33,608 nucleotides of DNA, from positions 1 through 33,608 of the IMG/VR virus record IMGVR_UViG_3300028394_000019. One strand, given 5' to 3'. A program made the position numbers and the translations under genes. The stretch comes from a virus. How positions within the stretch are numbered: position 1 is the stretch's first letter; the number at the start of each line of letters is the position of its first letter. Below are positions 1 through 33,608 of the stretch, one piece after another. Under the pieces are notes generated by a model. It ran no database searches and was not told the origin of the DNA. It saw nothing but the letters and a program-made list of their open reading frames with translations.

Positions 1-127
1 TAGTGAAGTCTTTAGAATCGCAGCTGGAGATGCTCAAAGAATTAAATTCCTGGTCGAAAGGCCAGTCTATGAATACTATCTGATTTATTCAACTTGGATA
101 ACTGAGCAGAAGTCTAAGAGGAGTCAG
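1..127. repeat. Terminal direct repeat (copy 1), circular-genome overlap
   Basis: These 127 bases are identical to 33482-33608. An exact end overlap of this size is what a short-read assembler leaves on a circular or circularly permuted molecule, and 127 is a common largest k-mer setting. A true short terminal repeat is possible but less likely, because the repeat lies inside a coding region that reads straight through the junction. The unique length is 33,481 bp. Confidence 0.95.
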
Positions 128-133
128 AAGTAA
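2..133 (+). CDS. 3' end of tail-assembly chaperone gene, -1 frame extension (partial)
   Basis: This is the wrapped-around end of the gene that starts at 32815. Two frames are open here. The zero frame of the upstream gene stops at 81-83 (TGA). The -1 frame stays open to a TAA at 131-133 and encodes the C-terminus of a probable frameshift product, ending in a basic stretch TEQKSKRSQK. No start codon exists in that frame between its last upstream stop (33315-33317) and here, so it can only be expressed by frameshifting or as part of a corrected single frame. The extension fills the gap before the terminator ahead of the tape measure gene. Confidence 0.65.
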   Translation, partial: SEVFRIAAGDAQRIKFLVERPVYEYYLIYSTWITEQKSKRSQK

Positions 134-170
134 GATACTTTTTTTTTATGTGTTTCATTTAAGTTCAAAG

Positions 171-195
171 AGCCTCCCAAATTGGGGGGCTTTTT
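171..195 (+). terminator. Intrinsic terminator after the tail-chaperone gene
   Basis: AGCCTCCC (171-178) pairs with GGGGGGCT (184-191) through one G-U wobble, and the stem runs into a T5 tract (191-195). It lies 37 bp past the end of the frameshift extension. It separates the packaging/chaperone transcript from the tape measure promoter. Confidence 0.8.
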
Positions 196-207
196 ATATT
201 AACTTTG
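182..207 (+). promoter_or_regulatory. Bacteroidota-type promoter for the tape measure gene
   Basis: TAACTTTG at 200-207 matches the Bacteroidota -7 consensus TAnnTTTG exactly. A TTG sits at 182-184 within the loop/3' arm of the terminator, with a short 15-bp spacer, so the -33 element is weak. Transcription would start near 211, giving a leader of only about a dozen A-rich bases before the ATG at 224. Confidence 0.6.
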
Positions 208-223
208 TGACAAATAGAAGAAC

Positions 224-2659
224 ATGGCAATCTCAAGTAACGATATAAAAATTAAGTATGTCATTGATGACTCTGAGCTAAGGAAGGCAGCCACCAGCTT
301 TGATAAGCTGACTCAGGAAGAGCAGGATGCTATTGCTTCAATGAAGAAGCTTAACACCGAGTTAGGCAACACAGGAAAGAAGGCAGGCGAGACAGGAGAT
401 AAACTAAGCAATGCCTTTGATAAGGGCAAAGAAGGTGTTGGAGGCTTTAGTAAGAGCTTAGGTGGTCTTGGGCCAGCCATTGCAGGAGCATTCACAGTGA
501 CTGCTGTGCTTGGCTTTGCTAAGGCTGTGTTTGATACTACTGCTAACTTTGAGAAGCTTGGTGCAGTCCTTAAGAATACTTTGGGCAGTGGGGCGCAGGC
601 ATCACTTGCTCTTGAAGGAATCAAAGAGTTTGCTAAGACTACACCTTTTGCAGTTGAGGAACTTACTGCATCCTTTGTAAAATTAGCTAACCAAGGTTTT
701 ACACCTACTACCGATCAACTTAGAAAGCTTGGTGATTTAGCAAGTTCTACTGGAAAAGGATTTGACCAATTGACTGAAGCAATTATTGATGCTCAGACTG
801 GAGAGTTTGAGAGGCTCAAGGAGTTTGGCATTAGGGCAAGCAAATCAGGGGATCAGGTTAAGTTTAGCTTTAAGGGTGTAGAAACACAGGTCAAGTTTAA
901 CAATGAGGCAATTAGGCAATATATTACATCTCTTGGAGACTATGAAGGTGTTGCTGGTGCTGCCGCTGCTGTTTCAGGCACTTTAGGTGGTAAGGTTAAT
1001 AACTTGGGAGATGCTTGGGATAGCTTTTTGAACTCAATTGGCACTCTGTTAAAACCTACACTAACAGCAGCACTTCAAGTTACTGCTGACTTTATGGATG
1101 ACATAAATAAGCTATTTAAGTTAGGCACAACAGGGGCGCAGGATGTTGAGCAGGCAGAACTTAATGCATTCAAAGGCTTTCAGTCTAAAACTAAGACAAT
1201 GACCGACCAAATGCTTGAGAATGTCTTAAAGAAAAATTTAAAAGATTTAAAGTTATTTGAAATAGAAGCGGCTGAGCTTAATAAAAAAATTGAAAAAGAG
1301 GGTGCTTCTGATATCCCTTTTATATTAGAGAGAACTCGTTTAGAAAAAGAAAGGCTTAAGCCTATCCTTGAGCAAATAGCAGTCTACAAGGGAGAAAATG
1401 CTGCCATCAATGAGCAGATAAAGCTTAGGAATGACAATATCGCAAAGACTGTCAAGGTTACTGCTGAGTTTTTGGCTGAGCAAAAGAAAGCTGCTGATGA
1501 GCAGGCTAAGGCTGATAAGAAGGCTTATGAAAGTAGGCTAAAGATTCTTGAGCTTGAGAAGCAGCAGCAAGTCTTGATGGCTCAAATTAGGAATGATAAG
1601 TTGGGTGAAATTGGTGCTGAAAAGGTTTACCAAGAGGCAGTCTATAATCTTAAGAAAGAATATAGCCAAAAAGCAATAGGCATAGGTGAAAATGAGGTTA
1701 ATGTTGCCAAACTTCAAAGGGATAAGGCAGCCAAAGATTATGAGGATGCTGCTGACAAAGAACTTCTAACCACAAGAACAGTAAAAAATACTGTGGCTGA
1801 AGAGGATCAAAAGCTTTATGACAAGAGACTTGCCCAAATGAAAAAGTGGCAGAAAGACTATGAGGCAGGATTAGCAGAAGAAGTTAGATTAAAAAAAGTA
1901 GCAGAGGATAGAAAGGCTCAGGTGGAGCAAAAAGCAAATGAACTTACTCAAACATTAGTTTTTGGGGCATTTGATTTGTACCAGCAATACACAAACAAGG
2001 AAATAACTCTACTCAATAAAAAGTATAATGAAGAAGTAAGGCTGGCAGATGGGAATCAACAAAAGATTGATGAGCTTACTCAGCAGAAGAATGAAAAAGA
2101 GAAGGAGTTAAAATTAAAGCAGTTCAGAGCAGATCAAGCAGCTGCTGCTGCAAGAGTAATGTTTCAGTTGGCTCAAGAGGTTATGAAATATGCTGTTTCG
2201 AATCCTCCAGCAGCAGTACTTGCAGGCTTTATTGCAGCAGCTCAACTTGGACTTATTGCAGCTCAGCCTGTTCCTGAGTTCGCAGAAGGAACTAAAGGCA
2301 AGCCATTCAAAGGAGGTAAGGCAATGGTTGGAGAAAGAGGTGTTGAGAAAGTAGTTACTGAATCCGGTAAGGTCTACTTCACTCCACCAACTGCTACTCT
2401 GATGGACTTACCTAAAGGCTCTCAAGTAATTCCTAATCATGCACTAAGTAGGCAGGAGGTTTATTGGGGCAGTATGCAATCGGGCAGACAGGCAAGCAGT
2501 AGTAGCCCAATGATTGGCAAACTGGATGAGCTTGGAAGCATCCTAAAAGGATTGCCCATCACTCAGCTCAACATGGACGAGAGAGGCTTTGAGAAGTTCA
2601 TTAGAACACCAAGAAGGACAACTAAGATTCTTAACAATAGGTTTAGGTCAGAGAATTAA
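224..2659 (+). CDS. Tail tape measure protein
   Basis: This 811-residue protein is predicted to set tail length and to be ejected with the DNA. Visible features: an N-terminal glycine-rich hydrophobic segment around residues 80-105, a second hydrophobic Ala-rich segment around 655-685, and long Lys/Glu/Gln-rich coiled coil between about 330 and 640. The C-terminal FAEGTKGKPFKGG and VGERGVEKVV pattern is typical of tape measure proteins. It is the longest coiled-coil protein in the window and follows a frameshifting chaperone gene, which is the classical position. At about 1.5 A per residue the tail would be roughly 120 nm (inference). The start follows a promoter directly; no Shine-Dalgarno sequence is seen. 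Confidence 0.93.
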   Translation: MAISSNDIKIKYVIDDSELRKAATSFDKLTQEEQDAIASMKKLNTELGNTGKKAGETGDKLSNAFDKGKEGVGGFSKSLGGLGPAIAGAFTVTAVLGFAKAVFDTTANFEKLGAVLKNTLGSGAQASLALEGIKEFAKTTPFAVEELTASFVKLANQGFTPTTDQLRKLGDLASSTGKGFDQLTEAIIDAQTGEFERLKEFGIRASKSGDQVKFSFKGVETQVKFNNEAIRQYITSLGDYEGVAGAAAAVSGTLGGKVNNLGDAWDSFLNSIGTLLKPTLTAALQVTADFMDDINKLFKLGTTGAQDVEQAELNAFKGFQSKTKTMTDQMLENVLKKNLKDLKLFEIEAAELNKKIEKEGASDIPFILERTRLEKERLKPILEQIAVYKGENAAINEQIKLRNDNIAKTVKVTAEFLAEQKKAADEQAKADKKAYESRLKILELEKQQQVLMAQIRNDKLGEIGAEKVYQEAVYNLKKEYSQKAIGIGENEVNVAKLQRDKAAKDYEDAADKELLTTRTVKNTVAEEDQKLYDKRLAQMKKWQKDYEAGLAEEVRLKKVAEDRKAQVEQKANELTQTLVFGAFDLYQQYTNKEITLLNKKYNEEVRLADGNQQKIDELTQQKNEKEKELKLKQFRADQAAAAARVMFQLAQEVMKYAVSNPPAAVLAGFIAAAQLGLIAAQPVPEFAEGTKGKPFKGGKAMVGERGVEKVVTESGKVYFTPPTATLMDLPKGSQVIPNHALSRQEVYWGSMQSGRQASSSSPMIGKLDELGSILKGLPITQLNMDERGFEKFIRTPRRTTKILNNRFRSEN

Positions 2660-2683
2660 TGTTTGGTTTAGATAGAGGAAAGA

Positions 2684-2710
2684 GGGGTAGCATTGCTATC
2701 CCTTTTTTTT
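2684..2710 (+). terminator. Intrinsic terminator after the tape measure gene
   Basis: GGGGTAGC (2684-2691), a 3-base loop and GCTATCCC (2695-2702) form an 8-bp stem with one G-U pair. A T8 tract follows at 2703-2710. It lies 24 bp after the tape measure stop codon. Confidence 0.85.
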
Positions 2711-2721
2711 GCCTAAATTTG
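2693..2721 (+). promoter_or_regulatory. Bacteroidota-type promoter giving a leaderless transcript
   Basis: TAAATTTG at 2714-2721 is an exact TAnnTTTG -7 box. The TTG at 2693-2695 is 18 bp upstream and lies in the loop of the preceding terminator hairpin. The next gene's ATG is at 2726, four bases after the -7 box, so transcription probably begins at or next to the A of the start codon. The mRNA would be leaderless. Confidence 0.7.
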
Positions 2722-2725
2722 AACC

Positions 2726-5002
2726 ATGGCAGGATGGAGTTTTTTTCTTAATAACACTGAGGTAGAAGAACCTATTGGCTGGGATGCCATTGAGTTCACA
2801 GCCATCAGGATGGAATCACATGGCATAGATCAGCCATTCTCCACAGAGATGCGATTCTATGAGAGAGGAGCTACTTTAATTAAGGCTCTTTATGACCAAT
2901 ACTTTATTAATGCCGAAATAACCATCCAAATTACTTCAGATGTAGGCTACAATGGTCAGCCTTATCAATTTGATGGCATGCTTAACCTTGCCATTTATCA
3001 AGAGCATAATGTATGCGACACAGATAGCTGGGAGATAACTGTTGGCATTATTGATGACTCATTCAGGGAGCAGTTTAAGGCTCGGCAGGATGTAGACATT
3101 GACCTAACAGCAATTAAAGACCTAAATGGTGATTCTATTGCTGCTTTGACCGAAAAAGAAATAAGACTGCACAGGCAAGACCTATATCTTCAATCCAATG
3201 GCAAGAATTTAGCAGATAGTTCTACCTACACTTACAATGGCCCACTTGGTGCAATTGCTCAGAGGTTTGCTGTTGTGCCAACTTATTGGCAGCAGAAGGA
3301 CTTTACTAATAATTATGGAAGTGCATTTGATACTAATGTAATCTTTGTTACAGGGGCTAACTGGGAAACCACTCCTATTTTTAAAAACAATAGCACAATT
3401 ACAAGAACCTTAACCTATGAGGTAACCATTGATTTCACTCTTACAAGTAATGATAGCGGAGGAAACATTCAAGAGGCTTTAGCTTTTGTATTGTTAAATG
3501 GGAATACTGCTGTAAGCTTCACAAACCTTGAAATAGTTGATTTGCTTCCACTTCAGGTATTTAATATAACCAATACCTATACAGGCTCAATTTCTATTCC
3601 TGTTGGCTATACCATCTCTCTTTTCTTTATCCAAAACACATATAGTACAGTCACTGCTGCTGTTACTGTTGATATTGAAAAAGGCTACACTATAAACTTA
3701 AACGAAATCAACTCAGGAGAATATGCCTCAACTGCCAACTGCTTAACAATTGAGCAATGGCTTAAGAGAGCAATCTACATGATGACTGGTAGCAATAATA
3801 AGTTGCTATCAGATGTGTTTAGTGAGGCTGATGGCGGTTGCTATTGGAATAATGCCTTGACCAATGGCATAAGAATAAGACAAGGAGAAAATCAAGAAGG
3901 GCTAAGTGCTTTATCCACAACATGGAAAAAGACTTTTGAGGCACTTGATAGAATCTTCTGCCTCGGATGGGCATTTGAATGGACTGGGACAGAATGGAAG
4001 ATTAGAGTTGAGCCAAGAGAATATTTTTATCAGAATATCATCAGCCAAACCTTTAACAACATTGGAGAGGTGACATCAATGGCTAAGGTTGATATGCTTG
4101 CTAATGCTATCCAGTTGGGATTTACGGAAAAATGGAAGAACATCCAACTATCAGGAACTTTTGCAATTCACACCGATAGGAATTATTTTGTTAATAATAG
4201 GGCAATGGCCGAAAACTCATCAGGCAAGCTTGACATCAGGACGGAGATAATAGGTGAAGGTTATGCAATTGAATTTAGCAGGAGGTTATCAGACATTAGT
4301 TTCGGAGGTGCTACATCAGATAGGCCTAATGACTATGAGACATTTATTATTTGGCTTAACAGACAAACCATTGAATTAGCAACTGTCCAAGACAGTGCCT
4401 TTAATTTACCACAAGCAACTGGGGCAGTTACATTCCTTCCTGGAACTGTTAGCCTGCCAAGTAATTTGATTAACTTTTCAAGTAGTCCTTTAAATAACCT
4501 TTACAACATTTTCCATACTCCGGCAAGGATTGCACTTAGATGGTGGAAGGTTCTTGGCATGCACACCTATGGCGTTACTAATCCGAAGCTTCAGTTTCAG
4601 GTTGGAGAATATCAAACAACTTATAGCAGTTACATTTCAGATGCTCTTGAGCCATGCCAGCAGTATTGTGATGAATGCACACTTTTTGAGAATGGAAACA
4701 TTGATCCAACATTTATCAGGCCATCAGAGGTAGTTTATTTATTCAAGCCTATCGGTGTTGAATTTAGTTATCCGCAAAGTCTCTGCGATTTCTTAACTTT
4801 GAGCCAAGATGAGCAATACCGGAAAGTCAGGCTCACTTCAGGCAGTTTGGATATTCAGGGATTTATCACTGAGGCCACCAATCAACCTGAGGATGCTTCC
4901 GGAGGTACTACTAAGTTCACACTTCTTCAGGCTAATCAACTTGCAGCAACAGGCGCAGCATTTGACACAGGCTTTGATGATGGTTATCAAATTGGAGATT
5001 AA
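2726..5002 (+). CDS. Putative distal tail / tail-tip (baseplate) protein
   Basis: A 758-residue acidic, beta-rich protein directly after the tape measure, where siphoviruses carry distal tail and tail-associated proteins. The first 110 residues look like a jelly-roll start (MAGWSFFLNN onward, with alternating hydrophobic strands). The middle (about 220-330) is rich in Thr/Asn/Ser, as in carbohydrate-binding beta sandwiches. The last third has several Cys residues (CQQYCDEC near 645). No catalytic motif is seen. The identity rests mainly on position and composition; it could equally be a receptor-binding baseplate component. Its stop codon overlaps the next start (TAATG). Confidence 0.55.
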   Translation: MAGWSFFLNNTEVEEPIGWDAIEFTAIRMESHGIDQPFSTEMRFYERGATLIKALYDQYFINAEITIQITSDVGYNGQPYQFDGMLNLAIYQEHNVCDTDSWEITVGIIDDSFREQFKARQDVDIDLTAIKDLNGDSIAALTEKEIRLHRQDLYLQSNGKNLADSSTYTYNGPLGAIAQRFAVVPTYWQQKDFTNNYGSAFDTNVIFVTGANWETTPIFKNNSTITRTLTYEVTIDFTLTSNDSGGNIQEALAFVLLNGNTAVSFTNLEIVDLLPLQVFNITNTYTGSISIPVGYTISLFFIQNTYSTVTAAVTVDIEKGYTINLNEINSGEYASTANCLTIEQWLKRAIYMMTGSNNKLLSDVFSEADGGCYWNNALTNGIRIRQGENQEGLSALSTTWKKTFEALDRIFCLGWAFEWTGTEWKIRVEPREYFYQNIISQTFNNIGEVTSMAKVDMLANAIQLGFTEKWKNIQLSGTFAIHTDRNYFVNNRAMAENSSGKLDIRTEIIGEGYAIEFSRRLSDISFGGATSDRPNDYETFIIWLNRQTIELATVQDSAFNLPQATGAVTFLPGTVSLPSNLINFSSSPLNNLYNIFHTPARIALRWWKVLGMHTYGVTNPKLQFQVGEYQTTYSSYISDALEPCQQYCDECTLFENGNIDPTFIRPSEVVYLFKPIGVEFSYPQSLCDFLTLSQDEQYRKVRLTSGSLDIQGFITEATNQPEDASGGTTKFTLLQANQLAATGAAFDTGFDDGYQIGD

Positions 5003-7095
5003 TGCCTACTAATTACAACAGAGCCAATCTAATCACCGAGAGTGCAACACTCTTCCCCGACAACAATAGCCAACTAATTTCTCCTGCCGATTTAAGGTCT
5101 TGGCTTGACGATGGCACTACAAGCTTTGTAACTCAAAAGGACAAATCAACTCTTGAGAATGCAATCTTTGAAAATCAAGGATCAACATTAGCAGCAGGAG
5201 CAACAGTAGACCTAAATGCTGCAACCGGAAACTATTTGCACATTTCAGGCACAGGAACAATCAATTCCTTTGGCACTTGTCCGGCAGGCGCAAGGTTCAT
5301 CTTAATGTTTGAAGCTGCTGCGACCTTGACCTATAATTTGACAAGCCTAATAATCCCGGGAGGAACTAATAAGACAGTAGTAGCAGGAGACTGCTGCATG
5401 ATTGTCTCTGAAGGCTCAGGAAATTGGAGGATTGTTGGCTACTTTGTCGGTGCAGGAATAGGTGCAGGAACAATAACCGGAGTAACTGCTGGAACTGGTT
5501 TATCGGGAGGAGGTACAAGTGGAGGGGTAACTTTAAATCTTGCCAACACAGCTGTAAGTGCTGGTCCTTATACTAATGCAGATATCACGGTTGATGCCCA
5601 AGGCAGAATTACTTCTGCAAGCAGTGGCACTGCTGGAGGGGTTACATCTGTAACAGCAACAACTCCATTATTATCATCAGGAGGCGCAACACCTGACATA
5701 AGCATTCCACAAGCAACTGCATCCGTTGATGGCTATTTGGACAATGCTGATTTTAGCACATTTGCAGGAAAGCAGGATGCTTTGATAAGTGGCACTAACA
5801 TTAAGACTGTCAATTCAACATCATTACTTGGCTCAGGCAATGTAGCAGTGGGAACGGTAACAAGCATAACGGCAGGCACTGGATTAAGTGGAGGCACAAT
5901 AACTTCATCAGGAACTATTGACCTTGCCAACACAGCCGTAACTCCGAATAGCTATACCAATGCAGACATAACAGTAGATGCCCAAGGCAGAATTACTGCT
6001 GCTTCCAATGGCACTGGAGGAGGAGGTACTCCAGGAGGAGCAAACGGAGAATTCCAATATAAAAGTGGAGGCTCTTTTGCCGGAGCTGCGGAATTAAAAT
6101 ATGCAACTGGCTTTGTTGTGGCTCATACTCCTAAAATTGGAGATAGCAATACTACTGGTCACTTCCACATGCACAATGCAAGTACTGCGCCTACTGGTAT
6201 CAATAATTACCTGACAATGTTTTGGCAGTCTGCCACAAGAGCATTAGGGTTTAGGTCTGAAACCGATGCCAATGAGACTTACATTCAATTAACTGCTCCA
6301 ACTGCTGATAGAACTATTACTCTGCCTGATGCAAGTGGTAATGTAGTCCTTGACACATTAACTCAAACACTTACCAATAAGACACTAACATCTCCATCAT
6401 TAACAACCCCTGCCATCACGACTCCGGCAGTAACTGGGATAGCAACCTTTGGCAATGGCACAAGTGCAGGAGAGATAAGGCTTCTTGAGCCTTCAGTAAG
6501 TGGAAGCAATTATGTAGCTATAAAGTCTCAGGCAATGGGTTCTGATTGGGATTTAACTTTACCAAACTCAGGAGGAACTGCTGGTTATGCTCTTACAACA
6601 AATGGATCAGGAAGTACAACTTGGACTAATGTAACTCCAATAAGTCCAGGTAAATTTCTTAGAACTACAACTCAAGCAAGTACAACAAGTGCAACAGAAG
6701 TTTTAATTCAGTCACTTTTAATTCCTGCAAATACCTTTACATCTGGAGATAGCTTTACAATTTCTATTGCTATGATAATTCCAAGTGGAAGTAATGCAGG
6801 TGCTACTGCAACAAATTTGAGAATTAATACTTCTGCTTCAATTAGTGGTTCATCATCAATTTTTTCCTCGTCTGAAGGTTCAGGTGTAATATATCCAAAT
6901 TTCTCAGGGAAATTTTCAATTGATACATTTTCAGGATCAACTTATACTAGATATGGGTCAATTGCTTCATATGTAACTCCAACACAGACACTTACAACAA
7001 TAGACTGGACACAAAATCAGTATTTAATTGTTTCAGGCGCAGTAGCTAGTCCAAGAACTAAAACATTTTTACAATTAATTATAACTCCTCTATGA
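5002..7095 (+). CDS. Tail fibre protein with beta-repeat shaft
   Basis: This 697-residue protein is very rich in Gly, Thr, Ser and Asn. It contains two copies of a shaft repeat with the signature TNADITVDAQGRIT (about residues 160-212 and 286-340), a motif common in phage and prophage fibres. Next comes DRTITLPDASGNVVL (about residues 435-450) and a Ser/Thr-rich C-terminus that is the likely receptor-binding or trimerising end. The first 60 residues (MPTNYNRANL onward) are probably the particle-attachment part. It overlaps both neighbours by a few bases, so translation is probably coupled. Function: host adsorption. Confidence 0.75.
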   Translation: MPTNYNRANLITESATLFPDNNSQLISPADLRSWLDDGTTSFVTQKDKSTLENAIFENQGSTLAAGATVDLNAATGNYLHISGTGTINSFGTCPAGARFILMFEAAATLTYNLTSLIIPGGTNKTVVAGDCCMIVSEGSGNWRIVGYFVGAGIGAGTITGVTAGTGLSGGGTSGGVTLNLANTAVSAGPYTNADITVDAQGRITSASSGTAGGVTSVTATTPLLSSGGATPDISIPQATASVDGYLDNADFSTFAGKQDALISGTNIKTVNSTSLLGSGNVAVGTVTSITAGTGLSGGTITSSGTIDLANTAVTPNSYTNADITVDAQGRITAASNGTGGGGTPGGANGEFQYKSGGSFAGAAELKYATGFVVAHTPKIGDSNTTGHFHMHNASTAPTGINNYLTMFWQSATRALGFRSETDANETYIQLTAPTADRTITLPDASGNVVLDTLTQTLTNKTLTSPSLTTPAITTPAVTGIATFGNGTSAGEIRLLEPSVSGSNYVAIKSQAMGSDWDLTLPNSGGTAGYALTTNGSGSTTWTNVTPISPGKFLRTTTQASTTSATEVLIQSLLIPANTFTSGDSFTISIAMIIPSGSNAGATATNLRINTSASISGSSSIFSSSEGSGVIYPNFSGKFSIDTFSGSTYTRYGSIASYVTPTQTLTTIDWTQNQYLIVSGAVASPRTKTFLQLIITPL
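5476..5640 (+). repeat. Fibre shaft repeat, copy 1
   Basis: Coding repeat of about 165 bp inside the fibre gene. It resembles 5857-6020, and both copies encode a GTGLSGG ... LANTAV ... TNADITVDAQGRIT block. Confidence 0.75.
5857..6020 (+). repeat. Fibre shaft repeat, copy 2
   Basis: Second copy of the fibre shaft repeat. The stretch encoding DAQGRIT is identical to copy 1 at the DNA level, while the flanks have diverged at third positions. This suggests an old duplication under protein-level selection. Confidence 0.75.
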
Positions 7096-7304
7096 TAGAA
7101 TTAATTTTTACAAATAGCCTATTGAGTTGGAATGGCAACTTATTTCAAGTTATTGATTCTTATCAAGATGGTAATGTTAATGCGAATGTAAGACTTGTAA
7201 ATGATGACAATAATTTTTGGGTTTTATTCTTAGCTAACGAAACTACCATCAACGGAGTCCTTCAGACCTCTGCTCAAATGATAATTGACACACTCAATGC
7301 CTAA
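7092..7304 (+). CDS. Small hypothetical protein in the tail module
   Basis: A 70-residue protein with mixed beta-strand character (IELIFTN, NLFQVIDSY, VRLVNDDNNFWVLFL). Its start overlaps the fibre stop codon (ATGA) and its end overlaps the next gene by 8 bases, so it is firmly part of the tail operon. Small proteins directly after fibres are often fibre chaperones or fibre-associated caps. Nothing in the sequence proves that here. Confidence 0.6.
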   Translation: MIELIFTNSLLSWNGNLFQVIDSYQDGNVNANVRLVNDDNNFWVLFLANETTINGVLQTSAQMIIDTLNA

Positions 7305-9870
7305 TTCATTCTACCGATTTCAGCCTGCATGGAATGCCGGGTTCTATCCGGATAACCAAATCACTTCCAATCTGCTTAATGAAGTAGAATCCACTCTTGG
7401 GGCATGGCTACCAGGCTTTTTTACTGGCAAGACCATAAGTGAATTGATTGCAGGAGTTCAAAGTCAATTGGATGTTTATAATACCTTCCCATACTTTGGG
7501 GATTTCAAAATAGTATCTACTACTGCTCCTGATCCACCATTTGTGGATTATTACATTTATGTGAGAAATAGTAGTCTCTATGCAATTGATAATTCTCAGC
7601 AATTATTAATTTCTGGTCAATACAATCCTACAACAAATGTAGTTATCAATGCAACATTAAGTGCATTTACTCCGGGCAGTTACTCAGGCACATTTGACAA
7701 CTCAGCCATTCCAGTTGAGGCCGAGGTTGATAGGGCATTGCAGATTGTTGAGCAGAATGGCTCTGCTTTCTTCCCCATGACTTACTCATTCAACTCAGGC
7801 ACTAACATTGCCACAAGTGGATTGGCAAGAGGCAAGAACTGGCAGCTTGATTCTTCAGGGAATGCCACAAGACTTCCTGCCGATACATTGCCAAAGCAGA
7901 ACGCAAGGACATTCAGTTTGGCTGCTCAGACTGCTGAGGATAGGTATTGCATAAGCCTGATGGAAAAGGTTATTAGCTTCTCTTTTACCAATACTGTTGC
8001 AATCGAAGTAAGAAACTACTTTCTTACATTCTCTCTGCCTGATGGCTGGGGTTATACTGCTTCAATAGTTGCAGGAACTTATGATAGGCTATACTTACAA
8101 CTTTACCGAGATGATAGAAGCTTGTTAATGATTGGCAGGCTTGATACCACTTGGCTTTGGCAGAGGTTTATTGATGATTCAGGCACTAATGATGTCAATT
8201 ACTTCATTGACTACTCATCAACAACTCAATTGCCTTACTTGCCATTGGCAAGCTATCAGTGGTTATTTGGTGATTGGTATGACATGGAATTTGTAGACTT
8301 CAATGCTGGATGCTATGAGAGTCCTGAGTTCTATGCCATGCCTGCAATACCAGGAGACAATTGGCAATTCAATGTGCCATCTGATTCAGGCAATCTTACA
8401 GGCCTTACAACAGCCTCAGTAGGCTTGTTCACTCAGGATGGGCAATTCATTCAGCAATTAGGTGAGGCGGTCAGAAACTGCTGCTTTGAGGCCTATCTAC
8501 CCTATGTAATAGTTGATGGCTCTACACCAGCCTTTGATGATTGGGTAAGCTTTGTAGACACTTACTTAGTAACCACTCCACTTCAATTCTTCTTTAGCAA
8601 TCAGACAGCTAACTACTCGGGCTTAACAGCAGGAACAGAAACAGCAGGGCAAATAGGAGCAATAGCAGCAACTCTTCCAGCCGGAACAGTTACAACCTAT
8701 GACAAGCAGGACTTCATTGATGCAGTTGCAGCCTTGTCTTGGCCTGCTGGCATAGAGGTTACAGGAAGCGCTGTAAGCTTCTCAGGCAGTGAAGTGGTAG
8801 AGCTTAAGTTCTGCAATTACTTAGCAAGTCAATATCCATCAATTCAGGCTAAATCAATAGTAGGAGAAGCTACATTTTTTTTAAGCTACATTAAATCTCT
8901 CTGCTGTGAGCCTCAGCAATTTCAGGCTACATCATTAATTCCAGCAGTTGCTTCGGGGTGTTATAGGCTTGGGATTTACAACCTTCAGGAAACAGGTGGA
9001 TCTAATACTTGTGAATTGACATTTGAGTATATTATTGACAGCCCCGAAGCTTATGTAGACTCAATAAATACATATTCCCCAAATTTTTTAGGGTTTGCAT
9101 TATGGGATGGAAGTACACTGTCGCAGATTTACAGTCAGCAAATCCCATCTACTTCTCCTCCAGCAACGGGTTTTGACCTTGCCCAAATTATAGACTTCGC
9201 AAATGGCATCCCGGGCATGGTTGCCACTTATGATGAAGAGACTGCTTATTTAACCTATAACTGGACAGTAACAGTGCCATGCAATCAAGAGTTTAGTTTT
9301 AGGCATTTAGTGCTTAATGAGGATGATAGTATTGAAGATTTAATTTTTGCAACAGAAACTCAGCTCTGTACTTGTGAGGTGGTGGACTTGGATGCCTATT
9401 CACTCTACTCCCTTAGCAACATCATTAACATTGATGGCTCTGACTGCTTCTCTACCATGCTTGAGTTTTGGGCTAATGATAATTCAATTGCTCAGGGCTT
9501 TGAATACTTTAATGGATGGAAGCAAAGAGTAAGACTTGGCCTAAATGGTGGAGGGGCTAAGCCAGTAATTGAGGAGAATGTTTACAGGCAATCCAATGGA
9601 GTTCACAGAAGGCCACAAAACAAGCAAGATTTATCATTAGATTTGCATACGGATTTTATTGATGAACAGACTCAGTTTGCGCTTGTCGATGCCACTCGCC
9701 ATCCGTTTTTAGTTTGGAACAATAAGTCCATATTTGTGAAGGGAGACTTGGATGTTGCCACCATTCAAGATTTCACGACACAGTCATCATTTGAAACCTT
9801 GGCTCAGGTCAAGTTTTCGGCACTCGTTCAAGGCTTTCAGCCAAAAAACTCAAGTTGTTTAACTTGCTAA
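7297..9870 (+). CDS. Large virion structural protein of the tail/adsorption module
   Basis: An 857-residue protein, using the ATG at 7297 (MPNSFYRFQPAW). A TTG four codons upstream is also in frame but less likely. The protein is rich in aromatic residues, Asn, Ser and Thr. It has scattered Cys pairs (NCC near 395, LCC near 530), and the C-terminal 80 residues are more basic (RPQNKQDLSLDLHTDF). No enzyme motif is visible. Its size and place between the fibre and the Ig-domain protein suggest a receptor-binding or baseplate component. Not recognised beyond that. Confidence 0.55.
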   Translation: MPNSFYRFQPAWNAGFYPDNQITSNLLNEVESTLGAWLPGFFTGKTISELIAGVQSQLDVYNTFPYFGDFKIVSTTAPDPPFVDYYIYVRNSSLYAIDNSQQLLISGQYNPTTNVVINATLSAFTPGSYSGTFDNSAIPVEAEVDRALQIVEQNGSAFFPMTYSFNSGTNIATSGLARGKNWQLDSSGNATRLPADTLPKQNARTFSLAAQTAEDRYCISLMEKVISFSFTNTVAIEVRNYFLTFSLPDGWGYTASIVAGTYDRLYLQLYRDDRSLLMIGRLDTTWLWQRFIDDSGTNDVNYFIDYSSTTQLPYLPLASYQWLFGDWYDMEFVDFNAGCYESPEFYAMPAIPGDNWQFNVPSDSGNLTGLTTASVGLFTQDGQFIQQLGEAVRNCCFEAYLPYVIVDGSTPAFDDWVSFVDTYLVTTPLQFFFSNQTANYSGLTAGTETAGQIGAIAATLPAGTVTTYDKQDFIDAVAALSWPAGIEVTGSAVSFSGSEVVELKFCNYLASQYPSIQAKSIVGEATFFLSYIKSLCCEPQQFQATSLIPAVASGCYRLGIYNLQETGGSNTCELTFEYIIDSPEAYVDSINTYSPNFLGFALWDGSTLSQIYSQQIPSTSPPATGFDLAQIIDFANGIPGMVATYDEETAYLTYNWTVTVPCNQEFSFRHLVLNEDDSIEDLIFATETQLCTCEVVDLDAYSLYSLSNIINIDGSDCFSTMLEFWANDNSIAQGFEYFNGWKQRVRLGLNGGGAKPVIEENVYRQSNGVHRRPQNKQDLSLDLHTDFIDEQTQFALVDATRHPFLVWNNKSIFVKGDLDVATIQDFTTQSSFETLAQVKFSALVQGFQPKNSSCLTC

Positions 9871-9874
9871 CAAA

Positions 9875-10762
9875 ATGTCAATATTTTCATTAACCTGTCC
9901 GGATGTAGGATGCTATCAGAATTTTCTGTGTGATCCTGAATTCCAAAATAAAATTGTCGCAGTTGCCTACATTAAGAAGTCATCTGCACTCACATCCGTA
10001 GAAAAAGCTACTGCTGATTCATGGATTGCTGCTCTCTATTCAAGATACCTTGATGGCGAGGGCTACCTTGTGCTAAACACATCAGGAGAGAAGCCTAAGC
10101 CTGACACTGCAACAACAGCAGGCCGAGGCATGCAGAACACCAAGGCTCTTGCTAAGACTCATACCCTAACCTATCAGGACATGCAGGGAGTAGTGCAGAA
10201 CAATGTTCAGTTCTACAATGACATTCTCGCATCGGCTCAGAATTATGACTTCTACTACTTCACTCCGAATCGTATTTGGGATGCTTCAGGTTATTATGTG
10301 ACTGTAATTGGTGACCCAATCATCACAGCAGAGCTGAACACCTATCAGATGGCTGAGGTGACTGTGAACTGGGTTTCTAAAGTCAATCCTTTGCCTTATG
10401 AGTTTGACACTGACACCTTCCTTGAGGGCTTGTATTACATTATCAGCTTTACAGGAGGATCAGGTAGCACTTACATTGGCAACACTATTACAAGTGGATG
10501 CACAGACCCACAGACTGTTACTTTTTCAGCAGTTCTGAACATTGGGGCTATCTCAGGCGCACCTGCACAAAGCTGGTCAATTGAAGAAGGAGCTGGAAGT
10601 GATCCGATTGGCGATATTAGCCTCGTGATTGATTCAACTACTGGAGTTATTACTTGGTCTCCAATTGTTGATGGCACATACATCTTCCTTGTAACTGTGA
10701 CAAATGAGTATGGTTGTGTATTTGGTCAGGAGACAATCACTCTTAATGTTCTATGCGACTAA
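9875..10762 (+). CDS. Virion protein with C-terminal Ig-like (He_PIG-like) domain; possible major tail protein
   Basis: A 295-residue protein with two parts. Residues 1-190 are an alpha/beta region containing YQMAEVTVNWVSKVNPLPYEF near 160-180, a pattern seen in tube-like folds. Residues 205-295 form an Ig-like domain with the He_PIG-type signature STTGVITWSP then GTYIFLVTVTNEYG. Add-on Ig domains are frequent on tail tube, capsid and fibre proteins and are thought to help adhesion to carbohydrates. No other gene in the window is an obvious tail tube protein, so this is my best candidate, held with modest confidence. It starts 4 bp after the previous stop. Confidence 0.5.
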   Translation: MSIFSLTCPDVGCYQNFLCDPEFQNKIVAVAYIKKSSALTSVEKATADSWIAALYSRYLDGEGYLVLNTSGEKPKPDTATTAGRGMQNTKALAKTHTLTYQDMQGVVQNNVQFYNDILASAQNYDFYYFTPNRIWDASGYYVTVIGDPIITAELNTYQMAEVTVNWVSKVNPLPYEFDTDTFLEGLYYIISFTGGSGSTYIGNTITSGCTDPQTVTFSAVLNIGAISGAPAQSWSIEEGAGSDPIGDISLVIDSTTGVITWSPIVDGTYIFLVTVTNEYGCVFGQETITLNVLCD

Positions 10763-10772
10763 TTAATTAGGG

Positions 10773-12578
10773 ATGGAGGAGCTTATTGGACAACTATTTT
10801 CAACCCTCATGGATAGACAAATCCGTGAGGGCAAACTTGAGTACATTGAATGTGCGAGGGAAAAGGCAGAAGAGCTGGAGTACCATTTTGAGAATGAGTA
10901 TCCAACTAAGCTCCTCCTTACTCAACATCCGAGTGAAGAGCCTTGGATGAAGGACTATAGAAGACGCAGATGGCAAGCACCAACAACCACAGCAACAGGA
11001 AGAGTCTTTAACTTCTTACAGAAGATTCAGCAGGCTGATGATTTCAAGATTACATTTGAATCTGATTTCAAAAAGACTGGAGTAGCTGAGAGAATAGGCT
11101 TGCAGGATAATACCTTGCAATTCTATGTTGAGAATGCTCTGCCTAAGTTCGGCAGTCTTGAAACTTGGTCTTTCAATGTCTTTCTTAAGACCTATCTGCA
11201 AGACTCCAATGCAATTGTGGCAGTGTTGCCATACTATGAAGATTTTGTCAAGAATCCAGCAGGGGTTACCACTTTAGATTGGTTAAGGCCTTACCCACAG
11301 ACAATCTTCTCGGAGGATTTAATATTTGAGGAAGAGACTTTTGTCATTATTAAGGCTGAGTATTATGAGGACATGAACCGCAAGAAATGGGATCAGTTCT
11401 TATGCATCACAATGGAAGGCTTAGTCCTCTTTAGGCAAGTCAATGAATATACTTATGACAATCCTTTCCAAATTTTTATTCTCCCTTATCAATTCTCCTA
11501 CCTCCCTGTGGTTAAGGTGGGAAGCGTTATTTATGAGGAGGAAGATGGTCATTTGGTTTTTGATTCAGTGCTTGCTCCTTGCTTGCCTGCTTGGAATGAA
11601 GTACTATTTCGGACAGATGATTTAAATATCCTTTGGGCTACTCATGCATTGCCTCAGAAGTGGGCATTGAAGATGAGCCCTTGTAAGACATGCAATGGCA
11701 CAGGACAGAGGACAAACAGAAAGGAGGAGAGAGTAGGCTGCAATGATTGCCAAGGCTCAGGGAGAGCCTCAAGTAGTCCATTCGGATTGATGGAAATAAA
11801 CATTGACAGAGTTTCTGCTGTTAATCCTAATCCAATTGTTCCACCAGTGCCTCCTGCTGGTTACATTGAGAGACCTACTGAGACAGTTAGACTATTTCAG
11901 GAGGACATCATTCAAAAAGAATTCCAAGGCTTTAAGGCTATTGGTCTTGAATTGCTTGGTCAGATTCCTGCTGCTCAATCAGGGATTGCAAAAGAGTATG
12001 ACAGAAAGGAACTAAACACCTTCTGCTACTCAGTTACTGTTCACTTGGCTCAGGTTTATACTAAGGTTTGCTTTCACATTCTATACCAAAGGTATAATAG
12101 CCTCTTTGCTTCCTCTCTGATGGACAGCGACAAGGTTAAAGCAGCTTTGCCTCAGATTACTGTGCCTACTGACTTTGATGTGATGACCACTGACATGATT
12201 GGTGAGATGCTGACAAAGGCAAGACAAGGAAACTTTGACCCACTTATCATCTCAGGCATTGAGAATGATTATGTGGAGAAACTTTATGGTGAGAACTCAA
12301 TACAGCAGGCTTATCTTAAGATTCTAAAGCAACTTGATCCATTGCCATATAAGACAATTGATGAGAAGACACTTCTGCTTAATAGCCAAGGATGCTCACT
12401 TCAGGATTATGTCTTGAGTGCTAACCTTCCTGCATTTGTGATGCAATTAGTGGATGAGAATGCTATGTGGTATGACTTGCCTATTCAGGCTCAAAGAGTG
12501 CAAGTAGAGGCAATGGCAGCAGCTAAGGTTTCTACAATTAAGTCAGGTGTTGTTCCAATTATGCCTCAAGGAATGTAA
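10773..12578 (+). CDS. Portal protein with embedded DnaJ-type zinc motif
   Basis: A 601-residue protein just upstream of a gpF-like head protein. Its helical wing/stem regions and length fit phage portals, the dodecameric DNA channel at the capsid vertex. Unusually, residues 304-330 carry two CxxCxGxG repeats (CKTCNGTG and CNDCQGSG, ligands C304, C307, C323, C326), the zinc-binding pattern of DnaJ chaperones, followed by a Pro-rich linker (PIVPPVPPAG). The C-terminus (about 390-600) is helical, with an FQGFKAIG ... SGIAKEYDR region resembling portal crown sequences. The stop overlaps the next start (TAATG). Portal is the best reading, but it rests partly on context. Confidence 0.7.
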   Translation: MEELIGQLFSTLMDRQIREGKLEYIECAREKAEELEYHFENEYPTKLLLTQHPSEEPWMKDYRRRRWQAPTTTATGRVFNFLQKIQQADDFKITFESDFKKTGVAERIGLQDNTLQFYVENALPKFGSLETWSFNVFLKTYLQDSNAIVAVLPYYEDFVKNPAGVTTLDWLRPYPQTIFSEDLIFEEETFVIIKAEYYEDMNRKKWDQFLCITMEGLVLFRQVNEYTYDNPFQIFILPYQFSYLPVVKVGSVIYEEEDGHLVFDSVLAPCLPAWNEVLFRTDDLNILWATHALPQKWALKMSPCKTCNGTGQRTNRKEERVGCNDCQGSGRASSSPFGLMEINIDRVSAVNPNPIVPPVPPAGYIERPTETVRLFQEDIIQKEFQGFKAIGLELLGQIPAAQSGIAKEYDRKELNTFCYSVTVHLAQVYTKVCFHILYQRYNSLFASSLMDSDKVKAALPQITVPTDFDVMTTDMIGEMLTKARQGNFDPLIISGIENDYVEKLYGENSIQQAYLKILKQLDPLPYKTIDEKTLLLNSQGCSLQDYVLSANLPAFVMQLVDENAMWYDLPIQAQRVQVEAMAAAKVSTIKSGVVPIMPQGM

Positions 12579-13447
12579 TGCCTACAGACAAGCAGTTAGC
12601 CATCATCAGGAAGATTCAGCAAATTCAGCTGGACATTGAGACTGGGATGGCTGATGCTTTGCCAAAGGTTTTTAAAAGTCTAAGCAATGAAGTAATAGAC
12701 TTAGCCTCTGAATTAAGTCTTAATCCAAAAGACCGGGCTAAGACATTGAGAGAGATGGTCAAGCTTAAGAAGGACATTGCTGATACTATTGTAAACAATT
12801 CGGCTTATCAGACAGAGGTTGTGGCTGTCATCAATGGCTATAAGGCACTTGCTGAGGCTTCAAATGAATATTTAAGTTTAATACTTGATGACTTTTCCCC
12901 GAAAACTGAACTTTATAAAGCCATTCTTGAGACTAATATTGAGGTTACTAAGGATGCTCTTATAGGAGGAGGGATTAGAAACAACTTTGGCAATGCCATT
13001 CAGGAAGTGCTAAAGAGCAACATTGCCGGAGTAAGCAACAGGGCAGAACTTAACAAGACTCTGAGGCAGTTTATAGAAGGCACACCGGATGAATTGCCAT
13101 TTTTGAACAGATACATCAAGCAGACAACCAATGACTCTGTAATGGCCTTTAATGCAGAGTACATTCAGACAGTAAGTGAGGACTTAGGTGTTGAGTTCTA
13201 TCTCTATGCCGGAACAATCATAGAGGACACAAGGCCATTCTGCTCAGCAAGGACAGGCAGATTCTTCACCACTGACCAGGTTAAGCAATGGGCAAGCCTT
13301 AAAGGATGGCAAGGAAGGATGGCAGGCACTAATGCCAACACAATCTTTATCTACAGAGGTGGATATAATTGCAGGCATCAGCTGTGGCCTGTTAGCCAAG
13401 AGCAATATGATTCAGCCAAGGAGGCTGGCAGAACAGGAGTTAAGTAA
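12578..13447 (+). CDS. Head morphogenesis / minor capsid protein (Mu gpF / SPP1 gp7-like)
   Basis: A 289-residue protein. The N-terminal two thirds are helical and charged. The last 80 residues hold the family pattern DTRPFCSARTGRFFT ... GGYNCRHQLWPVS, where conserved Asp-Arg, Cys, Gly, then Cys-Arg-His and Pro-Val mark the gpF-like domain. These proteins enter the procapsid beside the portal. Translation is probably coupled to the portal gene. The stop codon directly abuts the stop codon of the convergent gene on the other strand, with no spacer and no visible terminator. Confidence 0.82.
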   Translation: MPTDKQLAIIRKIQQIQLDIETGMADALPKVFKSLSNEVIDLASELSLNPKDRAKTLREMVKLKKDIADTIVNNSAYQTEVVAVINGYKALAEASNEYLSLILDDFSPKTELYKAILETNIEVTKDALIGGGIRNNFGNAIQEVLKSNIAGVSNRAELNKTLRQFIEGTPDELPFLNRYIKQTTNDSVMAFNAEYIQTVSEDLGVEFYLYAGTIIEDTRPFCSARTGRFFTTDQVKQWASLKGWQGRMAGTNANTIFIYRGGYNCRHQLWPVSQEQYDSAKEAGRTGVK

Positions 13448-13636
13448 TTAATCAAACTTAATATTATTATAAAGAGGCACAGGCACATGCTTTGCCTTAG
13501 TAGGATGCTTTTTACTTCTGAATGGCCTGCCTCTGCCTACATGAGTCTCCCATCTTCCAAAAGTTGCATTATACTTGAATCTCTTGTAGCAACTGCTTAA
13601 CAGTATGCACAATGCAAGCACAGCAAGAAGCCTCAT
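13448..13636 (-). CDS. Small predicted lipoprotein
   Basis: A 62-residue protein with a textbook lipoprotein signal: MRLLAVLALCILL followed by lipobox LSSC (Cys16). A short, strongly basic mature part follows, with many Lys/Arg/His (RGRPFRSKKHPTKAKH). Its ATG overlaps the stop of the upstream nuclease-like gene (ATGA), so the two are co-transcribed. Possible roles are superinfection exclusion at the envelope or an outer-membrane spanin subunit. Neither is proven. It is not next to the spanin-like gene on the other strand, which weakens the second option. Confidence 0.65.
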   Translation of the reverse strand: MRLLAVLALCILLSSCYKRFKYNATFGRWETHVGRGRPFRSKKHPTKAKHVPVPLYNNIKFD

Positions 13637-14169
13637 AGTGACTTGTCATAATTTAGCAAGTCAGAGATTGGAAGTAGATGCTTCTGCTCTACTATAATTC
13701 TAAGCCCATGTCCAAGGTTTTTTACCTCAGAAACCGAATGAATCAGCTCCTTATTGATATAGCCTAATATCTGCACTAATAAGTCAGGCTCTGAGCAGTA
13801 GCATAAGACAAATAAGTCAGCAGCCATTTCATTCTTATTGTTAAAGACAAGCCTTCCGGTCTTATACTTTGTGGACTTGACTTGCACATTTAGCTTGCCT
13901 AAGTAAATGTCAGTCTCTCCTCCATCACCTTGTAGGTTTATGCTTGTATCAAAAGGTAAGCCAAGGTATTTAGCGACAGCATACTCACCCATGACACCAA
14001 GCATGTCAGCTTGTTCTTGGGTGTTGCCCCATCTTGAAACAGATTGTCTGTTAGGTTTGACTATATCTTTTAGATAATGTCTGCCCGATGCTAATACTTT
14101 GAGAAACTTGATTTCTCTATCTGTAAAGTTGATCGACACTTCATAAACCAGTTTGCAATAATAAGGCAT
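13633..14169 (-). CDS. PD-(D/E)XK-like nuclease family protein
   Basis: A 178-residue protein using the ATG at 14169 (MPYYCKLVYE); the open frame extends upstream only to a TTG that would run into the next divergent gene. Residues 61-100 show GEYAVAKYLG (Glu62), then ETDIYLGKLNVQVKST with Asp87, Gln96 and Lys98. This fits the PD-(D/E)XK nuclease core with Gln replacing the second acidic residue, as in some resolvase and Vsr-like branches. The likely role is DNA cleavage (host DNA degradation, recombination or defence against other phages). It forms a two-gene reverse operon with the lipoprotein and interrupts the + strand structural cluster like a moron. Confidence 0.6.
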   Translation of the reverse strand: MPYYCKLVYEVSINFTDREIKFLKVLASGRHYLKDIVKPNRQSVSRWGNTQEQADMLGVMGEYAVAKYLGLPFDTSINLQGDGGETDIYLGKLNVQVKSTKYKTGRLVFNNKNEMAADLFVLCYCSEPDLLVQILGYINKELIHSVSEVKNLGHGLRIIVEQKHLLPISDLLNYDKSL

Positions 14170-14187
14170 AAAATCTGATATTTGGGT

Positions 14188-14283
14188 ATGAAAAAAGCAA
14201 AAACTGCTGGTAATTCGCCTATTAAAATCACCTTTGGAAAGAAGTCTGTTAAAAGTGCTGCCAAGAAATTCAAAAGGAATTGA
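14188..14283 (+). CDS. Very small basic protein (31 aa)
   Basis: ATG at 14188 to TGA at 14281 encodes 31 residues, 10 of them Lys or Arg (MKKAKTAGNSPIKITFGKK is the N-terminal part). The pattern resembles small nucleic-acid-binding tails. It is divergent from the nuclease gene with only 18 bp between the two start codons, and it sits 12 bp before the peptidase gene. A GATATTTG sequence just upstream is a near match to the -7 box. Short length keeps confidence moderate. Confidence 0.45.
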   Translation: MKKAKTAGNSPIKITFGKKSVKSAAKKFKRN

Positions 14284-14295
14284 TAACTTTACACA

Positions 14296-14655
14296 ATGCA
14301 ATTAAAGCACTTTACACTTTCAGAGTTTGACTCTCCTGATGCACCAGGCTCAGGTGTTAAGATGAAGCCTGAATTTCTGCAAAGGCTTGACAATGCTCGG
14401 TCAATTGCCAATATTCCTTTTGGAATCAACTCAGGATTTAGGACAGTTGCTCATAATGCTAAGGTTGGAGGTGTTGATTCCAGCAGTCATACTGAGGGAT
14501 GGGCAGCAGACATTGCTTGTAAAGATGGGGCTAAGAGATTCATCATAATTAATGCTCTTCTTAAATCCGGTATAAATCGCATAGGGGTTTCAAGTGGCTT
14601 TATTCATGCTGATTGTGACCCTTCAAAGCCTGCCAATGTTATTTGGACATACTAA
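14296..14655 (+). CDS. Endolysin: M15-family (Peptidase_M15_3) D,D-peptidase
   Basis: A 119-residue single-domain protein. The core SGFRT (46-50), SSHTEGWAAD (63-72) and FIHAD (102-106) gives the zinc ligands His65, Asp72 and His104 of the M15 carboxypeptidase/endopeptidase fold. It would cleave peptidoglycan peptides at lysis. No signal peptide is present, so export would depend on the holin-like protein encoded at 15287. A TAACTTTA sequence just upstream is one base off the -7 consensus, so it may have its own promoter. It is the first gene of a four-gene lysis cassette. Confidence 0.88.
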   Translation: MQLKHFTLSEFDSPDAPGSGVKMKPEFLQRLDNARSIANIPFGINSGFRTVAHNAKVGGVDSSSHTEGWAADIACKDGAKRFIIINALLKSGINRIGVSSGFIHADCDPSKPANVIWTY

Positions 14656-14658
14656 TAA

Positions 14659-14949
14659 ATGACAACTGAATTAAGAGAAGAGCTGGTTAAGTTTGGATTT
14701 GACTTGCCTGCTTATGGGGCAATTATGCTCACTAAGATTGCTGACCTAAACACAAGCAACTTCTCCGACATTGAGAAGTACATGTATAATCATGGATGGC
14801 TTTGGCTTCTTGTCCTAAGATTTGGAAATGTGATTTGGGATTTACACCATAAATTGAGCAAGCATGTGACCATCTATCAGGATGGTGAACCTATTAAGAT
14901 TACAGGTTATCGAAAAATATTTATTGAACTAAAAAAATTACTAAAATGA
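14659..14949 (+). CDS. Hypothetical protein of the lysis cassette
   Basis: A 96-residue protein with an amphipathic N-terminus, one hydrophobic stretch (WLWLLVLRFGNVIWDL, about 47-62) and a basic C-terminus. It starts 3 bp after the peptidase stop and overlaps the next start (ATGA). The single short hydrophobic stretch could lie on or in the membrane, so a holin or antiholin role is conceivable. I do not recognise the family. Confidence 0.6.
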   Translation: MTTELREELVKFGFDLPAYGAIMLTKIADLNTSNFSDIEKYMYNHGWLWLLVLRFGNVIWDLHHKLSKHVTIYQDGEPIKITGYRKIFIELKKLLK

Positions 14950-15263
14950 AGAAGATTGAAACTATTTGGCTCTTTGCTTTTTTTATGATTTACATGGCAT
15001 ACGATAGATACCATGCCTATGATGTTGAGTCGAAAATTAGTGATGATGTTCAGTACCTCGCAAAGAGTTGCATTACTTCAGGCATTGACTTGGCAATGAT
15101 TAATCAGAGGGTGGACACTGTTCACAAGCAGAATCAAGCATTGGCTAAGACTGTCTTATATTTGGACTCATGCAACCAAGCGAAGGCACAAAAAGCAGAC
15201 AAAGCGGAGCGAAGAGGCAAGTTCGTGGGAGGCCTAATCAAAGGTCTATTCCCGGGTATTTGA
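14946..15263 (+). CDS. Spanin-like membrane-anchored protein
   Basis: A 105-residue protein with an N-terminal membrane segment (IWLFAFFMIYMAY, residues 7-19). A helical, periplasm-compatible region follows (DDVQYLAKSC ... QRVDTVHKQNQALAKTV), then a Lys/Arg/Ala-rich tail ending GLIKGLFPGI. The N-in topology with a coiled-coil ectodomain is that of an inner-membrane spanin (Rz-like), which would fuse the envelopes at the last step of lysis. It is coupled to the previous gene by an ATGA overlap. The assignment is from topology and position only. Confidence 0.45.
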   Translation: MKKIETIWLFAFFMIYMAYDRYHAYDVESKISDDVQYLAKSCITSGIDLAMINQRVDTVHKQNQALAKTVLYLDSCNQAKAQKADKAERRGKFVGGLIKGLFPGI

Positions 15264-15286
15264 ATTCGAATATCTACTCAAAGAGA

Positions 15287-15487
15287 ATGCAAGTGTATGC
15301 CTACACTTGCACATCTGTTGTGCTTGTAGGCATGCTCCTTGGCACTGGGTACTTATACCAAGTAGAGAAAGTAAGTGCATCTGACAGCGTGCTGATGTTC
15401 ATACTTGGTCAAGTACTCGGTGCTTGGGTAGCATTGACCAATAAGATATTCAGAATCACAACTCCTGCAATTTCTCAAGAAACCTAA
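15287..15487 (+). CDS. Holin-like protein with two membrane segments
   Basis: A 66-residue protein from the ATG at 15287 (MQVYAYTCTS). The frame is open further upstream but there overlaps the spanin-like gene and lacks hydrophobic character. Two hydrophobic helices (about 6-22, SVVLVGMLLGTGYLY, and 33-50, VLMFILGQVLGAWVAL) separated by a short charged turn match a class II holin, which would permeabilise the membrane for the peptidase. A short polar C-terminus follows (NKIFRITTPAISQET). Confidence 0.6.
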   Translation: MQVYAYTCTSVVLVGMLLGTGYLYQVEKVSASDSVLMFILGQVLGAWVALTNKIFRITTPAISQET

Positions 15488-15500
15488 CTAACTTGCATTC

Positions 15501-16538
15501 ATGAATTGCTTGCAAAATTACATCGGTCTACAAGGTTGCACAGCTGATGCACCACTGTCGGGAATATATATCAATGATTATCCTGGCATGAGTTCTGAAC
15601 TCATGGAGAAGATAGCCACTCCGGAGCAAGCCTCTTATATTGGCATGTGGAACTCTGCACAGGCTGTGTCTTATTTAAGAATTAAAAGAGACATTCAATT
15701 AGCCTTATTTCAATCCGCAGAGGCGCAACTTGATCAAGTGCTGTTTCAGACCAGCAAGAACTTCGTTCAGCAGTGGCAACAGATTCAGACTGTTCCTCAA
15801 GAAGCTATACTAAAGGGAGCATTTGTAAGCATTCAAGGGAGTAAGTATTTAAGCCTCCGCATCAAGCAACTGCTTGTCTACAATGCAGGAAGTCAAACCG
15901 TGACAAATTGTCCCTGGTTCATTTATCAAACTCAAGATGGAAGCATATTAGACCAAGGCACTTATGACCTTGCGCCAGGCATGAACTATGTGCCAATTAA
16001 TAATGAGTTTTACTCAGACTTTGATAAGATTAACATCATGGCTGCTGTTGATTGCACTAATTTGGAAACAACAACAGGCATGTTTGTGGATTGGGGCTGG
16101 AATCAGATGGAGCTTGAGTGTGCTACTCGTTTCACTTACCTATGGCGCAATGGCTGGAGCATCTTCCCTGTGACTGCTCCATTAGGTTATGGCTTTGGAG
16201 ATAGTTGGAGTCAGGACAATAGCCAATCAGGTGTTTATATGGATGCTCAATTGCTCTGCTCACTTGATAGCTTTATCTGCCAGCAGAAAGAGTTTCTCGT
16301 TGATGCTTGGGCTAATCTTTTATGCTATCAAATCCTTTGGGCTAAGGTTGCATCACCAAGGGCTAACTATTTCAGCCAAGGAAATAGAGAGTTCACCGAG
16401 AGGGCTATGGCTACCTTCCTTGATGGATATAATCAGAGCCTTGCAATTTGGGCAAGACAGTTAAACCTTAGAGGAGAAGGTCTTTGCTTTAATTGTGATA
16501 ATGCCGGACTTATCCAGCAGGGCTTTGTAAGACCTTAA
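15501..16538 (+). CDS. Putative virion structural protein
   Basis: A 345-residue protein, aromatic- and Asn/Gln-rich, with Cys residues at both ends (NCLQNYIGLQGC at the start, CFNCDN near the end). A central beta-sandwich-like region (about 100-190) begins ILKGAFVSIQG. The composition resembles the large tail proteins at 7297 and 9875 more than enzymes. It starts 13 bp after the holin-like gene, preceded by TAACTTGC, a weak -7 resemblance. It is the last + strand gene before a convergent - strand operon. Not recognised. Confidence 0.5.
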   Translation: MNCLQNYIGLQGCTADAPLSGIYINDYPGMSSELMEKIATPEQASYIGMWNSAQAVSYLRIKRDIQLALFQSAEAQLDQVLFQTSKNFVQQWQQIQTVPQEAILKGAFVSIQGSKYLSLRIKQLLVYNAGSQTVTNCPWFIYQTQDGSILDQGTYDLAPGMNYVPINNEFYSDFDKINIMAAVDCTNLETTTGMFVDWGWNQMELECATRFTYLWRNGWSIFPVTAPLGYGFGDSWSQDNSQSGVYMDAQLLCSLDSFICQQKEFLVDAWANLLCYQILWAKVASPRANYFSQGNREFTERAMATFLDGYNQSLAIWARQLNLRGEGLCFNCDNAGLIQQGFVRP

Positions 16539-16566
16539 CAGCTCGTTGGAATCAACAACTTGTTAA
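16535..16566. terminator. Weak inverted repeat between convergent genes
   Basis: TTAACA (16535-16540) and TGTTAA (16561-16566) flank inner arms GTTG (16545-16548) and CAAC (16554-16557). The interrupted hairpin includes the stop codon of the upstream gene and precedes the end of the - strand gene at 16583. There is no U-tract, so it is only a candidate bidirectional terminator. Confidence 0.25.
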
Positions 16567-16582
16567 ATTGATGCTCCCATAT

Positions 16583-16807
16583 TTACCAAGAATAATATAA
16601 TCGTTTAGGCTCATCAACTTCATTCATAGTTGCAAGCCTAAATTCATCAATTGAATTGTAAAGTTTTCCATTGTACAAGTAGCCTGCTACTTTAGGTCTT
16701 GCCCTCATATTGATTAGTTCAGCCTTAATTAAGACATCATTGCAATCAATATGACCTTCATGTTCAATTATCCAGTCAATTAGTTCTTGAAGCTGAGTCC
16801 TTTGCAT
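16583..16807 (-). CDS. Hypothetical small acidic protein
   Basis: A 74-residue protein with two apparent parts. The first is a helical N-terminus (QLQELIDWIIEHEGHIDCNDVLIKA). The second is a beta-like half with GYLYNGKLYNSIDEFRLATM, resembling the short strand-turn-helix units seen in small phage proteins. It overlaps the preceding gene of the operon by 28 bases; no later ATG would leave a sensible protein. Function unknown. Confidence 0.5.
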   Translation of the reverse strand: MQRTQLQELIDWIIEHEGHIDCNDVLIKAELINMRARPKVAGYLYNGKLYNSIDEFRLATMNEVDEPKRLYYSW

Positions 16808-16980
16808 TTCTTTAATTTAAGTTGACATTTATTACAATACTGTGATGATAATTTTATTTCTCCTTTAATAGCTTTAACTTCATCAGGAGTAAATTCTTGT
16901 CCTATTTTAATAATAATCATACACTTAGAACATAGTAATGCGCCAAGACCGCTATTTAATTTAAATATTGCTTTTCCCAT
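16780..16980 (-). CDS. Small zinc-ribbon-like protein
   Basis: A 66-residue protein with CSKC (Cys17, Cys20) and CNKC (Cys49, Cys52). The four-cysteine arrangement, 28 residues apart, suggests one zinc-binding site. The C-terminus is lysine-rich. Its ATG follows directly on the stop of the previous gene (TGAATG). Zinc ribbons of this size often bind nucleic acid or a host protein; no specific function can be assigned. Confidence 0.55.
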   Translation of the reverse strand: MGKAIFKLNSGLGALLCSKCMIIIKIGQEFTPDEVKAIKGEIKLSSQYCNKCQLKLKKCKGLSFKN

Positions 16981-17157
16981 TCAATTGCTGTCCGTTTCGT
17001 TTCCATAAAACATCTCACAGCTAAATTTGCCATCATCAAGCTTGCCAGGAACATTGACAAAGTAAGACTGCCGGAACTCATTAGGTTTAGCAGTAAATCT
17101 CTCACATTGCTCTTTGATTGGACAATTAGTGCCTTCACACATTGCTATGTCTGCCAT
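16981..17157 (-). CDS. Small Cys-containing protein (CPIKEQC motif)
   Basis: A 58-residue protein with cysteines at 7, 12, 18 and 47 and the segment CPIKEQCERFTAKPNEFRQS. I recall very similar CPIK-x-x-C-x-RFTA motifs in small uncharacterised proteins of other Bacteroidota phages; this is from memory and unchecked. A different frame over the same DNA is also open but hydrophobic and without such a motif. The exact TGA/ATG junction with the next gene supports the frame chosen here. Possibly metal-binding. Function unknown. Confidence 0.65.
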   Translation of the reverse strand: MADIAMCEGTNCPIKEQCERFTAKPNEFRQSYFVNVPGKLDDGKFSCEMFYGNETDSN

Positions 17158-17172
17158 TGTTTAATTATTTAG

Positions 17173-17280
17173 CAATCAGGACAGGATTCGAACCTGCATT
17201 TATGCCACCATACAACTTACTTTTCGGGCGAGTTACGCAAACTCTCGTTGTATGTGCCTTACCAATTAGGCTACCTGATT
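17173..17280 (-). tRNA. Atypical tRNA gene with enlarged anticodon region (anticodon unresolved)
   Basis: Clear tRNA parts read on the - strand. The acceptor stem AATCAGG pairs with CCTGATT (7 bp). The D-arm is GCC-TAATTGGTAA-GGC, and the T-arm is GCAGG-TTCGAAT-CCTGT. Between D- and T-arms there are 57 bases instead of about 22. These include an 8-bp helix CATACAAC/GTTGTATG enclosing 30 bases with a second hairpin GAGTT-TGCGT-AACTC. No standard 7-base anticodon loop with U33 is evident, so the gene carries an insertion, is degenerate, or folds unusually. It is about 108 nt long. Confidence 0.55.
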
Positions 17281-17283
17281 AAG

Positions 17284-17373
17284 TTGCTGGTGAAGGACTC
17301 GAACCTCCATCTGCCGATTATGAGTCAGCCTGTTACCCAAGGTGCTATTTATTCGCACTTACACCAACCAGCA
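17284..17373 (-). tRNA. tRNA with CAU anticodon and a hairpin insertion in the D-arm
   Basis: Read on the - strand. The acceptor TGCTGGT/ACCAGCA is a perfect 7 bp. The anticodon arm is GCTGA-CTCATAA-TCGGC (anticodon CAT: Met, or Ile if lysidine-modified). The T-arm is GGAGG-TTCGAGT-CCTTC, and the discriminator is A. It is 90 nt rather than about 73. The excess is a 17-nt hairpin GTGC-GAATAAATA-GCAC at 17342-17358. Removing it leaves a normal D-arm, TGT-AACTTGGGTA-ACA. CCA is not encoded. Confidence 0.7.
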
Positions 17374-17379
17374 TAAGCC

Positions 17380-17568
17380 TTACTTATCGCTAAGTTTAAG
17401 GTTCTTTAATTCTTCCTTCTTAGTCTCCTGCTCAATGCAATACTCTCTTATAATCTTCCTCAACACCATTGAGGCCGATTGCTGACCTACTGCCACAAGC
17501 CATCTATCCTTTTCCACTTCCGTGAAGCTTGCGGTTATTTTTACATATAGTGGATTTCTATCTCCCAT
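17380..17568 (-). CDS. Putative ribbon-helix-helix (CopG/Arc-like) protein
   Basis: A 62-residue protein with one short beta strand (PLYVKITASFT, about 6-16) followed by two helices (EVEKDRWLVAVGQQ and ASMVLRKIIREYC). This is the order and size of a ribbon-helix-helix DNA-binding dimer, with a Lys/Glu-rich tail. It begins 2 bp after the glycosyltransferase stop and lies just upstream of the tRNA genes in the same operon. It could be a transcriptional regulator of the phage or host. The fold assignment is by pattern only. Confidence 0.5.
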   Translation of the reverse strand: MGDRNPLYVKITASFTEVEKDRWLVAVGQQSASMVLRKIIREYCIEQETKKEELKNLKLSDK

Positions 17569-17570
17569 AA

Positions 17571-18269
17571 TTATTTGAATTTAGATGTTGAATTATTGCA
17601 TCCGATGTGCTTTACAAAGCCTCTAATCAATGAAGCTGCTCTGAAGCCATGCTCTAAGTATTTAGCATTTGCATCCATTTCGGACTTAATAGGGTTATGT
17701 GGTTGGAAGTATGTGAAATTGCTAAACTTACCAACCTCCTTGTAATCCTTAAGCCTGCGAAGACCGGGATTCCAAGTGAATCCATGCCAAGTAGACCGAT
17801 GATTAAGCTTAAGCATATTATATTTAGTGCCATTTTTTGAGTGCAATGGATGCCCAATTACTGGATGACCATTGCGACCAGCAGGATACCTAAGCCAAAC
17901 ACATGCTACAGATGAATTAGTACTTAAAACATCTTTAGAAGCCTGAATAAAACCATAACAATCAAACTCCCAATCATCCTCGCAGTGAAATATGTATTTA
18001 GTCTCAACAAGTGTATACATCTTATCAATGGCTACTACCTGACCAACATTATCCGAGAAAATCCAAATAGGCTTAATCTTCCATTCTTCAAAAATCATCT
18101 GATCTAATAGCCTTCTAAACTCAAAAGGCACAGAGCCTGAGTCCTCATGTATTATAAACTCATAAGGTGGGATGTCATCCCAAAACTGCACAAGGCTTGT
18201 GACTGTCCTCTCAAGTAAATCAAACCTCTTGTATGAGGTCAAGCAGATGGTGACATTACTTAAAGACAT
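17571..18269 (-). CDS. Glycosyltransferase family 2 (GT-A fold)
   Basis: A 232-residue protein from the ATG at 18269 (MSLSNVTICLTSYKR); an in-frame TTG three codons earlier is less likely. The N-terminal TICLTSYKRFDLLERTV is the nucleotide-sugar binding start of GT2 enzymes, followed by FSDNVG (71-76). CEDDW (Glu97, Asp98, Asp99) is the metal-binding DxD-type motif. It would transfer a sugar from an activated donor, possibly onto virion proteins or host surface glycans to alter adsorption. It overlaps the small membrane protein gene by 14 bases. Confidence 0.75.
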   Translation of the reverse strand: MSLSNVTICLTSYKRFDLLERTVTSLVQFWDDIPPYEFIIHEDSGSVPFEFRRLLDQMIFEEWKIKPIWIFSDNVGQVVAIDKMYTLVETKYIFHCEDDWEFDCYGFIQASKDVLSTNSSVACVWLRYPAGRNGHPVIGHPLHSKNGTKYNMLKLNHRSTWHGFTWNPGLRRLKDYKEVGKFSNFTYFQPHNPIKSEMDANAKYLEHGFRAASLIRGFVKHIGCNNSTSKFK

Positions 18270-18375
18270 AAGCGACAAATTTAATGATTAGCAATGATGC
18301 TAAGATTAGGTAAACTGAATAGGTAAGCCCTATGACTAAAGCCCGCTTAAGAACTTCTTTAATTTCCCGATTCAT
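18256..18375 (-). CDS. Small single-pass membrane protein (39 aa)
   Basis: ATG at 18375 overlaps the stop of the upstream gene (ATGA) and the frame ends at 18256. The N-terminus is basic (MNREIKEVLKRA), followed by one long hydrophobic helix (LVIGLTYSVYLILASLLIIKF). Tight coupling on both sides supports it as a real gene. A role at the host inner membrane is plausible; there is no sequence evidence for a specific activity. Confidence 0.6.
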   Translation of the reverse strand: MNREIKEVLKRALVIGLTYSVYLILASLLIIKFVAYVFK

Positions 18376-18683
18376 GACTCAACAAAATAAAGGTTATCAA
18401 TAAGGACCAATTTAGTGCCTTTTTCAAATTGTTTTACCTGACCTTCAAAGGCCTTGATTTGCCAATCATATTGCTCCTGGTTAATATGAATGCCGTAGAT
18501 CATCATTGAGAATGGGCCTGAATTGAGGGTATAAGAGATTCTAAATGCATCAATAATCTCATAGACTACAATATTACCACCATAGCGGTAAACAGCCTCT
18601 TGGATGTCCTTTAAATCGTCTGAGAATAGGTCAATGAATATTCCATCCATGACATCCATTACTTTTGCTTTTTTTGTATCCAT
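18372..18683 (-). CDS. Hypothetical protein, first gene of the - strand accessory operon
   Basis: A 103-residue protein from the ATG at 18683 (MDTKKAKVMDVMDG); a TTG nine codons upstream would fall in the -7 promoter box. It is alpha/beta, with acidic IFIDLFSDDLKDIQEAVYR near the N-terminus and strands VVYEII, FRISYTL and MMIYGIHI. No motif is recognised. It leads an operon of six further protein genes and two tRNAs, and it is read from a promoter overlapping an inverted repeat, so it may be expressed under control. Confidence 0.6.
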   Translation of the reverse strand: MDTKKAKVMDVMDGIFIDLFSDDLKDIQEAVYRYGGNIVVYEIIDAFRISYTLNSGPFSMMIYGIHINQEQYDWQIKAFEGQVKQFEKGTKLVLIDNLYFVES

Positions 18684-18707
18684 GTTTTTTTTGGTTAGAT
18701 TTGAATG

Positions 18708-18723
18708 CAATAGTAAACTATTG
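18708..18723. repeat. Inverted repeat, candidate operator
   Basis: CAATAGT-AA-ACTATTG: two perfect 7-bp arms with a 2-bp centre. It covers the -7 box of the - strand promoter and touches the -33 box of the + strand promoter, a natural place for a repressor dimer. The ribbon-helix-helix-like protein of the same operon is one possible binder (inference). Confidence 0.5.
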
Positions 18724-18738
18724 GTTTTTTATCTGCAA
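18721..18738. repeat. TTG-N12-CAA promoter motif, copy 1
   Basis: TTGGTTTTTTATCTGCAA. Starts with TTG on the + strand and with TTG on the - strand, so it can provide -33 boxes for both divergent promoters here. Confidence 0.7.
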
Positions 18739-18749
18739 ATTTATTTTAA
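18721..18749 (+). promoter_or_regulatory. Promoter for the connector/tail-completion genes
   Basis: TTG at 18721-18723, an 18-bp spacer and TATTTTAA at 18742-18749 (a partial match to TAnnTTTG). The gene's ATG at 18756 is 6 bases beyond, so the transcript would be nearly leaderless. The -33 region is shared with the divergent promoter through the motif TTG-N12-CAA (18721-18738). Confidence 0.4.
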
Positions 18750-18755
18750 TGAATT

Positions 18756-19274
18756 ATGCCAGTCTATGATAGTACATCTGCATTCCTAAGACAACAACTA
18801 AAGAACTTTAAGGAGGCCTCACAGGCTGCCAAAGTTTTGCGAGCTGCTGCTGTCTATGCTGCTCCGGCAGTTCAGGGCAGAGTGCAACAGGGCGGTCAGA
18901 AGTCTGATGGTGGGCAGATAGGTCAGTACGGAAAAAAAGTTATTCCATCAGCATTTGGGAAGGCTCAATCCTTTGGCAATAAAAAGCGACTTAAGACTCT
19001 TGTAAGTACAGATAGTTATAAACAACTTAGGCAGAAGTTAGGATTGCAGACTGCTTATATTGACTTTACATTCTCAGGTGATATGTGGAAGTCTTGGAGG
19101 CCTGTCCCAATCTCTGACACTGCCTATGGTGTTACATTTGTCTCTGCTGAACAATTGAATATTGCGAATAGTCTTGAAAGCAGATTTGGTGTTACCTTTG
19201 AACTTTCAGCCAAAGAGTTGGAGCAGAGCCTGCAAACCATTAATAGATTAGCCATTCAATACCTAAGCCGATGA
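18756..19274 (+). CDS. Putative head-tail connector / tail-completion protein
   Basis: A 172-residue basic protein. The N-terminal helix (SAFLRQQLKNFKEASQAAKVL) is followed by AAPAVQGRVQQGG, a flexible Gly/Gln/Lys segment, and a beta-containing half with FTFSGDMWKSW (near 107-117). The Leu/Lys-rich start, disordered loop and small size recall gp10/virion-morphogenesis proteins acting at the head-tail interface. It is coupled to the next gene (ATGA). The assignment comes from general features and position, not a firm motif. Confidence 0.45.
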   Translation: MPVYDSTSAFLRQQLKNFKEASQAAKVLRAAAVYAAPAVQGRVQQGGQKSDGGQIGQYGKKVIPSAFGKAQSFGNKKRLKTLVSTDSYKQLRQKLGLQTAYIDFTFSGDMWKSWRPVPISDTAYGVTFVSAEQLNIANSLESRFGVTFELSAKELEQSLQTINRLAIQYLSR

Positions 19275-19759
19275 CATTAACCAAGGTAACAGTAGAGAGC
19301 GCAATTGCAGACTTATGCCATAACTTGGCTGCAACTTACCCGGGCAATCAGATGCTGAACTATGGCGAAGCAGTTGAGAGCATAATTGAAAATCAGGCTG
19401 GCAATTATGTGACTAAGGATGGAACAACTTATTGCGCTGTCAATGATGGCTACAAGTTAGTAATGTTTCTCGTTAGGGAGTCAGCCTCGGTTCAGCAACA
19501 GCCAGCCGGAGGCAGAGCCAACAGCCTGCTAAGGACAGTTACAATTAAGCTTGTGTCGAATACCACTTTAGAGAGTGCTGAGTTTGCCATCACATCAATT
19601 ATCAACCGAACAAAGGGAATAACTTACGAATCCACAGACTATGATTCAAAGGCAATCGCCAGGCAATTCTTCGGCCTCGAAGAAAGGAATTTTGAGACAG
19701 CATTCTTCAGCATCAACCTCTCAATTAACGAGAGGATCAGTTGTGAAGTTACCTGTTGA
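19271..19759 (+). CDS. Putative tail terminator/completion protein
   Basis: A 162-residue alpha/beta protein with a helix at the start (VESAIADLCHNLAAT), then a series of strands including YKLVMFLVRES, LLRTVTIKLVSN and the terminal FFSINLSINERISC. This order (helix, then a sheet in small proteins after a gp10-like gene) fits tail-terminator folds such as lambda gpU or SPP1 gp17. No diagnostic motif is present. The gene's last 17 bases overlap the following glycosyltransferase start. Confidence 0.4.
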   Translation: MTLTKVTVESAIADLCHNLAATYPGNQMLNYGEAVESIIENQAGNYVTKDGTTYCAVNDGYKLVMFLVRESASVQQQPAGGRANSLLRTVTIKLVSNTTLESAEFAITSIINRTKGITYESTDYDSKAIARQFFGLEERNFETAFFSINLSINERISCEVTC

Positions 19760-20408
19760 TGCAATCTTTTACATAAGCCTAAAAAAAACACCTATCAGAA
19801 AGGTCAAGATGATTGAGCATCTTGATGCTATTGGCTTGCTTGATAAGCATGGTAATAAGCCTCAGTGTCATGTTGCCAATGATGGTAATTTTGTGAATCA
19901 TAGGATTGACAATAGCCTTAAGATTAAGCATAAGAGAGCCAAGATGAGTTTGTCAGAAATTGGATGTTGTGCTTCTCATCGTGAAGTTTGGCAGAAGCAA
20001 ATTGACCATGGGCTTGAATATGTTTTAGTTTTAGAGGATGATGCTCGCTTTGATGTTAATAAACTTAATCAACTATCGACAAACTGGAGACAGTTGCCTG
20101 AGTTTGAATTATTGCATTTAGGCTGGCAATATTATGCAGGCTACAAGGAGCAGACAATTGAAAGATTAGAAATTGAAGGTCTGCCTAACCTTTGGAAGGG
20201 TGATGGTATGTGGCTTACTCATGCCTACATCGTGAGCCTGCAAGGTGCTAAAATTTATGAGGAAAGAACAAGAGTTCAGAATAATGGTCTTGATGGCATG
20301 ACCTCTGTTATTCAATCAGATATGCTTGCATATGGATTTAAGCCAGGAATAGCAAGTCAAGAAACAGTCACAGGAAAAATAAGATCTACAATTCATCACA
20401 CAGGGTAA
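19743..20408 (+). CDS. Glycosyltransferase family 25 (LPS-type)
   Basis: A 221-residue protein with a probable GTG start at 19743 (KLPVDAIFYISLKK). The first ATG in frame (19809) would remove the first beta strand, which the family needs. Signatures: IFYISLKK (8-15), LSEIGCCASHREVW (70-83) and LVLEDDARF (95-103), the last containing the acidic metal/donor site of GT25 enzymes. A late SDMLAYGFKPGI follows. It would transfer a sugar, probably to virion protein or host lipopolysaccharide. It overlaps the preceding gene by 17 bases, so it is expressed with the head/tail genes. Confidence 0.8.
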   Translation: MKLPVDAIFYISLKKTPIRKVKMIEHLDAIGLLDKHGNKPQCHVANDGNFVNHRIDNSLKIKHKRAKMSLSEIGCCASHREVWQKQIDHGLEYVLVLEDDARFDVNKLNQLSTNWRQLPEFELLHLGWQYYAGYKEQTIERLEIEGLPNLWKGDGMWLTHAYIVSLQGAKIYEERTRVQNNGLDGMTSVIQSDMLAYGFKPGIASQETVTGKIRSTIHHTG

Positions 20409-20427
20409 TCATTTAAACAATTATAAA

Positions 20428-20874
20428 ATGGATAATTTACAGTACATCCGAGATGCCATCAGAGATAAAGGCAACCGGACACAAGTAACAGTTGTAAGAT
20501 GGGAGATTAACCCGGTAACAGGTGCACAAGACATGCCATTCAATGTGAATGTTAATGCTGCGATTGCTCTCAGAGAGTTATCTAAGCCAGTTAATAAGCG
20601 ATCATTCAGCTGGGCAAGGATTAGACCTACTGGTGATGTTTACATCGGCAGAGCAGCCAAATTAGGTGATCAAAATTCCCTCAGCAATCCTGAATTGCTC
20701 ACTAAACTGAAAGAGGAACTTAAGGCACAAGTTAGAGCAGAACTTGAGGCTGAATTGGCTGCTGAATCTGAGGAGAAGCCAAAGAGAAAAAAGAAAGCAG
20801 TTGAAGAAGTAAGTGATGAGCCTACACTTGACACTTCAGAATTATTTGAATCATTTTCTAATCCACAATTATGA
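20428..20874 (+). CDS. Head-module hypothetical protein with charged C-terminus
   Basis: A 148-residue protein. Residues 1-85 are compact alpha/beta (VTVVRWEINPVTG, SFSWARIRPTGDVYIG). From about 88 on it is a charged helix rich in Lys, Glu and Ala (LKEELKAQVRAELEAELAAES), then KPKRKKK and an acidic tail. It overlaps the scaffold gene start (ATGA). A capsid-accessory or assembly role fits the position. Not recognised. Confidence 0.5.
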   Translation: MDNLQYIRDAIRDKGNRTQVTVVRWEINPVTGAQDMPFNVNVNAAIALRELSKPVNKRSFSWARIRPTGDVYIGRAAKLGDQNSLSNPELLTKLKEELKAQVRAELEAELAAESEEKPKRKKKAVEEVSDEPTLDTSELFESFSNPQL

Positions 20875-21779
20875 GCATGAACATTAAAGAGTTTTTGATT
20901 TCTCAAGCCAAGAGGGCTGGAGTATCAGATGACCCCGAATTTAACTTGATGATTTCAGCATCTGTCTTAAATGACATTCAAGTGCCTGAGGCAGTAAGCA
21001 ATAAGTTCAATACCAATCTTTATGACTTTGAACTTGCTAAGACCAGCCTTGACCTGAAAAAGCATTTCATCAGCAATTACATGATGGGCTATGATGAGGA
21101 GATTGTCAGAATGGCTAAAGAGTATGGTCTTGACGGAAATGCTGTGGAAGAGTTGAAGGTCACTAAAAATTCAGGAGACAAGATTAAACTTGCTCTTAAA
21201 AAGATGAAGGAATTGGAAGAGAAGGCTAAGAACTCTGTCAATTCTAACCAATCTGAGGAGTTCTTAAAAAAGATGGCTGAAGCTCAGGCTAAGTATGATG
21301 ACCTTGTAAGTAAGGCAGAGGCAGATAAGTCACTAATTGAGCAGAGATATGTTTCTAAAATGAAGCAACTTTGGGAACAGACTCAGCTTAATGGCATCCA
21401 GTGGAATGATCAAATACCCGATGCTGCCAGAATTCCTGCTTACCAGGCAGTACTGGAAAAGAAGCTTCATCAATTAGATGGTCAAATCATTTATGATGCT
21501 GAAAGAAATGCTGCTAAGTTGGTGAATGCCAAAGACCCATCACTTCCTCTTGTGCATAATGGAAGAGAGTTTAGTTATTCTGACCTTTCTGCATTAGTTT
21601 TGCAGGAGAATAAGCTGTTAAAAGAGCAAGGACAAGGTGGCACTACTCCTTCTCAAATACCAGCAGGCACACCCACAATTCCGGCTTATGCTCAAGGGCA
21701 AAGTCAAGGCACACCAATCCCTGCCTCTATTAGAGGCGCACTCGCAGACATATCTAATGTGGCTGCACAAATGCGTTAA
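20871..21779 (+). CDS. Putative scaffolding protein
   Basis: A 302-residue, mostly helical and highly charged protein lying 5 bp before the major capsid gene. This is the typical position and composition of a capsid scaffold, which shapes the procapsid and then leaves it. Residues 95-175 are strongly coiled-coil-like (Lys/Glu/Ala), and residues 255-290 are a Pro/Gly/Gln/Thr-rich flexible region (TPSQIPAGTPTIPAYAQGQ). No protease domain is apparent. Confidence 0.6.
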   Translation: MSMNIKEFLISQAKRAGVSDDPEFNLMISASVLNDIQVPEAVSNKFNTNLYDFELAKTSLDLKKHFISNYMMGYDEEIVRMAKEYGLDGNAVEELKVTKNSGDKIKLALKKMKELEEKAKNSVNSNQSEEFLKKMAEAQAKYDDLVSKAEADKSLIEQRYVSKMKQLWEQTQLNGIQWNDQIPDAARIPAYQAVLEKKLHQLDGQIIYDAERNAAKLVNAKDPSLPLVHNGREFSYSDLSALVLQENKLLKEQGQGGTTPSQIPAGTPTIPAYAQGQSQGTPIPASIRGALADISNVAAQMR

Positions 21780-21784
21780 ATAAT

Positions 21785-22906
21785 ATGTCATTATCTACAG
21801 CTAACATCTGTCCAGCGATTCTAACATCGCTTTCAGATAACCTAATAAACAACCCGGCTAATGTTGCCATCCATGGTGGAACTCTTGCAGCTTTGAATGA
21901 CCCATCTAATCTTAGAAGTGGTCAAATCATTCGCCAAGCAAACGACAATGGAACTGGAACAAGCCGTGAGGTTCGTGTAACTTTTAAACAGCGTCAAATT
22001 GCATCTGATGCAGTAGACACTAAGAACTGCACACCTGGTGAGCAGATGAACTACATCGAAAGCACCTTCCAAGTTAATAACTACAGAGGTGTTTCTTTCA
22101 CTTTGTCTGAAGCTCAACTTCGCACTTATTGCGCTGCTTACTCTGAGCTTGTTACTTTGACTGGTTCAACTGATCCTAATCAGATTGTAACTCGTGCAAA
22201 TGCTATCGGTGCTGCTGGTGGTGCTTTGTCTGTTGTTCGTGAGATGTTCATAGACTTCCAATTGTCTGCAAATGCTCTTGTTCAGGCTATGAATGCCGAC
22301 CTTCTTGCTTCAATCTCCGGTTCAGTTGGTAACTGGTATGGTGGTGCATCCAACCCTACTTATGTAGTAGAAGGTACAGATGGTTCAATCTATGCTGCTG
22401 GTCTATTCGGCATGAAGCAGAACTATATGAACACTGGTTTCAATGGTTCTCCAATCATTGTTGGTGGTGCTGGTGCATTGCAGAGGGTATGGATGAATGA
22501 CAGCCGTTACTTCGGTCAAGGAGCTAATGGTATCAACTTCTCAACTGTTCGTGACAACACTGGACTTGCTGAGTTCTACTTTGACACAAATGCAGCTGCT
22601 GCGCTAACTGATGAAGATTCTGCTGTAGTCTTTGCTCCGGGTTCATTGGTTTACACCCCATACCTTCAGTATGTAGGTTCTTATGGTCAGATCGGTGTGA
22701 TGAATCGCTTTACTATGCCAATCCCAGGATTGCCTCAGGTTAAGTGTGATGTTCGTATCCTCCCTGATGAGTGTAATGAGACCTATGCCGTTTGGATGGA
22801 ATGCTACTTCGATGTATTTGCTGCACCAACTACTCTATTCCCTGCTGGAGATAGCAATGAAGGAGTGAATGGTATCTTTACTGCTCAGTTCACAACTGCT
22901 GCTTAA
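21785..22906 (+). CDS. Major capsid protein
   Basis: A 373-residue protein downstream of the scaffold-like gene and followed by a strong terminator. Long loops with Gly/Ala/Asn and alternating strands (MNYIESTFQVNNYRGVSFTL, FGMKQNYMNTGFNG) suit a capsid shell protein. Codon use stands out. Of 14 arginines, 11 use CGT or CGC, whereas the neighbouring genes use AGA/AGG almost exclusively, and GGT and GTT are also favoured. This is the expected mark of the most highly expressed gene. No promoter lies in the 5-bp gap upstream, so it is read through from the scaffold gene. Confidence 0.85.
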   Translation: MSLSTANICPAILTSLSDNLINNPANVAIHGGTLAALNDPSNLRSGQIIRQANDNGTGTSREVRVTFKQRQIASDAVDTKNCTPGEQMNYIESTFQVNNYRGVSFTLSEAQLRTYCAAYSELVTLTGSTDPNQIVTRANAIGAAGGALSVVREMFIDFQLSANALVQAMNADLLASISGSVGNWYGGASNPTYVVEGTDGSIYAAGLFGMKQNYMNTGFNGSPIIVGGAGALQRVWMNDSRYFGQGANGINFSTVRDNTGLAEFYFDTNAAAALTDEDSAVVFAPGSLVYTPYLQYVGSYGQIGVMNRFTMPIPGLPQVKCDVRILPDECNETYAVWMECYFDVFAAPTTLFPAGDSNEGVNGIFTAQFTTAA

Positions 22907-22931
22907 TCCTAAAACTGCTGCTTAATCCTAA
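22894..22931. repeat. 19-bp tandem duplication spanning the capsid gene's stop codon
   Basis: Two adjacent perfect copies (22894-22912 and 22913-22931), each starting AACTGCTGC. The first contains the last codons and stop of the capsid gene; the second falls in the 3' untranslated region. The end of copy 2 forms the left arm of a small hairpin, TCCTAA-TTT-TTAGGA (22926-22940). Confidence 0.9.
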
Positions 22932-22940
22932 TTTTTAGGA

Positions 22941-22974
22941 AAAGAAAGAGGGAGGCCAAAAGCCTCCCTTTTTT
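22941..22974. repeat. 34-bp direct repeat flanking the HNH gene (copy A)
   Basis: Identical to 23449-23482. Contains the whole terminator hairpin after the capsid gene. The two copies are 508 bp apart and enclose only the HNH gene. Confidence 0.9.
22950..22974. terminator. Bidirectional intrinsic terminator (copy A)
   Basis: GGGAGGC (22950-22956), a 5-base loop CAAAA and GCCTCCC (22962-22968) form a perfect 7-bp GC-rich stem, followed by T6. On the other strand the same stem is followed by a T-rich run (TCTTTCTTT). It can therefore end both the capsid transcript (+) and the HNH transcript (-). The HNH stop codon overlaps the T-tract. Confidence 0.9.
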
Positions 22975-23440
22975 ATTTATGATTCCTTATAAAGTAGATT
23001 AATGAATCAGTGACATTATACTTTTTAGCCAACTGTTTTGCCGATAGATGAATATTAGTCTTTATAAATTCATATTCACTTAAAGGTATTTTTCTGTTGT
23101 TATTTACATACTCCCAAAGATTTTGTTGCCTTGGGATAGAATCAGCTCTTAAGTTCTTTTGATTTTCTGAAAAAGTAACTGCTCTTAAATTTGATTTTTG
23201 ATTATCAAGTCCATTGTGATTTATATGATCTATAACTAATCCTTCGGGGTTTCCCATAATCAATCTATGCATTGAAACTGTCTTTCTATTCTTATCAGTA
23301 CCAAGCTTTCCTAATGCATAGCTGTTATAATATTTACCTTTTATAATAGACTTTGACTCATACCATTTAATTGAGGAAACTAATTCAAAATCTTCCTCAT
23401 CAATAATGGCAAATGATTTGCCTACACTTATTTTAATCAT
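22973..23440 (-). CDS. HNH homing endonuclease (AP2/NUMOD-like type)
   Basis: A 155-residue protein. The N-terminal half has a DNA-contact region typical of phage HNH proteins (AIIDEEDFELVSSIKWY, SYALGKLG). The catalytic core is MHRLIMG (His58), VIDHINHNGLDNQKSNLR (Asp71, His72, Asn80, Asn84) and SENQKN. The C-terminus (LSAKQLAKKYNVTDSLIYFI) is a helix-turn-helix for site recognition. The gene is more AT-rich than its neighbours and lies alone between duplicated terminators, opposite in strand to the capsid gene. All of this points to a mobile, intron-less homing gene next to a conserved capsid locus. Confidence 0.88.
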   Translation of the reverse strand: MIKISVGKSFAIIDEEDFELVSSIKWYESKSIIKGKYYNSYALGKLGTDKNRKTVSMHRLIMGNPEGLVIDHINHNGLDNQKSNLRAVTFSENQKNLRADSIPRQQNLWEYVNNNRKIPLSEYEFIKTNIHLSAKQLAKKYNVTDSLIYFIRNHK

Positions 23441-23448
23441 AGTCTCTT

Positions 23449-23482
23449 AAAGAAAGAGGGAGGCCAAAAGCCTCCCTTTTTT
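23449..23482. repeat. 34-bp direct repeat flanking the HNH gene (copy B)
   Basis: Perfect copy of 22941-22974, followed by one extra T. It places an equivalent terminator hairpin (GGGAGGC/GCCTCCC, 23458-23476) between the HNH start and the end of the Gp157 operon. Read on the - strand it can stop that operon before it enters the HNH gene. Confidence 0.9.
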
Positions 23483-23516
23483 TATTGAAAAACTGTTCAA
23501 AATAACCAAAACTAAA

Positions 23517-24020
23517 CTATCTAATGCTAAGGCTTAAGTTCTCCTTGAGTTGTGCGCCTGGTACATACTCACCATCCTTGATGGCTTTGCTAATCTCACT
23601 CTTCCAAGGTTCTCTCTTGATCAGCCAAAAGGCTGGAGGTAGATTTCCTTCCTCAAGGATCTCAACAGAAACGCTTTTGCGAGTTGATAACTTAGCAAGT
23701 GGGGTTTCATATCTTCTGACTCCTTTAGAGTCCTCCTGACCAAATAGCATAAGCGCAGCAAGCAATGTCTCCTTAAGCCTATCAACTGTCTTGTCCTTTG
23801 CCTTCTTAATAGCCTGAATCCTCTTAATCTCATCAGCAGCTTGCTCAGACTCTGATTCAAGCTTTAAAATGAATTTAGCATAGGCCTCAGCCTTGTGCTG
23901 GAAATTGTCTCTCCTAATTGCTAACTCTTCGAGAAGCTCATCTGAGACTTCTCCACCATTCTCCTCCATCAAGCTGATGAAGGAGAGTTCTTCTTGGGTT
24001 AATTGCCAAAGTGATGCCAT
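23517..24020 (-). CDS. Siphovirus Gp157-family protein
   Basis: A 167-residue protein. The family pattern is visible: an N-terminal LTQEELSFISLMEENGGEVSD, a helical coiled middle with EAYAKFILKLE and ADEIKRIQAIKKAKDK, then STRKSVSVEI, NLPPAFW and the closing DGEYVPGAQLKENLSLSIR. Gp157-family genes usually sit beside recombination or single-strand-binding genes; in Streptococcus thermophilus phages the family was linked to phage resistance phenotypes. Here it is the last gene of an early - strand operon directly after the single-strand-binding-like gene (3-bp gap). Confidence 0.85.
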   Translation of the reverse strand: MASLWQLTQEELSFISLMEENGGEVSDELLEELAIRRDNFQHKAEAYAKFILKLESESEQAADEIKRIQAIKKAKDKTVDRLKETLLAALMLFGQEDSKGVRRYETPLAKLSTRKSVSVEILEEGNLPPAFWLIKREPWKSEISKAIKDGEYVPGAQLKENLSLSIR

Positions 24021-24023
24021 AAC

Positions 24024-24674
24024 TTAAAAAGGTAATTCGTCAAATGAATCTTGAATGCTCACTGGTTGTGCCACTTGTGTCACTTGTGCCACAGGCTTAG
24101 GCTGAAGAAGTTGCTGAAACTCCTTAGAGCCTCTGACCATCTCCTTAAGAAACTCCGGCATGGTGTCAAACTTATCCTGATTGTACTCACCAACCGAGAA
24201 CTCAAAGGATGGGTTCACTTGTGGTGGGCATTGCATGCCTTTCATCACCGGACTGATGCTGGCAATCCTTTCGTAACTTTTTTCGGGGTTAGACTTAGAA
24301 GCCTGATGGAAGATGCTGATCATGCAAGCCTTACCAAGAAGCTTGGTGACATCAAATTCCTTTGCCTCATCATCTGTGAATGCCTTGCCTCTCCAGCCTG
24401 TGAGTAATGCTCTGAGAGTTGATTTCTCATTCATGCTTAGTGTTACCTCCTTGCTAATGACACAAGGCTGCTCGCCTTTGTCTGCATTGAAGCAACGGAG
24501 TTCTGTTGGGAGTTCCCAAGTTATGCGGACTAAGTTAGTCCACTTCTCTTCACCGAGGTAGGACTGCTTTACAGTGCCAAGGTGAACCATTGAATAGCAC
24601 CTTGCTAAGTAAGTGCCTGCTGCGATCAATTCTCTCTGAGATGATTCGCCTGAACTTTTTGCGATAATTGCCAT
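24024..24674 (-). CDS. Putative single-strand DNA-binding protein
   Basis: A 216-residue protein. An N-terminal beta-rich OB-like region (GTYLARCYSMVHLG, NLVRITWELP) is followed by a helical part. A Gln/Pro/Val-rich linker leads to the acidic tip DSFDELPF, very close to the DDxPF tip by which SSB proteins recruit partners. Pairing with Gp157 supports a role in phage replication or recombination. The OB fold is inferred from pattern; the C-terminal tip is directly visible. Confidence 0.65.
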   Translation of the reverse strand: MAIIAKSSGESSQRELIAAGTYLARCYSMVHLGTVKQSYLGEEKWTNLVRITWELPTELRCFNADKGEQPCVISKEVTLSMNEKSTLRALLTGWRGKAFTDDEAKEFDVTKLLGKACMISIFHQASKSNPEKSYERIASISPVMKGMQCPPQVNPSFEFSVGEYNQDKFDTMPEFLKEMVRGSKEFQQLLQPKPVAQVTQVAQPVSIQDSFDELPF

Positions 24675-24692
24675 GTTTGGTTATAGATTAAT

Positions 24693-24788
24693 TTAAAAGG
24701 ATGTGAGTGCCATTGCGCCAATTAAAAAGGCGAAGAATCTTAAGAGGTGGTAAAGATTCTCTTTAAAAGGTGTTTCAGGAAGTTGCAT
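24693..24788 (-). CDS. Small membrane protein (31 aa)
   Basis: ATG at 24788, 5 bp after the previous stop in the operon, to TAA at 24693. A polar start (MQLPETPFKENLYHLL) is followed by a hydrophobic stretch (FFAFLIGAMALTSF). Single-pass membrane microprotein; function unknown. Position and spacing in the operon favour a real gene. Confidence 0.5.
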   Translation of the reverse strand: MQLPETPFKENLYHLLRFFAFLIGAMALTSF

Positions 24789-24793
24789 ATTGA

Positions 24794-25015
24794 TTAGTAA
24801 AGATTGTTTTTGCGCTTACATTCATTCCATAAAGACTTAAGAGCATCTCTCTGAACTCCTGTTTGAGAATCATCATCATTATAACGATCGTATGCCATTG
24901 AATTAGTACTGATGCAGCTATACTGCTTTCCCCTGTATTGAATGGTCACTTTATAGTGTCCATAAGAGGAAGTTCTGTCTGCGATAATGCGCTGGGATAA
25001 TTCTGATGTTGTCAT
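24794..25015 (-). CDS. Hypothetical early protein
   Basis: A 73-residue protein with a helix (TSELSQRIIADRTS) and then a strand-rich section (HYKVTIQYRGKQYSCISTN). An acidic turn and a basic helical end (RDALKSLWNECKRKNNLY) follow. The fold could be a small alpha/beta DNA-mimic or binding protein. No motif is recognised. It starts 1 bp after the stop of the first gene in the operon. Confidence 0.55.
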   Translation of the reverse strand: MTTSELSQRIIADRTSSYGHYKVTIQYRGKQYSCISTNSMAYDRYNDDDSQTGVQRDALKSLWNECKRKNNLY

Positions 25016-25016
25016 T

Positions 25017-25151
25017 TTAAATTTGTTCTATAATTTGATAAAAATCATGTGGTTGTTTACTTACATAGTTGTAAGCTGCCTGCCTTGTTGGGAAATTGCG
25101 TACAATTACATATTCCTGCAATTCTGTGTTGAAAAATTTTAAAAGAAACAT
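25017..25151 (-). CDS. Small hypothetical protein (44 aa), first gene of the early - strand operon
   Basis: ATG at 25151 to TAA at 25017. The sequence (MFLLKFFNTELQEYVIVRN, then NFPTRQAAYNYVSKQP) has strand-turn-helix character like small domains that read "do you follow the T-R-Q-A-A-Y pattern" in host-takeover proteins; it is otherwise unrecognised. It stands about 43 bases downstream of the predicted transcription start of a consensus promoter. Confidence 0.5.
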   Translation of the reverse strand: MFLLKFFNTELQEYVIVRNFPTRQAAYNYVSKQPHDFYQIIEQI

Positions 25152-25197
25152 TTTTGTTTGGTAAAGTTTGAACTTGTGCTGCTCCGTTGCAGTGAGA

Positions 25198-25227
25198 CAA
25201 ATGTAACACTTGTTTTTTTATCTGCAA
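25198..25227 (-). promoter_or_regulatory. Consensus Bacteroidota promoter of the early - strand operon
   Basis: Read on the - strand: TTG (25227-25225), a 19-bp spacer and TACATTTG (25205-25198), an exact TAnnTTTG. This is the best-formed promoter in the window and should drive 25151 down to 23517. The -33 part belongs to the TTG-N12-CAA motif that also occurs at 18721 and 26644. Confidence 0.8.
25210..25227. repeat. TTG-N12-CAA promoter motif, copy 2
   Basis: TTGTTTTTTTATCTGCAA, one base different from copy 1. Its - strand TTG is the -33 box of the early operon promoter. Confidence 0.7.
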
Positions 25228-25245
25228 ATATTTATTTAAAATAAT

Positions 25246-25608
25246 CTAAGTTTTTTTTCTGTACACCCTCCCATACTTCAGAAGGGCATAATTCTGCTTG
25301 CTATCAACAATCATCATCTTACCATCCTGGTCTTCAAGGTGAAGCCTGTGCCATACCTTTTGAAAGTGATCTACTGTAATGCCATACTTCTCTTTATAAG
25401 CATCATAGGTCAGCCTATCCTTCTTGGGCCTTGTGCCTTTGATAGATAGAATCTCCTTGACCATTGCCTTGTTGTATTCATTGACCAAGACCCAAGGCTT
25501 CTGAAAGCCATTCATCTCTATCATTGCAAAGGCTGACTTATAGCGACTAAATCTATGTTGAGGGATGTTGAACTTCCGGCAGAAGTCACTCATTTTTAAA
25601 GAAATCAT
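25246..25608 (-). CDS. Putative DNA-binding regulator with two repeated domains
   Basis: A 120-residue, strongly basic protein. It contains two similar halves: SDFCRKFNIPQHRFSRYKSAF ... WVLVNEYNKAMVKE (about 7-53), and YDAYKEKYGITVDHFQKVWHR ... MMIVDSKQNYALLK (about 68-111). Each has the order helix, turn, helix, strand, Asn-containing helix, as in a winged-helix or excisionase-like module. A tandem DNA-binding protein is the best guess. It is divergent from the replication module, across a region with a TTG-CAA motif, and could regulate the early/late switch. No family name is recognised. Confidence 0.5.
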   Translation of the reverse strand: MISLKMSDFCRKFNIPQHRFSRYKSAFAMIEMNGFQKPWVLVNEYNKAMVKEILSIKGTRPKKDRLTYDAYKEKYGITVDHFQKVWHRLHLEDQDGKMMIVDSKQNYALLKYGRVYRKKT

Positions 25609-25621
25609 TTTTTAATTCTAA

Positions 25622-25638
25622 TTGGCTTAGGTTTGCAA
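25622..25638. repeat. Related TTG-N11-CAA motif, copy 4 (divergent)
   Basis: TTGGCTTAGGTTTGCAA keeps the ends of the motif (TTGG and TGCAA) but is one base shorter with a different centre. It lies between the divergent genes at 25608 (-) and 25658 (+). Confidence 0.4.
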
Positions 25639-25643
25639 ATGTA
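25636..25643 (-). promoter_or_regulatory. -7 box for the two-repeat regulator gene
   Basis: On the - strand TACATTTG (25643-25636) is an exact TAnnTTTG. The predicted start near 25632 is about 24 bases before the ATG at 25608. No TTG lies at the preferred distance upstream, so only the -7 part is convincing. It overlaps the TTG-N11-CAA motif at 25622-25638. Confidence 0.5.
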
Positions 25644-25657
25644 ATTGCAAGAAATTT

Positions 25658-26104
25658 ATGGCAGGGTTCTATTTTGAATTTTTACACAATAAGCCAGTGA
25701 TTGACCTATCCGGTGGATTTAAGAAATATGTAGGCAAAGAGGATGAGTTTCAAAAGTCTGTTGCTAAATATTTGGACAATCTACAGGCCACTTGGTTTCA
25801 TTGCCCGAATGGAGGAAGCAGGAATGCCATAGAGGCAACTAAGCTCAAAGCAATGGGAACTAAACCAGGAGTGCCTGACTGCTTGATCCTTGACCAGCTT
25901 AAAGGCTTCTCCGGTTTAGCCATTGAACTTAAGGTAGGCTACAATAAGCCATCAGAGCAGCAATTGGCTTTTCTTGATAAATTAGTAGCTCAGAATTGGC
26001 TTGTGCTTGTTAGCTGGTCACTTGATGAGGTTATCACTGTATTAGATTGGTATTTTAACATCTCTAAAAATGAAAATAAATCAGAAAGGATTTTGGGAGA
26101 ATAA
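25658..26104 (+). CDS. VRR-NUC domain nuclease
   Basis: A 148-residue protein with the VRR-NUC (PD-(D/E)XK) core. The motif elements are DEFQKSVAKYL (Glu30), WFHCPNGGSRN, then GTKPGVPDCLIL (Asp74), AIELKVG (Glu90 and Lys92) and SEQQLAFLDKL. Stand-alone VRR-NUC proteins are common in phage replication modules and act on branched DNA or as structure-specific nucleases. It is the first gene of the + strand early operon and overlaps the methyltransferase by 35 bases. Confidence 0.88.
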   Translation: MAGFYFEFLHNKPVIDLSGGFKKYVGKEDEFQKSVAKYLDNLQATWFHCPNGGSRNAIEATKLKAMGTKPGVPDCLILDQLKGFSGLAIELKVGYNKPSEQQLAFLDKLVAQNWLVLVSWSLDEVITVLDWYFNISKNENKSERILGE

Positions 26105-26621
26105 GACATCAGAAGGTCATGCACATGATCGCAGGCTTGCCTTAGCAATTGCTGCAATGCTTAAAAAAGAAGAGTTAAAGTCTCTTGTAGACTTTGGCTG
26201 TGGTATGGGCTACTATCCTGAGCAGTTCAGGCTTGCTGGAATCTATTGCCAAGCTTATGATGGCAATCCTAACACCTATGCCCTCACATTAGGCACAGGC
26301 AGAACGCAGGATCTATCGGTGGACTTTGACCTTCAGGAGAAGTTTGATTGTGTCCTATCTCTTGAGGTTGGAGAGCATATTCCAGCAGAATATGAAAGCA
26401 TCTATCTTGACAATATTGCCAAGCATGCCAATGGTTTAATTATCCTGTCTTGGGCAGTTCCTGGTCAGGATGGTGATGGGCATGTCAATTGCCAAACCAA
26501 TGAATACATCATTGATCAGATGCATCTGAGAGCCTACACACTTGATAAGGTAGCAACCAAAGCACTCCGCAATTCATCAAGCCTGTGGTGGTTTAAAAAT
26601 ACCATTATGGTTTTTAGATAA
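26070..26621 (+). CDS. Class I SAM-dependent methyltransferase
   Basis: A 183-residue protein. Motif I VDFGCGMGYYP (40-50) binds S-adenosylmethionine, and LSLEVGEHIP matches the post-II/IV region where small-molecule and sugar methyltransferases carry the same pattern. DNA methyltransferase hallmarks (DPPY, NPPY, PCQ) are absent. The substrate is therefore unlikely to be DNA bases; a glycan, peptide or small metabolite is more plausible, perhaps connected with the two glycosyltransferases (inference). Confidence 0.8.
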   Translation: MKINQKGFWENKTSEGHAHDRRLALAIAAMLKKEELKSLVDFGCGMGYYPEQFRLAGIYCQAYDGNPNTYALTLGTGRTQDLSVDFDLQEKFDCVLSLEVGEHIPAEYESIYLDNIAKHANGLIILSWAVPGQDGDGHVNCQTNEYIIDQMHLRAYTLDKVATKALRNSSSLWWFKNTIMVFR

Positions 26622-26643
26622 TTTATTTTGATTGTTCGCTTAA

Positions 26644-26661
26644 TTGGTTTTTTATTTGCAA
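26644..26661. repeat. TTG-N12-CAA promoter motif, copy 3
   Basis: TTGGTTTTTTATTTGCAA, one base different from copy 1. It stands 15 bp upstream of the ATG at 26677. On the + strand the spacing would put a weak -7 (TATCTAAC) immediately before that start. Confidence 0.65.
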
Positions 26662-26676
26662 AAAAATATCTAACCA

Positions 26677-26934
26677 ATGAGCCAAGAACTATTCGACAAG
26701 CTATCAGAGTGCAGGCGCATCTCTGACAATCACCGGAGAGCAAGAGACTATCACAAGGAGCAGAATGCCAAGGTCAAGCAATTGAACGAGGACAATCTGC
26801 TTAAGTTGAACAATGCGAACCAGGATTACCTAAAGCTTCAGAAGGAGTATTACTACTGGAGATCAGTAACCTTTGCCATCACCATTTTTGCCTTAGCCAT
26901 GACTGTTCTATTCTTTCATTGCCTCAGAAAATGA
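26677..26934 (+). CDS. Coiled-coil protein with C-terminal membrane anchor
   Basis: An 85-residue protein. About residues 1-58 are a charged coiled coil (RRARDYHKEQNAKVKQLNED, DYLKLQKEYYYW). One C-terminal membrane helix follows (SVTFAITIFALAMTVLFF), then a short basic tail. Tail-anchored topology suggests the coil stays in the cytoplasm. It is preceded by the TTG-N12-CAA motif at 26644 and overlaps the next gene (ATGA). Function unknown. Confidence 0.6.
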   Translation: MSQELFDKLSECRRISDNHRRARDYHKEQNAKVKQLNEDNLLKLNNANQDYLKLQKEYYYWRSVTFAITIFALAMTVLFFHCLRK

Positions 26935-27242
26935 AAAACGATTTTAGCAAGTTTACATGCTTCGTTAGGGGCATTATAGAGACAGGCATTGTCATCAAGC
27001 ATTCTGATAAGGCTCTTAGGCATGATGTAAAATTGCACTTCAATAGGCTACTTCATCACTCTGTTGAGTTTGAGAAATTCCTGCACCAGCAATTAGGCCA
27101 AGACATGGCAGAGGCAGAAGATACAATCAATAGCTCAATCATTGGCCTTGTTTGGCAGATATTTGACATGGAAAAGGATGAGGTTAATAGGTTTATTGAG
27201 TACATCAATAATTTTGATGATTATTTGAAAAAAGAAATTTAA
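26931..27242 (+). CDS. Hypothetical helical protein
   Basis: A 103-residue protein from the ATG at 26931 (MKNDFSKFTC), which overlaps the upstream stop (ATGA). A TTG four codons earlier is also in frame. The protein is all-helical, with His-rich parts (RHDVKLHFNRLLHHSVEFEKFLHQQL) and an acidic C-terminal half. It is not recognised. Position between the methyltransferase and the helicase places it in the early operon. Confidence 0.55.
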   Translation: MKNDFSKFTCFVRGIIETGIVIKHSDKALRHDVKLHFNRLLHHSVEFEKFLHQQLGQDMAEAEDTINSSIIGLVWQIFDMEKDEVNRFIEYINNFDDYLKKEI

Positions 27243-27246
27243 AAAC

Positions 27247-27573
27247 ATGAAATACACAACAAAATATTTAAAAGAACTTGCTAATGGTAATTTAGTAATA
27301 CCTCAAGGCAGTGATATATACAACTCTATGGTAAGGGAAACTTTGCGTGATTTGATTAGAGGCAATGAATCTGATACTGTACTTGAGGAATATATCCAGT
27401 GTGGTGATCTTGTTCCCTTTGACTATGTTAGCGACCTATCAGAGATAATCAATGAACTTGCTCGGATTCTTTTGGAGGAGAGAGAAGATTATAAAGAAAT
27501 CTTAATTGAGGCACAAGGCTACCTTGATCAATCAATTAAAAATATTGATAATGTCTTAAAAGATATGAAATAG
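27247..27573 (+). CDS. Hypothetical acidic early protein
   Basis: A 108-residue acidic, helical protein (RILLEEREDYKEILIEAQGY near 73-92), more AT-rich than its neighbours. Starts 4 bp after the previous stop. It is not recognised. Small acidic phage proteins can mimic DNA, but no diagnostic feature is present. Its end is followed at once by the promoter of the candidate small RNA. Confidence 0.5.
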   Translation: MKYTTKYLKELANGNLVIPQGSDIYNSMVRETLRDLIRGNESDTVLEEYIQCGDLVPFDYVSDLSEIINELARILLEEREDYKEILIEAQGYLDQSIKNIDNVLKDMK

Positions 27574-27588
27574 AAGTAAAAACTTTTT

Positions 27589-27596
27589 TAGATTTG
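27589..27596 (+). promoter_or_regulatory. -7 box for the candidate small RNA / leader
   Basis: TAGATTTG matches TAnnTTTG exactly. The predicted start near 27600 coincides with the first base of the first hairpin of the downstream RNA. No TTG lies about 19 bp upstream, so only the -7 part is certain. Confidence 0.5.
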
Positions 27597-27599
27597 CAT

Positions 27600-27702
27600 G
27601 TCGAAAGACCACTGGGTAGCAGCAGTGATTGTAAAAAATTCTTAATCTCCTTTGTCCGCTTAGTAGGGTCTGCTACCCCGAAAGGCGAACAAAGGATTTT
27701 TT
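27600..27702 (+). ncRNA. Candidate structured small RNA or attenuator with complementary hairpin loops
   Basis: About 103 nt with three hairpins. Hairpin 1 is GTC-GAAA-GAC (27600-27609, GNRA-type loop). Hairpin 2 has arms CACTG (27610-27614) and CAGTG (27623-27627) around the loop GGTAGCAG. After a linker, hairpin 3 is TCCTTTGT (27648-27655) with ACAAAGGA (27689-27696), plus inner CGC/GCG, and is followed by T6, so it is a terminator. Its loop contains CTGCTACC (27670-27677), the exact complement of the loop of hairpin 2. This allows a kissing or pseudoknot interaction. A competing pairing AGTAG/CTGCT (27662-27674) exists within hairpin 3. It could act in trans, or in cis on the gene starting at 27708. 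Confidence 0.65.
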
Positions 27703-27707
27703 GTTTT

Positions 27708-27881
27708 ATGAATAAAGTTTTTTCAGAACTAAAAATTGACATTACTTACAGATTAGAGTTTGATAATGTTTTAGTTATGGTGTGGTTTGATGACACCTTA
27801 ATTGCAGAAGGCATTTATAATAGTATTTCAGAAGTACCTTCTATTAAAGAAATTTTAAGAGAAAGTCAGATGAAGCCATGA
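27708..27881 (+). CDS. Small hypothetical protein downstream of the RNA element
   Basis: A 57-residue protein from the ATG at 27708 (MNKVFSELKIDITYR). The frame is open further 5' but that part lies within the structured RNA and lacks an ATG. Beta strands (IDITYRLEF, VLVMVWFDDTLIAEG) precede a helix (SIKEILRESQ). It begins 5 bases after the terminator T-run and overlaps the next gene by 4 bases, so attenuation of this gene and the replication genes after it is a possible regulatory mode. Confidence 0.55.
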   Translation: MNKVFSELKIDITYRLEFDNVLVMVWFDDTLIAEGIYNSISEVPSIKEILRESQMKP

Positions 27882-28576
27882 ATGGGTATCAACTAACCAG
27901 GCAATGGTTTGAATGGAGATTTAATAATCCAGGCAAGCTTTCTGCTGGACATGCAGAACTTTATTTTTACATAGTTGATCGGTGGAATTATTTTGGTCAA
28001 AAGGCTGAGTTTGGTCTACCAAGATTGCACACTATGGAGGTGCTTTCAATTGGTAGTAGAAATACTTACAAGAAACTTTTTGGTGACTTGATTGAACATG
28101 GATTTATCAAATTAATTCGTGAATCCTGTAATCAATACCATCATTCATCCATAATTGCCTTGTCAAAATTTGAGCAAGCACCTGACACACCACTTGACAC
28201 ACCAACTGAGCAAGCAACTGATCAACCACTTGACCCAATAGATAAACTAAAGAATAAAGAAATTAAAGAACCTAAGAAGGGAGATTTTGATTTTTCAGGC
28301 TATGGTGAATTAGAGCCTTTAGTTAAAAAATGGCTTGATTATAAAAAGTCTATTAAACAAAGTTATAAGTCACAGCAGAGCCTTAATAGTTTTTTCAAAA
28401 GGCTAAAGGATCTTTCAGGTAATAATATCTTAATTGCTGATTCAATAATTGAGCAATCAATAGCTTCTGAGTGGAAAGGTATTTTTACCCTACAAAACAA
28501 AAAAGAGGCAACCACATTTATTCCGCCCGAAAGTAGGCCGATGAGAGTTCACGAATCTTACCAAACAAACCAATGA
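27878..28576 (+). CDS. Replication protein, probable helicase loader/initiator
   Basis: A 232-residue protein next to DnaB (ATGA overlap). The N-terminal 100 residues are a winged-helix type domain (AELYFYIVDRWNYFG, then GLPRLHTMEVLSIGSRNTYKKLF). A Thr/Pro/Gln-rich linker (PDTPLDTPTEQATDQPLDP) separates it from a charged helical C-terminal domain with VKKWLDYKKSIKQSYK, resembling the region that DnaD- and loader-like proteins use on DNA and helicase. The phage origin may lie in or near this gene, but no iterons are evident. Confidence 0.65.
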   Translation: MNGYQLTRQWFEWRFNNPGKLSAGHAELYFYIVDRWNYFGQKAEFGLPRLHTMEVLSIGSRNTYKKLFGDLIEHGFIKLIRESCNQYHHSSIIALSKFEQAPDTPLDTPTEQATDQPLDPIDKLKNKEIKEPKKGDFDFSGYGELEPLVKKWLDYKKSIKQSYKSQQSLNSFFKRLKDLSGNNILIADSIIEQSIASEWKGIFTLQNKKEATTFIPPESRPMRVHESYQTNQ

Positions 28577-29901
28577 ATTTTACAAATGAAGAATTAGAGA
28601 GGCAAGTCCTTTCTGCTATGATGATTTATGACGAGGAAAGGCTTACTGCCTTCTCAATCATTCCAAGTGTAGAGGTGTTTCAGGATGAAAAGCACAAGAC
28701 TATTGCCAAAGCCATCCAAGCGCAGCAAGATGCTGGTGAGCCTGTAAACCTTGAGACTGTTGTCTTAACCTTGAGAAAATCCGGATTGCTTAATGAAGCC
28801 GGAGGCATTTCATTTATAACTTCGGTTTTTACAAGCCTAAAGAATCCTGGGCATACTGAAATTCATTGCCGGATGTTAGTTGAGCAGTTTATGAGGTCAA
28901 AGTTTCTATACATTGCCACCGAGATGCTAACTAAGGCCAACTCTGACTCAGGTGATATATTTGAACTAATCACTGAAATGCAGGGCAAGACAGATGGCCT
29001 GCTGACTTCAACAGTAAATAAGTCAGATGATAACTTTCAGACTCAGCTGGATATTTCAGCAGAGATGTGGTTCAATAAAGCCGCTGGAACTATTGCAGGC
29101 TACCCAACAGGCATCTCTTCACTTGATAAGCTTTGTGGAGGCTTGACAAACTCCGAGCTTACTGTTGTAGGTGCAAGACCCGGGCAAGGTAAAACTGCTC
29201 TTGTGGTAAGCCTAATCAGAAACTTGGTTAAGCAAGGCATAGGCTGTGGCATGTTTAGCCTCGAAATGAACAAACACGAATTAGCCCAAAGGCTTGCCAG
29301 CCAAGAATCTCAGGTTTATGCTTTCAAAATAAAGCAGGGAAACATGAATGAACTTGACATTAATGCACTAAAAAGTGCTGTAAACGGCATGAAAGACTGG
29401 AATATCAAGATCTGCGATGAAGGGTACATGAACATGAGGAAAATCAGGACTAAGGCCACCATGTGGAAAAACAAGTATGACATCAAGGTCATATTTGTGG
29501 ATTACATTGGCCTCATTGAATCTGTCAATCCTAAAGAGACAAACAGAGTGAATATTGTTGGCGAAATATCAAGAGGTCTGAAGCTTCTTGCAAAAGAGTT
29601 GCAGCTTCCGGTTGTTGCCTTAAGCCAGCTATCCAGGAGAGTTGATGAAAGGCCCGATAAAATGCCTTTGATGTCCGACCTTAGAGAGTCCGGTTCAGTT
29701 GAGCAGGATGCTGATGTTATTTGGATGATGATGAGGCCAGCATTTTACTTTGACCCAACTGCCACCACCAAAGTTGGCAATCTTGAACTCTCAAACTATG
29801 ACCTTTGCTTAATTGATCAAGTCAAAATGCGGTCAGGTTCAACAGGAGTGATACCTTTGAAATTCGATGGCCCTTTAATGCGACTCAGAAACTATGAATA
29901 A
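28573..29901 (+). CDS. dnaB: Replicative DNA helicase, DnaB family
   Basis: A 442-residue protein. The N-terminal DnaB domain (LERQVLSAMMI ... VETVVLTLRKSG-like region, about 6-110) is followed by a linker and the RecA-like core. Walker A is GARPGQGKT (200-208), then SLEMNKHELAQRLAS, the Walker B-like VIFVDYIGLIE (about 304-314), LSQLSRR and SGSVEQDADVI. It unwinds DNA at the phage replication fork and is loaded by the protein encoded just upstream. The 3' end overlaps the next gene by 8 bases. Confidence 0.95.
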   Translation: MNFTNEELERQVLSAMMIYDEERLTAFSIIPSVEVFQDEKHKTIAKAIQAQQDAGEPVNLETVVLTLRKSGLLNEAGGISFITSVFTSLKNPGHTEIHCRMLVEQFMRSKFLYIATEMLTKANSDSGDIFELITEMQGKTDGLLTSTVNKSDDNFQTQLDISAEMWFNKAAGTIAGYPTGISSLDKLCGGLTNSELTVVGARPGQGKTALVVSLIRNLVKQGIGCGMFSLEMNKHELAQRLASQESQVYAFKIKQGNMNELDINALKSAVNGMKDWNIKICDEGYMNMRKIRTKATMWKNKYDIKVIFVDYIGLIESVNPKETNRVNIVGEISRGLKLLAKELQLPVVALSQLSRRVDERPDKMPLMSDLRESGSVEQDADVIWMMMRPAFYFDPTATTKVGNLELSNYDLCLIDQVKMRSGSTGVIPLKFDGPLMRLRNYE

Positions 29902-30139
29902 CATCAGCATCAGCCAAGTGCCATCCATGTGGGAAGGCTCTGCAACCTATGAGAATCAATTATTTTATTATGATGAGCCAAAATTTATGACAGTCCAAGA
30001 CATCAGATTTTTTCTCAATCGCAAGTGTAAGGCACTTAGAGCTAAACTTGAAAACAACCTTACTACTGGTTACCAATCAAGATGGCAGAATCAACTTGAC
30101 CTGTATGAGTCAATTCTAAAACACTTACCTTTGCAATAA
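29894..30139 (+). CDS. Hypothetical protein after dnaB
   Basis: An 81-residue protein with a polar, aromatic N-terminus (SMWEGSATYENQLFYYDEP). A basic helical region follows (DIRFFLNRKCKALRAKLENNL, then SRWQNQLDLYESILKHL). It overlaps the end of dnaB by 8 bases and so is translated with it. A nucleic-acid-binding or primase-accessory role can be imagined; nothing diagnostic is present. Confidence 0.55.
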   Translation: MNNISISQVPSMWEGSATYENQLFYYDEPKFMTVQDIRFFLNRKCKALRAKLENNLTTGYQSRWQNQLDLYESILKHLPLQ

Positions 30140-30151
30140 ATCAATAAAGCT

Positions 30152-30298
30152 ATGCCATTGAAAAAGGGATATTCAGCCAAGACAGTTAGCAATAACATCA
30201 AGACAGAGATGAAAGCAGGCAAGCCTCAGAAGCAGGCTGTTGCAATTGCTCTGTCTGTTGCTAAGAAGGCCAAGAAAGCATCTAAAAAGAAAAAATAA
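30152..30298 (+). CDS. Small basic protein, DUF6496-like
   Basis: A 48-residue protein with 16 Lys. It has the pattern KTVSNNIKTEMKAGKPQKQA and AIALS followed by a Lys-rich tail. The AGKPQKQAVAIALS motif is one I associate with a widespread family of small phage and bacterial proteins of unknown function (DUF6496); this was not verified here. It is likely to bind nucleic acid by charge. It begins 12 bp after the previous stop and precedes the packaging genes. Confidence 0.7.
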   Translation: MPLKKGYSAKTVSNNIKTEMKAGKPQKQAVAIALSVAKKAKKASKKKK

Positions 30299-30314
30299 TC
30301 AACCACAAAATAAT

Positions 30315-30326
30315 GGGCAATTGCCC
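30315..30326. repeat. 12-bp perfect palindrome before the terminase genes
   Basis: GGGCAATTGCCC, a perfect 12-bp palindrome, lies 11 bp before the preferred terminase small subunit start. It could be a protein-binding site or chance; it falls within the optional 8-codon N-terminal extension of that gene. Confidence 0.45.
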
Positions 30327-30336
30327 GGTACAAATT

Positions 30337-30798
30337 ATGGCAGCACCAAAAGGAAATCAATGTTGGATGTTAAGGCTAAAGCATGGCCTTGATGGGAAAT
30401 TTAAAACTCCTGAGGAAATCCTTGAGAACTTTGAACAGTATGTCCAATGGGCAGAAGAAACTCCTCTCATTGAGGTGGATTTTAGAGGCAAGGATGCAAC
30501 TGAGGTTAGATTGCCCAAAAAAAGATTGCTTACAAAAGATGGTTTTGCCCTTGCATGTGGGTTCTCATGCTGGACTAAGCTATCAGAGTACAAGACCAAA
30601 TCAAAAGATTTCGGTAGTGTCTTTACACGCATAGAGCAAGCCATCTACACAAGCAAGCTGGAGGGGGCTGCAAGTGGCCTCTTCAATCACAATATCATAG
30701 CAAGGGATTTGGGCCTCATGAACCAAGAGCAGATCACCATGCAGATGACAGAGGTAATTAGACCTACAAGTCCTAAGGAGGCTAAAGTAAGAGAGTAA
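30337..30798 (+). CDS. Terminase small subunit
   Basis: A 153-residue protein from the ATG at 30337, whose start MAAPKGNQCW matches the usual beginning of this family (MAAPKGN-x-x-W). An ATG 8 codons upstream (30313) is also possible. Pattern: TPEEILENFEQYVQWAEE, then LTKDGFALACGFS, EYKTKSKDFGSVFTRIEQAI and a C-terminal FNHNIIARDLGLMNQEQ. It recognises phage DNA and recruits the large subunit. The N-terminal helical region is the DNA-binding part in related proteins. Directly upstream of the large subunit. Confidence 0.85.
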   Translation: MAAPKGNQCWMLRLKHGLDGKFKTPEEILENFEQYVQWAEETPLIEVDFRGKDATEVRLPKKRLLTKDGFALACGFSCWTKLSEYKTKSKDFGSVFTRIEQAIYTSKLEGAASGLFNHNIIARDLGLMNQEQITMQMTEVIRPTSPKEAKVRE

Positions 30799-30799
30799 C

Positions 30800-32134
30800 T
30801 TGGCAAAGATTGACTTGTCAAGTCCTGACCTTTGGCAGCCTAAGTACCTTGATGCAGTAACAGACCCAAAGACTTATAATATCCTTTGGGGAGGAGCAGG
30901 AAGTGGCAAGAGTCAGACAATGATTCAGATGCTGCTGGCTGAGATTTGCGACCATAGGACAAATGAGTTTCAGACTTACTTTGTTATTCGTAAGGTAGCC
31001 AGCACTCTGAGGAACTCAGTCTTTGCTGACTTCCAAAACAAGATAACTCAGTGGGGCTTGAATAAGCTGTGCAGAGTTAAGACTGGTTACTTAGAGATTC
31101 AATCCGGTGGCAACAAGATTATATTTCTTGGATGTGATGATCCCGAAAAGTTAAAGTCATTAAGCCAAGCCAAATACATTTGGATTGAAGAGGCCACCGA
31201 GCTTACACTTGAGGACTTCACTCAGATAACCTTAAGACTTAGAGGCAAGTCAGAGCATCCCAAGAGATTCTTCTTGACCTTCAATCCTGTGTCAGATAGT
31301 CACTGGATTAAAAAAAGGTTCTTTGATGATGTACCAGCAAAGGAGGCCAATGAAGTGCTTAGGCTTCATGGCACTTATCTTGATGCCTTAGATTTTCTTG
31401 ATGACCAATACCCAATTAGGATGGAGGCACTTAAGGAAGTATCTCAGACTTACTATGAGGTTTATGCCTTGGGGCAATGGGGCATTTGGGATAGAGAGAG
31501 CCTTTTTGCCACAAGCTTTGACTTTAGCAAGCATGTCTACCAGGGATATATCAAAGCATCTCCAGTTCACAATCTTTACTTAGCCTTTGACTTCAATGTA
31601 ACTAACACATGTTGTGTCTGCCAATACATAAAGAACTCATCAGAGGGCTTGTTTTATGCAACAATCAATGTGATTAAGGTCTATAGGGTTGGTGATCTTG
31701 CAGCTCTTTGCCAAACAATTAAGCAAGAGTTTCCCGATATGACTTACATCATAAACGGTGATGCATCAGGAGCAAGCAGAAACGCATTCACTCAGGACAA
31801 CATCTCAGCCTATGCTCTCATCAAGAACTACCTCGGCATAGGTGATATGCAAATCCAAGTCCCAAGGTCGAACCCAAGCCACATAGCCAGCAGGCTGGTC
31901 ACCATCCTAACACTTCAGAAGGCCAAGGTGCAGATAAGTGGCAAAAGGTGTGATGAGTTAGTAATTGACCTAAAGGAGGCCAAGGTTAGCAGGCAGGGAA
32001 GCCTTGACCCATGGAAGAACAAGAACCCGGATAAGTCTCACGCATTAGATGCCTTTCGTTATTTTATTTTCTCTAATTTTGCAGAGATAACTTCCAACTT
32101 CAATCTCGAAAAGTATGGCACAATGTTGCAGTAA
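30800..32134 (+). CDS. terL: Terminase large subunit (ATPase and nuclease)
   Basis: A 444-residue protein. Walker A is GGAGSGKS (31-38), and Walker B is YIWIEEATE (126-134, catalytic Glu130/Glu131). The nuclease domain has AFDFN (Asp264) and a C-terminal DKSHALDAFRYF acidic cluster. It pumps DNA into the procapsid and cuts concatemers. The start must be the TTG at 30800. The frame has a stop at 30788-30790, and the only ATG candidates lie after the Walker A motif. TTG starts are uncommon in this genome. It starts 1 bp after the small subunit stop. Confidence 0.96.
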   Translation: MAKIDLSSPDLWQPKYLDAVTDPKTYNILWGGAGSGKSQTMIQMLLAEICDHRTNEFQTYFVIRKVASTLRNSVFADFQNKITQWGLNKLCRVKTGYLEIQSGGNKIIFLGCDDPEKLKSLSQAKYIWIEEATELTLEDFTQITLRLRGKSEHPKRFFLTFNPVSDSHWIKKRFFDDVPAKEANEVLRLHGTYLDALDFLDDQYPIRMEALKEVSQTYYEVYALGQWGIWDRESLFATSFDFSKHVYQGYIKASPVHNLYLAFDFNVTNTCCVCQYIKNSSEGLFYATINVIKVYRVGDLAALCQTIKQEFPDMTYIINGDASGASRNAFTQDNISAYALIKNYLGIGDMQIQVPRSNPSHIASRLVTILTLQKAKVQISGKRCDELVIDLKEAKVSRQGSLDPWKNKNPDKSHALDAFRYFIFSNFAEITSNFNLEKYGTMLQ

Positions 32135-32528
32135 TTGTTTCAAAGCCTGTGAGCCTCTCAACAGTTGCCCTGATGCTTTATTGATTCTTGTACCACCAAG
32201 CTATCCGGATGCTTCAATCATTATCAACATCAATAAGCCTGGGGTGAATGCTCGCATAAGCCAGCAACTTGACATTGATTACCTCGGTTACATTGAGATT
32301 GATTTAGCAGCCTGTCCTGATGGATTTTTTAATCCTTATGGCGGACAATATGAGTTAATGTTTGTAAATCCCACCAATCAGAAGGTCTATGAGTTCACTG
32401 CTGTTGATGGCTTAACCTACTCAAGCATCTGCTTCAGTTTCTCACCAACCTATCGGAGTGATGAGGGCATCAATGAGGTAATTTTAAATATATTCAACGA
32501 TCTAATTCCTGACCCTTACTATGTATGA
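32115..32528 (+). CDS. Hypothetical protein with Cys-rich N-terminus
   Basis: A 137-residue protein. The start MAQCCSNCFKACEPLNSC has five cysteines in 18 residues; the rest is beta-rich and Pro/Asn/Asp-rich (ALLILVPPSYPDASIIIN, GYIEIDLAACPDGFF). It overlaps the terminase by 20 bases and the next gene by 4. The composition resembles the structural proteins of the tail module. It could be a small virion protein; not recognised. Confidence 0.5.
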   Translation: MAQCCSNCFKACEPLNSCPDALLILVPPSYPDASIIININKPGVNARISQQLDIDYLGYIEIDLAACPDGFFNPYGGQYELMFVNPTNQKVYEFTAVDGLTYSSICFSFSPTYRSDEGINEVILNIFNDLIPDPYYV

Positions 32529-32920
32529 TGAACTTACTGCAAGTTGTGGTGGCAAGCGAAGAGGCTGCTGCATTATTGAGCTTCCACATGATTCTAAGCC
32601 TGCTGACATTGACTCTGATTGCTCTGATCAGTGCAGCTTTTTCCTTGTTCTTGGACTATCTGCTGGACGATCATCCGATTGGGCAGTGGTATCTGTTCCA
32701 AATTCAGAAGTTGCCGACTTTGTGGGCCAAGCCACTGGGTGAATGTCCTTATTGCTCAGGAGCTTGGCAGTTCCTGATTATCTCTTGTCTAATCTTTAAC
32801 CAACCATTTTACTTATGTTCAATTTTTTTAGGAGCAAACCATCTATTCCTCCTCCTCCTATCCCTGATGCAGAAACGGATGTTGTCAATAATCCGCAAAA
32901 ACCAAGGTATCAAGGAGTAG
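32525..32920 (+). CDS. Membrane protein with CPYCSGAW motif
   Basis: A 131-residue protein with about three hydrophobic helices: residues 18-45 (MILSLLTLTLIALISAAFSLF), around 77-90 (WQFLIISCLIF) and around 97-112 (LCSIFLGANHLFLLLLS). A CPYCSGAW motif lies between the first two. A conserved Cys-x-x-Cys next to a membrane helix suggests metal binding or redox activity. Its last 106 bases overlap the chaperone gene in a different frame, an unusually long overlap for this genome. Function unknown. Confidence 0.5.
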   Translation: MMNLLQVVVASEEAAALLSFHMILSLLTLTLIALISAAFSLFLDYLLDDHPIGQWYLFQIQKLPTLWAKPLGECPYCSGAWQFLIISCLIFNQPFYLCSIFLGANHLFLLLLSLMQKRMLSIIRKNQGIKE

Positions 32921-33564
32921 CCCCGAAGGACAGATGGGATCAAATTGAGTATGCCTTTACTTCAGGAGGTGTCAAATACTTTAAATTCGTATCTGAGGTC
33001 AATGTGCCATTTCAAAGAGCAGTTGCTGCGAGAGATATATTTACAGAAGAACTTTGGCAAATCAATCCTGACTATCTAAGAGGCTGGAACAATGGGCTAA
33101 TCAACCTATTGATGGACAAGAAGAAGAAGGATGAGAAGAAGCTTTATGAGGTAGGCATCATGGCATCAAGGCTTAAGGAGCAGATGGAGATGTCTGTTAG
33201 CATGCTCAGGCAGTTAAAGCTTGCAACCGTTGTCTACTTTGACGAGCATGAAAACCCACTTGACTACCAGTATCCATACAACAAGCAGAAGCTTGAGCAT
33301 TGGATGAAGTCCAATGATGTGGATGGTTTTTTTTTGAATCTGCCGGAGTATGCCTTTCTGCCCTCTTCGACAGAATTCAGCATGAATTTCCAGACCTATT
33401 TGCAGGGCGAAACAATACAAAGCCTAAACCTCCTGAAACATATTATTTTACTTCAATCATCAGACAGCACAGACAAAGATTTAGTGAAGTCTTTAGAATC
33501 GCAGCTGGAGATGCTCAAAGAATTAAATTCCTGGTCGAAAGGCCAGTCTATGAATACTATCTGA
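32815..33564 (+). CDS. Tail-assembly chaperone (zero-frame product, gpG-like)
   Basis: A 249-residue protein directly upstream of the tape measure gene, which is the position of phage tail-assembly chaperones. The N-terminus has a Pro-rich strip (SIPPPPIPD); the middle is charged and helical (LMDKKKKDEKKLYEVG) and the C-terminus is helical (ESQLEMLKELNSW). A homopolymer T9 at 33327-33335 (codons GGT TTT TTT TTG) gives a TTTTTTT slippery site. It ends at 33564, which is position 83 after circular closure. No motif beyond this defines it, so the identity rests on position and the frameshift signal. Confidence 0.6.
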   Translation: MFNFFRSKPSIPPPPIPDAETDVVNNPQKPRYQGVAPKDRWDQIEYAFTSGGVKYFKFVSEVNVPFQRAVAARDIFTEELWQINPDYLRGWNNGLINLLMDKKKKDEKKLYEVGIMASRLKEQMEMSVSMLRQLKLATVVYFDEHENPLDYQYPYNKQKLEHWMKSNDVDGFFLNLPEYAFLPSSTEFSMNFQTYLQGETIQSLNLLKHIILLQSSDSTDKDLVKSLESQLEMLKELNSWSKGQSMNTI

Positions 33565-33608
33565 TTTATTCAACTTGGATAACTGAGCAGAAGTCTAAGA
33601 GGAGTCAG
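32815..33608 (+). CDS. Tail-assembly chaperone -1 frameshift product (gpGT-like), partial at the window end
   Basis: Alternative product of the gene above. After slipping back one base on TTTTTTTTT near 33333, the -1 frame (ESAGVCLSALFDRIQHEFPD onward) is open through the window end. With circular closure it continues to the TAA at 131-133. The fusion would be 173 plus 93 residues, 266 in total. The frame has a stop just before the slippery run (33315-33317) and no start codon of its own. The translated extension looks like ordinary protein (YYFTSIIRQHRQRFSEVF, VYEYYLIYSTW). Homopolymer sequencing error is the main alternative. Confidence 0.55.
33327..33335 (+). promoter_or_regulatory. Slippery T9 site for -1 ribosomal frameshifting
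   Basis: Nine consecutive T residues contain the X-XXY-YYZ heptamer T TTT TTT in the correct phase (zero frame GGT TTT TTT TTG). It sits 10 bases after the last stop of the -1 frame. Confidence 0.6.
33482..33608. repeat. Terminal direct repeat (copy 2)
   Basis: Identical to positions 1-127; marks circular closure of the sequence. See copy 1. Confidence 0.95.

Follow-up and report, generated by a model that had tools for sequence, protein, structure and literature searches.

We analyzed a window of 33,608 nucleotides of viral DNA (positions 1 to 33,608 of IMG/VR record IMGVR_UViG_3300028394_000019). On its + strand, positions 27589-27702 hold the parts of a putative structured RNA, and three genes follow on the same strand. 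The first is a 57-aa open reading frame (27708-27881) whose ATG lies 12 nt past P3, the last hairpin of the RNA. This gene is variable, and its protein has no match in Pfam and no relatives that we could find. The second gene (27878-28576) encodes a 232-aa, O-like replication initiation protein (PHROG 678, E = 9.6e-8), and the third (28573-29901) encodes a DnaB-like replicative helicase (PHROG 19, E = 1.1e-82; DnaB_C, E = 1.2e-75). A preliminary description of this locus had named a helicase loader and DnaB as the downstream genes. It was right about DnaB; the other gene resembles the replication initiator O and is not clearly a helicase loader. The linker of the O-like protein (28171-28249) contains short tandem repeats with a 12-bp spacing, and it is at such a place that iterons are found in lambdoid O genes.

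We noted a few other features of the window. Just 5' of the RNA, a 108-aa protein (27247-27573) has a match to the PHROG for a restriction (McrBC-type) inhibitor that is not significant (E = 0.028). On the - strand, Rfam's tRNA model matches a 108-nt stretch at 17173-17280 (44.9 bits), and ARAGORN reports no tRNA; perhaps this is an intron-bearing or degenerate tRNA. A DnaJ-type match in a portal-sized protein was weak, and we disregarded it.

The RNA element consists of a promoter box, three hairpins, and a T-tract, all on the + strand and all where the preliminary description had placed them. The -7 promoter box, TAGATTTG (27589-27596), matches the consensus TAnnTTTG exactly. P1 (27600-27609) is a 3-bp hairpin, GTC-GAAA-GAC, at the predicted 5' end of the RNA. 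P2 (27610-27627) is the hairpin CACTG-GGTAGCAG-CAGTG, whose 8-nt loop, GGTAGCAG, spans 27615-27622. P3, a terminator-type hairpin, spans 27649-27695 in our alignment of the window's type of RNA (A1, described below). It has an outer stem (CCTTTGT/ACAAAGG), a CGC/GCG stem, and a GG/CC step (27666-27667/27678-27679), as well as an internal loop in which AGTA (27662-27665) faces GAA (27680-27682). In RNA, the letters of this AGUA/GAA loop resemble the bulged-G (sarcin-ricin) motif. On the 3' side of P3 is a T6 tract (27697-27702), the predicted 3' end of an intrinsic terminator.

The loop of P2 had been proposed to pair with a strand of the terminator hairpin. The two are exact complements: all 8 nt of the P2 loop can pair with CTGCTACC at 27670-27677 (+), to form a pseudoknot or kissing helix that we call PK1. 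When we folded 27600-27702, P1, P2, and P3 were recovered, with an energy of -30.4 kcal/mol and a z-score of -2.45 versus shuffled sequences, which on its own is modest. As a control for chance complementarity, we considered unrelated hairpins with 5-bp stems and 8-nt loops from the contigs that we had fetched. A full complement of the loop was present 20-100 nt downstream for 8 of these 4233 hairpins. The loop complement by itself is unusual though not impossible, and the comparative evidence is far stronger.

For the comparison, we gathered related contigs with DnaB and the 232-aa replication protein. The RNA was then located by its sequence, and further contigs were found by patterns. Dozens of phage contigs have the RNA, which occupies the same position in its relatives and falls into two types. 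Type A, which is the window's type, is represented by 17 distinct sequences (alignment A1). Type B is represented by about 46 copies in related phage contigs, and its alignment (A2) has 28 rows. Both types have the -7 box, P1, P2, the pairing of the P2 loop with P3, and the U-tract; the partner strand of PK1 is at the same relative position in both; and most copies of both types have the AGUA/GAA internal loop. In type B, the outer stem of P3 is CCCCATTCGG/CCGGATGGGG instead of CCTTTGT/ACAAAGG, and there is an extra hairpin within P3. A covariance model of type A matches two type B copies (E = 1.7e-4 and 3.0e-4), which supports common ancestry of the two types.

Each of the phages of about 35 kb that we searched has one RNA, of type A or type B. 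Several phages of 45-69 kb have a type A RNA and then a divergent type B RNA 340-590 nt later. (The pairs are at 194 and 786 in L053, at 7404 and 7769 in L054, in L058, and at 8755 and 9094 in L064.) In these phages, one or two small ORFs lie between the RNAs, and both RNAs are 5' of the replication genes. A 69-kb record (G014) has an equal-scoring RNA at both ends (8-127 and 68979-69098 (-)), which is consistent with terminal redundancy or a circular overlap. We also saw that the genes flanking the RNA (27708-27881 in the window, and its equivalents) differ between close relatives and that the RNA is kept; the RNA may mark a recombination boundary.

The preliminary description had called for compensatory changes in the loop-loop pairing, and type B has them. 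PK1 is paired in all 28 rows of A2 (100% of cells), and 4 of its 6 pairs covary. For P2, 100% of cells are paired and 3 of 4 pairs covary. Across the whole type B structure, 98.4% of cells are paired, compared to 84.1% when shuffled and at most 50.9% when slid, and 21 of the 39 pairs have changed on both sides. The covariation score is 0.399, compared to 0.128 when shuffled (0/500 shuffles) and at most 0.074 when slid. Covariation is thinner in type A because the copies are about 90% alike. Overall, 99.6% of type A cells are paired, with 100% for P2 and 98.5% for PK1, in which one pair changes from G-C to C-G in 3 rows and one outer pair is lost in 2 rows. Both pairs of P3b (the GG/CC step) change on both sides in type A, and the middle pair of P1 is U-A, C-G, or G-C among the copies, with pairing kept. 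A competing helix inside the terminator loop, which had been suggested as an alternative to the kissing helix, found no support: 3 of 17 sequences break this helix (GUAG/CUAC), and we saw no compensatory change in it.

In type B, there is a second pseudoknot (PK2), between the linker strand just 5' of an AUG and the apical loop of P3c, and all 6 of its pairs change on both sides. PK2 was first proposed by eye from the sequences in A2, and the retest used 17 linker/loop pairs from outside A2. The summed helix length was 97, compared to a mean of 71 for shuffled pairs, and none of 2000 permutations were as high; the first test had given 0/2000 too. A pattern restricted to the 5' half (the region of the -7 box, P1, and the first part of P2) has 72 matches, of which 59 have the TA of the box, and in 58 of these 59, a complement of the loop is present downstream. 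The 60 pattern matches with the complement include 25 distinct sequences outside A2. Overall, a conserved RNA family with a loop-to-P3 pseudoknot is well supported by these comparisons, and so, from the covariation, is the earlier view of this element as a structured phage RNA with its own promoter and terminator.

By column frequencies across the copies, both the TA and the TTTG of the box before P1 are 97-100% conserved. TAnnTTTG lies 3-5 nt 5' of P1 (mostly 4), and the upstream flanks are otherwise dissimilar. In the promoter consensus of Flavobacterium, there is a T at -12 and a G at -5 (PMC9723704; PMC6847099). With this spacing, transcription is predicted to start at P1, at about 27600-27601. 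A TTTG at -33 is not evident in the window's copy and is present in several homologs. Given the promoter type, and a BT4734-like primase domain in one relative, the hosts are probably Bacteroidota.

At the other end of the element, P3 is a G+C-rich hairpin that is followed at once by a T-run, which by sequence and fold is the form of an intrinsic terminator, and a T-rich tract is 3' of P3 in the listed copies as well as in the window. A simple terminator scanner did not list P3, probably due to its internal loops. With this appearance, P3 and its U-tract might be an ordinary terminator for the upstream operon, with a new promoter adjacent to it and a structure that has no regulatory role. Such an arrangement would leave unexplained the covariation of P1, P2, PK1, and PK2, as well as the placement of the hairpin 3' of the promoter and immediately before a start codon, and we give it hardly any credence.

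In 73 of 76 distinct contexts, replication genes (initiator- or helicase/primase-related) lie downstream of the RNA, and the other three contexts have under 500 nt of downstream sequence. These modules are non-homologous: they contain DnaB, Prim-Pol and DnaB_C, Toprim and a helicase, or a BT4734-like domain and PriCT. The next ATG is 8-13 nt past P3 in 33 of 37 type A copies and 8-11 nt past P3 in 72 of 74 type B copies. A second promoter would not fit into so short a distance, which implies that the first gene lacks a leader of its own and would rely on read-through. In 55 of 61 cases, the downstream start codon has U at -3, which is a poor start context by the rule for F. johnsoniae (PMC6847099). 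Control of read-through into the replication genes, which was one of the two roles in the preliminary description, would fit the constant position of the RNA at the head of the operon.

The invariable association with replication initiation genes, across unrelated modules, could also arise if replication at this site is primed or activated by the RNA or by the act of transcribing it. RNA II primes the replication of plasmid ColE1, for instance. At the RNA, we found no iteron-like array and no turning point in the skew, and a primer needs no terminator before the next gene. We consider an origin-linked transcript to be quite improbable.

In type B, the linker contains exactly one ATG in all 46 copies, and it begins an ORF of about 31 aa. 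The frame of this ATG is open across P3 in 46/46 copies, and the other frames are open in 35 and 20 copies. Since one alternative frame is open in 35 of the 46, the openness of the frame alone is weak evidence. The stop codon of the ORF often overlaps the downstream start codon (ATGA). Some type B copies read P3 in another frame, or have compensating indels, and are still open; the type B copies L101/L118 are without the leader ATG. At start codons, A is favored at -3 (PMC6847099), and the leader AUG has the preferred A in only 10 of 44 cases. The peptide has no match in Pfam or PHROG.

One could argue from the single ATG at the same place in all of these copies, and from the ORF that is open across P3, that the peptide of about 31 aa is the product that matters in type B and that the RNA structure only controls its translation. 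However, the frame differs between phages, the peptide resembles nothing in those two databases, and the ORF is unconserved in type A as well as absent from L101/L118; we find this account highly improbable. Type A has no conserved ORF through P3 (7 of the 17 rows have one that starts with ATG), and in the window's copy, no ORF through P3 starts inside the transcript. Because type A lacks a conserved ORF, coupling to a ribosome is not the common mechanism. Ribosome-coupled read-through is plausible for type B, judging from its sequences, and not in general.

We observed that the fold is conserved, that it has a promoter box, that type B contains an ORF, and that the RNA keeps its position ahead of replication genes. 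With moderate confidence, we favor the reading that the element is the 5' leader of the replication operon and acts mainly in cis as a conditional terminator (an attenuator). The termination, the switch, and its trigger are what we infer. Transcription would begin at P1, and the nascent RNA would fold P1 and P2. The loop of P2 would capture the strand inside P3, so that the terminator joins a compact pseudoknotted fold; in type B, the linker strand would additionally capture the apical loop of P3c. Once the fold is complete, RNA polymerase would stop at the U-tract, leaving a product of roughly 100-130 nt. If the fold is blocked, polymerase would continue into the genes for the initiator and the helicase/primase, and the read-through RNA would have P3 right up against the next gene's start codon. 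For type B, the fold would be blocked by a ribosome that starts at the AUG just after the PK2 strand, crosses P3, and ends at or near the next start codon. The trigger might be the loading of a ribosome, a phage or host protein, or a ligand. PK1 is compatible with the stem of the terminator, and because it does not exclude that stem, the fold itself shows no antiterminator state. The pairing pattern suggests that the kissing helix and the terminator form together.

We scanned regions with both types against Rfam, using both the gathering thresholds and a lax threshold (E ≤ 10), and found no credible match, in agreement with the preliminary description, which had not recognized a known class. 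For Rfam's riboswitch aptamer classes, there were just sub-threshold chance matches. The c4 antisense RNA (RF01695) was a candidate, and its covariance model had no match at the gathering threshold or at E ≤ 10. Among isolate phages, there was no real DNA match to type A or type B. A search of 84,980 species genomes with one exact type B pattern found no real copy; its lone match, in a Clostridia MAG, lacks the fold and is due to chance. The exact P2 sequence was not found in IMG/VR, and we found no description of the element in the literature (open-licence papers). Within the limits of these searches, this is a newly recognized, previously undescribed RNA family.

The terminated RNA, of 100-130 nt, might itself be the active product: a stable RNA that acts in trans, either by regulating the replication transcripts of the same phage or of a superinfecting phage, much like the CI RNA of P4, or by binding a host or phage protein. 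The element does have its own promoter and terminator and a compact fold in which nearly every loop is paired, and it lies before replication genes, as in P4 (PMC4825925). Also, the letters of PK1 and PK2 diversify yet stay complementary, which would fit specificity groups. However, the 8-mer that is complementary to the P2 loop has no other copy in the 33.6-kb window, so there is no second target there, and the helices of P2 and P3b vary like PK1 does, as in ordinary structural drift. The fixed short distance to the next start codon points to action in cis. Furthermore, we recognized no lysogeny genes among the window's proteins that we tested, and the one type B pattern had no real copy in the species genomes. 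We view a trans-acting RNA as unlikely, and it is the main rival to attenuation in cis.

We propose, tentatively, that these RNAs are conditional terminators of a new class. The terminator hairpin of a member would be locked by covarying pseudoknots, one in type A and two in type B. Members would sense a ribosome, a protein, or a ligand, and they would be the common on-switch for non-homologous replication modules in Bacteroidota-type phages. In the leader ORF of type B, it would be the openness, and not the frame, that is conserved. For phage replication operons, a handful of proteobacterial elements, P4 among them, are known to use control by RNA. This class would be a widespread and structurally distinct solution in phages with the Bacteroidota promoter type, whose gene control is poorly known. 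The use of one RNA across unrelated machineries (DnaB, Prim-Pol, and Toprim/PriCT) suggests a common regulatory input at the start of replication. The fold is defined well enough for an entry in Rfam.

In ZTP-class riboswitches, a hairpin domain is linked by a pseudoknot to a terminator hairpin. Such pseudoknot-terminator riboswitches have the same three components as the present RNA, which, in contrast, has no above-threshold match to a riboswitch in Rfam and is found only before phage replication operons. In the c4 antisense RNA of phages P1 and P7, short loop segments are complementary to nearby targets. The c4 RNA is similar to ours as a phage RNA with short loop segments that have complements nearby (RF01695; the family is listed in PMC2864571). 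Leader-peptide attenuation has been proposed in Flavobacterium (PMC9723704), and such attenuators also combine a promoter, a short ORF, a terminator, and an operon. However, the type B ORF crosses the terminator rather than ending before it, has no run of regulatory codons, shifts its frame between phages, and is unconserved in type A.

IsrK of Gifsy-1 has a phage promoter, a structured RNA, an intrinsic terminator, a short ORF, and read-through into phage genes (PMC4825925), and is alike in these respects. It differs in that it lies before an antirepressor gene and has long alternative helices, and we found no common sequence or fold. In P4, the CI RNA pairs with complementary sequences of the replication transcript, and this pairing ends the transcript prematurely (PMC4825925). 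The P4 CI immunity RNA and the present RNA, between which we found no sequence relation, are alike in that a leader RNA before replication genes has internal complementary segments, with premature termination as the proposed output. However, the CI RNA is an antisense RNA that is processed from the leader and acts via seqA and seqC (PMC4825925), while in the present RNA, the complementary segments form a covarying pseudoknot within a promoter-terminator unit.
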